Positions 1 through 43,064 of a DNA stretch of 43,064 bases are shown here, in pieces. Made by a program: the position numbers and the translations under genes. The first letter of the stretch is position 1; each line of letters starts with the position of its first letter. This DNA comes from Poseidonibacter ostreae (lineage in GTDB: Bacteria > Campylobacterota > Campylobacteria > Campylobacterales > Arcobacteraceae), in the NCBI RefSeq assembly GCF_009208075.1, contig NZ_WFKJ01000025.1:1-43064 (forward strand). Reading direction: 5' to 3'. The notes under the pieces are model-generated. The model did no database searches and had not been told where the DNA came from. It saw nothing but the letters and a program-made list of their open reading frames with translations.

Positions 1-38
1 CTTCGTGTCACTGTGTGTGTCACTTAATTTGGACGGGA

Positions 39-67
39 ATTATAGGAGATTTATCTACCTTTGTCAA
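39..67 (-). promoter_or_regulatory. Consensus sigma-70 promoter reading out of the left window edge
   Basis: Read on the minus strand, there is a perfect -35 TTGACA (62-67), a 17-bp spacer and a perfect -10 TATAAT (39-44). The same arrangement, followed by the same TTCC start, drives the tRNA-Asn cluster at 24124-24152. Such full-consensus promoters are rare in this AT-rich genome and usually serve stable RNA, so a tRNA or rRNA operon just left of the window is likely. That target is inferred and not visible. Confidence 0.75.
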
Positions 68-180
68 GAGGTAAAGCTTAGGTTTTGCTTAAATTTTTAA
101 AGTTCTTATCTTTTAGAGTTTTTACTATGTTTTTCTTGGGTTTTTGTGGTTTTTTTATATTTTACAGACTTCTAATTTTT

Positions 181-519
181 TTATTCACTAAATTTGTTTT
201 CATATATATATTCAGCTATTTCTTTTAATGTACTTTCATCATAAGCTAAATCAGGCATTAAGCCATACTTTTCTATTTTATCTTGCATTAAAGATGTTTC
301 TTTTTTAGGACTTAGTACCCAGTGTGTCATATAATCTACAAACTCTTTTTTATCTGCAAATGCATTTTTATACTCTTTTTGAATTTCTTGTACTGTTGGA
401 GCTGATTTATTTAAATTATCTGTTTTATGACAAGTTATACAGTTTCCATTGAATAAAAGTTCTGGATATGCTGCATTTAAATTAATATAAATAATTGTAA
501 GTAATAATATATATTTCAT
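181..519 (-). CDS. Small periplasmic monohaem cytochrome c
   Basis: A 112-residue protein with a hydrophobic N-terminal export signal (about residues 1-17). It has one haem-c attachment motif, CITCH (C27, C30, H31). A Met-Pro pair at residues 88-89 is the likely sixth haem ligand, as in class I cytochromes c. The length fits a single-domain electron carrier in the periplasm. The C-terminal stretch after Met88 reads as the usual closing helix. It stands alone: the next gene upstream (580-972) is co-directional but 60 bp away. The electron-transfer partner cannot be told from the sequence. Confidence 0.82.
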   Translation of the reverse strand: MKYILLLTIIYINLNAAYPELLFNGNCITCHKTDNLNKSAPTVQEIQKEYKNAFADKKEFVDYMTHWVLSPKKETSLMQDKIEKYGLMPDLAYDESTLKEIAEYIYENKFSE

Positions 520-579
520 ATTAGAAGTATAGCCTTATAGTCTTTTTTATTTATTGATTCAAATTAAGAATAAATATTA

Positions 580-972
580 TTAAGCAAGTGGATCTTCACC
601 TCTTTCCCAAGAGCCTAAATATTTTTCTATTAAATGAAAATCTTCACCCTTATGCTCTGTTAATGTTGCATATTGATTTTTTCGATTAACATTAAAAAGA
701 TTTTCTACTAAATCCATATATAATAGTACTAGCTCTCTTCGTTTTTCAAGTGTTCTACCTTCTCTTATATCTAAGTTCATTAAGCAAATATCATCTTTAA
801 TATCTGCTCTCCCAATTGATAAAGAATATTTATCATATTCTCTAATACTAATTGCAATATGATCAGTACCTGTATCCATAACTTTTGAAAAAATTGACAT
901 AACTTTAGTTATAAACTCTTCTTTTATATTATTTTCTATTTTTTTATTTATTTCAAATTGTAAGTGAGGCAT
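580..972 (-). CDS. Tautomerase-superfamily protein (5-carboxymethyl-2-hydroxymuconate isomerase-like)
   Basis: A 130-residue protein starting MPHLQFEIN. After Met removal this exposes Pro at position 1, the catalytic base of the tautomerase superfamily. The MPH start and overall length match the CHMI family (HpaF-like), which isomerises unsaturated dicarboxylic keto acids in aromatic degradation. No other homoprotocatechuate-pathway gene is nearby, so the physiological substrate is unknown and a general keto-enol tautomerase role is as likely. The protein is cytoplasmic, with no signal peptide or membrane segment. AAAGGAG-like bases just upstream of the ATG support the start. Confidence 0.7.
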   Translation of the reverse strand: MPHLQFEINKKIENNIKEEFITKVMSIFSKVMDTGTDHIAISIREYDKYSLSIGRADIKDDICLMNLDIREGRTLEKRRELVLLYMDLVENLFNVNRKNQYATLTEHKGEDFHLIEKYLGSWERGEDPLA

Positions 973-1017
973 ATAAACTCCTTTTATTTTTTAATATCCT
1001 AACACAAAAAAGTTTAT

Positions 1018-1920
1018 TTATGTATTACAAATTGGAAGATAAAAAGTTGCATCAAGTTCATTGTTTTCTAAAAAATGATTCTTATGCATTATTACATAAG
1101 AAGGATCTGTTGTTGTTTCAAATCCACTATTAGGCAACCAATTATGATATACCCATTTTATAAACCAACCTACTTCAGCTTCTTTGCTATAAATATCAAA
1201 TGCAGCATATAAGCCGCCTTTTAAAATATTTGAGGGTAAGCTTGTATTTAAAAGTTTATCTTCATTATCTAAACTTATGGCTGCAATATAAAAACACTTA
1301 TTATGTTGAGTAATTGCTGGATTATCATGATAAATACCAATTTGTTGATACTGTTTTAAATCATAAGTCAAAGCCCAAGCTTGTAGTTGTTGCCATTTCT
1401 TTTTGCCCTCTTCTCTTATATAACCTTTTTGACGAATATAATATATCTTTTTATCTTCTGTTTTCACTATACGAACTTTTGTTTCATCAAAAGTTGGCAT
1501 TGAGTTTAATAGTAAGGAGTTCTTTAATATTCTATTTGAATAAACTTCATGTCCTCCATTTCTCCACTCTTTTGGAGTTTGTTCGAAACGATTTTTAAAG
1601 GCTTTTATAAATGAAGAATGAGAACTATATCCACATATATTTGCAATTTGAGTAATTGTTGAATATTTATTTGTTAATAATAAATTTGAAGCTTTTTGTA
1701 AACGTATGGATTTAATTGATTCATAGATATTAATTTTCATTTGTTTTTTAAAAATCTTATGAAGATGAATTTTACTTATATTAAAACTTAATGCTAAGTC
1801 ATCAATATTGATTGTTGTATCTATATTTTGGTAAATATAAGACATAGTTTTATTTGTTATATCAATATGTATATCACGAGTATTTTTCTTTTGCATCAGT
1901 AATACTATCATAAAAAACAA
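1018..1920 (-). CDS. AraC-family regulator with C-terminal GyrI-like effector domain
   Basis: A 300-residue protein. Residues about 20-120 form the two helix-turn-helix motifs of AraC/XylS proteins; the text IANICGYSSHSSFIKAFKN is the typical second HTH. Residues about 145-298 look like the GyrI/Rob effector-binding domain (VRIVKTEDKKIYYIRQKGY at its start). This N-terminal DNA-binding and C-terminal ligand-binding order is that of Rob/SoxS-related drug- or metabolite-sensing activators. It is divergent from the LysE-type exporter at 2043, which it plausibly controls. The start is uncertain: ATG at 1920, 1911 and 1896 are all in frame, none with a strong ribosome-binding site, and 1896 gives a more family-like N terminus. 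Confidence 0.85.
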   Translation of the reverse strand: MFFMIVLLMQKKNTRDIHIDITNKTMSYIYQNIDTTINIDDLALSFNISKIHLHKIFKKQMKINIYESIKSIRLQKASNLLLTNKYSTITQIANICGYSSHSSFIKAFKNRFEQTPKEWRNGGHEVYSNRILKNSLLLNSMPTFDETKVRIVKTEDKKIYYIRQKGYIREEGKKKWQQLQAWALTYDLKQYQQIGIYHDNPAITQHNKCFYIAAISLDNEDKLLNTSLPSNILKGGLYAAFDIYSKEAEVGWFIKWVYHNWLPNSGFETTTDPSYVIMHKNHFLENNELDATFYLPICNT

Positions 1921-1959
1921 TATTATGTTTAATTTTAGACAATTATATGAATATAAAAA

Positions 1960-2017
1960 GAGTATTATATTTATAATTTTGATAAAGAATTATATTTTTC
2001 ATGCAGTTATAATACTC
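1960..2017. promoter_or_regulatory. Mirror-image divergent promoters of araC-type gene and lysE-type gene
   Basis: A 10-bp inverted repeat, GAGTATTATA at 1960-1969 and TATAATACTC at 2008-2017, lies between the divergent genes. Each arm carries a perfect -10 box TATAAT directed at its own gene (1964-1969 minus strand, 2008-2013 plus strand), so both genes share the same -10/+1 sequence. -35 boxes are not recognisable, which is common in Campylobacterota. Confidence 0.55.
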
Positions 2018-2042
2018 GCAAATTAATTTAAAAAGAGCTTTT

Positions 2043-2660
2043 ATGACTGATATTTATACTATTTCAATGATTATTACAATTGCAGTATTTACATTAACTA
2101 CACATATTACACCAGGTCCTACTAATATAATACTACTCTCATCAGTACTTAATTTTGGATATAAAAGAAGTCTTCCATTTATGATAGGAAATATAATCTC
2201 GTATCCAATAATGATGATTTTTACTGGATTTGGCTTTGGTTTACTCTTAACTCAACATCCTACTATGATGTCTATTTTAAAAGTTTTTGGTATGGCCTAT
2301 TTATGTTTTATGGCATGGAAAATATTTAAAGATACTCATACCTATGATACAAAAAAGGCTGTAGAAAAAGAACCTTTTACCTTTTGGCAATCTTTAATAT
2401 ACCCATGGCTTAATCCAAAAGCTTGGATTGTTTACTCCTCAACTATTTCAGTTTTTATTACTTCTAGTGAGAATAGCTTTATACAAATGAGTATCATTGT
2501 TTTTTTTATATTTATTTCAATGGTTATTACTGTTTATGCATGGGCTTTTGGAGGAGTTATTTTAAAAAAATTTATGAAAAATGAAAAGTTTATTAAAAGG
2601 ATTAATCAAACTATGGCTATTTTACTTGTGGCTTCTATTATTCCAATCTTAATTAATTAA
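2043..2660 (+). CDS. LysE-family amino-acid/metabolite exporter
   Basis: A 205-residue integral membrane protein with about six hydrophobic segments. The N-terminal THITPGPTNIILLSS matches the conserved TPGPN-type motif of LysE/RhtB translocators, and LYPWLNPKAWI-like text near residue 120 matches the family's second conserved loop. Members export amino acids or related compounds using proton exchange; the substrate here is unknown. Good spacing follows AAAAGAGC before the ATG. The gene is divergent from an AraC/GyrI-like regulator, which suggests substrate-induced export. Its 3' end overlaps the convergent thioredoxin-like gene by 12 bp. Confidence 0.87.
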   Translation: MTDIYTISMIITIAVFTLTTHITPGPTNIILLSSVLNFGYKRSLPFMIGNIISYPIMMIFTGFGFGLLLTQHPTMMSILKVFGMAYLCFMAWKIFKDTHTYDTKKAVEKEPFTFWQSLIYPWLNPKAWIVYSSTISVFITSSENSFIQMSIIVFFIFISMVITVYAWAFGGVILKKFMKNEKFIKRINQTMAILLVASIIPILIN

Positions 2661-3143
2661 AGCCATTCGTGAGTATAAACCAGCTGTTGTTGTATACCCA
2701 ACTTCAGAAAACTTAAGTTCCTTGTCTTTATTAAAAATTAACGTAGTGGGGAATACTTCTATATTAAACTTTCTTGAATAAAAACCATCATCATCGTTTA
2801 CTACATTGAAAGTAAGATTATTATCATTTAAATATTTTTGTATTTCATCTTTACTACCTGATTGAATTGCAATTGTAATAACTTCATAATCTTTTGATAT
2901 TTTTTCTATATTTGCTGCTTCAAATTTACAAGTAGGACACCAAGTAGCCCAAAAATGTACTAATATTGGTTTATTTGCTTGCACTTTGTATTCTGTATTG
3001 TTAAGAAGTTTAAATTTTTCTATGTTTAAGTTTTCTTTATTTAAATCAAGTGATCTGTAATAACTCATTGCATTCATTGCAATTGTAAGCATTACAACAA
3101 AAATTATAGTTTCTTTAAAATATTTTTTAATTTTTTCTTTCAT
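2649..3143 (-). CDS. Membrane-anchored thioredoxin-like protein (TlpA/ScsD type)
   Basis: A 164-residue protein with an N-terminal membrane anchor (residues about 12-27) and a thioredoxin fold. The active site CPTC is within FWATWCPTC (C69, C72). The cis-Pro loop is visible as VFPTTLIF near residue 132. Proteins of this shape face the periplasm and reduce or shuffle disulfides, for example in cytochrome c maturation or copper resistance (ScsD/TlpA). No partner gene is adjacent. AAGGGATGAG precedes the ATG. The last 12 bases overlap the end of the LysE-type gene on the other strand. Confidence 0.85.
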   Translation of the reverse strand: MKEKIKKYFKETIIFVVMLTIAMNAMSYYRSLDLNKENLNIEKFKLLNNTEYKVQANKPILVHFWATWCPTCKFEAANIEKISKDYEVITIAIQSGSKDEIQKYLNDNNLTFNVVNDDDGFYSRKFNIEVFPTTLIFNKDKELKFSEVGYTTTAGLYSRMALIN

Positions 3144-3216
3144 CTCATCCCTTAAATAATATTAAGAAAAGAGTATACATAATTATTGTGTATTAAATAT
3201 TTAGAAGGCTAAATCT

Positions 3217-4413
3217 TCATTCACTTTTCTTTATTATATGTTCTTCAACAACCCAGTTTGCAAAAGGCATTGAAGAAGTAAAAGCAGGACTAACTGCATT
3301 TAAAACATGTACGGAATTTTCATCAGATTCGACTACAAAATCTTGTACTAATTCTAATGTATTTTTATTTAGTAGTTGTGCTCTAATCCCAGGTGTACTC
3401 CATGAATCAAAACCTTTATGATCCATCTTTGTAGTAAGTTTTGTTGCAAGTCCTTTTAAATATGAAAGACTATATTTTTTTATTTCACTATAGGCTAAAG
3501 ACCTAAATCCAAAAGCATTTGTAATAAATAGTTTAGATTCATAATATATAATTTGCATAAACTCTTTTAAATTAAAATTATCAAAACCTTTATAATTTTC
3601 TCTCCAAAAAGCAGGAATTGCTGTTGGTCCTATTTTACTTTCACCATCAACTGTTAATGTATAATGCACTCCTAAAAAAGGATTATCTAAATTTGGTACT
3701 GGATATATATTTGTTTTTAAATGTGATTTATTTGTTTTATCTTTTAAATAAATTCCTTTAAATGGTATTATCACGTAATCTTTAGAAAATCCAAAATCTC
3801 TTGCAATATTATCAGCATATAAACCTGCACAATTTATTACTTTTTTTGCTTGAAAATCACCTAATGATGTTGATACAACATTACATGAAGAAGAAATATA
3901 TTTACAATCTAATAAAAGTTCAACACCTAATTCTTCATTTACTTTTGCAAACTCTTTTGTAACTTCTTTAGGATTAACTGTTGCAGTACTTGGACATAAA
4001 AGAGCTTTTTTATGAGTTTTTATATTTGGATATAAAGTACTTAACTGCTCTTCATTTAACCATTGAAGTTCAACACCATTTAAATCCCCTCTTCTTTTTA
4101 ATTCTTCAAGACCAGCTACTTCTTTGTCATCAAGAGCAACAACAACTTTTTTACACTCATTTATTTGTAAGCCTCTTTGTTTTACAAACTCTTTTAAAGC
4201 AAGATTACCCTCTTTTGTAAATTTAGCTTTTAATGAATTTACATCATAATAAAAGCCTGCATGTAATACTCCAGAATTTCTTCCACTACTATGCATTGCT
4301 ACTTCTGGTTCTTTTTCTATTATTAATATTTTAGAGTTAGGAAATCTTTGTTTTAAATTTCTAGCTATATTTAAGCCAATAATTCCAGCTCCAATAATTA
4401 AATAATCATACAT
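3217..4413 (-). CDS. lhgO: L-2-hydroxyglutarate oxidase/dehydrogenase (FAD-dependent)
   Basis: A 398-residue DAO-superfamily flavoprotein. It has an N-terminal FAD-binding GAGIIG (residues 8-13) and the family signature HSSGRNSGVLHAGFYY at 41-56, which is characteristic of L-2-hydroxyglutarate dehydrogenases. These enzymes oxidise L-2-hydroxyglutarate to 2-oxoglutarate and pass electrons to the quinone pool. It is the last gene of the operon TAXI binding protein - TRAP permease - LUD protein - lhgO; only 3 bp separate it from the LUD gene. This context suggests the imported compound is a 2-hydroxyacid such as 2-hydroxyglutarate. Other 2-hydroxyacids or glycerol-3-phosphate-like substrates cannot be excluded. 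Confidence 0.88.
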   Translation of the reverse strand: MYDYLIIGAGIIGLNIARNLKQRFPNSKILIIEKEPEVAMHSSGRNSGVLHAGFYYDVNSLKAKFTKEGNLALKEFVKQRGLQINECKKVVVALDDKEVAGLEELKRRGDLNGVELQWLNEEQLSTLYPNIKTHKKALLCPSTATVNPKEVTKEFAKVNEELGVELLLDCKYISSSCNVVSTSLGDFQAKKVINCAGLYADNIARDFGFSKDYVIIPFKGIYLKDKTNKSHLKTNIYPVPNLDNPFLGVHYTLTVDGESKIGPTAIPAFWRENYKGFDNFNLKEFMQIIYYESKLFITNAFGFRSLAYSEIKKYSLSYLKGLATKLTTKMDHKGFDSWSTPGIRAQLLNKNTLELVQDFVVESDENSVHVLNAVSPAFTSSMPFANWVVEEHIIKKSE

Positions 4414-4416
4414 TTT

Positions 4417-5013
4417 TTAAAAACCTAACTCTTCATCAACTATAATTAAAACTATTCTATCTTTTTCATCAGCTTTAATATAAGTAAATTTATTTGCTAT
4501 ATTATCAAGATTATGTCTTGGATCTTTTCCCATTTCTATTGATTTACTATTCATTCTATCAATATTTTTAACAGCTGCTACGTCCATTAATCTTTTAAAA
4601 CCATCTTCTACACTATCAACTATCTTATTTTTTCCTACAACTACTAAAACTTTTTTAGGTCCAAAAATAAGTGCAGCTACTCTATTTCCACTTCCATCTG
4701 CATTTACAAGTTTTCCATCTTTTGTAAGTGCATTTGTTCCACAAATATAAAGATCTGTTAAAATTCCTTTTCTTCTTCTATTGGTATTTTCTTCCATTGA
4801 AATACCTTTTTCATATTGGTTATATAAAGTAATATCATTTTTGTTTATAACATAATCAAGTAGTCCAATTTGCGAAACACTAGTAGAACCACCAAGTCCA
4901 ATACTCATACCACTTTTTATATAAGTTTTACTAAGCTCAAATGCCTCTTCTTTTGTTTTTACAAAATGCGGGTCATATCCACAATCTTTTAATGTTTCTA
5001 AAAATTCATTCAT
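4417..5013 (-). CDS. LUD-domain (LutC/YkgG-like) protein
   Basis: A 198-residue protein covering a whole LUD domain (lactate utilisation domain, formerly DUF162). The SIGLGGSTSVSQIG segment at 37-50 is the conserved glycine-rich loop, and GTNALTKDGKLVNADGSGNR is the second conserved block. LutC is the third subunit of the iron-sulfur lactate dehydrogenase LutABC, but no LutA or LutB lies here. Single LUD proteins like this one are widespread and biochemically undefined. It sits between a TAXI-TRAP transporter and lhgO with gaps of 41 and 3 bp, so a role in oxidation of the imported hydroxyacid is a reasonable inference. Confidence 0.82.
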   Translation of the reverse strand: MNEFLETLKDCGYDPHFVKTKEEAFELSKTYIKSGMSIGLGGSTSVSQIGLLDYVINKNDITLYNQYEKGISMEENTNRRRKGILTDLYICGTNALTKDGKLVNADGSGNRVAALIFGPKKVLVVVGKNKIVDSVEDGFKRLMDVAAVKNIDRMNSKSIEMGKDPRHNLDNIANKFTYIKADEKDRIVLIIVDEELGF

Positions 5014-5054
5014 ATTTATATCCTTTTATTTAATTTTATAATATTAGCAAAAAA

Positions 5055-7004
5055 CTACAAAGTAGTGGCAAATTCTCTTTTCTCTTTTGATAATCTTTTA
5101 TGTAAAAACATTGATGTAGCAAAAATAACAAAACCTATAATATGTGTATTTTGTACAATTTCAAAATGACTTTCAATGTTAAAAGCACTATCTGGTGTTA
5201 GAAGTAAAACAGCTGCAAGTGCAAACATAACTCTTTCTAAAATCATCATTCTTTGATCCCAAAAACCTTCCATTACAATTGAAAAAGACATAATTCCCAT
5301 TAATGCAAAACCAAATACTTCAACTCTTTCAAACCAAGTTCCAGTAATTAACGGAGTAAATGCAAATAATAGAGGAATAATATACATTCCTTTACCTACT
5401 TTCCAAGAAACTAAACCAGTTTGCATTGGAGGAGTTTTGGCAATTGCAGCTGCTGCAAAGGCAGCTAGACAAACGGGTGGTGTAAGGTTTGAATCTTGTG
5501 ATAACCAAAATATAATCAAGTGTGCGGATAATAAATACATCGCAACTTCTGGTATTTCAATTCCTGCGTTTACAAGTGCTGCCATTTCTGGACTTAACAT
5601 TAAACCAACAAGTGCAGGTGCAGAAAGAACTGATAATACAACATACGATGCAGTTACTGGTAATCCCATTCCTAATACAAGTGAAGCAATTGCAATTAAA
5701 ACAATTGCAATAAGTAATGAATTACCTGACCATTCCATAATTAACTGTGAGAAAGTAATTCCAATTCCTGAAATGTTAATAATACCAACAATAACACCTA
5801 CTGCAATAAGTAAAACACCAGTTACAACCATATTTTGTGCACCCAATGCTAAAGCACCAAGTATCTCTTTTATACCCATTCTTTTATTTTTTGTTAAATA
5901 TGAAGCAAAAATTATTGTAACTATTGCAATACCTGCTGAATATGTTGGTGTAAATCCGTAAATTAATAAACCAACTAAAGTAGATAATGGAATAATAAAA
6001 TGAAAACCTTCTCTTAATATAGGAAGAATTTTAACATCAGAATTTTCACCCTTAATTTTATGCTCTTTTGCATGAATGTTAATATAAAAAGCAATTGATG
6101 CAAAATATAAAATTGCAGGTAAGATAGATACTGTAATAATAGTCACAAATGGTATATGTGTCATTTGGGCCATAATAAATGCACCTGCTCCCATAATTGG
6201 AGGCATTATTTGTCCACCTGTACTTGCTGCTGCTTCAACTGCTGCAGCAAAAGTACCTTTGAAACCTGCTTTTTTCATCATTGGAATTGTAATAGAACCA
6301 GTTGAAACAGTATTTGCAACTGCTGAACCTGAAATTGTTCCCATTAAAGCAGATGAAAACACTGCAACATGACCAGTACCGCCAGTATATTTACCCGCAA
6401 CTGCACTTGAAACATCTACAATAAAATCCCCTGCTCCAGATTTTAATAAAAAAGCTGCAAATAAAATAAACATAAATACATAAGTTGAAGATATTGTTGC
6501 AATTGGACCAAATAATCCTTCACTTGTATAGAACATTCTATATAAAAATCTCTCAAGACTCATTCCTGCAAATGCAAAAATTCCATCTATATGCTGACCT
6601 AAAAATAGTAAATAAGCAATACAAGAAACAATAAGACCTGGAATAATCCAACCTGTAGATTTTCTTACTAGCTCTACGGCTAAAGCAATTGTCATTGAAG
6701 CAACAATTAAATCACTTGTTCTCATTTGAGAATTTGCAACAGAGTAAAGAGTCTCTTCAAAAAACATCATATATATAAATGTTGATAATGAAAGTACAGC
6801 AAATAATAGATTGAAGTAACTTATCTCATTTTCATTTTTATTAGCTTCATATGTTAAAAAGCCTAAAGAGGCAAGTAAAGCAAAGTGTGCAGAGTTAAAC
6901 CATAAATCACTAATTCCACCCCATATATTTACACCAAAGTGAAAAAGGGATATACAAATTGCGTATATAAATGTTATTTCTTTAAAATATTTGATTTTAA
7001 TCAT
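5055..7004 (-). CDS. TAXI-type TRAP transporter permease, fused small and large membrane subunits
   Basis: A 649-residue polytopic membrane protein, the size of 4TM/12TM fused TRAP permeases. The first part (about 1-130) corresponds to the small DctQ-like subunit. The remainder is the DctM-like subunit, with conserved stretches such as GGTGHVAVFSSALMGTISGS and GGQIMPPIMGAGAFIMAQ. It works with the TAXI solute-binding protein encoded just upstream (7121-8140) for Na+- or H+-driven uptake of an organic acid. The gap of 116 bp between the two genes contains a hairpin. A 174-codon open frame on the other strand (5437-5961) is only its antisense shadow. Confidence 0.93.
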   Translation of the reverse strand: MIKIKYFKEITFIYAICISLFHFGVNIWGGISDLWFNSAHFALLASLGFLTYEANKNENEISYFNLLFAVLSLSTFIYMMFFEETLYSVANSQMRTSDLIVASMTIALAVELVRKSTGWIIPGLIVSCIAYLLFLGQHIDGIFAFAGMSLERFLYRMFYTSEGLFGPIATISSTYVFMFILFAAFLLKSGAGDFIVDVSSAVAGKYTGGTGHVAVFSSALMGTISGSAVANTVSTGSITIPMMKKAGFKGTFAAAVEAAASTGGQIMPPIMGAGAFIMAQMTHIPFVTIITVSILPAILYFASIAFYINIHAKEHKIKGENSDVKILPILREGFHFIIPLSTLVGLLIYGFTPTYSAGIAIVTIIFASYLTKNKRMGIKEILGALALGAQNMVVTGVLLIAVGVIVGIINISGIGITFSQLIMEWSGNSLLIAIVLIAIASLVLGMGLPVTASYVVLSVLSAPALVGLMLSPEMAALVNAGIEIPEVAMYLLSAHLIIFWLSQDSNLTPPVCLAAFAAAAIAKTPPMQTGLVSWKVGKGMYIIPLLFAFTPLITGTWFERVEVFGFALMGIMSFSIVMEGFWDQRMMILERVMFALAAVLLLTPDSAFNIESHFEIVQNTHIIGFVIFATSMFLHKRLSKEKREFATTL

Positions 7005-7078
7005 TTTTTATTCCTATATGAGTATAGACAAATATATAGACTACATAAACAATTTTAAATTACTTACATAATCTATAT

Positions 7079-7103
7079 AACAAAAGAAGAAACTTCTTTT
7101 GTT
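7079..7103 (-). terminator. Intra-operon hairpin between TAXI binding protein and permease
   Basis: A perfect 11-bp stem (AACAAAAGAAG / CTTCTTTTGTT) with an AAA loop lies 18 bp past the binding-protein stop codon and before the permease gene. The following minus-strand bases are AT-rich without a clean U-tract, so partial termination or 3'-end protection is more likely than full termination. Such hairpins commonly allow excess synthesis of the binding protein. Confidence 0.55.
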
Positions 7104-7120
7104 AAGTCTTAATTATTTTA

Positions 7121-8140
7121 TTATTTTGCTATTAAACTTGAAGGGATTGTGATACCTTTTTCTTTATAAAACTTTGCCGCACCTGGGTGTAAAGGCATTG
7201 GTAAACCTGCAATTGCTTTATCTAAAGACATTGCTTTTGTAGCTTTATGAACTGTATTTAAAAAAGGTAAATTTTCATAAATTGTTTTAGTTAAAAGATA
7301 TACTGTCTCTTCTGGAGTATCTTTTGTAACAACAAGTAAGTTTGGTTGTGCAATCGTATTAATATCTTTTGTTTGTCCTGGATAAGTTCCTGCTTTAATA
7401 TTAAAAGGAGTCCATACAGGATAGTTGTTATTAATAGCTTTTAAGTTTTTTTCATCAAAATCTAAAACTTTAATTTTATCATTTCCAATAGAAGCAAATG
7501 CATTTGTAACTGCAGATGTTGGAGGACCTGATGGTGTATTCATACCTTGAACTTTACCATCTTGTAAGGCAGTTGAACTTGGAGTATATCCTAAGTATTG
7601 AACATTCATTTTATTAAAATCAATATCTAATGAGCTCATAATAGTTTCAGCTGAAACTCTTGAACCTGAAGACCTTCCACCAATTGCAAATCTTTCACCA
7701 TAAAGATTTTTTAAATCCATAATATTTCCAGTTTTAGCATAATCATTTTTGATTGTAAACTGCTCAACATTTTGCCATAACATAGAAATTGATCTTAAGT
7801 TCTCTTTTGGAGCACCTTCATATTTAGCTTTCCCTTGCCATGCCATTGAACCAAAAAGACCTTGTAAAATAGCAAAGTTAACTTCACCTTTTTGTAGCAT
7901 ATCTACATTTTCACCTGAACCTGCTGATGTAATAGCTGAGAATGTTGTTTTATGTTTCTTTGCTAATTTTAATGATGCAATTGTTGCAATTCCAACACCT
8001 ACTGGATAATAAGTTCCACCTGTACTTGCTGTTGCAATTACATATTTAGTCTCTTTTTTAGCTGCACTTGCACCTGTAATCATTGTAGCTGTGATTGCTG
8101 ATGTAACAAAAATCTTTTTTAAAATTGAAATTTTAGACAT
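7121..8140 (-). CDS. TAXI-family TRAP transporter solute-binding protein
   Basis: A 339-residue protein with a signal peptide ending near ASAAKK (cleavage about residue 26). The opening IATASTGGTYYPVGVGIA and the GAG/SAGSGENVDMLQKGEVNFAI region are hallmarks of TAXI (TRAP-associated extracytoplasmic immunogenic) proteins. Well-studied TAXI-TRAP systems take up dicarboxylates or related acids; this one's ligand is unknown, though lhgO in the same operon points to 2-hydroxyglutarate or a similar acid. It is the first gene of the operon, with a strong TAAGGAG ribosome-binding site (8148-8154), a TATACT -10 box (8171-8176, minus strand) and an operator-like palindrome immediately upstream. Confidence 0.93.
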   Translation of the reverse strand: MSKISILKKIFVTSAITATMITGASAAKKETKYVIATASTGGTYYPVGVGIATIASLKLAKKHKTTFSAITSAGSGENVDMLQKGEVNFAILQGLFGSMAWQGKAKYEGAPKENLRSISMLWQNVEQFTIKNDYAKTGNIMDLKNLYGERFAIGGRSSGSRVSAETIMSSLDIDFNKMNVQYLGYTPSSTALQDGKVQGMNTPSGPPTSAVTNAFASIGNDKIKVLDFDEKNLKAINNNYPVWTPFNIKAGTYPGQTKDINTIAQPNLLVVTKDTPEETVYLLTKTIYENLPFLNTVHKATKAMSLDKAIAGLPMPLHPGAAKFYKEKGITIPSSLIAK

Positions 8141-8170
8141 TGTATTTCTCCTTAGTTTTTATATAGAAGA

Positions 8171-8214
8171 AGTATAACACATTTTGAAACAATATTGTTT
8201 CAAAATTGTTTCAA
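8171..8214 (-). promoter_or_regulatory. TRAP-operon promoter with GTTTCAA operator array
   Basis: A minus-strand -10 box TATACT sits at 8171-8176. Immediately upstream of it, 8181-8206 is a perfect 26-bp palindrome centred on AATATT. Half-sites are TTGAAAC at 8184-8190, GTTTCAA at 8197-8203 and GTTTCAA at 8208-8214. The last two form a direct repeat with a 4-bp spacer (AATT) and an 11-bp period, the layout used by PhoB/OmpR-type regulators. The array covers the -35 region, where an activator would bind. The same tandem occurs upstream of the neighbouring kinase gene (11978-11995). The regulator is inferred to be the response regulator at 8610-9314. Confidence 0.65.
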
Positions 8215-8280
8215 ATTTATAAATTTATAAATAATTCCCTTATTTTAGTGACTTGTAGTAATCTTTTCCTGTCTTTATTT

Positions 8281-8336
8281 GTTTCAAAAGCTATTAATTG
8301 TTTCATTTTAGTTTTTTATCACTTCAATGATATAAT
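8281..8336 (+). promoter_or_regulatory. Promoter of the 80-residue membrane protein gene with GTTTCAA half-sites
   Basis: A plus-strand -10 box TATAAT lies at 8331-8336. Upstream are GTTTCAA (8281-8287) and GTTTCAT (8300-8306), the same half-site found in the TRAP-operon and kinase promoters. Their 19-bp separation differs from the 11-bp tandem, so binding here is less certain. Confidence 0.45.
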
Positions 8337-8364
8337 AAAAGAAATATATTTAAAAGAGGTATTT

Positions 8365-8607
8365 GTGGCAAGAAAAAATATTGTAATTGGTGGCTTTACA
8401 AAAGAACAAAGAGTAAAAGAGTTAGAAAAAACAAAAACTAACTATAAAAAAAAAGGTTATAAATTTTTAAAATTTGAGGAAAATGGAACTTTAAAATCTG
8501 TAGCAGTTTTTGAAGTAGATGAAGCAATACTTAAAAAAGAAAAATCTTTACAACTTATTGTAATAGGAATTGGATTTTTAGTAGTAGCTGCTATTTTATA
8601 TTTTTAA
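8365..8607 (+). CDS. Small C-tail-anchored membrane protein of unknown function
   Basis: An 80-residue protein. I start it at GTG 8365 because AAAGAGG lies 5 bp upstream and a TATAAT box lies at 8331-8336; the longer open frame from 8206 would run through the promoter and operator region. The N-terminal 60 residues are soluble and Lys/Glu-rich. The C terminus is one hydrophobic helix (about 62-80, LQLIVIGIGFLVVAAILYF), so it should be tail-anchored with its body in the cytoplasm. No family was recognised. It is divergent from the TRAP operon, shares operator half-sites with it and converges on the response regulator gene at 8610, which suggests it belongs to the same regulon. Confidence 0.7.
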   Translation: MARKNIVIGGFTKEQRVKELEKTKTNYKKKGYKFLKFEENGTLKSVAVFEVDEAILKKEKSLQLIVIGIGFLVVAAILYF

Positions 8608-8609
8608 AA

Positions 8610-9314
8610 CTATTCTATAATATATCCTAGACCTTTTTTTGAAACAATAAAATCATCATCATGTACTTTATCTTTCACTCTTTTTATAACTGTACGCATT
8701 GTAGCATCAGAAGTTTTTACATCACTCCAAATAAACTCTTTTAAAAATTCTTTTGTTTTTATCTCTTTTATATTACTTGTTAGAGCTTGAAGTAAAAGTA
8801 TCTCTTTTTTAGAAAGGCTAATTAAATTTTCACCTTTATATAAAAGATTTGTTTTTGTATTAAATGAGTATGTTTTATTTAAATTTATTACTTCAAGTTC
8901 AACTTCAACTTTTGATTTATCTTCTAAGACTTTAGTTTTTACTTTTTTTAGAATTTCCATAATATTTTTAACTTCTAAAGGTTTTACAAAATAAGAGATT
9001 ACATTTAGACCAATTGATTTGAAAAGATACTCTTCATCTTTAAAAGCAGATACTATTATAAACTTTTGATTATCATTTAAATCTGTTATATCTTCAATCA
9101 TAGAAAGTCCATCTTTATTTGGCATTTTTATATCTGTTAAAACTAAATCAAAAGCTTTATTTTCCTCTAAAGAGTTTTTGTATTTATCAAATCCAATTTG
9201 CCCATCTTCAGCAATTTCAACTTCATCAAAAATTGTATCAAGATAAAAACTTAATATTTCTCTTGCGTCTTCTTCATCTTCTACTAATAATACTCTTGTA
9301 ATTAAATCATTCAT
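8610..9314 (-). CDS. OmpR/PhoB-type response regulator, partner of the adjacent sensor kinase
   Basis: A 234-residue protein. It has an N-terminal receiver domain (acidic pocket VEDEED at 11-16, phospho-acceptor D61 in LTDIKMPNKDG, Lys in FVKPLE) and a C-terminal winged-helix DNA-binding domain (about 140-234, ending KKGLGYIIE). It is co-transcribed with the kinase upstream (16-bp gap). The TAXI-TRAP operon lies next door. Two-component systems beside TRAP operons usually control them, and the GTTTCAA direct repeats at 8197-8214 and 11978-11995 are candidate binding sites. Target assignment is inferred from location and motif geometry. Confidence 0.92.
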   Translation of the reverse strand: MNDLITRVLLVEDEEDAREILSFYLDTIFDEVEIAEDGQIGFDKYKNSLEENKAFDLVLTDIKMPNKDGLSMIEDITDLNDNQKFIIVSAFKDEEYLFKSIGLNVISYFVKPLEVKNIMEILKKVKTKVLEDKSKVEVELEVINLNKTYSFNTKTNLLYKGENLISLSKKEILLLQALTSNIKEIKTKEFLKEFIWSDVKTSDATMRTVIKRVKDKVHDDDFIVSKKGLGYIIE

Positions 9315-9330
9315 CGTAATGTTAAGAAGT

Positions 9331-11961
9331 TTAAATATTTAAAGTGATGATAAACTTTACACCATCTTTAATATTTTCAACTTCTATTTTTCCTTTCATA
9401 TTTGTTTCTATAATGGATTTTGTCATATAAAGTCCAATTCCTGTACCTTGATGCTCAAATTTTGTAGTAAAATATGGCTCAAAAATTCTATCCATAATAT
9501 CATTTTTAATATTACCACCATTATTTAAAATCTCAATCCTTACTTTTTTATTTTCTTGTATTAAAGAGATATTTATACAAGCATTAAAGTTACTATTCTC
9601 ATCTTTTGTTAATATTGATTTTTTTGAAAGCAAAGCATCTTTAGCATTATTTAAAATATTTAAAATTGCTTGCTTTAACTCATTTTCATAATTAGTAATA
9701 ACAACATCATTTGAAATAAACTCTATTTTTATATTTTCTGATTCATATTGATTCTTAACCATATTTAAAAGCGTAGAAATACACTCTTTTAAACAAAATT
9801 CATTTGGAGTTTTCGAGGGTTTATAAAAGTTTTTAAAATCATCTATAGTTTCACTCATATATTCAATATGTGTATTAGCTCTATTCATAAACTTATCTAA
9901 TTTTTCACTGCTAACTGCTTCATTTTTGTAATTATCTCTTAAAAATTGTAAAATTAAAGACACATTATTTAAAGGTTGTCTCCATTGATGAGCTATGTTT
10001 CCTAGCATTTCACCCATTGAAGCTAATTTACTTTGTTGAATTAAAATTCTATCTTTATCTCTATTTTTTTTAACTTCCTCTTCAACTTTTAATTTTAGCT
10101 CTTCTTGACTTACTTTTATTTTAGTAATATCATTAATATACCCATAAAAATGACTTACATCTCCAGAGTGATTTTTAATCAATATAACTCTTGATGATAT
10201 CCATCTTATTTCATTTGCTGCATTTATTACTCTACAAACTATTGTAAAGTTTGGTAAATCATTTTTAAGTGCTGCATTTATTGCAACTTGCACTTTATTA
10301 ATATCATCTTTATAAATTAAGTTCATTAAACTCATTTGATTTGATTCAAATTCTTGCTTCGTATACCCAAAAGTCTTAATACTTTTTGATATATATTGTA
10401 TAGATAAATTTTTATTATTTACAAGTTTAAAGATAACAATCTTTCCATCTTCAACTAAAAGTTCTACATCTAAAAGCTCTTTTTTCATTCTCTTATTTTT
10501 ATCTATATCCATTGACATCATAAGCATTCTATCAAGTTCATTTTTATCATTTACAAAAGATTTACCACGAGCAAGAACCCATTTAAAACCTTCATTTTTT
10601 GTTTTAAGTCTATATTCACAAATAAAAGTATCATCATTTTTAGCAAAGATTTTGTCAAATAAGTTTTTAACTTTTGCTTTATCTTCATTATGAATAAGTT
10701 CAAACCAATCTGAAAATGTTTTAACTTCTTCTTTCTTATAACCAAACATATCAAGCCATTTATCTGAAAAATATATTTTTTCTGTTTTAAAGTCAATATC
10801 CCATAAACCATCATTTGACGCTATAATTGCTAACTCAAATCTTTTTTTCCAATGCTCTAAAGATACAGTTTTTGTTTGTAATTCATTATCATATTCATTA
10901 AATATGCTTTTTATAAAATTTGAAAAGATATATGTAAAAAGAATTAAAACAGCTGTTATAACTAAAATATAAATAAATATTTGAAATAAGAAATTTCTAT
11001 ATTCACGTTTTATATTAAAAACTAAATCTTTGATTTGATTATCTATAATACTTTTATCAAAAAAAGAGCTAATTAAAAAATTATATTTTTCATATATATA
11101 AGTTAAATTTTTAAACTTTTCTTTATATTCATAATCAATAAAATAGTGTTCTAATATTTCAAATGACATATTTTCTTTTTTTTCAAGTAAGAGTTCATTT
11201 GAATTTTTAAATATTTTGTTATTATTAAAATTATAAGTACTTTGAGAAATTATGTCATAAAACCAAATATTATAAGTATTTGTATTTATTGTATCTATAA
11301 TGGATTTTTTTGTGATTTCTTTTATAGAACTTATTGTAGAAAAAGATCCTACATAATACTCTTGCTTATCAATAACTATTTTATCAAAGAAACTAAGTCT
11401 TACTGTTTTTTGTAAATCATCTTTCCAGTATTGTAAATTATCTTTACCTTGAGAATATATATACTGTAGGATAATATCTTTATTCTTAGGAATTATTTTA
11501 GTATTAAATACTAATTTTTGTAAATAATTTATAGATTTTTTACCATATAATATATTTAATTCATTTTTTGTAAACATTACTACTTTAGTATTATTGTTTT
11601 TTTCAATTTGTTTTATATAGTTCTTAAGTTCGTCAATTTTATTTAAGTTATTAGCCTGAAAATATCCTATTACTTTATAAGTGATTTTTTTTAGTAATAT
11701 CTCTTCTTCTAAAAAAGCATTTTTTAGATTTTCTTTAACTTGATTTTTGAATCGTTGAAGTTCTTCTTTTTTATTAAACTCGTAGTTTAACAAAGCTTTT
11801 TGTTTTAATAAATCAATTTCTCTATTTTCTTTTGATTCTAAAATAAAAAATGAGATTACAAGTAAAACTAATGCAAGAAGCATTATAAAGAAAACGGGTA
11901 TTTGTGAGAAAAGTTTTTGAATGTCATTTAAGCTATATTTTTTATTACTTTTAAAAAACAT
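9331..11961 (-). CDS. Membrane sensor histidine kinase with periplasmic sensor and two PAS domains
   Basis: An 876-residue protein. TM1 is about 21-41, followed by a large periplasmic sensor (about 42-324, Cache-like), TM2 about 325-348 and a PAS/PAC domain about 370-495. A second PAS domain spans about 500-625. The H-box GNIAHQWRQPLNN carries phospho-accepting His658. The ATPase domain has N-box LNILNNAKDAL (about 766-776), EPYFTTK and the G2 box GTGIGL (about 839-844). The HQWRQPL form is typical of Campylobacterota and of DctB-like C4-dicarboxylate sensors. It probably senses the TRAP substrate outside the cell and phosphorylates the regulator at 8610-9314. The ATG at 11961 follows AAAAAAGG. 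Confidence 0.92.
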   Translation of the reverse strand: MFFKSNKKYSLNDIQKLFSQIPVFFIMLLALVLLVISFFILESKENREIDLLKQKALLNYEFNKKEELQRFKNQVKENLKNAFLEEEILLKKITYKVIGYFQANNLNKIDELKNYIKQIEKNNNTKVVMFTKNELNILYGKKSINYLQKLVFNTKIIPKNKDIILQYIYSQGKDNLQYWKDDLQKTVRLSFFDKIVIDKQEYYVGSFSTISSIKEITKKSIIDTINTNTYNIWFYDIISQSTYNFNNNKIFKNSNELLLEKKENMSFEILEHYFIDYEYKEKFKNLTYIYEKYNFLISSFFDKSIIDNQIKDLVFNIKREYRNFLFQIFIYILVITAVLILFTYIFSNFIKSIFNEYDNELQTKTVSLEHWKKRFELAIIASNDGLWDIDFKTEKIYFSDKWLDMFGYKKEEVKTFSDWFELIHNEDKAKVKNLFDKIFAKNDDTFICEYRLKTKNEGFKWVLARGKSFVNDKNELDRMLMMSMDIDKNKRMKKELLDVELLVEDGKIVIFKLVNNKNLSIQYISKSIKTFGYTKQEFESNQMSLMNLIYKDDINKVQVAINAALKNDLPNFTIVCRVINAANEIRWISSRVILIKNHSGDVSHFYGYINDITKIKVSQEELKLKVEEEVKKNRDKDRILIQQSKLASMGEMLGNIAHQWRQPLNNVSLILQFLRDNYKNEAVSSEKLDKFMNRANTHIEYMSETIDDFKNFYKPSKTPNEFCLKECISTLLNMVKNQYESENIKIEFISNDVVITNYENELKQAILNILNNAKDALLSKKSILTKDENSNFNACINISLIQENKKVRIEILNNGGNIKNDIMDRIFEPYFTTKFEHQGTGIGLYMTKSIIETNMKGKIEVENIKDGVKFIITLNI

Positions 11962-11975
11962 TCATTTACCTTTTT

Positions 11976-12015
11976 TAGTTTCAAAATTGTTTCAAGATGA
12001 ATTATATTGAAACAA
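11976..12015 (-). promoter_or_regulatory. Kinase-gene promoter with GTTTCAA tandem operator
   Basis: The minus-strand -10 box TATAAT is at 12001-12006. A TTGAAACAA half-site (12007-12015) abuts it upstream. The tandem GTTTCAA (11978-11984)-AATT-GTTTCAA (11989-11995) lies just downstream, about at +1 to +17. An 18-bp block is identical to the TRAP-promoter operator at 8197-8214. Binding downstream of the -10 box would block transcription, so negative autoregulation is suggested, opposite to the activator position at the TRAP operon. Confidence 0.6.
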
Positions 12016-12059
12016 TTTAAAAAACTAAGTTAAGGCTTTAATCTATTTATATTTAAATA

Positions 12060-13928
12060 CTATTTACCATTGAATTCTTTTTCATCAGTTTTTTCAACAA
12101 CTTGTACTGCAATCTTATTAACTTCCGTAGCAACTTTATTTGCCTCTTCAGCAGATTGAGCATTTTGTTGTGTTACTTGGTCAAGATTATTAACGGTATC
12201 ATTAATTTGTTCCATAGCAGTAAACTGTTCTTTTGATGAACTAGACACTTCATTAATAAGTGCTAAAGTATTATGAATATTACTATTTAATTTTTCATAT
12301 CCTTCAATCATATCACTAGAAATTGATTTACCGTCATTTGCTTTTGATGTTGCATTTTCTACTAAATCTTTTATCTCTTTTGCAGCTTCAGCAGATCTAC
12401 TTGCAAGATTTCTAACCTCTTGAGCAACAACAGCAAAACCTTTTCCAGCTTCACCAGCAGTTGCAGCTTCAACTGCTGCGTTTAATGAAAGAATATTTGT
12501 TTGGAATGCAATTTGATCAATTATAGTAATTGAATCTGCAATTGCTTGTGTTTGACCATTAATCTCATCCATTGAAGATGCCGTTTTTGAAGCTAACTCT
12601 TGTCCAATTGAAACTGAACTAGATACTTCATTTGCAAAAGAAGTCATTTTTGCAATATTTTCAGAACTATTTTGCATATTTGCAGTTATCTCTTCAATTG
12701 CAGCAGCTATCTCTTCTAAAGATGCGGCTTGAGTATTTGCAGAACTTGTTAAATTATCAACGTTTCTAGATAAGCTATTTGAGTTAGAAGATAGAACTAG
12801 TCCTATTTGTTTATTCTCAATAAGCATAGTTGTAATTGCATTTCCTAATGTATTTATATCAGAACATAAGGCTTTTAAATCTCCATCCATTGATTTTATA
12901 TCTATTGCTGGTCTATAGTCATATTTAGCATAATCAGATAATACTCTCATTGCATTTTTGATATTAGTTTCAACAGCTTCTAACATCTCATTAATTACAT
13001 CTTTTAATTCATTTAATGATGGATTACTTGTATTACCTTCAATTCTAACATCTAAATAACCTTTTTTAGCTTCACTAGCACAAGAAATTGCACTATCAAC
13101 TAAAACTCTATCACTTTCAACACCTTCTTTTATTCTAGTAATACCTAAGTTTACAGCTTTTGCCATTTCTCCTAGTTCATCTTTTGATTCAACATCAATT
13201 AATTTTGCTTCTGAAGTCTCTTTATTCATATACTTAAAGAATTCTAATAAACCTACTTGGAATTTTGCTAAAGGTTTTTTTATAGAGTTTGTAACTGCAA
13301 TTATAATAATAAAAGATACAATAAAAGCAATTGCTATTAATAAATATAAAGTATATAAAGTACTATCAATTTGAGCTAATGCTTCTTTATAACTCTCTTT
13401 ATTTTCTTTATCAGCAACATCATTTATCTTTTTTAAATCTTTATTTAAAAGTAAAAAAACTTCATCTGTAACAGATAACATTGGAGTTGCCATCCCAACA
13501 TCAACAGATAACATATCAATTGCATCTCTAACAGTTAATCTATACTCTTTTTTGTTTTTTTCTATTTCTTTTATTATTTTAATTGTTTTTTTATCAAGTT
13601 TCTTCGATGATTTTAATATTTTCAAATCTTCATCCATTGATTTTCCAATACTTGCCAATATTAGCAATTGTTCATCAATTTGTGATTGTTCATAACCATC
13701 AGTTGCATAACTAAAAATTTTATACAATACGGAATTATATAAATCTATATCAATAAGTAGTTTTGTACTATCTTTATATAATTCAAACTTTACTTCAACT
13801 ATTTCATTTAGTGTTTCTTTATCTGATTTTAAAGCATTATTTGAAAAAATCGCTAAAATCACTAAGAAGATAACTGAAATTGCAGGCGCAATTATTAGTT
13901 TACTACCAATTTTTATATTATTTAACAT
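12060..13928 (-). CDS. Methyl-accepting chemotaxis protein
   Basis: A 622-residue transmembrane chemoreceptor. TM1 is about 11-29, the periplasmic helical-bundle ligand domain about 30-191 and TM2 about 192-213. HAMP-like and long helical linker segments follow, then the cytoplasmic signalling domain. The highly conserved hairpin tip around residues 470-525 is intact ([18 protein letters not shown], then [18 protein letters not shown]). It relays attractant or repellent signals to CheA/CheW at the cell pole. It has no C-terminal receptor-tethering pentapeptide. The upstream neighbour on the same strand (108-bp gap, with a terminator between) encodes a secreted single-Cache protein that could act as a ligand-binding partner. 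Confidence 0.93.
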
Positions 13929-13998
13929 TTGTGTTCCTATTTAAAATATTAGTAAAATAAATTTACTCAAAGATAAACTTATTTTATTAATTTTTAAA

Positions 13999-14026
13999 AA
14001 ATTCCTGATATTAAAATCAGGAATTT
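13999..14026 (-). terminator. Rho-independent terminator of the Cache-protein gene
   Basis: An 11-bp stem (AAATTCCTGAT / ATCAGGAATTT) encloses a 6-nt loop. On the minus strand it is followed by a T6 run. It lies 11 bp beyond the stop of the gene at 14037-14489 and separates it from the chemoreceptor gene. Confidence 0.7.
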
Positions 14027-14036
14027 ATAATTATTG

Positions 14037-14489
14037 TTATTCTTTATAGTATCCAGCACCAATTAATTGATTTTCGCCAATACCAATTACAAATGATGAT
14101 TTAGGTGTTTGTTTTTTAGTTATAGGATGTGCCCATACATAATCACTCCAACCTTTTCCATCAGCCTTAACTACATCAATAAAGTTTTTAAATAATTGAT
14201 TTCCAGCTTTATCTTTGTATCTAAGTAAGTTTTTACCTTTAAGAGGTTTCTTAGGATGAGCTGTAATTACACCATCAAAGTCATTTGCCCAGATGTATAA
14301 TTCACCTTTGTCAAATTTTCCACCTTTTTTACCAATTTCTTCAACACATTTAGCAACACCCACTTCATCACAGAAAGCTTTACCTTCCATAACATGTGCT
14401 TTAACTTCATCTGCTGTTAATGCAAATGCGTATGTTGCTCCACCAAGTAATAATACTGCACCAAGTTTCATTAATTTGTTCATGTTCAA
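14037..14489 (-). CDS. Secreted single-Cache-domain protein
   Basis: A 150-residue protein with a cleavable signal peptide (about 1-23, ending YAFA-L). The rest resembles a stand-alone single Cache (sCache_2) domain: a helix, then the GELYIWANDFDGVITAHP strand pair, KGKNLLRYKDKAGNQLFKNF, and WSDYVWAHPIT...K. Such domains bind small ligands and are normally fused to chemoreceptors or kinases; a free periplasmic version has no output domain. Two cysteines (about 39 and 47) could form a disulfide. It is encoded directly upstream of the chemoreceptor gene but has its own terminator. A role as a binding-protein-type co-receptor is inferred only. Confidence 0.82.
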   Translation of the reverse strand: MNMNKLMKLGAVLLLGGATYAFALTADEVKAHVMEGKAFCDEVGVAKCVEEIGKKGGKFDKGELYIWANDFDGVITAHPKKPLKGKNLLRYKDKAGNQLFKNFIDVVKADGKGWSDYVWAHPITKKQTPKSSFVIGIGENQLIGAGYYKE

Positions 14490-14725
14490 TCCTTAAAGTT
14501 TAATATATAATCAGTTTTACATAATAAAATTAATTTTGTCTTAATAAAATTAGTTATTTTTACCTAAACTTAAGTTTTTGTAACAAATTGTAAAATTATC
14601 TTTAGATTGCTATTTTATTGCTATTGAAGAGGAAAAAGTTTTATTTATTGATATCTAAAAAAATTATTTTTAAATATCAGAGAATATAAGATTCAAAGAT
14701 TTTAGATAATAACTTTTAAAATAAC

Positions 14726-15640
14726 TTAAGTTAATTCCTGTTCATATAAACTTTTTGAACTAAGATAAGAACCTTCAAGATTATCTTCTTTAAAAAAATC
14801 CCCACAAATTCCAAGAGATAAACTTTCATCATAAATATAATTTTTATCTATTGATTTTGTTACATTAGCATATTTCCAAAAGTGTGGCATTAGATGAAAT
14901 TCATCTTCAAGTTTTAAGTTCAAAATATCATTAACTATTTTTTGCATATACTCTTTTACCTCATCTTTATTTCTTAAGTTTTGCTCTTCACAAATAGTAG
15001 GATTTAAATGAAGAACGTAACTAGAAAAGTTTCCATAATCATATTTTGAAGAATTGTCAACTATCTTTTTAAAACTACTATTATTTACTAATTTTGGATT
15101 CATAATATTTTGCAAAGTATAAGAGTATATTAAAAGTGTAGCAATAGATTCATATCTAACTTCTTTTAACTCTTTTTCTATATTTATAGGAAGTTCAATA
15201 TCTAAATCTAAAATTTGAGGAGTTGGAATTGTAATAATTAATTTATCAAAAGGTGAATATGACATACCATTTTCATCATATAAATGCCATTTATTATCAA
15301 TTTTTTTACAGCTTACAATTTTCGTATTTTTATAAAAGTCATCTTTATCTAACATTGATGAGCATAATTTATTCATACCCTTTAAAGGATAATAAGTATT
15401 ATCTTTTTTTACTAAAATATTTTCTTTTACTTTTTTTTCACAAAAATCTATGAAGTCTTGATTATTTGCATTAAAAAAAGGTGTTCCATGATCTATTAAC
15501 TTATCATTTATATATCTTGTACTGCATCTTCCACCTGAACCTCTAGCTTTTTCAAATATCTTTACACTATTTCCATCTTTTTTTAAAAGATTATATATAT
15601 TTGTTCCACTTAATCCTGCTCCAATTATGGCAATATTCAT
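14726..15640 (-). CDS. Renalase-like NAD(P)/FAD-dependent oxidoreductase
   Basis: A 304-residue flavoprotein. It has an N-terminal Rossmann motif GAGLSG (residues 7-12), an acidic end of the second strand (IFEKARGSGGRCSTR, 28-42) and the DHGTPFF motif following it. This set is characteristic of the renalase/amine-oxidase-related FAD family. The C-terminal GICGDFF motif near 275 is the usual closing FAD-contact segment. Bacterial renalase-like proteins oxidise aberrant dihydropyridine forms of NAD(P)H; whether this one does is not visible. It is a lone gene with promoter-sized gaps on both sides. Confidence 0.75.
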   Translation of the reverse strand: MNIAIIGAGLSGTNIYNLLKKDGNSVKIFEKARGSGGRCSTRYINDKLIDHGTPFFNANNQDFIDFCEKKVKENILVKKDNTYYPLKGMNKLCSSMLDKDDFYKNTKIVSCKKIDNKWHLYDENGMSYSPFDKLIITIPTPQILDLDIELPINIEKELKEVRYESIATLLIYSYTLQNIMNPKLVNNSSFKKIVDNSSKYDYGNFSSYVLHLNPTICEEQNLRNKDEVKEYMQKIVNDILNLKLEDEFHLMPHFWKYANVTKSIDKNYIYDESLSLGICGDFFKEDNLEGSYLSSKSLYEQELT

Positions 15641-15744
15641 TTTTTATCCTAGAGTTTATTTTCTATATATAGACAATTTTATAAAATATTGCAGTTTTTT
15701 TGTAGTAGTTTTTTGTTAGTTTATAAGAGCTAGTAAGTATATTC

Positions 15745-15792
15745 AATAAAGAGATTAAGTTCTTTTACTTAAAAAACTTAATTCACTTTATT
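15745..15792 (-). terminator. Long imperfect hairpin after purE
   Basis: The inner stem ATTAAGTT (15754-15761) / AACTTAAT (15775-15782) is extended by AATAAAG (15745-15751) / CTTTATT (15786-15792). It begins 5 bp beyond the purE stop codon. It probably ends the sbtA-sbtB-purK-purE transcript; there is no clear U-tract. Confidence 0.5.
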
Positions 15793-15796
15793 CTAA

Positions 15797-16321
15797 TTAT
15801 TTTGCCATTTGTTTTAAATATTTTTTATATTCAAGTTTATCTAATTTTTTTACCTTAGTTTCTACTTCTTCTTTCATACTGTTTTTATATGCTAGAATTT
15901 TCTTTCTTAAACTTGAATCTTTAACTCCAAGTATTTGAGTAGCTAATATTCCTGCATTTTTTGCACCATTAATTGCAACAGTTGCAACAGGAACTCCACC
16001 TGGCATTTGAACAATTGATAATAATGAATCCATTCCCTCTAAATTAGAGCCTCTAACTGGAACACCAATAACTGGTAAAGCAGTTAATGCTGCAACCATT
16101 CCTGGCAAATGCGCTGCACCTCCTGCACCTGCGATGATAACTCTTAAGCCTCTTTTTTCAGCATTTTTAGAATATTCAACTAATCTATCTGGTGTTCTGT
16201 GAGCTGATACAACACTTACTTCATACTCAACTCCGAACTCTTCACACATTTGTGCTGCTGCACTCATAACTGGTAAGTCTGAATCACTTCCCATAATAAT
16301 TCCAACTAATGCTTTACTCAT
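15797..16321 (-). CDS. purE: N5-carboxyaminoimidazole ribonucleotide mutase
   Basis: A 174-residue class I PurE. It has the phosphate-binding GSDSDLPVM (11-19), the catalytic SAHRTPDR (39-46, His41) and the [13 protein letters not shown] loop. It converts N5-CAIR to CAIR in de novo purine synthesis, working on the product of PurK. The start codon lies 8 bp inside the end of purK, so the two are translationally coupled. Its length matches the usual octameric bacterial enzyme. It is the last gene of the sbtA-sbtB-purK-purE operon. Confidence 0.96.
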
Positions 16322-17468
16322 ATTTCTTACTCCCTTTAATTTTTAAAATATCTTTTGCTTTCATTGCTTTTTCTAATGCTACATCAATATCATCATCTAA
16401 TACCGTTATATGTCCCATTTTTCTAAAGGGTTTTGTAAAACTTTTTCCATAGAAATGAAAAGATAATTCAGGAATCTCTAAAGCATCATGAATTCCTTCA
16501 ATAAATGGCTCACCTTCATATCCCTCTTCACCAAGTAAATTAACCATAACAGAAGGTGAAATTAATTTTGTAGAACCTAAAGGAAGATTTGTAACTGCCC
16601 TTATAATTTGTTCAAACTGAGATGTTGCACATGATTCAACAGTATAATGTCCTGAATTATGTGGTCTTGGAGCTATTTCATTTACTAGTAGTTCTCCACT
16701 TTTTGTTAAAAACAGTTCAACTCCAAAAATACCAACTCCATCTAAAGCTTCAATTGACTTAATACATATTTCAATAGATTTCTCTTCGATATCTTTTGAA
16801 ATTCTTGCAGGTGCCATCACACTATCACAGATATTTACTCTTTCATCAAAAAGCATTTCTACTACAGGATAACATCTAATTTCACCTTCAATACTTCTTG
16901 CAACTATAACTGCTAATTCTTTATTTATATCAACAAGTTCTTCAATAAAAGACTCAGCTTTAATAGCAATATTAATATCTGATTCAGATTTAAGCATCTG
17001 AACACCTTGTCCATCGTACCCACCCATTTTAGCTTTTTGAATTACAGGAAAACCAAAGGCTTTTAAATCTTCCTTGCTATTAACATTTTTATATTTTGGA
17101 ACGGGAATACCTTTTTCATCTAAAAGTTTCTTTTGTTCATATTTATTTTGAATTAATTCCATTACATAAGGAGATGGATAAATCTTATGTCCATGGTCAT
17201 ATAATTCTTTTAGAATTGAAGTATCAACATGCTCTAATTCAAATGTTGTTACATGTGTCTCTTGTACTAATTGTTCAAGTTTATCTTTGTCATAGAATCC
17301 ACCAATTATATGTTTATCTGAAACTTGAGCTGCAGGGCAGTTAAATGTTGGGTCTAAAACTGTAACATGAAAGCCCATTTTTTTAGCTTTTTGAGACATA
17401 ATCTTGCCCAATTGTCCGCCACCTATTATTCCTAATTTTAAATTAGAATAGTTAAAATCTTTATTCAT
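16314..17468 (-). CDS. purK: N5-carboxyaminoimidazole ribonucleotide synthase
   Basis: A 384-residue ATP-grasp enzyme. It begins [13 protein letters not shown] (about 12-24) and contains the conserved [13 protein letters not shown] loop and the [14 protein letters not shown] motif near residue 273, both diagnostic for PurK. It uses ATP and bicarbonate to carboxylate AIR to N5-CAIR. It starts 24 bp after a PII-like gene and overlaps purE by 8 bp. The bicarbonate transporter gene heads the same gene run, which links substrate import directly to this bicarbonate-consuming step. Confidence 0.96.
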
Positions 17469-17492
17469 TAATTATTATCCATTAAAAATTTA

Positions 17493-17783
17493 TTACATAA
17501 GTAACATAACGTCACTTACAATACATTTACCACCATATTTTTTAATAAAGCTTCTAATATCTTCTTGCATAATTAGATATTTTTCTTCTTCACAAACAGT
17601 AAATATATAATTGTTAGTAAAAACATCAGTTACATCATCTGCTGTTTTTAAACCATGACCACCACAACCAGCTATATCTTTAATGATTGTATATCCAGTA
17701 ATCCCGTGCCCTTTTAAAAGTTTTAATAATCTATTTATATAAACTGATTCAATTATTATTTCAACTTTTTTCATTTTTGTCAT
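17493..17783 (-). CDS. sbtB: PII-like signalling protein, SbtB type
   Basis: A 96-residue ferredoxin-fold PII-like protein. GHGITGYTIIKDIAGCGGHG (residues 25-44) matches the GAKGYTV...GGKG segment of SbtB, with the flexible T-loop between it and the NNYIFTVCEEE strand. SbtB proteins bind adenine nucleotides (cAMP, AMP, ATP) and gate the bicarbonate transporter SbtA. The C-terminal CGPEGC redox loop of cyanobacterial SbtB is absent and the protein ends at VMLLM. It lies 3 bp after sbtA and 24 bp before purK. The pairing with SbtA is strong support for the name; nucleotide specificity is unknown. Confidence 0.83.
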   Translation of the reverse strand: MTKMKKVEIIIESVYINRLLKLLKGHGITGYTIIKDIAGCGGHGLKTADDVTDVFTNNYIFTVCEEEKYLIMQEDIRSFIKKYGGKCIVSDVMLLM

Positions 17784-17786
17784 ATT

Positions 17787-18767
17787 CTACCCCCACAATG
17801 TATTTATAAAAAAGTAATATAATGGTATTCCCAATGAAATATTAAAAGGGAAAGTAATAGCTAAACTTAATGGTAAATATATTCCAGGATTTGCTTGAGG
17901 AACTGAAAGTCTCATTGCTGCTGGAACTGCTATATATGAAGCACTACCACTTAAAAGTGCTAAAAGAAATGCATCACCTTTTGAAAGCTGGAAAAAGTAA
18001 GCTAATGTAAGTGCAACTGAAGCATTTATAATAGGCATTACTAAAGCAAATGCAATTAAAAAGAAACCAACTTTTCTAAGTTCATATATTTTTCTAGCTG
18101 CTACTAGTCCCATATCTAAAAGGAAGAAAGCTAGGAAACCTTTAAATAAAGTTCCAAAAAGTGGCTCCATTGAAGTCCAACCTTTTTCACCTGTTAAAAT
18201 ACCAATAACTAAAGCACCGATTAATAAATATACTGAAGGATTTAAAAATGCTTCTCTTAAAATCTCTTTCCAATCAGTTTTATTCTCTTTGTCACTATTT
18301 TTGTCTTTTGCAAATACAGCAGCAAAAACTAAACCAATTACAATAGCAGGAGATTCCATAAGCGTCATGGCTGCAACCATATAACCACCATATTCTACAC
18401 CCATTGTTTGTAAATATGTAATTCCTGTAATAAAAGTAACTGCAGAAATAGAACCATAAGTTGCTGCAACTGCAATTGCATTATAAGTATCAAGTTTTCT
18501 TTTTAAAATAAAGTAACTATAAATTGGCACAAGCGTTGCCATGAAAATGGCTAATAATAAAGCTTTTAAGACATTTATGTCTAAACCACTTTTAGATAGT
18601 TCATATCCTCCATGTAGTCCTATTGCAATTAATAAATATAATGAAAATAGTTTTGGTAGGGGTTGTGGTATTGATAAATCTGATTTTAGAAAAACAGCAA
18701 GCATTCCTAAAAAAAAGAATAAAATTGGGGGATTTAGAATATTTTGTAAAATTATATCAATATTCAT
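17787..18767 (-). CDS. sbtA: Sodium-dependent bicarbonate transporter, SbtA type
   Basis: A 326-residue membrane protein with about ten hydrophobic helices in two inverted halves. It opens NILNPPILFFFLGMLAVFLKSDL and contains IGLHGGYELSKSG (about 52-64) and GSASYIAVPAAMR near the end, the two unwound-helix substrate-site regions of SbtA. The large cytosolic loop carries EN/DK-rich sequence (about 155-165). SbtA imports bicarbonate with Na+. It is followed 3 bp later by an SbtB-like PII protein and then purK and purE. AAAGGA lies 11 bp before the ATG at 18767. No carboxysome or RuBisCO gene is in the window. Confidence 0.88.
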   Translation of the reverse strand: MNIDIILQNILNPPILFFFLGMLAVFLKSDLSIPQPLPKLFSLYLLIAIGLHGGYELSKSGLDINVLKALLLAIFMATLVPIYSYFILKRKLDTYNAIAVAATYGSISAVTFITGITYLQTMGVEYGGYMVAAMTLMESPAIVIGLVFAAVFAKDKNSDKENKTDWKEILREAFLNPSVYLLIGALVIGILTGEKGWTSMEPLFGTLFKGFLAFFLLDMGLVAARKIYELRKVGFFLIAFALVMPIINASVALTLAYFFQLSKGDAFLLALLSGSASYIAVPAAMRLSVPQANPGIYLPLSLAITFPFNISLGIPLYYFFINTLWG

Positions 18768-18946
18768 TCTTATTAAGTCCTTTAAATAATGTAATTAATC
18801 TATATTGTTTTATAAATTAAAAGATTTTATCTAATTAATAGTTATAATAAATTTAATAAGATATAAGACCTATAACATAGTACTTTACAAGACTATTTAG
18901 CTTTTATTTTATGAAGTTTTTTTTACTTTATTATAAAGTAAAAATA

Positions 18947-18964
18947 TGTCAAGTATATGTCAAG
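18947..18964 (+). promoter_or_regulatory. TGTCAAG tandem operator upstream of the 27-residue peptide gene
   Basis: Two exact 7-bp direct repeats, TGTCAAG at 18947-18953 and 18958-18964, are separated by 4 bp (TATA). They end 69 bp before the ATG of the small open frame at 19034. The same repeat with the same spacing stands at 23708-23725 upstream of the nhaA operon, read in the nhaA direction. This resembles the Pho-box layout of OmpR/PhoB regulators, and the response regulator at 20483-21157 is the likely reader. The site also lies 180 bp upstream of divergent sbtA. Confidence 0.6.
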
Positions 18965-19033
18965 AAAACTACCCTTTTTAACTTTGCAAATATATTCTAA
19001 AATTATATTATATAAAATAAAAAAGGAAAAACA

Positions 19034-19117
19034 ATGGACTTCTTAAGAAATTTAATAATAATAAATTTTGTATTTTTTATAGGATTAGGTGTTTTAAGTA
19101 CTAGTATATCTGGTTAA
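19034..19117 (+). CDS. 27-residue single-pass membrane peptide
   Basis: A short open frame with a good ribosome-binding site (AAAAAGGAAAAACA before the ATG). It encodes a charged N terminus (MDFLRN), about 15 hydrophobic residues (LIIINFVFFIGLGVL) and a short polar tail (STSISG). This is the shape of a small inner-membrane protein. It ends 2 bp from the convergent sensor-kinase gene and is preceded by a TGTCAAG tandem repeat also found upstream of the nhaA-regulator-kinase operon. No family was recognised. A regulator of the kinase, in the manner of MgrB with PhoQ, or an NhaA accessory peptide are hypotheses only. Confidence 0.55.
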   Translation: MDFLRNLIIINFVFFIGLGVLSTSISG

Positions 19118-19119
19118 AA

Positions 19120-20493
19120 TTAAAAATATATACTAAAGATATTATGTGAATCTTTGTATTTGTGTTTTAGCTCAAATCCATGAAGGCTTAATATTTTATT
19201 TACAATATTTAAGCCTAAACCATGTCCTTGAACTTGGTTAGGCTCTCTTGTAAAAGGTTGGATATAATATATTAAATCATTAGAAAGTTTATTTGAAATA
19301 TTTTCAATATAAATTTCATTTTTACTACTATTTATCCTAATTGGAAACTCTATTGCGTATTTCATTGCATTATCAATTAAATTTTTAAGTGAAATTGTTA
19401 AGTAATAAAAATCTCCATTAATATCAAAATCATTTTCAATATCTACTATTACCTTTGACTCATCTACAATAGAAAGTTTTGATAAGGATTCAAGTATTAG
19501 ACTACTTGCTTTAAACTTAGTTATTTTTAAAACTGCAAAATTTAGTTTTTCTCTTTGTAATAGCTTACTTGTAAGCTTTTCTATATCATAAAAAATTGTA
19601 TTTATATCTTTTAATATTTTATTATCTTTATTTTCTAATTTTTCAATTATAAACTTCCCTTTGGCAATTGGGGTTTTTAATTCATGACTTATATTTCTTA
19701 ATAATTCTTCTCTTGAATATATAATATCAGCTTGTTTTTCTAAATAAGAGTTTAAATTTTCTGTTATCACACTAAGTTCATTATTTTCACCAATATCAAC
19801 TTTTATAGTTTTTTCGCTGTTTTTAAAAAGTTGTAAAACACCTTGATTAAGTTTATCAAGCTTATTTTTTATTTCATTTATTATTTTTGATGAAATAATA
19901 AAACTAAATAAAAATAAGATAATAAATAAAATCACTAATTCAAGTTTTATAGTATCTAGAAAATTTTCTCTTTTATTTTGTGTTTGATTTAGTTTATCTT
20001 GTAAGTATTTTATCTCTTTTTCAAGTAATTTTTGAGTATCTATATTTAGCTCTTCAAACTTTTTATTAAACTTATTAAAGTCATTATTTTGATTAATTAC
20101 TAAAGGATAAAGCTCATTTTTTATTAGATTCAACATTGTATCAAAATTAGCAAAAATCAAAACTAGATTCTTTTTTTCTTCTATTGACTCAGAGTTATTT
20201 ATAACTATAGTTTTAAGATTACTTAAACTTATAGAAAGATCACTTGCTTTATTTATTCTTTTATCAACTATTTGTATTTTATCAAAATCAGTAATTATAT
20301 CAAGGACTACCCAAGAGTAAGAATTACTATACTCTTTTAGTTTTTCTACCTTTATTAGTTGGTCATATCTATGATTTTGCTGGTAGTTAATACTATTTAG
20401 ATTATAAATTGTATAAAAAAACACTCCAATAATAAAAGTAACAATTAATAAGATTAAAGAGAAAGATATAAATAGTCGTTTTCTAATTGTCAT
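19120..20493 (-). CDS. Sensor histidine kinase, ArsS-like
   Basis: Starting at ATG 20493 the protein has 457 residues; a longer frame to 20559 lies entirely inside the response regulator gene and is unlikely. TM1 is about 8-30, the periplasmic helical sensor about 31-182 and TM2 about 183-202. A HAMP-like linker follows, then the H-box NISHELKTPIAKG with phospho-accepting His270. The ATPase domain has NLIDNAMKYA and GHGLGLNIV. The HELKTPIAKG form resembles the ArsS acid-sensing kinases of Helicobacter and Campylobacter. It overlaps the regulator gene by 11 bp, and nhaA heads the operon, so pH or Na+ sensing is a reasonable inference. Confidence 0.9.
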   Translation of the reverse strand: MTIRKRLFISFSLILLIVTFIIGVFFYTIYNLNSINYQQNHRYDQLIKVEKLKEYSNSYSWVVLDIITDFDKIQIVDKRINKASDLSISLSNLKTIVINNSESIEEKKNLVLIFANFDTMLNLIKNELYPLVINQNNDFNKFNKKFEELNIDTQKLLEKEIKYLQDKLNQTQNKRENFLDTIKLELVILFIILFLFSFIISSKIINEIKNKLDKLNQGVLQLFKNSEKTIKVDIGENNELSVITENLNSYLEKQADIIYSREELLRNISHELKTPIAKGKFIIEKLENKDNKILKDINTIFYDIEKLTSKLLQREKLNFAVLKITKFKASSLILESLSKLSIVDESKVIVDIENDFDINGDFYYLTISLKNLIDNAMKYAIEFPIRINSSKNEIYIENISNKLSNDLIYYIQPFTREPNQVQGHGLGLNIVNKILSLHGFELKHKYKDSHNIFSIYF

Positions 20494-21157
20494 AAAAAAA
20501 CTTATACCCAATACCCCAAATAGACTTAATATATTTAGGCTCTTTTGAATTATCATCAATTTTATATCTAATATTACTTATATGCATATCTACAGTTCTA
20601 TTTTTTGTATCTTCATTAAGTGAAGTTTTTTTTACTATATCTTCTCTTGAAATAATGTTATTTAAATTATTAATAAAAAGTAAAAATATCTCTTTTTCAA
20701 TTTTAGTAAACTCTATTTCAAGACCACTTAAAAAAACTCTTGAACTATTTATATCAATACTTAAATCATGTATTTTAAGAGAATCTGCTTTGTTATATCT
20801 TTTTAATGTAGCTTCAATTCTTAAAACAAGTTCTCTTGGTTCATAAGGTTTTGAAAGATAATCATCAGTTCCTAGTTCATAACCATAGATTTTATTACCT
20901 ATATCATCTCTTGCAGTTGAAATAATTATTGGTATATTTTTTATCTTTTTTAATTTCTTAAATAGATCAAAACCATCCATATTGGGAAGTCCTAAATCAA
21001 GTATTACTATTGTAAAATCATCTGGATTTTTTTGGAATAACTCTAAGGCATCCATTGGATTTGAAAAAGCACTACAAGAGTAATTATACTCTTGTAAATA
21101 CTCATTTATCAAGTTTTGTAAAACTAAGTCATCTTCAATAAGTAATACTTTTTTCAT
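20483..21157 (-). CDS. OmpR/PhoB-type response regulator
   Basis: A 224-residue protein. The receiver domain has acidic pocket IEDD (7-10), phospho-acceptor D54 in VILDLGLPNMDG and Lys in YLSKPYEPREL. The C-terminal winged helix (about 128-224) contains RTVDMHISNIRYKI and ends SIWGIGYKF, the usual recognition-helix and wing sequences. It lies 16 bp downstream of nhaA and overlaps the kinase gene, so nhaA-regulator-kinase form one operon. The TGTCAAG-N4-TGTCAAG sites at 18947-18964 and 23708-23725 are candidate targets. The name arsR is not given because the pH function is unproven. Confidence 0.92.
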   Translation of the reverse strand: MKKVLLIEDDLVLQNLINEYLQEYNYSCSAFSNPMDALELFQKNPDDFTIVILDLGLPNMDGFDLFKKLKKIKNIPIIISTARDDIGNKIYGYELGTDDYLSKPYEPRELVLRIEATLKRYNKADSLKIHDLSIDINSSRVFLSGLEIEFTKIEKEIFLLFINNLNNIISREDIVKKTSLNEDTKNRTVDMHISNIRYKIDDNSKEPKYIKSIWGIGYKFFYDN

Positions 21158-21173
21158 TCTTTTGCCTTTTTTA

Positions 21174-22508
21174 TTATGATACCTTCTTTGCTATGTATTT
21201 TAACCAAAAAAAGCCAAATAATCCAGCAAATAAGGAAGCACATAATATTCCAACTTTTGCTTGAAAAATAAGTTCAGGTGAGTTTATAAAAGCCAAGTCT
21301 GCAACAAAAATAGACATAGTAAATCCAATACCACCTAAAAAGGAAACACCAAATATTTGGCTCATTGTACTTCCACTTGGAAGTTGTGCTATTTTTAACT
21401 TAATTGCAAGCCAAGATATACCAAATATTCCAATTACTTTTCCTAATACAAGACCTGCGATAATTCCTATAGAAACAGGCTGTAGAACAGTAGAACCAAT
21501 AGAACTAAAATCAATTGCAATACCTGCATTTGCTAAAGCAAAAAGTGGAATAATAATAAGTGCAACAGGTAAATGTAGACTATGTTCTAACCTTGCAGCA
21601 GGTGTTCCAATTTCATCTATTTTATCTTTTATATTTAAAAGTATCGCTTTTTGATTTTCATCTATCATATGATTTTCTTGAATAGGATATTTTTCATACT
21701 CTTCAATCAAGTTTTTTGTATCTTTTGAAAAAGAAGCTGGAGCTCTTTTAGGTTTTGATGGAATTGTAAGTGCAGCTAAAACACCTGCAATTGTTGCGTG
21801 AACTCCAGACTCAAGCATGAAAAACCACATAAATAAACCAACTACAAAATAAGGCAGAATAGCATGAATTCCAAATCTATTTAATACTATCATTATAAAA
21901 AACATAGCTCCAGCTAATCCAAGTGGTAGCATATTTATAGTTTCTGTATAAAAAAGTGCAATTACTAAAACAGCTCCTAAATCATCAACAATTGCAAGTG
22001 CTACTAAAAATGTCACAAGTGCAGTTGGAACTCTTTTTCCTAAAAGAACAAGTGCACTAATAGCAAAAGCAATATCAGTAGCCATTGGAATTCCCCATCC
22101 ATTTGCACCTTGGGCACCTGTATTAAAATATAAATAAATTACTGCAGGAAATACCATTCCTCCAATAGCTGCAAGAATAGGTAACATTGCAACTTTTAAG
22201 TTTGATAATTCACCAGCTGTTATTTCTCTTTTAATTTCAAGACCAATAAGAAAGAAAAAGATTGCCATAAGACCATCATTTATCCAATGGTGTAAAGAGT
22301 GAGATAGAGCCCAAGAACCAACATTGAAATCTATATTAACATGAAAAAAATGTAAATAGCTTTCAGATAATGTAGAATTTGCTAAAATAAGTGCTAAAAT
22401 TGTCATAAATACTAGTATAAGTCCAGTTGTAGTTTGTGCATGTATAAAGTGTTCAAAAGGGGTAGCAATTCTACGAAATGCTTTTTCCCATGGTGCATAT
22501 ATTTTCAT
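21174..22508 (-). CDS. nhaA: Na+/H+ antiporter NhaA
   Basis: A 444-residue membrane protein with the NhaA core. It has GWGIPMATDIAFAI (138-151), the ion-binding aspartate pair D175-D176 in ALAIVDDLGAV, and the conserved Lys region near the C terminus (GGIGFTMSIFVADLAF). NhaA exchanges protons for Na+ or Li+ and sets internal pH in alkaline or salty conditions. The protein is longer than the E. coli form because of a charged cytosolic loop at about 255-315. It heads an operon with a two-component system. An IS30 element now sits 75 bp upstream of its start codon. Confidence 0.95.
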   Translation of the reverse strand: MKIYAPWEKAFRRIATPFEHFIHAQTTTGLILVFMTILALILANSTLSESYLHFFHVNIDFNVGSWALSHSLHHWINDGLMAIFFFLIGLEIKREITAGELSNLKVAMLPILAAIGGMVFPAVIYLYFNTGAQGANGWGIPMATDIAFAISALVLLGKRVPTALVTFLVALAIVDDLGAVLVIALFYTETINMLPLGLAGAMFFIMIVLNRFGIHAILPYFVVGLFMWFFMLESGVHATIAGVLAALTIPSKPKRAPASFSKDTKNLIEEYEKYPIQENHMIDENQKAILLNIKDKIDEIGTPAARLEHSLHLPVALIIIPLFALANAGIAIDFSSIGSTVLQPVSIGIIAGLVLGKVIGIFGISWLAIKLKIAQLPSGSTMSQIFGVSFLGGIGFTMSIFVADLAFINSPELIFQAKVGILCASLFAGLFGFFWLKYIAKKVS

Positions 22509-22580
22509 AATACTCCTAATAATTCGTTTTAGTTAAACTTCTAAGTTGAATGGGCGTATTATTTCAGTAAAGATATTAAG

Positions 22581-22583
22581 TGT
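22581..22583. repeat. Left target-site duplication TGT of the IS30 element
   Basis: TGT directly precedes the left inverted repeat and recurs at 23699-23701 after the right one. A three-base match alone is weak, but its length and position fit the family. Confidence 0.5.
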
Positions 22584-23698
22584 CCCCAATTCAAATCATA
22601 AATGCATAAATTCTAGAAGTAAGGTGTTAAGAAGGGTTAACTAAATATTAGATATCCTTTTTCACCACAAAATAGGAAAATATTTATGAAAAAATTCACA
22701 CAGTTAACCCTAAAAGAACGATATCAAATATCTGCTTATATTAAAGTTGGATACACCCAAAATGACATAGCAAAATTATTAGATAAATCTCAATCAACAA
22801 TAAGTAGAGAGATCAGTAGAAATAGTAAACATAATAAATATCAAGCTGAAGTTGCTGAACAGTTAACTTTTACTAGACACAATAAGAAAAACAAGTTTGT
22901 AAAACTCACCAAAAAAGCTAAAATTTATATTCAAGAGAAATTAAAATTAGATTGGTCTCCAGAACAGATATCAGGTGTTATGAAAAAACAAAAGCTTTCA
23001 TATGCAGTATCTTATGAAACTATATATCGATACATTTACCATAACAAAAGTTGTGGAGGAAGATTATATTTTAGGCTAAGACATAAAAATAAAAAGTATC
23101 ACAAAAGAAGCAGCGATTATAATACTAGAGGTATTATCAAGAATAGAATTTCTATAGATAAAAGACCAAAAATTGTTGAAAGAAAAGCAAGAGTTGGAGA
23201 CTGGGAAATTGATACAGTAATTGGAAAAAATCATAAAGGTGCATTAGTTACTATTGTTGATAGAAAATCAAAGTTTGCACTTATAAAAAAAGTACAAAGT
23301 AAACATGCCAACATCGTTTCTAAAGCTACTATTGATATGTTACTCCCTATAAAAACCTTAACTCATACAATAACATCAGATAATGGAAAGGAGTTTGCTT
23401 ATCATGAAGAAATTTCCAAAGCTTTAGATACAGACTTTTACTTTGCGAATCCATATCATTCATGGGAAAGAGGATTAAATGAGCATACAAATGGTTTAAT
23501 ACGTCAGTATTTACCAAAGAAAACAGACTTTACAAAAGTTGAAGATGGAAAGATTAGATTTATACAAGATAGATTAAACAATCGGCCTAGAAAAGTTCTT
23601 GGATTTAAAACTCCTGCAGAAGTTTTTTATGCTACAATTTTTAAGAAATTATCAGCTTAATTTAGTTGGAGTTTATGCATTTATCTCTTGAATTGGCG
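22584..23698. mobile_element. IS30-family insertion sequence, complete
   Basis: A 1115-bp element with one transposase gene. The terminal inverted repeats are CCAATTCAA-3 bp-ATAAATGCATAAA at the left (about 22586-22614) and its imperfect complement at the right (about 23668-23696), with about 24 of 29 positions matching. TGT flanks both sides (22581-22583 and 23699-23701), consistent with the 2-4 bp target duplications of IS30 elements. The exact outer base is uncertain by 1-2 bp. It lies between nhaA and the operator-like repeat at 23708. Confidence 0.85.
22686..23660 (+). CDS. IS30-family transposase
   Basis: A 324-residue intact DDE transposase. The N-terminal helix-turn-helix (LTLKERYQISAYIKVGYTQNDIAKLL, then SQSTISREI) is the IS30 start. 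The catalytic triad is D176 (in GDWEIDTVIG), D232 (in ITSDNGKEFA) and E266 (in GLNEHTNG), with the usual 33 residues between the last two. No frameshift or stop interrupts it, so the element may be active. AATAGGAAAA precedes the ATG. It binds the terminal repeats at 22584-22614 and 23668-23698 and moves the element through a circular intermediate in studied IS30 members. Confidence 0.95.
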   Translation: MKKFTQLTLKERYQISAYIKVGYTQNDIAKLLDKSQSTISREISRNSKHNKYQAEVAEQLTFTRHNKKNKFVKLTKKAKIYIQEKLKLDWSPEQISGVMKKQKLSYAVSYETIYRYIYHNKSCGGRLYFRLRHKNKKYHKRSSDYNTRGIIKNRISIDKRPKIVERKARVGDWEIDTVIGKNHKGALVTIVDRKSKFALIKKVQSKHANIVSKATIDMLLPIKTLTHTITSDNGKEFAYHEEISKALDTDFYFANPYHSWERGLNEHTNGLIRQYLPKKTDFTKVEDGKIRFIQDRLNNRPRKVLGFKTPAEVFYATIFKKLSA

Positions 23699-23707
23699 TG
23701 TATATTT

Positions 23708-23725
23708 CTTGACAAGTACTTGACA
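23708..23725 (-). promoter_or_regulatory. TGTCAAG tandem operator, former upstream site of the nhaA operon
   Basis: Read on the minus strand (the nhaA direction), this is TGTCAAG-TACT-TGTCAAG: two 7-bp repeats with a 4-bp spacer, matching 18947-18964. If the IS30 element and one TGT copy are removed, the site would end 81 bp before the nhaA start codon, close to the 69 bp seen at the peptide gene. The plus-strand reading also gives two TTGACA hexamers, so a promoter -35 reading is possible, but no gene follows on that strand. Confidence 0.55.
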
Positions 23726-23753
23726 CTTTAGAATTAAGGTATTATTTATAGGC

Positions 23754-23806
23754 AAAAAAAAAGCTTCTAGATAAAAGAACCTAAGTTCAAATATCTAGAA
23801 GCTTTT
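23754..23806 (-). terminator. Rho-independent terminator of the tRNA-Asn cluster
   Basis: A perfect 15-bp stem (AAAAGCTTCTAGATA at 23759-23773, its complement at 23792-23806) with an 18-nt loop is followed on the minus strand by a T9 run (23754-23762). It starts 1 bp beyond the CCA end of the last tRNA. Confidence 0.85.
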
Positions 23807-23807
23807 A

Positions 23808-23882
23808 TGGCTCCGGCACCTGGATTCGAACCAGGGACCAAATGATTAACAGTCATCTACTCTACCACTGAGCTATGCCGGA
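23808..23882 (-). tRNA. tRNA-Asn(GTT), copy 3 of 3 in transcription order
   Basis: A 75-nt minus-strand cloverleaf. The acceptor stem is TCCGGC/GCCGGA, the D-loop region AGCTCAGTGGTAGAG, the anticodon loop CTGTTAA (anticodon GTT) and the T arm GGTTCGAATCC; the CCA end is encoded. It is identical to the copies at 23913 and 24022. Confidence 0.97.
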
Positions 23883-23912
23883 ATGTAAGTATAATTTCTA
23901 AATTTAAAAAGA

Positions 23913-23987
23913 TGGCTCCGGCACCTGGATTCGAACCAGGGACCAAATGATTAACAGTCATCTACTCTACCACTGAGCTATGCCGGA
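23913..23987 (-). tRNA. tRNA-Asn(GTT), copy 2 of 3
   Basis: Identical in all 75 positions to the flanking copies, with anticodon GTT and encoded CCA. It is separated from its neighbours by unrelated AT-rich spacers of 30 and 34 bp. Confidence 0.97.
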
Positions 23988-24021
23988 ATCTAATAAATTT
24001 ATAAAACATTAAAAAGGTTAA

Positions 24022-24096
24022 TGGCTCCGGCACCTGGATTCGAACCAGGGACCAAATGATTAACAGTCATCTACTCTACCACTGAGCTATGCCGGA
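24022..24096 (-). tRNA. tRNA-Asn(GTT), copy 1 of 3
   Basis: The first gene of the cluster, 27 bp downstream of a consensus -10 box. It is identical to the other two copies, with anticodon GTT and encoded CCA. Confidence 0.97.
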
Positions 24097-24123
24097 ATAT
24101 TGATTCCTCTTTAATGGGGTGGA

Positions 24124-24152
24124 ATTATAGTAAAAAATGTATAGTTTGTCAA
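24124..24152 (-). promoter_or_regulatory. Consensus promoter of the tRNA-Asn cluster
   Basis: Minus strand: a perfect -35 TTGACA (24147-24152), a 17-bp spacer and a perfect -10 TATAAT (24124-24129). The same full-consensus layout is found at 39-67. Confidence 0.88.
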
Positions 24153-24241
24153 GCAATTTTTGATTTTTTTTAGAAATTTAGAATTGAATGTTTTTTTTAC
24201 TAATTTTTACTAGTTTTTAGAATATTTTTTTACTTTTAAGA

Positions 24242-24274
24242 TTTTTAAATAGGAATAAAATTCCTATTTAAAAA
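24242..24274 (-). terminator. Hairpin after hemE
   Basis: A perfect 15-bp AT-rich stem (TTTTTAAATAGGAAT / ATTCCTATTTAAAAA) with a 3-base loop begins 5 bp past the hemE stop codon. Neither strand has a U-tract directly after the stem, so it is a weak or non-canonical terminator. Confidence 0.5.
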
Positions 24275-24278
24275 TTGA

Positions 24279-25316
24279 TTATTTTTTAGAAACTCTTTGA
24301 CATTCACTTACAAAGTGCTTTGCATTTTCAACTGGAACATCTGGTAAAATACCATGTCCTAAGTTAAAGATATGTCCCTCACCTTGCATAGTTTCTTGAA
24401 TCTTTTCTACACATTTAGTAGTCTCTTCTTTAGAATAAAGTCTACATGGTTCCATATTTCCTTGAAGAACATACTTTTCACCAAGTTTTGCTTTTGCCAT
24501 TGACATAGGTGTTCCCCAATCAACCCCAAATACATCAAAGTTTCCATATACTCCACCCATATTAATAAATGCAGATACGCCTTTAGGGAACATGATTATA
24601 GGAATATTAGGATATTTTGATTTGATATAATCAGCAATTTCCACCATATATTTCCACGAGAACTCATCATATTTACCTGGTTCAATAGCAGCTGCCCAAG
24701 AATCAAAGATTTGAACAACATCAGCACCCGCTTCAATTTGTTTTATCATATAGAATTTTACAACTTCAGTAACTTTTCTTAAAATTTTATGTAAAAGTTC
24801 AGGATTAGAATACATCATCTTTTTACAAAGATTATATGTTTTAGTTCCTTGTCCTTCAATCATATATGTCGCAAGCGTCCAAGGAGCACCTGTAAAACCA
24901 ATAAGTGCTTTATCCTCTGGCAGTTGTTGCTTTAATAACTTAATAGTTTCATAAACATATGTAAGTTTATCAGCAGCAGCCTCTCCACCTAATAATGCAT
25001 CCACATCAGCTTCGTTTACTATTGGATCTTTAAAAATAGGACCTTCACCTTTAATAAAATCTAAGTGCATTCCCATTTCATTTGGAATAACTAAAATATC
25101 ACTAAATAAAATTGCAGCATCAACACCAACAATATCTAAAGGTTGAATAGTTACTTCAGCAGCTTTTTCTGGGTTATGACAAAGGTTTAGAAAATTTCCA
25201 GCTTCTGCACGAACTTTCATATATTCAGGTAAATATCTACCAGCTTGTCTCATCATCCAAACAGGAGTATAAGGAGTTTCTTTTCTTAAACATGCATCTA
25301 CAAATATTTTTGACAT
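24279..25316 (-). CDS. hemE: Uroporphyrinogen decarboxylase
   Basis: A 345-residue enzyme. It has the N-terminal signature [15 protein letters not shown] (about 18-32) and the second signature [16 protein letters not shown] (about 143-158). Both lie around the active-site cleft. It decarboxylates the four acetate side chains of uroporphyrinogen III to give coproporphyrinogen III in haem synthesis. It is the last gene of a run gyrA-asd-yqhA-hemE, 31 bp after yqhA, and is followed by a hairpin. Its length is normal. Confidence 0.97.
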
Positions 25317-25347
25317 TTTTATCCTTCTTCTTTAATCTATAAAATTT

Positions 25348-25860
25348 TTATTTTTTTCCGACTTTTCCTAAAAAGTAAAGTCCAATTGCAAGTACCATAA
25401 TTGATAGTGCAAAATACAACATCTCTAAAGCACTTGTATATTTCATATGTAATACTCTTTGGAAAAATCCAACTACAAGTACCATAATAATTACTTTTGC
25501 TATTTTATCTTTTAATTGGTCTAGTGAAGAAATAGCAAGGATATTACTCCCTGTCTCTTTATTTTCAGCAACTTCAATTTTAGATATAAAAAGTTCATAT
25601 ATACCAAATGCAAAAATTAACATAACTATTGCAATAAGGTATAAATCAACAGCTCCAATTATTTTACTTACTATTACTTCATGAAAATCTTCTGGATGTA
25701 ATCCATTTAAATATACGTTTAATGTATAAGATAAAACTTCGTAAATATCAACAGAGGCTACAATAAATAAAATTACTGAGCCTATAAGTCCAAAAACAAC
25801 TGCAAGAAGAATAAATAATCTACTCTTCCACATAAGGTTTTCAAAAAGTTTTTCAATCAT
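25348..25860 (-). CDS. YqhA-family (UPF0114) inner-membrane protein
   Basis: A 170-residue protein with three to four membrane helices (about 15-35, 70-90, 115-135, 143-163). The opening ENLMWKSRLFILLAVVFGL and the central VDLYLIAIVMLIFAFGIYELFISK are typical of the YqhA/UPF0114 family, whose biochemical role is not known. Its ATG shares a base with the asd stop codon (TAATG), so the two are translationally coupled. No residue suggests an enzyme; a small channel or membrane-organising role cannot be decided from sequence. Confidence 0.87.
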   Translation of the reverse strand: MIEKLFENLMWKSRLFILLAVVFGLIGSVILFIVASVDIYEVLSYTLNVYLNGLHPEDFHEVIVSKIIGAVDLYLIAIVMLIFAFGIYELFISKIEVAENKETGSNILAISSLDQLKDKIAKVIIMVLVVGFFQRVLHMKYTSALEMLYFALSIMVLAIGLYFLGKVGKK

Positions 25861-26897
25861 TAGATATCATTTTCCATTTCAATCCATTTTAATGCAATTC
25901 TAACTGAATTAGTTGCAGCTCCAACTCTTACTTGATCTGCTACATTGAAATAATGAACTATATTTGGAGCATATACATCTTTTCTAATTCTTCCAACATA
26001 AGTAATATCTGTATCAGTTGAAACAATTGGCATAGGGTATGCATTATTTTCTAAGTCATCAATAACTTCAACATTTTCAAACTCTTCTAATGCAGTTCTA
26101 ACTTCACCTACACTTACCTCAACATCTTCATTAAATGTAACTGTAATTGATTCACTATGAGATCTTAAAACCGGAACCCTAACACAAGTAGCAGCAACTT
26201 GAATATTCTTTTTAAGAATTTTTTGAGTTTCATTTACCATTTTCATTTCTTCTTTAGTAAATCCATTCTCTTGTGCAACATCTATTTGAGGAATAACATT
26301 TAAAGCAATTTGGTGAGCAAATGCTTCTTTTTTAGCATCATCTAAATTAAATGCAAAAAATGCTTGCATTTGTTTAACTAACTCTTCCATACCAGCTTTT
26401 CCAGCACCTGAAACAGCTTGATAAGTTGAAACATCAACTCTTTTAATTCCATATAATTCATCTAAAGGTTTTAATGATAAAACCATTTGAATTGTTGAAC
26501 AGTTTGGATTTGCAATAATTCCAGTTTCTCTCCAAAGTCTAATATCTTCTGGATTAACTTCTGGTACTACTAATGGAACTTTTGGATCCATTCTAAAATG
26601 ACTTGTATTATCAATTACAACAGCCCCAGCTTCAACAGCATATTTTGCAAATTTTTCAGAAATAGAACCACCTGCAGAAAAGAAAGCAATATCAACTTCA
26701 TTTTCTTCGAATGCAGTTTCAGTCAATTCTAAAACAGTATATTCTTTACCAATATACTCAATTTTACTTCCAGCACTATTAGCACTTGCTAATGGCACTA
26801 TATTATTTACAGGAAAGTCATATGCTTCCATAACTCTAAAAAGTTCTTCACCTACTGCACCAGTTGCACCTACAACGGCAACATTAAATTTTCTCAT
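25860..26897 (-). CDS. asd: Aspartate-semialdehyde dehydrogenase
   Basis: A 345-residue enzyme. It has the NADP-binding GATGAVGEEL (10-19), the catalytic Cys133 in IIANPNCSTIQM and the QAVSGAGKAGMEEL motif following. It reduces aspartyl phosphate to aspartate semialdehyde, the branch point to lysine/diaminopimelate, threonine and methionine. The start lies 4 bp after the gyrA stop codon, and the stop overlaps yqhA by one base, so it is firmly in the gyrA operon. It is full length with no unusual features. Confidence 0.97.
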   Translation of the reverse strand: MRKFNVAVVGATGAVGEELFRVMEAYDFPVNNIVPLASANSAGSKIEYIGKEYTVLELTETAFEENEVDIAFFSAGGSISEKFAKYAVEAGAVVIDNTSHFRMDPKVPLVVPEVNPEDIRLWRETGIIANPNCSTIQMVLSLKPLDELYGIKRVDVSTYQAVSGAGKAGMEELVKQMQAFFAFNLDDAKKEAFAHQIALNVIPQIDVAQENGFTKEEMKMVNETQKILKKNIQVAATCVRVPVLRSHSESITVTFNEDVEVSVGEVRTALEEFENVEVIDDLENNAYPMPIVSTDTDITYVGRIRKDVYAPNIVHYFNVADQVRVGAATNSVRIALKWIEMENDI

Positions 26898-26901
26898 TTA
26901 T

Positions 26902-29514
26902 CTAGTCTTCCTCATTTTTTTCTATATCATCCATTAAAGATGGTTCGCTAATTTCAGTATTTTCAACAGTTGAAGATACTTGATCAGCACTTGATAATTC
27001 AATTTTTTCTGCTGGTATTATTTCACCATCTTCTGTATATCTAATAACATTTCCATTTTCATCAACTTCAATCTCTTCTGCCTCTTTTGGACACTTAGCA
27101 ATTGAAACAACTTTATCACCTTTGTCAACATTAACAATAATAACTCCAGAAGTATTTCTTCCAGCTTTTCTAATTGTTTGCATATCAACTCTAATCATTT
27201 TCCCAATAGAAGTAAGTGCCATTAAGTCTTGAGTTTCATCAACTAAAACTTCTCCAACAACATTACCAGTTTTATTTGATAATTTCATTGATATAACTCC
27301 AGAACCTGCTCTGTTTGTTAACCTATATTCAGAAACTGTTGTTCTTTTTCCAATACCTTTTTCAGAAATTGGCAATAACTCTTGGTTTTCATCAGAGATT
27401 ACATCAGCATCAACAACATAATCAGAATCATGTTTAAATTTAATACCTCTAACACCTCTTGTACTTCTACCTTGCTCTCTTGTTTTTTCTATATCAAATC
27501 TAATACATTGACCTAAAGATGTAAAAATCATTAAGAATTGTGACTCAACATCTGTAATTTTTGCAGTTACTACTTCATCTGCATCATCAAGAACAATAGC
27601 TCTCACACCATTTGATCTAATATTACTAAATTCAGATAAAGATGTTCTTTTTACAATACCATTCTTAGTAAAGAATGCTAAAGATTTAGACTCATCAAAA
27701 TCAGTTGTTGGAATAATTTCCATGATTTTTTCATCATCTCGTAAGTTGATTAAGTTAACAACTGCTTTACCTTTTGCAGTTCTTGAACCTTCAGGGATTT
27801 TGTATACTTTTAACCAGTATAATTGACCCATATTTGTTACAAACATTAAAGTATCATGTGTATTTGATACAAAGAATCTTTCAATGAAGTCATCATCGTG
27901 AGTAGTAACAGCTGTTTTACCTTTACCACCACGTCTTTGTTTTTCATAAGATTTAATTGGTACTCTTTTTACATAACCATTATGAGTAATAGTAACTACC
28001 ATTGGTTCATTAGGAATTAAATCTTCAATATCAATTTCATCATAAGAATCTTCAATATCTGTTCTTCTTTCAGATGCAAATTTATCTTGAACTTCAACTA
28101 ACTCTTCTTTAATAATTTCATTTAATCTATCTTCAGATTTTAAAATTGCTTCAAGGTAATCAATTAATTCTAATAATTCTTGATATTCTGCTTCTAACTT
28201 ATCTCTTTGAAGACCTGTAAGTCTTCCTAATCTCATATCTAAAATAGCTTGAGATTGAATATGGGATAAAGAGAATCTATTTTGTAATTTTTCTCTAGCA
28301 TCTGCATCATTTGATGAAGACTTAATAATTTGAACAACTTCATCAATATTATCAAGTGCAATTTTAAGACCTTCAAGTATATGAGCTCTTGCTTTTGCTT
28401 TTTCTAATTCAAAGATAGTTCTTCTAATAATTACAGTTTTTCTATGTGATAAGAATACTGTTATTAATTCAGGTAATGTAAATACTCTTGGCTCTTTATT
28501 ATGAACAGCTAAAAGAATAATTCCAAATGTATTTTCCATTGGAGTTGATTTATAAAGATTGTTTAAAACAATTTCACTCATTGCATCTTTTTTAAGCTCA
28601 ATTACAACTCTAATTCCATCTCTATCAGATTCATCTCTTACTTCTGAAATTCCTTCAATTTGCTTATCTTTTGCTAAGTTTGCAATTTGTTCAATTAGTC
28701 TAGATTTATTTACTTGGTATGGTAATTCATCAAGAATAATTATTTCTTTTTTACCCTTAGTTTCAATATGATGTTTTGCTCTAATTCGAACTCGACCACG
28801 ACCTGTATTATAAGCATCTATAATTCCACGTCTACCAAAAATTGTTCCACCTGTTGGGAAATCAGGTCCTTTAATAAATTCCATTAATTCATCAGCAGTA
28901 GCTTCTGGATTATCAACCATATGCAAAGTAGCTGCTAATAATTCATTTGAGTTATGAGGTGGTATTTTTGTAGCCATACCAACCGCAATTCCTTCAGAAC
29001 CATTTAAAAGTAAAGTTGGAAGTCTAGTAGGCATAACTGATGGTTCTTTCATAGTATCATCATAGTTAGCTGTGAAGTTTACTGTATCTTTATCAAGATC
29101 TTTCATAACTTCTTCTGCTACTTTAGTCATTCTAGCTTCTGTATATCTCATTGCTGCTGCATTATCACCATCAACAGAACCAAAGTTCCCTTGACCGTCA
29201 ATTAAAGGAGCTCTCATTGAGAAGTCTTGTGCTAATCTAACTAATGCATCATAAACAGAGTTATCACCATGAGGGTGATACTTACCAATAACATCTCCAA
29301 CAATTCTTGCTGATTTCTTATAAGAAGATTTAGAGGTTATATTTAAATCATGCATAGCATATAAAATTCTTCTGTGTACGGGTTTTAATCCATCTCTTGC
29401 ATCAGGTAATGCACGTCCGATTATTACACTCATTGAGTAATCTAAATAAGACGCTTTAACAGAGTCTTCAATATTTATATCAATAATATCTTGGTTTTCG
29501 AAAAGGTTTTCCAT
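26902..29514 (-). CDS. gyrA: DNA gyrase subunit A
   Basis: I start at ATG 29514 (MENLFENQ), giving 870 residues; a TTG two codons upstream is possible but less likely. It has the winged-helix core with QRDR text YHPHGDNSVYDAL and the catalytic tyrosine in AAAMRYTEAR. The C-terminal beta-pinwheel includes the GyrA-box-like QRRGGKGK. It ends in a long acidic tail. With GyrB it introduces negative supercoils. The residue matching E. coli Ser83 is Asn, as in wild-type Helicobacter. It is the first gene of the run to hemE. A 16-bp palindrome overlaps its ribosome-binding site. Confidence 0.97.
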   Translation of the reverse strand: MENLFENQDIIDINIEDSVKASYLDYSMSVIIGRALPDARDGLKPVHRRILYAMHDLNITSKSSYKKSARIVGDVIGKYHPHGDNSVYDALVRLAQDFSMRAPLIDGQGNFGSVDGDNAAAMRYTEARMTKVAEEVMKDLDKDTVNFTANYDDTMKEPSVMPTRLPTLLLNGSEGIAVGMATKIPPHNSNELLAATLHMVDNPEATADELMEFIKGPDFPTGGTIFGRRGIIDAYNTGRGRVRIRAKHHIETKGKKEIIILDELPYQVNKSRLIEQIANLAKDKQIEGISEVRDESDRDGIRVVIELKKDAMSEIVLNNLYKSTPMENTFGIILLAVHNKEPRVFTLPELITVFLSHRKTVIIRRTIFELEKAKARAHILEGLKIALDNIDEVVQIIKSSSNDADAREKLQNRFSLSHIQSQAILDMRLGRLTGLQRDKLEAEYQELLELIDYLEAILKSEDRLNEIIKEELVEVQDKFASERRTDIEDSYDEIDIEDLIPNEPMVVTITHNGYVKRVPIKSYEKQRRGGKGKTAVTTHDDDFIERFFVSNTHDTLMFVTNMGQLYWLKVYKIPEGSRTAKGKAVVNLINLRDDEKIMEIIPTTDFDESKSLAFFTKNGIVKRTSLSEFSNIRSNGVRAIVLDDADEVVTAKITDVESQFLMIFTSLGQCIRFDIEKTREQGRSTRGVRGIKFKHDSDYVVDADVISDENQELLPISEKGIGKRTTVSEYRLTNRAGSGVISMKLSNKTGNVVGEVLVDETQDLMALTSIGKMIRVDMQTIRKAGRNTSGVIIVNVDKGDKVVSIAKCPKEAEEIEVDENGNVIRYTEDGEIIPAEKIELSSADQVSSTVENTEISEPSLMDDIEKNEED

Positions 29515-29515
29515 T

Positions 29516-29531
29516 AACAAAGGCCTTTGTT
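29516..29531. repeat. 16-bp palindrome over the gyrA ribosome-binding site
   Basis: AACAAAGGCCTTTGTT is a perfect palindrome ending 1 bp before the gyrA ATG. It contains the AAAGG likely to pair with 16S rRNA. It could be a protein-binding site or, with a 5-bp stem and 6-nt loop, a weak hairpin that hides the ribosome-binding site. Confidence 0.4.
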
Positions 29532-29610
29532 TTATAAAATTAAGTTATTTTATCTAAAAAGCGCTTAGCATAAGTTGTAAGAAAGATAATGCATAGAAAA
29601 ATGCATAAAA

Positions 29611-29640
29611 AAAGGGTCTAAAGAAGACTTTAGACCCTTT
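29611..29640 (-). terminator. Rho-independent terminator upstream of gyrA, ending the DUF465 transcript
   Basis: A 13-bp stem (AAAGGGTCTAAAG / CTTTAGACCCTTT) with an AAGA loop is followed on the minus strand by T7. It lies 15 bp past the stop of the gene at 29655 and separates the argJ-side operon from gyrA. Confidence 0.9.
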
Positions 29641-29654
29641 AAATTAGAAGAAAA

Positions 29655-29870
29655 CTACTTCGTTTTTTTATAAGTTACAATCATATTATAAAGTTCATCT
29701 TTAAGCTTTAGTTTTTCTTTCTTTTTAGTTTCAATTATTACATCATCTGTATGAGATTGAACTAGTTTTGTAATTTCATTATCTAAATCATTATGCTGAT
29801 CAAATAGTCTATGAAAGTGCGCATCTTTCTGTTTTAATTCTGTTATTATTTCTCTATCTTCATGAAACAT
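29655..29870 (-). CDS. DUF465/YdcH-family small coiled-coil protein
   Basis: A 71-residue, highly charged protein predicted as two helices. The pattern HFHRLFDQHNDLDNEITKL followed by KKEKLKLKDELYNMI matches the DUF465 (YdcH) family: a conserved F-x-L-F/H-x-L-x-x-x-I element, then a Lys-rich helix ending near the C terminus. The function of the family is not established. It is the last gene of the polysaccharide-to-argJ gene run, 65 bp after argJ, and has a strong terminator. Confidence 0.82.
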   Translation of the reverse strand: MFHEDREIITELKQKDAHFHRLFDQHNDLDNEITKLVQSHTDDVIIETKKKEKLKLKDELYNMIVTYKKTK

Positions 29871-29935
29871 TTTTCTGTCCTATTCGTTTATTTTCTTATT
29901 TAATTATACTATTAATCTTCTTAAAATTATTTATA

Positions 29936-31117
29936 TTAAGTTCTATAATCAGCATTAATTTCTACATACTTGTAGCCTAAATCACAACCATAAGCAGTAA
30001 AAGAGCTATCTCCTAAGCCAATGTCACAAATAACTTTATATTTATCATTTTTTAATACTTTTGAGGCTTTAGCTTCTTGAATTCCATCAAAACACAGTTC
30101 ACCCTTATTATAAACAATAACATCATTATATGAAATCACTAAAGTCTCTTCATCACATGTAATTCTACTAGCTCCAATTGTTGAGGCAATTCTTCCAAAG
30201 TTTGGATCTTCTCCAAAAAGAGCAGTTTTTACAAGTAAAGAGTTTGATAAAGCTTTAGCTACAATTTGTGCTTCTTCAGTAGATATGGCATTAATAACTT
30301 CAAAAGCAACTGCTTTTTTAGCACCCTCACCATCTGCTACCATTAACATAGCCATATCATGCATTACTAATCTTAAAGCTTCTATAAATGCTTCTTTATC
30401 ATATGCATTTGACTTTTTGTTTGCTAATAACATTACCGTATCATTTGTTGAAGTATCACCATCAACTGAAATTGCATTAAATGTAGTTTCACTATTTACA
30501 ATTAAAGCTTCTTTCATATCTTTTGAGGGAACATTTGCATCAGTACAAATAAAACACAACATTGTTGCAAGATTTGGATTTATCATCCCTGCACCTTTTG
30601 AAACAGCTCCTATTTTAAAAGAACTTCCATCTTCTAAGTTTACTTGATACATACAAGTTTTTGCATATGCATCAGTTGTCATAATAGCTTTAGATAAATT
30701 CTCTCCTGAGCTTGCAGATAAATCAAAAGACTTTGCCCCAGCAACAATTTTTTCTATAGGTAATGGATTTCCAATAACTCCAGTTGAGCTCATAATTGGA
30801 TTAATTAAGTCAAAAGGTAGTGAATTAAATATAGTATTTATATCTTCAATACCTTTTTTTCCAGTCATTGCATTTGCATTTTTTGAATTTATTAAAACAA
30901 AATTTGTTTTAAAATTTTCTTCATATTGTAAAAAATGTTTTAAGGGCGCTGCTTGAAATTTATTTTCTGTAAAAACAGCTTGAACATCACAAGGTGTTGA
31001 AGTGTAAATAAAACCTAAATCTTTATCTCCACTTGGTTTTAAACCTGCACTAATTCCATCGCAGTTAAAACCATCTATTTGATCAAGATAACCTTTTATA
31101 GGTAAAATTGTAAACAT
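29936..31117 (-). CDS. argJ: Bifunctional ornithine acetyltransferase / N-acetylglutamate synthase
   Basis: A 393-residue ArgJ precursor. The self-cleavage site is visible as NPNLATML, where Thr185 becomes the N-terminal nucleophile of the beta chain. The MSSTGVIGNPLP segment (about 109-120) forms the oxyanion hole. It transfers the acetyl group from N-acetylornithine to glutamate in the cyclic arginine pathway. Whether it also makes N-acetylglutamate from acetyl-CoA cannot be judged here. It begins 3 bp after the potassium-channel gene, so the two are co-transcribed. Confidence 0.95.
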   Translation of the reverse strand: MFTILPIKGYLDQIDGFNCDGISAGLKPSGDKDLGFIYTSTPCDVQAVFTENKFQAAPLKHFLQYEENFKTNFVLINSKNANAMTGKKGIEDINTIFNSLPFDLINPIMSSTGVIGNPLPIEKIVAGAKSFDLSASSGENLSKAIMTTDAYAKTCMYQVNLEDGSSFKIGAVSKGAGMINPNLATMLCFICTDANVPSKDMKEALIVNSETTFNAISVDGDTSTNDTVMLLANKKSNAYDKEAFIEALRLVMHDMAMLMVADGEGAKKAVAFEVINAISTEEAQIVAKALSNSLLVKTALFGEDPNFGRIASTIGASRITCDEETLVISYNDVIVYNKGELCFDGIQEAKASKVLKNDKYKVICDIGLGDSSFTAYGCDLGYKYVEINADYRT

Positions 31118-31120
31118 TAT

Positions 31121-32242
31121 TTATATATCCTCTGGTTTAATAGTTAAATTAATAATTCTTTTAGATCTAGCAATACCTTTTTGAGAACCTACTAATAATA
31201 GTTTAGATTTTGCACTAATAACTATCGTTCCTTTTGGCATTTGGATAAATCTACCTTTTTCTTCTGTAATACCTATTACAGATACTTTTAATCTGTCTCT
31301 TAAGTGTAAATCTTTTATCTCTCTATTCACAGCCCATGAATCTTCATTTACAAAAATTTCTTCCATATCAATAGGAGTATCTCTTTTATATAAAAACTCA
31401 TCAAGAACATTTTCCATATCTGGTCTAATTGCCATTGCTGAAACTCTCTTTGCCATTAAAGAAGGAGTTGCTACAACTTTATCAGCTCCTAGTTTTTTAA
31501 GTCTGATTTTTTCATTTTGTGTTTCAGCATTTGCTATGATTAAGAAAGGTTGTCTTCCTAACTCTTTTTCATATAATCTAACTGATGCAATTAAAGTAAT
31601 ATTATCAGAAATATTTTTTGATAAAGAGATTGCACCTTTTGCTGAAGATAAATGTGACTTTAAAAAAGCCAACTCTTTATATGGTTCTTCTTTTACAAAA
31701 TAAGGATAGTCATTCTCTTTTGCTATCTGTTCAATGTTTTCACTTGGGTCTACTACAACAAAAGGAATATGATTCTCTCTAAATTGTTTAGCTAATTGAG
31801 CTGTATATTCGTTGTGATAAAAAATCACGAAATGTTTTCTTAATCTTGCAATTTTATAAAGCATATTTCTTTCCTTATACAAATCAATTAATCGTCCTTT
31901 TACTATTGCATCAATTAAAATAGCTGTTGATACAGTAAAAGTAGCAAATCCAAAAATGATTAATGTAATTGTAAAAAATCTACCTGCTGATGATATTTCT
32001 TTAATTTCTCCAAAACCTACAGTAGTAAAGGTAATACCAGTTTGATAAATAGCATCTAAAATAGGGAAATCATCGATAATAATATAGCCAAGTGTTCCTA
32101 TCATCATGATAACTTGAACTAAAACAAGGGGTAGTCTAAATGGTCTTAATTGTGAGTAGATTACGGCATTTAAGTCGTATTCAGGCTTGGCTGTTCTTAT
32201 TTCCCAGCCAAGAGCTTTTTTGATTCTTCGTAAGATGCTCAT
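31121..32242 (-). CDS. Potassium channel with RCK (TrkA-N) regulatory domain
   Basis: A 373-residue protein with two membrane helices (about 38-55 and 87-110) flanking a pore loop. The loop carries the selectivity filter TVGFG (74-78), as in MthK-type two-TM channels. The cytosolic part (about 125-290) is a Rossmann-like RCK/TrkA-N domain (HFVIFYHNEYTAQLAKQF and following), and the last about 80 residues look like TrkA-C. It conducts K+ under control of a bound ligand such as nucleotide or Ca2+. It lies between rpmB (21-bp gap) and argJ (3-bp gap). Confidence 0.92.
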   Translation of the reverse strand: MSILRRIKKALGWEIRTAKPEYDLNAVIYSQLRPFRLPLVLVQVIMMIGTLGYIIIDDFPILDAIYQTGITFTTVGFGEIKEISSAGRFFTITLIIFGFATFTVSTAILIDAIVKGRLIDLYKERNMLYKIARLRKHFVIFYHNEYTAQLAKQFRENHIPFVVVDPSENIEQIAKENDYPYFVKEEPYKELAFLKSHLSSAKGAISLSKNISDNITLIASVRLYEKELGRQPFLIIANAETQNEKIRLKKLGADKVVATPSLMAKRVSAMAIRPDMENVLDEFLYKRDTPIDMEEIFVNEDSWAVNREIKDLHLRDRLKVSVIGITEEKGRFIQMPKGTIVISAKSKLLLVGSQKGIARSKRIINLTIKPEDI

Positions 32243-32263
32243 GAAAGCACTTTCACGAGCCTT

Positions 32264-32452
32264 CTATGAGTGTTTTTTAAGAGTTCTTAACTCTTTTGCA
32301 GAAATTCTAATTTTCTGAGTTGTACCATCTTCTAAAGTAACTCTTACAGTTCTTAAGTTTGGTAAAAATCTTTTTTTAGTTCTGTTTTTTGCGTGACTTA
32401 CGTTGTTACCAACCATAGGTCCTTTTCCTGATATTGCACATCTTCTTGACAT
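32264..32452 (-). CDS. rpmB: 50S ribosomal protein L28
   Basis: A 62-residue basic protein of the normal L28 size. It begins [21 protein letters not shown], with the typical [17 protein letters not shown] block and a short C terminus. It is a structural protein of the large ribosomal subunit. In this genome it is embedded between polysaccharide genes upstream and a potassium-channel gene 21 bp downstream. AGAAGGAAC precedes its ATG. Only one cysteine is present, so it is a zinc-independent form. Confidence 0.97.
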
Positions 32453-32513
32453 TTTTGTTCCTTCTATAGTGAAAAATATTTGCGTATTCTACCTAATTTA
32501 TCTTAATTCTAAT

Positions 32514-33383
32514 TTAAATATTATCAAGTACTCTGTTTAATTTATTCATATTTTTTAACAATTCATATTTCTTTGCAATTTTTCTATTAGCTTTTTGAAT
32601 AAGCTTTAAATCTTCAGGTCTTGATAATAAAGCATCAAGTTTAAAAGAAGTAGATGGATCACTTGGATTTTCCATTGTTGCAAATACATCAATTAATTCA
32701 GAAGCAGGGTTAGATGTAGGCGTAAGAACTGCACATTTAAAGTACATTGCTTTTAAAACATTTGTAGCAAAACTTTTATTATTTGTAGGAAGAAGAAATA
32801 TATCAGCAGCTAAAAATAGTTCATTTTCATTTTTATAATCTTCTAATAATAAAACTTCATCTCCAAAGTTATATTTTGATATTAAAAACTTAAGACTTGT
32901 TATCTGGTTTTTATCAGATGAAATGATTATTTGTTTATTCATAGAGTTTAAAGAAACAATAATATCAAAAAACTCTTTTACCCCAGATGTCTTTAAATTA
33001 TTTGCAGTAAAGTAAATAATTTTTGGAGTTGAATCAATATCAAACTCTTTACATATTTTTTCTTTTATTTTTTTTGGTTTTTGATAATTTAATTTTATAC
33101 TTGGATATATCACTTTGACTTTTTCATCTAAAATATCTATTTTTTCAAGAATATCATTTTTTTGCTTTTTACAATTTACAATAGTTTTTTTTGCATTTTT
33201 AATATTTAAGATTGAAGTATCATCCAATACTCCACTATGAAAATAAATATCAGCATACTCTTTTTTAGAAAAAGATAGTTTTTTAAACAAAGATTGCTTT
33301 TCTAAAACACTTATTCTTTCATCTTTTTCAAGCTCTTTAATTAAGTTTGTTTTTGACTTGTATGATATTGTGATTTTATTCAT
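32514..33383 (-). CDS. Glycosyltransferase, GT4-like (GT-B fold)
   Basis: A 289-residue protein. The C-terminal half has a GT-B nucleotide-sugar-binding layout: IIYFTANNLKTSGVKEFF, the strand IIISSDKNQ, then EVLLLEDYKNENELFLAADIFLLPTNNKSFATNVLKAM. That last stretch is a degenerate form of the GT4 D-x-x-x-x-P-S-x-x-E-x-x-G-x-x-x-x-E-A motif, with Ser-Phe-Ala in place of the usual Glu-x-Phe-Gly. It is shorter than most GT4 enzymes (about 350-380), so the N-terminal acceptor domain is reduced. It lies 9 bp after an unknown gene and 61 bp before rpmB. A role in LPS core assembly is inferred from the locus. Confidence 0.78.
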   Translation of the reverse strand: MNKITISYKSKTNLIKELEKDERISVLEKQSLFKKLSFSKKEYADIYFHSGVLDDTSILNIKNAKKTIVNCKKQKNDILEKIDILDEKVKVIYPSIKLNYQKPKKIKEKICKEFDIDSTPKIIYFTANNLKTSGVKEFFDIIVSLNSMNKQIIISSDKNQITSLKFLISKYNFGDEVLLLEDYKNENELFLAADIFLLPTNNKSFATNVLKAMYFKCAVLTPTSNPASELIDVFATMENPSDPSTSFKLDALLSRPEDLKLIQKANRKIAKKYELLKNMNKLNRVLDNI

Positions 33384-33392
33384 TTATTCTCT

Positions 33393-34139
33393 TTATTCGT
33401 GAAATGCATATATTGGATTTTTTGTGATTTTAATATCTTTTTCTAATAAATTTCCAAATTTATCATAAACTTTTGTAAAATCTGTTAATTCTATTTCTCT
33501 ATTTGAACTTAACCAAATAATATCAAACTTTTTATTCTTTTTTTCACAGGTAATTACATATAAATCTTTTGAATTAGAAAACTTTATAAATTTTGAATCT
33601 TCAAGATGTAAATTAAAAGTATCATATACTTTTAATATATTTTTATCTTTTATAGAATCTTTTAAAAGAAAAATAGTATCAATTTTTCTTGAAGAATAAG
33701 CAATTAAAAGATGTTTGAAAAAGTTATTGATATTTTCATCATTAAATTTTTTATTTACTAAGTTAAAATCAAATAATAAATTATCATTTGAAACTCTTGA
33801 ACTTAACATAGAGACAGAATATAACATATCTATTTTTTTAGCAAAATCAAAAATACGAAACTCTTTTATCTCAGGACTTTTATCTAAATTAAGAGTATAG
33901 TCTATCTTTGTTTTATCAAACAATAAAGAGTCTTTATCAAAAAAATATTTTATTTTATTTTTAAAATCAAAAGTATCAATATTTATACTTAAAATATTTT
34001 CATTTTGAGAATTTTTAAAAGAGTTTTGAAAGAAACTTTTATATTCTTCTTTTTTCCCTTTTAATAAATATGAAAACATAAATATTAATGGATAGATTAA
34101 AATTGTATGTATAGAGGATTTTAGTTTGTTTATTGACAT
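33393..34139 (-). CDS. Unrecognised membrane-anchored protein of the polysaccharide locus
   Basis: A 248-residue protein with one hydrophobic segment near the N terminus (about 12-27, ILIYPLIFMFSYLL); the rest is soluble, and Lys-, Asp- and Phe-rich. I do not recognise the family. The last 40 residues (IIWLSSNREIEL, KVYDKFGNLLEKD, KNPIYAFHE) read like the closing beta-sandwich of glycoside-hydrolase-type proteins, where a VYDxxGNxL strand is followed by NPIYV. This hints at a polysaccharide-acting or binding domain. No catalytic domain precedes it. It is co-directional with the glycosyltransferase 9 bp downstream. It starts right after a region holding a decayed gene. Confidence 0.6.
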   Translation of the reverse strand: MSINKLKSSIHTILIYPLIFMFSYLLKGKKEEYKSFFQNSFKNSQNENILSINIDTFDFKNKIKYFFDKDSLLFDKTKIDYTLNLDKSPEIKEFRIFDFAKKIDMLYSVSMLSSRVSNDNLLFDFNLVNKKFNDENINNFFKHLLIAYSSRKIDTIFLLKDSIKDKNILKVYDTFNLHLEDSKFIKFSNSKDLYVITCEKKNKKFDIIWLSSNREIELTDFTKVYDKFGNLLEKDIKITKNPIYAFHE

Positions 34140-34264
34140 TGTATAAATCTTTTATTTTTCTTGATAATATCAAATTATTATATAATTTCAAATTTAATTG
34201 ATAGTATTTTTAATACAAAAAGAAATAATTATTCTAAATATAGAGATAAATATTTCTATTCCGA

Positions 34265-34428
34265 TTATTTAATAATAGACTTATTATAAGCATGATGTGA
34301 TTTTCTCCAACTATCATCAAATCTATTATGTGTAAATAATCCTTCACTTACACCTATTCTTTTTCAAAATAAAGTGAATATCCTGCTATTTTATAATATT
34401 CAGTGTGCTTTTCTAAACTAAACACTAT
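34265..34428 (-). pseudogene. Decayed 3' end of a minus-strand gene
   Basis: Bases 34357-34428 read in one minus-strand frame as IVFSLEKHTEYYKIAGYSLY and then FEKE. A frameshift near 34357-34365 (within TTCTTTTTC) continues in a second frame as IGVSEGLFTHNRFDDSWRK and then SHHAYNKSIIK to a TAA at 34265-34267. Neither frame has a start, and both are closed by stops upstream. The coherent protein-like text across the shift suggests the last about 50 codons of a lost enzyme of the polysaccharide locus. The family is not identified. The rest of the 348-bp gap (34140-34487) holds only the TTG-start leader of the next gene and AT-rich sequence. Confidence 0.5.
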
Positions 34429-34487
34429 TTAATATTGTTTAGGTAAAATATTATTTATTAATACTCTTTTGCCCACAGGATTTTTCT

Positions 34488-35714
34488 TTGCATTTAATTA
34501 CCATAATTAAAAATATTTCAAGAATAGATTATATAAACTATTTAATTTTATTTTATGCATTCTTACTACCATTATCATTAGATATAACAAGAACAATTTC
34601 CATTATCTTAATAATACTTTGGATTAGTGGAAAAGATAGATTTGAGACCTCTATTCCAAAACCACTTATAATATTTTTAGCTTTTATAGGAATTTCTTTT
34701 ATCTCTTATTTTTGGAGTGATTCAACCTTTCAAGAAGTTTTCAAATATATCAAAAGATATTGGTATTTTTTTCCAGCTTTTATTATTTATAAATACATAA
34801 AAAAAGTATATATAGAATATGCAATAAGTACTTTTCTACTAGGTATGTTCGTAAGTGAAATGATATCATTTAGTATTTATTTTCATATAATAAGTCCTTT
34901 TGGTTTAGCTAATACAACTACACCATCACCATTTATGCAGCATACAATGTATAGTATATTTCTAGCAGCTACTTCAATATTTTTACTAGGAAGACTTTTG
35001 TATGAAAAAAATATTAAATATCAGATAGTATATTTTTTATTTTTTTTAAGTGTAGCGATTAATTTATTTATAAATACAGGAAGAACAGGTCAGATTGCAT
35101 TTTTTGGTGCATTAATAATACTTTTTATATACAAATATAAACTACGTATTAAAAGTATTTTTCTTTCTTTTTTGACTATTATTTTTATACTTTTTGCAGC
35201 ATACAACTTTTCACCTAATTTTGAAAATAGAATGAATCAAACTGAACAAAGTGTTAATAAAATGCTAAAAAAAGATGATTATTCTACATCTTTTGGAATT
35301 AGAGCTGCTTTTTGGATTATTAGTAAAGAGATGTTTCTAGATTCACCTATATTAGGAGTTGGAACGGCTAATCATCTAAGTAAAATGAAAATAACTATAG
35401 AGGAAAAACTACCACACTTAAAAATTAATAAAGGATATCTTCATTTCCATAATCAATACTTAGAAGTTTTAGTTCAACTTGGAATTATAGGATTATTTAT
35501 ATTTTTATTATTTTTATATAGTATTATTAAAATAAAAATTTTAAATTATGAAATTCACTTGCTAAAAATTGGTTTTATTTCAGTATTTATTTTAGGTATG
35601 ATAACAGATAATATTTTATGGCTTAATATGACTATCATGTTATTCTCATTTATTTTAGGTTTACTTCTTGCACAAAATAAATATGAACAGAAAAGATTAA
35701 AAGAGGAAAATTAA
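34488..35714 (+). CDS. O-antigen ligase-family protein (WaaL/RfaL type)
   Basis: A 408-residue membrane protein with about 11-12 hydrophobic helices. It has the large periplasmic loop (about 265-325) typical of the family: GIRAAFWIISKEMFLDSPILGVG, then HFHNQYLEVLVQLGIIGL. The H-N-x-x-L-E segment carries the His essential in WaaL. It joins O-antigen from undecaprenyl pyrophosphate to lipid A-core in the outer leaflet of the inner membrane. The start is TTG, supported by CAGGA 7 bp upstream; no ATG is available nearby. It is one of only two plus-strand genes in the locus, followed 1 bp later by a fucosyltransferase. Confidence 0.88.
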   Translation: MHLITIIKNISRIDYINYLILFYAFLLPLSLDITRTISIILIILWISGKDRFETSIPKPLIIFLAFIGISFISYFWSDSTFQEVFKYIKRYWYFFPAFIIYKYIKKVYIEYAISTFLLGMFVSEMISFSIYFHIISPFGLANTTTPSPFMQHTMYSIFLAATSIFLLGRLLYEKNIKYQIVYFLFFLSVAINLFINTGRTGQIAFFGALIILFIYKYKLRIKSIFLSFLTIIFILFAAYNFSPNFENRMNQTEQSVNKMLKKDDYSTSFGIRAAFWIISKEMFLDSPILGVGTANHLSKMKITIEEKLPHLKINKGYLHFHNQYLEVLVQLGIIGLFIFLLFLYSIIKIKILNYEIHLLKIGFISVFILGMITDNILWLNMTIMLFSFILGLLLAQNKYEQKRLKEEN

Positions 35715-35715
35715 T

Positions 35716-36561
35716 ATGGTCATTATAAGAATAATTGGAGGATTAGGTAATCAAATGTTTCAATATGCATATGCAAAAGCATTACAAAAAAAAGGATATA
35801 ATGTAAAAATTGATATTACTGCATTTGAGACATACAAATTACATGGTGGGTACCAACTTAACAAATTTGATTTAGATTTAAAAGAAGCGACGAAGGAAGA
35901 GATTAAATCATTTTATAAAAAAGATATTATTTCTCAAATATTAAATAGATTAAATATCAAACATACAATAATTAAAGAAAAGGGATTATCTTTTAAGAGA
36001 AGACTTTTAAAACCAAGTGATAATACATATATACAAGGTTATTTTCAATCTGAAAAGTACTTATCAGATATTACTAATATTAATGAAATTTTTACAATTA
36101 ATAATCCAATATCAAACTACTCTAATGAAATTAAAAAAGACATATTAGATTCTAATAATAGCTGTTCAATACATATAAGAAGAGGTGATTATATAAATGA
36201 TCCTATATTTGAAGTATGTGAAATAGATTATTATGAAAAAACAATGAAGTTTATGGAAGAAAAAATTGGGAATATAACCTATTTTGTATTTTCCAATGAT
36301 ATAAAATGGGTGAAAGAAAATATAAAAGCAAAAAATATAATCTATATAAATTCAGATGAGCCAAGGATTCCACATGAAGACATATTATTAATGTCTTTAT
36401 GTAAGAATAATATAATTGCAAATAGTAGTTTTAGTTGGTGGGGAGCATATTTAAATCAAAATAAAGAAAAACTAATAATTGCACCTAAAAAATGGTTTAA
36501 AACTGCAAAAAAAATAAAACAATCAAAAGATTTAGTACCAAAAAGTTGGATTAGATTATAA
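35716..36561 (+). CDS. Alpha-1,2-fucosyltransferase (GT11)
   Basis: A 281-residue protein. It opens IRIIGGLGNQMFQYAYAKAL (about 4-23), and the central SIHIRRGDYI motif (about 153-162) is the H-x-R-R-x-D peptide conserved in GT11 enzymes. NSSFSWWGAYL near the C terminus is the third conserved motif. These enzymes transfer fucose from GDP-fucose in alpha-1,2 linkage, forming H-antigen-like structures on LPS. No GDP-fucose synthesis genes (gmd/fcl) are in the window. It starts 1 bp after the O-antigen ligase gene and ends 2 bp from a convergent glycosyltransferase. An A8 run near 35786 could allow slippage. Confidence 0.9.
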   Translation: MVIIRIIGGLGNQMFQYAYAKALQKKGYNVKIDITAFETYKLHGGYQLNKFDLDLKEATKEEIKSFYKKDIISQILNRLNIKHTIIKEKGLSFKRRLLKPSDNTYIQGYFQSEKYLSDITNINEIFTINNPISNYSNEIKKDILDSNNSCSIHIRRGDYINDPIFEVCEIDYYEKTMKFMEEKIGNITYFVFSNDIKWVKENIKAKNIIYINSDEPRIPHEDILLMSLCKNNIIANSSFSWWGAYLNQNKEKLIIAPKKWFKTAKKIKQSKDLVPKSWIRL

Positions 36562-36563
36562 TT

Positions 36564-37565
36564 TTAGAAATACTTAATTAAATTTATTTTATCTCTCGTT
36601 CTTAACTTAATATGTTTAAAAAGGTTCATCTTTTTGTACTCATTATAAAGTTTGAAACCAAAGATATTTAAATCTTTTTTATAAATCCAAAATAATAAAT
36701 TTGCACAAGACTTTTCAAGTTCTACTTGATTATAAATCTTAGTTGTTTTATTTTCTTCTAAAATATTTTCCAAGTTTTTATTTAATTCCTTAAAAGAATC
36801 AATACTTTTAAATTTATTATCATGGTAAAATAATTCATCACTAATTATATTAAAATCATTTAAAGAGGATTTTATTACTTCAACAATATAAAAATTTAAT
36901 ATATCTTTCTTTTTTATACTATTGTTATTATGTTTTCGATAATGAATTAATAACATATCTAAATTAATTAATTTTGAAACTTTACTAATTCTTCTCCATA
37001 AATCTAAATCTTCAGCCATACGTAAAGACTCATTAAAGAATAAATTATGCTCATGAATAAGCTTTTTTCTTAGCATTACACTAGAACAAGCAATAGAATT
37101 TGAGAAAAGGATATTTGCTTTTATGTGTTCAAAAGATGATGATAACTTTCTTAGTTTTCTTTTTGTAAAAAAGCCATAATTAGTAAAGCTTTCATAGTGA
37201 CCACCAGCTAATCCATAATCTTTATTATTCTCTAAAAATTCTACTTGTTTTTCAATTCTATATAAAGGACTAATATCATCTGCATCCATAAATGCTATAT
37301 ATTTTCCTTTTGCAATTTTCATTCCTCTATTTCTTGTTGCGCTAACTCCTATATTTTTTTCATTAGGTTTATAATTAATTTTTGTTGATTTATTTTTCAT
37401 TTTATTGATTACATTAATACTGTTATCTGTTGAACCATCATCTAATATTATTAATTCAATATTTTTATATGTTTGTTCTATTATGGAATTAATAGCTTCT
37501 TCTAAATATTTTTCACCATTAAATACTGGCATAATAACTGACACAAGTGGATTATTTAGATTCAA
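36564..37565 (-). CDS. Glycosyltransferase family 2
   Basis: A 333-residue GT-A enzyme. It opens PLVSVIMPVFNGEKYLEEAI (about 5-24), has ILDDGSTDNS at about 39-48, and KGKYIAFMDADDIS (about 90-103) carries the D-x-D metal site. The conserved EDLDLWRRIS follows near residue 183. It transfers a sugar from a nucleotide sugar to a growing glycan on the cytosolic face of the membrane. The donor cannot be predicted. It is the last gene of the six-gene minus-strand run starting at 42581, 2 bp after the preceding GT4 gene. Confidence 0.93.
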   Translation of the reverse strand: MNLNNPLVSVIMPVFNGEKYLEEAINSIIEQTYKNIELIILDDGSTDNSINVINKMKNKSTKINYKPNEKNIGVSATRNRGMKIAKGKYIAFMDADDISPLYRIEKQVEFLENNKDYGLAGGHYESFTNYGFFTKRKLRKLSSSFEHIKANILFSNSIACSSVMLRKKLIHEHNLFFNESLRMAEDLDLWRRISKVSKLINLDMLLIHYRKHNNNSIKKKDILNFYIVEVIKSSLNDFNIISDELFYHDNKFKSIDSFKELNKNLENILEENKTTKIYNQVELEKSCANLLFWIYKKDLNIFGFKLYNEYKKMNLFKHIKLRTRDKINLIKYF

Positions 37566-37567
37566 AG

Positions 37568-38641
37568 TTATTCCTTTATCAAACTTATTAATGACTTATA
37601 AATATAATCTTCATTAAATTTATTTATCAGTTCTTTTTTTATTTCAATTTTTTTATTTAAAGCCTCGTCAATTTTAAGAGCCAATTTTTTTGAATCACCT
37701 ACAGGAACAAGCCATTTAGATAAATTCTCAGTTAAAATTTCTTTGGGTCCTGTTGGGCAATCTGTACTGATGACTGGTGTATTTAATATAAGTGATTCAA
37801 TTACTACTGTTGGTAAACCTTCTCTACTAGAAGAAAGTACCAAGAGTTTTGCATTATTTATATACTTATATGGGTTTTTTTTAAAACCCGTAATAATAAC
37901 TCTTTTTTCAAGTTTTCTATTCTTAATCATCTGAGATAATTCTTGGTTATATTCTGCTAATATCAATAATTTAATATTTGTATTCTTTAAAAGCTTGAAA
38001 GAATCTAGCAAGATATCATATCTTTTTTCTTTCCTAAATGCAGAAGGTGAAATGATATAGTCAAATTCATAACGAATATCCTCTTCTCCTTTTTTTATAA
38101 TATCTATAAAATCAAATGGATTGTAAATTGTTTGTATCGTTTTTGGTTTAATATCTAAAGATATGAAATCATCTTTCATTTCATTGCTTATTGTAATTAA
38201 ATTTTCATTATTATATAAATACTTGTAAAGCTTTATTTTTTTATTTGCAAGTTTTTTTGAAAAGGCTTCTATTTCAGCTTTATATGATGTATGAATAACA
38301 AAATATTTATTATTATGCTTTAACTCTTTTACTGTTCTATCTGATCTTGGAAGATTTGATAGAACTAAATCAAAGTCACCAAATAATTTCATTTTAGACG
38401 CTAAGATTTTAGCATAAAGTTTATATCCAAGTTTTCCAAATAATTTAAATTTATTTTTTTTATTAGTTAATGGAATAACTGGAAATCCTAAATTTTCTGT
38501 GTTATAAGATTTTATGTCCTCTAATAAAAATAAAACAACTTTATTACTTTTTTTATGAAATAGTTTTGCTTGTGTAAGTGCTATTTTTTCACCTCCACTT
38601 CCAGCTAAATTAGTTACTACTACAGCTATTCTTTTATTCAT
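37568..38641 (-). CDS. Glycosyltransferase family 4
   Basis: A 357-residue GT-B enzyme. The N-terminal VVTNLAGSGGEKIALTQAKLF (about 8-28) is the acceptor-side glycine-rich loop. The C-terminal ALRKEKRYD-like segment is followed by LLVLSSSREGLPTVVIESLI (about 267-286), the classic E-G-x-P-x-x-x-x-E motif that grips the nucleotide sugar. TPVISTDCPTGPKEIL completes the site. It adds a hexose or amino sugar to the lipid-linked glycan; the specificity is unknown. It overlaps the ELM1-like gene by 4 bp (ATGA), which marks tight translational coupling. Confidence 0.93.
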   Translation of the reverse strand: MNKRIAVVVTNLAGSGGEKIALTQAKLFHKKSNKVVLFLLEDIKSYNTENLGFPVIPLTNKKNKFKLFGKLGYKLYAKILASKMKLFGDFDLVLSNLPRSDRTVKELKHNNKYFVIHTSYKAEIEAFSKKLANKKIKLYKYLYNNENLITISNEMKDDFISLDIKPKTIQTIYNPFDFIDIIKKGEEDIRYEFDYIISPSAFRKEKRYDILLDSFKLLKNTNIKLLILAEYNQELSQMIKNRKLEKRVIITGFKKNPYKYINNAKLLVLSSSREGLPTVVIESLILNTPVISTDCPTGPKEILTENLSKWLVPVGDSKKLALKIDEALNKKIEIKKELINKFNEDYIYKSLISLIKE

Positions 38642-39651
38642 ATAAGTAGTTTCATTTTTAATTTTTTTTCTAATTTCTCAGATAAATTTTCAATTCTAAA
38701 ACTTTTGTTATCAAAATCATTTTTTTCTAAATTAAAAATTCTTTTTATTTTTTTCTCATTTTCAAACTTTTCTAAGATTCTATTATAATTTGTATTATCA
38801 GTATTTAGATTATTACTTATTGTAAATACAGGTTTTAATGAAGTAATAGCTTCACTAATCATTGAAGCACTCTCTTCTGTAACAAATATAAACTTAGATA
38901 ATCCAAGAAATGACAATAAAACTTTTTCTTCTTTTTTATTAAAAGAAACAAAATATGTACAATAATCAAATAGTTCTTTTTCTAATTTGTTCTCAATATC
39001 TAGTGAAGTCCTTCTAGATGTTGTAATAAGCCATTTTATATTTTTTTCTTTTGATACTTTTTTTACAAAGTAAATAAGTTTGTTATAAAACTCTTCATCA
39101 TATTTGTATCCACTTCCATCTCCACCAATTAACAATGCGTAGTGAATAATTTTTTTATCAATGATATTGGCTTTTAGAAACTCTTCAGATTTTTTCTTTA
39201 AACTATCTTCATTAATTATACTAGGAGCAACGTCAAGTATAATTTGATTTTTATATCCTAAATCAATTACAGTAGTAATACAAAAGAATAATTCTTCTTT
39301 TAAACCTCTTAGCGCACCATTTAGAATATTTTTTGAATTATATGCTTTACTTAACCATACATTTAAATTTGCAGTATTTCCACCCGTTGAAATTATCAAG
39401 TCAGGTTTTGATAAAGGTAAATTATATTTTTTAAAAAATAGAGATAAATATTTTAAATTGAATCTATTAGTAAAAAAAAATGTAAACTTATTTAATAAAA
39501 ATTTTAAAAACTTTCTACTTATTTTATTTTTTATTTCTACTTCAATAAATTCTATATTAGAATTTGGATAAATATTTTTTAAAGCAACTAATAAACCTTC
39601 TGTTTGATTATAATGTCCTGGTTTATCATCTCTTATAATTAAAATATTCAC
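38638..39651 (-). CDS. ELM1/GtrOC1-family protein, probable glycosyltransferase-like
   Basis: A 337-residue protein. The start NILIIRDDKPGHYNQTEGL, the middle LIISTGGNTANLNVWL and IHYALLIGGDGSGYKYDEEF, and the late FIFVTEESASMISEAI are hallmarks of the ELM1/GtrOC1 family (DUF1022 type). Bacterial members occur in LPS and capsule loci and have a GT-B-like layout, but their reaction is not established. It overlaps both neighbours by 4 bp. An A9 run on the plus strand (39472-39480, T9 in the gene) falls in codons for KFTFFFTNRF and could slip to turn the gene off. Confidence 0.8.
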   Translation of the reverse strand: MNILIIRDDKPGHYNQTEGLLVALKNIYPNSNIEFIEVEIKNKISRKFLKFLLNKFTFFFTNRFNLKYLSLFFKKYNLPLSKPDLIISTGGNTANLNVWLSKAYNSKNILNGALRGLKEELFFCITTVIDLGYKNQIILDVAPSIINEDSLKKKSEEFLKANIIDKKIIHYALLIGGDGSGYKYDEEFYNKLIYFVKKVSKEKNIKWLITTSRRTSLDIENKLEKELFDYCTYFVSFNKKEEKVLLSFLGLSKFIFVTEESASMISEAITSLKPVFTISNNLNTDNTNYNRILEKFENEKKIKRIFNLEKNDFDNKSFRIENLSEKLEKKLKMKLLI

Positions 39652-40661
39652 GTTAAAACCTTCTCATAAATATTAATAGTTTCATTAGTCATATACTTTG
39701 TAGTAAATTTTTCTTGTGATTGTTTATAAATTGGCTTAAAATAAGAATTAGTTTTTTCATAATCATTTTTTATATCATTAATTTTAAGAGCTAATGCCTT
39801 ATTGTTATCATATTCAATAATAAAATCACTTCCTATTATATCTTTAATATCTGAAACATCAGTAGAAATGATAGGTGTTTGGCAAGATAATGTCTCTATT
39901 AAAGTATAAGGAAATCCTTCTTTTTGTGACGTCATTACAAATAAGTTACTACTTTTTATTATTTCTTTTGCTTTTAAATTATTTAAATTTCCTGTAAAGG
40001 TAATGTTTTTATCTAAAGATAAACGAGTAGCTAGTTTTTTTAATTTACTTTCTTCTTTCCCCTCACCAACCAAAATTAAATGAACATTGTCGGTATACTT
40101 TAAAGAAGAAATTAATACATCAAATCTTTTAACAAAACTTAATCTACCAACAGAACAAATAATGAATTTTTCTTTAGGAATATTATATTTATCATATAAA
40201 TTAATATTATTTATATTTTCTAGTTTGATCCCATTATAAATTGTAGTTTTATTTTTAATATTCAAATTTTCTGCAATTTTATTTGATACGGAAATAACAT
40301 AATCTGATTTATAAAATGATGATAAGTTTTTTTTATAACTATGAAGAGTAGATACAATTTTTGAGTTAATAAACATTTTTAATTTAACAACTATTGAAGT
40401 AGCTTTATTAGCTTGAGAGTGAATAATATCAAATTTTTCTTCTCTTAAAATTTCATATAATTTGTACAACATAAATATATTATTTCTACTTTTTGTTAAA
40501 TCAAATGATATAAATCTAATTCCATCAAATTCGCTTTTGAATTTTTCATGTGCAATTACTGTAATATCAAAATTTCTTTTTTTTAATTCTTTCGATAATT
40601 CTATAGTGTGTTTTTCCAAACCACCATCTTCATTACCAGCAAGGACTTGACAAATTTTCAT
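39648..40661 (-). CDS. Glycosyltransferase family 4
   Basis: A 337-residue GT-B enzyme. The N-terminal VLAGNEDGGLEKHTIELSKE (about 6-25) is the GG-E-x-H donor/acceptor loop. IICSVGRLSFVKRFDVLISS (about 167-186) opens the second domain. SSNLFVMTSQKEGFPYTLIE (about 231-250) is the E-G-x-x-x-x-x-x-E nucleotide-sugar site. This is the same architecture as the paralogues at 37568 and 41478, but the sequences are well diverged, so each probably makes a different linkage. The start overlaps the deacetylase gene by 4 bp. Confidence 0.93.
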   Translation of the reverse strand: MKICQVLAGNEDGGLEKHTIELSKELKKRNFDITVIAHEKFKSEFDGIRFISFDLTKSRNNIFMLYKLYEILREEKFDIIHSQANKATSIVVKLKMFINSKIVSTLHSYKKNLSSFYKSDYVISVSNKIAENLNIKNKTTIYNGIKLENINNINLYDKYNIPKEKFIICSVGRLSFVKRFDVLISSLKYTDNVHLILVGEGKEESKLKKLATRLSLDKNITFTGNLNNLKAKEIIKSSNLFVMTSQKEGFPYTLIETLSCQTPIISTDVSDIKDIIGSDFIIEYDNNKALALKINDIKNDYEKTNSYFKPIYKQSQEKFTTKYMTNETINIYEKVLT

Positions 40662-41476
40662 TTATTAACTCCTCTTAATCCTCTTTTAATTTTGATTTTA
40701 AATGCAAATATATTATCTTTACCACTAATTGTAACTCTTTTCAATTCAAAAAGAGTTTTATTTTTTAAATCATCAATTCCTTTTTCAGTTGTAGTTGCAT
40801 TTGTATAAGCGACTTCTCTTACAATGCTAACATCTTCCTTATCATAAATTCCAAAAGGATAACAAAAAGAATTACACTTTATGTTGAACTCTTTTTCAAT
40901 CTCTTTTTTTGAATTAAATATTTCATGCTCTTTTTCTATTTTAGATAAAGAAGATAAATTATCATGAGTCATTGTATGAGAACCAATTTCTATTAATCCT
41001 GATTCAATTAATTCTTTTACTTGATTATTTGATAATTTACTTTCTCTTTTAAGTTCACCAGAACTATTTTTCTTTTTTCTTTTTGAAGACCACTCTCTGT
41101 CATGTCTATCAACAACTAAATATATTGTTGCTTTTGCATTATATTTTTTTAATATTGGTAAAGCATTAGTATAATTATCTTCATATCCATCATCGAAAGT
41201 AATTGCAATTGACTTTTCAGGCAAATTATCTTTATTTAATATTAATTCATTCATTGTAAAAAAGGTCCAATTGTCATCATTTAAAAACTTAATTTGTTTT
41301 TCAAATTCTAAAGGAGACACTCTTAAACCATTGAATTTAGTACCTTTTTTATGTTCACTTATCATATGATACATAAGAACTCTTGGATAGGAGAAAGAAA
41401 CACTCTTTGTCCACCAAGCATATTTATAAGAATAATAAATAAAAATAAGAACAAGAATTAAAAATAACCATTCCAA
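40658..41476 (-). CDS. Membrane-anchored polysaccharide deacetylase (carbohydrate esterase 4 family)
   Basis: A 272-residue protein with one N-terminal membrane helix (about 3-20). It is followed by VLMYHMISEH and the NodB homology motifs SIAITFDDGYEDNYTNAL (catalytic and metal Asp pair) and IGSHTMTHDNLSSLS (metal-binding H-x-x-x-H). FCYPFGIYD gives motif 3. It removes acetyl groups from N-acetyl sugars, or cleaves related acyl groups, in a metal-dependent way. It sits between two GT4 genes (4-bp overlap and 1-bp gap), so the likely substrate is the lipid-linked glycan made by this locus rather than peptidoglycan. Confidence 0.9.
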   Translation of the reverse strand: MEWLFLILVLIFIYYSYKYAWWTKSVSFSYPRVLMYHMISEHKKGTKFNGLRVSPLEFEKQIKFLNDDNWTFFTMNELILNKDNLPEKSIAITFDDGYEDNYTNALPILKKYNAKATIYLVVDRHDREWSSKRKKKNSSGELKRESKLSNNQVKELIESGLIEIGSHTMTHDNLSSLSKIEKEHEIFNSKKEIEKEFNIKCNSFCYPFGIYDKEDVSIVREVAYTNATTTEKGIDDLKNKTLFELKRVTISGKDNIFAFKIKIKRGLRGVNK

Positions 41477-41477
41477 G

Positions 41478-42581
41478 CTAAATTACCTTTTTATAAACAT
41501 CTAAAGTTTTATCTAACATATTATTCAAAGAAAAACTATTAGAAATATAATTATATCCATCAAAACTTAAGCTTTTTGATTTTACTATTTTCTTAGCTAA
41601 TTCTTTTTCATCTCCCACTTCAAAGAAGAAGCCATTTTCATTTTCAATTATTATATCTTTTACACCACCATGATTTGTAGCAACAACAGGAGTATTTAGA
41701 GCAATTGATTCAGCAACAGCACGGCCAAAACTCTCTGCTTTCTTTGAAGAGCTTACAACTACATTACTTAATGCATATATTTCTGCTATTTTATTTTGAC
41801 TTCCTGTAAAAATGATATTTTCTTCTAAATTATATTCTTTAATTAGTTTTTTTAATGAAGATAAATAATCTTCTTTATCACTTCTTACTCCACCTACTAT
41901 TAGAGCTTTTACATTATGATTTTCTTTTTTTATAATAGAGATAGCCTTTATAAATGTTTCATAATCTTTTAATTGAGTTATTCTTCCTACAGTTGAAACA
42001 ATAAATTTGTTTTCTAAATCATATTTATTTTTAAAATCTTTTATAAAAGCATTATCAATATTTGATAAGTTAAATAATTCTAAATCAATTCCTCTAGGAA
42101 TTACTGCTATTATTTCATCTTTTGTTTGATAATTTTTTTGAATATACTCTTTAATACTATTACTTACGCAAATAACTGCATTTGATTTTGTCATTATTTT
42201 ACTATAAGAACTAACTGAATTAAAGCCATGTACGGTACTTACAACTTTGATATTTAAACTTTTATTTGCAAAATATACTAACCATGCAGGAACTCTACTT
42301 CTTACATGTAAAATATCTGGATTTAACTCTTTTAATATATTTCTTAATTTAAAAACTCTTGAAATTGAAGTAAAAATATTTTTACTACATACATCAAAAG
42401 TTATATGTTTACCACCATCTAAATCAATTTGATTTGATAGTTTACCTCCATTACTAATAACAATAGATTCAATATCTAATTTTGAATACTCACGGTTAAG
42501 TTCAACAACACCACGTTCAACTCCACCTTCATTAAGTTCAGGAAGTAACTGTATTACTTTCATGTTTTTTATAATTTCCAA
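41478..42581 (-). CDS. Glycosyltransferase family 4
   Basis: A 367-residue GT-B enzyme. It opens KVIQLLPELNEGGVERGVVE (about 8-27), with the GG-V-E-R loop typical of heptose- or hexose-adding GT4 enzymes. FIVSTVGRITQLKDYETFIK (about 193-212) is the domain junction. SNVVVSSSKKAESFGRAVAE (about 271-290) is the E-x-F-G-x-x-x-x-E donor-binding motif. The start overlaps the end of the nucleotide-sugar dehydrogenase gene by 13 bp; a second in-frame ATG a few codons later (KNMKV) is an alternative start without overlap. Confidence 0.93.
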   Translation of the reverse strand: MEIIKNMKVIQLLPELNEGGVERGVVELNREYSKLDIESIVISNGGKLSNQIDLDGGKHITFDVCSKNIFTSISRVFKLRNILKELNPDILHVRSRVPAWLVYFANKSLNIKVVSTVHGFNSVSSYSKIMTKSNAVICVSNSIKEYIQKNYQTKDEIIAVIPRGIDLELFNLSNIDNAFIKDFKNKYDLENKFIVSTVGRITQLKDYETFIKAISIIKKENHNVKALIVGGVRSDKEDYLSSLKKLIKEYNLEENIIFTGSQNKIAEIYALSNVVVSSSKKAESFGRAVAESIALNTPVVATNHGGVKDIIIENENGFFFEVGDEKELAKKIVKSKSLSFDGYNYISNSFSLNNMLDKTLDVYKKVI

Positions 42582-43064
42582 TCAGGATTAGGAACTATTC
42601 CTTTAACATCAGTTATTAAAACTTCACCATTAATAATACCTTCATACTGTTCTTGAGTGATTTCTTTAAACTTATCATGTCCAACTGCTACAATTATTGC
42701 TTCATATTTTTTATCATTTTCTAAAGGATTATTAACAAAGTTATAATCATAATAATCTTTATCTTTTTCATCTATCCATGGTTCATATACATCTATTTTT
42801 GCACCATATTCTTGTAATTCATGAATAATATCAACTACTTTTGTATTTCTTATATCTGGGCAGTTTTCTTTAAAAGTTAAACCCATTACTAAAATATTAG
42901 CATCTTTAATAAGCTTACCTTTTTTAATCATTAGTTTTATAGTCTTTTCAGCTATATATTTACCCATACCATTATTGATTTGTCTTGCACCTAAAATTAG
43001 ATTTGGTTTATATCCTAATTCTTCTGCTTTAAAAGTAAGATAATATGGATCTACACCAATACAG
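42569..43064 (-). CDS. Nucleotide-sugar (UDP-N-acetylhexosamine type) 6-dehydrogenase, C-terminal part
   Basis: The gene runs off the right edge; 165 codons are visible. The first complete codon is Cys in CIGVDPYYLTFKAEELGY, which is the catalytic-cysteine motif (GHCIGVDPYYL) of the WecC/TviB/WbpA branch of UDP-sugar dehydrogenases. The C-terminal NAD-like domain follows, with ILVMGLTFKENCPDIRNTKV and VYEPWIDEKD. The enzyme oxidises a UDP-N-acetylhexosamine to the uronic acid and supplies an acidic sugar to this polysaccharide. An ATG at 42967 is internal and not the real start. The last residues are GIVPNPDWKL. Confidence 0.9.
   Translation of the reverse strand, partial: CIGVDPYYLTFKAEELGYKPNLILGARQINNGMGKYIAEKTIKLMIKKGKLIKDANILVMGLTFKENCPDIRNTKVVDIIHELQEYGAKIDVYEPWIDEKDKDYYDYNFVNNPLENDKKYEAIIVAVGHDKFKEITQEQYEGIINGEVLITDVKGIVPNPDWKL

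Follow-up and report, generated by a model that had tools for sequence, protein, structure and literature searches.

Organization of the nhaA locus

The window, that is, the whole stretch of 43,064 nucleotides analyzed here, derives from Poseidonibacter ostreae and contains an operon encoding NhaA, a response regulator (RR) and a histidine kinase (HK). An exact copy of a two-repeat element, TGTCAAG-N4-TGTCAAG, lies at each of the two ends of this nhaA-RR-HK locus, and the copies are referred to below as operators A and B. The features of the locus are as follows:

18947–18964, plus strand: operator A, TGTCAAG-TATA-TGTCAAG, exact, upstream of the peptide gene; top match of promoter model R1 in the genome
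18983–18988, plus strand: TTTGCA, a TTKACA-type element and probable inverted third half-site, fixed at +19..24 in 47 aligned promoters
18998–19003, plus strand: TAAAAT, the -10 element of the peptide promoter, fixed at +34..39 in the 47 aligned promoters
19034–19117, plus strand: gene for a 27-aa membrane peptide, MDFLRNLIIINFVFFIGLGVLSTSISG, recognized by conservation at orthologous loci, coding constraint and a profile match (E 3.5e-11)
19120–20493, minus strand: sensor histidine kinase, likely start ATG 20493, with two TM helices, a helical-bundle sensor, HisKA and HATPase_c
20483–21157, minus strand: OmpR/PhoB-type response regulator (Response_reg and Trans_reg_C), whose recognition helix is common only to the SHP-operon RR
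21174–22508, minus strand: NhaA Na+/H+ antiporter (PF06965, E 4.7e-149)
22566–22571, minus strand: TTTACT, what is left of the TTKACA element in the nhaA core promoter, separated from operator B by the IS and recognized by comparison with orthologous nhaA promoters
22584–23697, plus strand: IS30-family insertion (transposase ORF 22686–23660; HTH_38 and rve; imperfect terminal inverted repeats; ACAC flanks)
23708–23725, minus strand: operator B, TGTCAAG-TACT-TGTCAAG, exact, belonging to the nhaA-RR-HK operon; second-ranked R1 match, truncated by the IS

Domain analysis places the regulator in the OmpR/PhoB family, with a receiver domain (PF00072) and a winged-helix Trans_reg_C domain (PF00486). 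The kinase scores above the curated cut-off for HATPase_c and just below it for HisKA, and its gene, which probably starts at ATG 20493, overlaps the end of the regulator gene, as for a cognate transmembrane kinase. Its TM helices lie near residues 7–25 and 176–196, and it has a helical sensor predicted with a pLDDT of about 90. The closest solved structures to this sensor are the helical-bundle ligand domains of MCPs (Z about 16, in a fold for which high scores come easily), a similarity that suggests the fold class of the predicted sensor and does not reveal its signal. In this genus, the peptide gene adjoins the gene for an SbtA-type Na+-dependent bicarbonate transporter (17787–18767), which is Na+-coupled and has no operator. 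Three nearly identical tRNA-Asn(gtt) genes stand in tandem on the minus strand at 23808–24096.

Within 22520–23707, the IS30 element separates operator B, which lies 10 bp upstream of it, from the nhaA core promoter (TTTACT). The -10 region of nhaA also differs from that of its orthologues: the expected -10 is replaced by GCCCATTCAACTTAG, which resembles the end of the IS and is perhaps the scar of an earlier insertion. In this strain, the nhaA-RR-HK operon is probably without its normal control, with the peptide promoter intact. A promoter scan for what drives the operon behind the IS yielded matches at the shuffle level only.

Two exact operators in the genome

An earlier reading of the window, made from the sequence alone, had placed the exact element at 18947–18964 and 23708–23725, in identical orientation relative to the downstream gene, and all of this holds. 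Operator A reads into the 27-codon ORF, which is convergent with the kinase, and operator B reads towards nhaA. The spacings proposed at that time were likewise correct: 69 bp from operator A to the peptide ATG at 19034, and 81 bp from operator B to the nhaA ATG at 22508 once the IS30 element is removed together with a single copy of its ∼4-bp target duplication (ACAC). The genome-wide scan that this reading had called for returned only these two exact copies in the 2,958,551 bases (2.96 Mb) of the genome, while a reversed-pattern control over the whole genome gave 0 exact matches. Within the window, no match at 1–2 mismatches was found beyond the two exact copies (mean of 0.25 matches at ≤2 mismatches in 100 window shuffles).

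Relaxing the search to one mismatch adds two sites in the whole genome, of which one precedes a paralogous two-component operon. At ≤3 mismatches there is no clear excess (178 sites, versus 159 for the reversed control), and most of the 2-mismatch sites of this genome lie inside genes or outside any promoter context. A 1-mismatch site at C1:48812 (L094 5802–5830; G000:C1:48801–48829) lies between two genes of the minus strand and consists of three 11-bp half-sites in a row, and neither a promoter frame nor a small gene was found behind them.

A second two-component system (TCS) in the window, with the same 7+4+7 pattern in a different sequence, had also been proposed. GTTTCAA-AATT-GTTTCAA indeed occurs exactly at 8197–8214 and 11978–11995, adjoining the gene of a TAXI-type (NMT1_3) binding protein as well as an RR/PAS-kinase pair (8610–11961). 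It is likely another operator, whose period is again 11 bp.

Conservation across Arcobacteraceae

A search of 104 Arcobacteraceae genomes identified exact TGTCAAG-N4-TGTCAAG sites in 22 and kinase orthologues (E < 1e-100) in 29. When sites were mapped at up to 2 mismatches, about 20 of the 29 orthologous loci showed one upstream of the operon, typically 70–100 bp before nhaA, and about one third of the TCS loci had no clear site there. Nearly all orthologous loci carry a second site at the 3' end of the kinase gene. In the window's genus and its neighbors this second site runs against the direction of the kinase; in other genera it falls within about 40 bases past the kinase stop and reads onward. 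In either direction, the next gene is usually a 25–27 aa peptide that starts 61–81 nt further on, behind a Shine-Dalgarno sequence. In three genomes (G092, G067 and G035), a second NhaA (about 45% identical) takes the place of the peptide after the site, and in both cases checked by Pfam a CPA2 exchanger with TrkA_N lies further downstream. Poseidonibacter lekithochrous (G093/L197), from the same genus as the window, is among the relatives with the locus.

A fixed promoter frame downstream of the operator

The 47 aligned promoters contain no indels and define the frame TGTCAAG-N4-TGTCAAG, N18, TTKACA, N9, TATAAT. With positions numbered from the operator's final base, a T at +11 is invariant, TTKACA occupies +19..24 (T, T and C invariant, final A in 98%) and TATAAT occupies +34..39. 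At 9 nt, the spacing from TTKACA to TATAAT falls short of the 16–18 of a sigma70 -35 element. On its other strand TTKACA reads TGTMAA, and because its variants there, TGTAAA and TGCAAA, match variants of the half-site, the element is a probable inverted third half-site.

R1, a sequence-only model built from 46 of these promoters with this genome held out, ranks operator A first in this genome (E 8.3e-13, 49.9 bits), followed by the IS-cut operator B (E 0.0017) and the paralogous TCS operon (E 0.006). Near the genome's two further NhaA genes (C13 and C88), R1 gives no match at E ≤ 10.

These data bear directly on the alternative that the repeats are ordinary -35 elements, such as many promoters would carry, or products of chance. 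In its favor, CTTGACA read on the opposite strand gives the half-site, and the base composition of the genome is AT-rich. The element nevertheless has just two exact copies in this genome, lies in the orientation opposite to TTGACA and upstream of the core promoter, and keeps its position across genera within an invariant frame. Ordinary -35/-10 pairs at the same loci peak at N17, yet 34 of the 45 TTKRCA-N9-TAWAAT pairs carry the operator. Nor are the repeats absent upstream of orthologous genes, the other outcome that the sequence-only reading had set against itself: they are conserved before IS-free nhaA operons and before orthologous peptide genes. A -35 or chance origin is refuted by this cross-genus conservation, and we assign it practically no probability.

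A conserved membrane peptide

Profile A2 (E < 1e-8) detects the peptide in 24 family genomes, all 24 of them among the 29 with the kinase, and it stands beside the operator wherever coordinates were compared. The orthologues are 25–27 aa long, with one TM segment and no frameshift. Coding constraint is evident: pS exceeds pN in 145 of 153 pairs, and differences per codon position amount to 0.40, 0.22 and 0.52, figures that are descriptive since the pairs are non-independent. The 27-aa peptide has no Pfam match. It is a conserved, previously unnamed peptide, too short for usual gene calling, that probably acts in the membrane.

Two observations point to different partners. The peptide is kept at TCS loci without nhaA (L057, L059, L063, L065 and L207), which favors the kinase; in G067 it precedes antiporters rather than standing at the kinase, which favors the antiporters. 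A role as kinase feedback regulator (MgrB-like) and one as antiporter accessory (KdpF-like) appear about equally likely.

Antiporter families behind one operator

Genomic neighborhoods in relatives extend the set of genes behind the operator. In G067, one strong R1 match is followed by the peptide and a PF03553 Na+/H+ antiporter, and another by the peptide and an Mrp operon (annotated MnhE, MrpF, MnhG, MnhB-type and Proton_antipo_M subunits); G059 repeats the latter layout. A second kind of peptide, 29 aa long with one TM segment (MPIVDLVLFGFIGVVLIVSLVGFFIYNSK and relatives, M.IVD.VLFGFIGV..), lies behind the same promoter frame in three genomes:

L180, 2530: second-kind 29-aa peptide of G068
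L181, 2308: second-kind 29-aa peptide of G069
L178, 1725: second-kind 29-aa peptide of G067

Outside the family, G331 (L207 3551–5908) encodes an RR and an HK that share 85% and 75% identity, respectively, with those of the window, and its sites precede the peptide MEFLRNLILLDVVIFGGLALLLNLFQN and a divergent operon of Mrp layout, named from its gene order and from protein starts resembling those of L178 rather than by Pfam. This combination of RR/HK, Mrp-like operon, both operators and peptide looks like horizontal transfer of a module.

Across relatives, four unrelated antiporter families (NhaA, Mrp, PF03553 and CPA2) thus stand behind one operator; Na+/H+ exchange, serving Na+ export and pH homeostasis, is therefore the most likely output of the TCS. 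Exceptions occur in G035, G072 and G073, where a site precedes non-antiporter genes, and a gapless scan found no clear target gene for the weaker R1 matches (G060:C39, G060:C18, G022:C16, G022:C19, G054, G061:C36:3044, G084 and G099).

The G073 exception touches on a second alternative, in which the sites would be PHO boxes of the phosphate regulator PhoB. The PHO box is an 18-nt operator of two 7-nt direct repeats spaced 4 apart with a TGTCA core (PMC4415409), which matches the 7+4+7 geometry and core found here, and the gene cluster downstream of the G073 site includes a PBP_like_2 (PstS-like) gene. Against this, the two PstS-like genes of the present genome (C70 and C102) have no R1 match at E ≤ 10 nearby, and the conserved targets are Na+/H+ antiporters. 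We consider PHO boxes a very improbable explanation.

A paralogous cytochrome system with the same operator

Among about 29 aligned OmpR-type RRs of this genome, the recognition helix of the window's regulator, KNRT(V/I)D.HISN.RYKI.D, recurs only in the RR of the SHP/diheme-cytochrome system (58% identical). In this genome, the corresponding operon on C1 encodes DUF1924, DHC, cytochrome b561-DHC, RR and HK (L093 4276–8640; G000:C1:12275) and is preceded by the operator TGTCAAGAATATGTTAAG, with 1 mismatch. R1 also has matches at similarly arranged operons from further families within the order. In A. butzleri and C. fetus, the SHP operons are known to include a rare sensor type, SK3 (PMC2909971).

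In the phylogenetic tree, the nha-type RRs all group together in a clade with support 100/99, next to the SHP type, with long branches that leave the exact root unsure. The two regulator types share a common ancestry; the window's RR and HK sit with nhaA and outside the SHP operon, and the SHP system keeps its own pair. Given the shared helix, the shared operator and the RR tree, the nha system looks like a duplicate of an SHP-type system that kept its operator. The presence of SHP RR/HK and the same operator in the same cell makes crosstalk possible, and a cell with two paralogous systems that carry a single operator sequence offers a natural test of how crosstalk is avoided or used.

This paralogy raises a third alternative, that the sites belong mainly to the SHP-type RR, with redox control of the nhaA-linked genes, or are shared by both RRs. 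The identity of the recognition helix and the operator upstream of the SHP operon would fit such an arrangement. However, the peptide is confined, within the family, to genomes with the nha-type kinase; the full TTKACA-N9-TATAAT frame goes with nha-type loci, the SHP promoters having no clear TTGACA; and many genomes possess the SHP system yet no nha-type site. Exclusive control by the SHP-type RR is unlikely, shared use less so, and we hold the alternative as a whole to be improbable, if less so than PHO boxes.

A proposed sodium/proton-export regulon

The explanation that we favor with considerable confidence is that the linked two-component system acts through the repeats as its operators, and that its PhoB-like RR activates a compact sodium/proton-export regulon. 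In geometry and conservation, the sites agree with the tandem 11-bp direct repeats expected for an RR of the OmpR/PhoB family. Binding of the sites by the regulator at 20483–21157 is strongly implied by linkage, recognition helix and co-occurrence; we infer it, together with activation rather than repression, and likewise the signal and the peptide's partner. In the proposed mechanism, the kinase, with its periplasmic helical-bundle sensor, would phosphorylate the regulator, which would then bind a head-to-tail pair of 11-bp units (each TGTCAAG + 4 nt) located about 45–65 bp upstream of the putative transcription start, probably helped by the inverted TTKACA half-site near -25. The bound regulator would activate its own nhaA-RR-HK operon, an autoregulation, and also the separate promoter of the 25–27 aa membrane peptide.

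The regulon first proposed for the nhaA-linked TCS is thereby supported, and its extent proves wider than proposed, taking in other Na+/H+ antiporter families in relatives and the paralogous cytochrome TCS. A further proposal, to which we give an even chance, is that the peptide founds a new family of TCS-controlled membrane peptides tuning Na+/H+ antiporters or the sensor kinase, and that TCS, operator and peptide form a portable module placed before NhaA, Mrp, PF03553 and CPA2, having arisen by duplication from a redox (SHP) system with the operator unchanged. This gives marine Arcobacteraceae a concrete regulon for sodium/proton export that can be put to the test.

Comparison with known systems

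A literature search found no paper joining Arcobacter, nhaA and two-component. MgrB is a small membrane protein controlled by a TCS on which it could feed back (MgrB-PhoQ); the peptide resembles it as a small membrane protein under a TCS, a likeness of arrangement. NhaR is a LysR-type one-component regulator. Dedicated control of nhaA is common to E. coli and the present locus, exerted in the first by a one-component regulator and in the second probably by a TCS. In E. coli, nhaA is under NhaR control at high salt and high pH (PMC6307784).

With PhoB and the PHO box, the present system shares an OmpR-family RR, a 7+4+7 operator and the TGTCA core. Unlike them, it is directed at Na+/H+ antiporters and a peptide, in a fixed TTKACA-N9-TATAAT frame. 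The SHP/diheme-cytochrome TCS (SK3 type; Arcobacter, Campylobacter) has an RR that is a paralogue and shares both recognition helix and operator, but it controls a cytochrome operon from promoters lacking a clear TTGACA and has no peptide. KdpDE controls the cation transporter KdpFABC together with KdpF, a one-TM peptide of ∼30 aa (PMC3618439). No Kdp genes were found among the annotated proteins of the locus, where the RR neighbor is NhaA, which sets the present system apart from KdpDE/KdpFABC itself. The two systems nonetheless resemble each other in that a TCS controls a cation transporter and a one-TM peptide; they differ in that the transporters here are Na+/H+ antiporters instead of a K+ pump, and that a separate promoter and operator usually serve the peptide.
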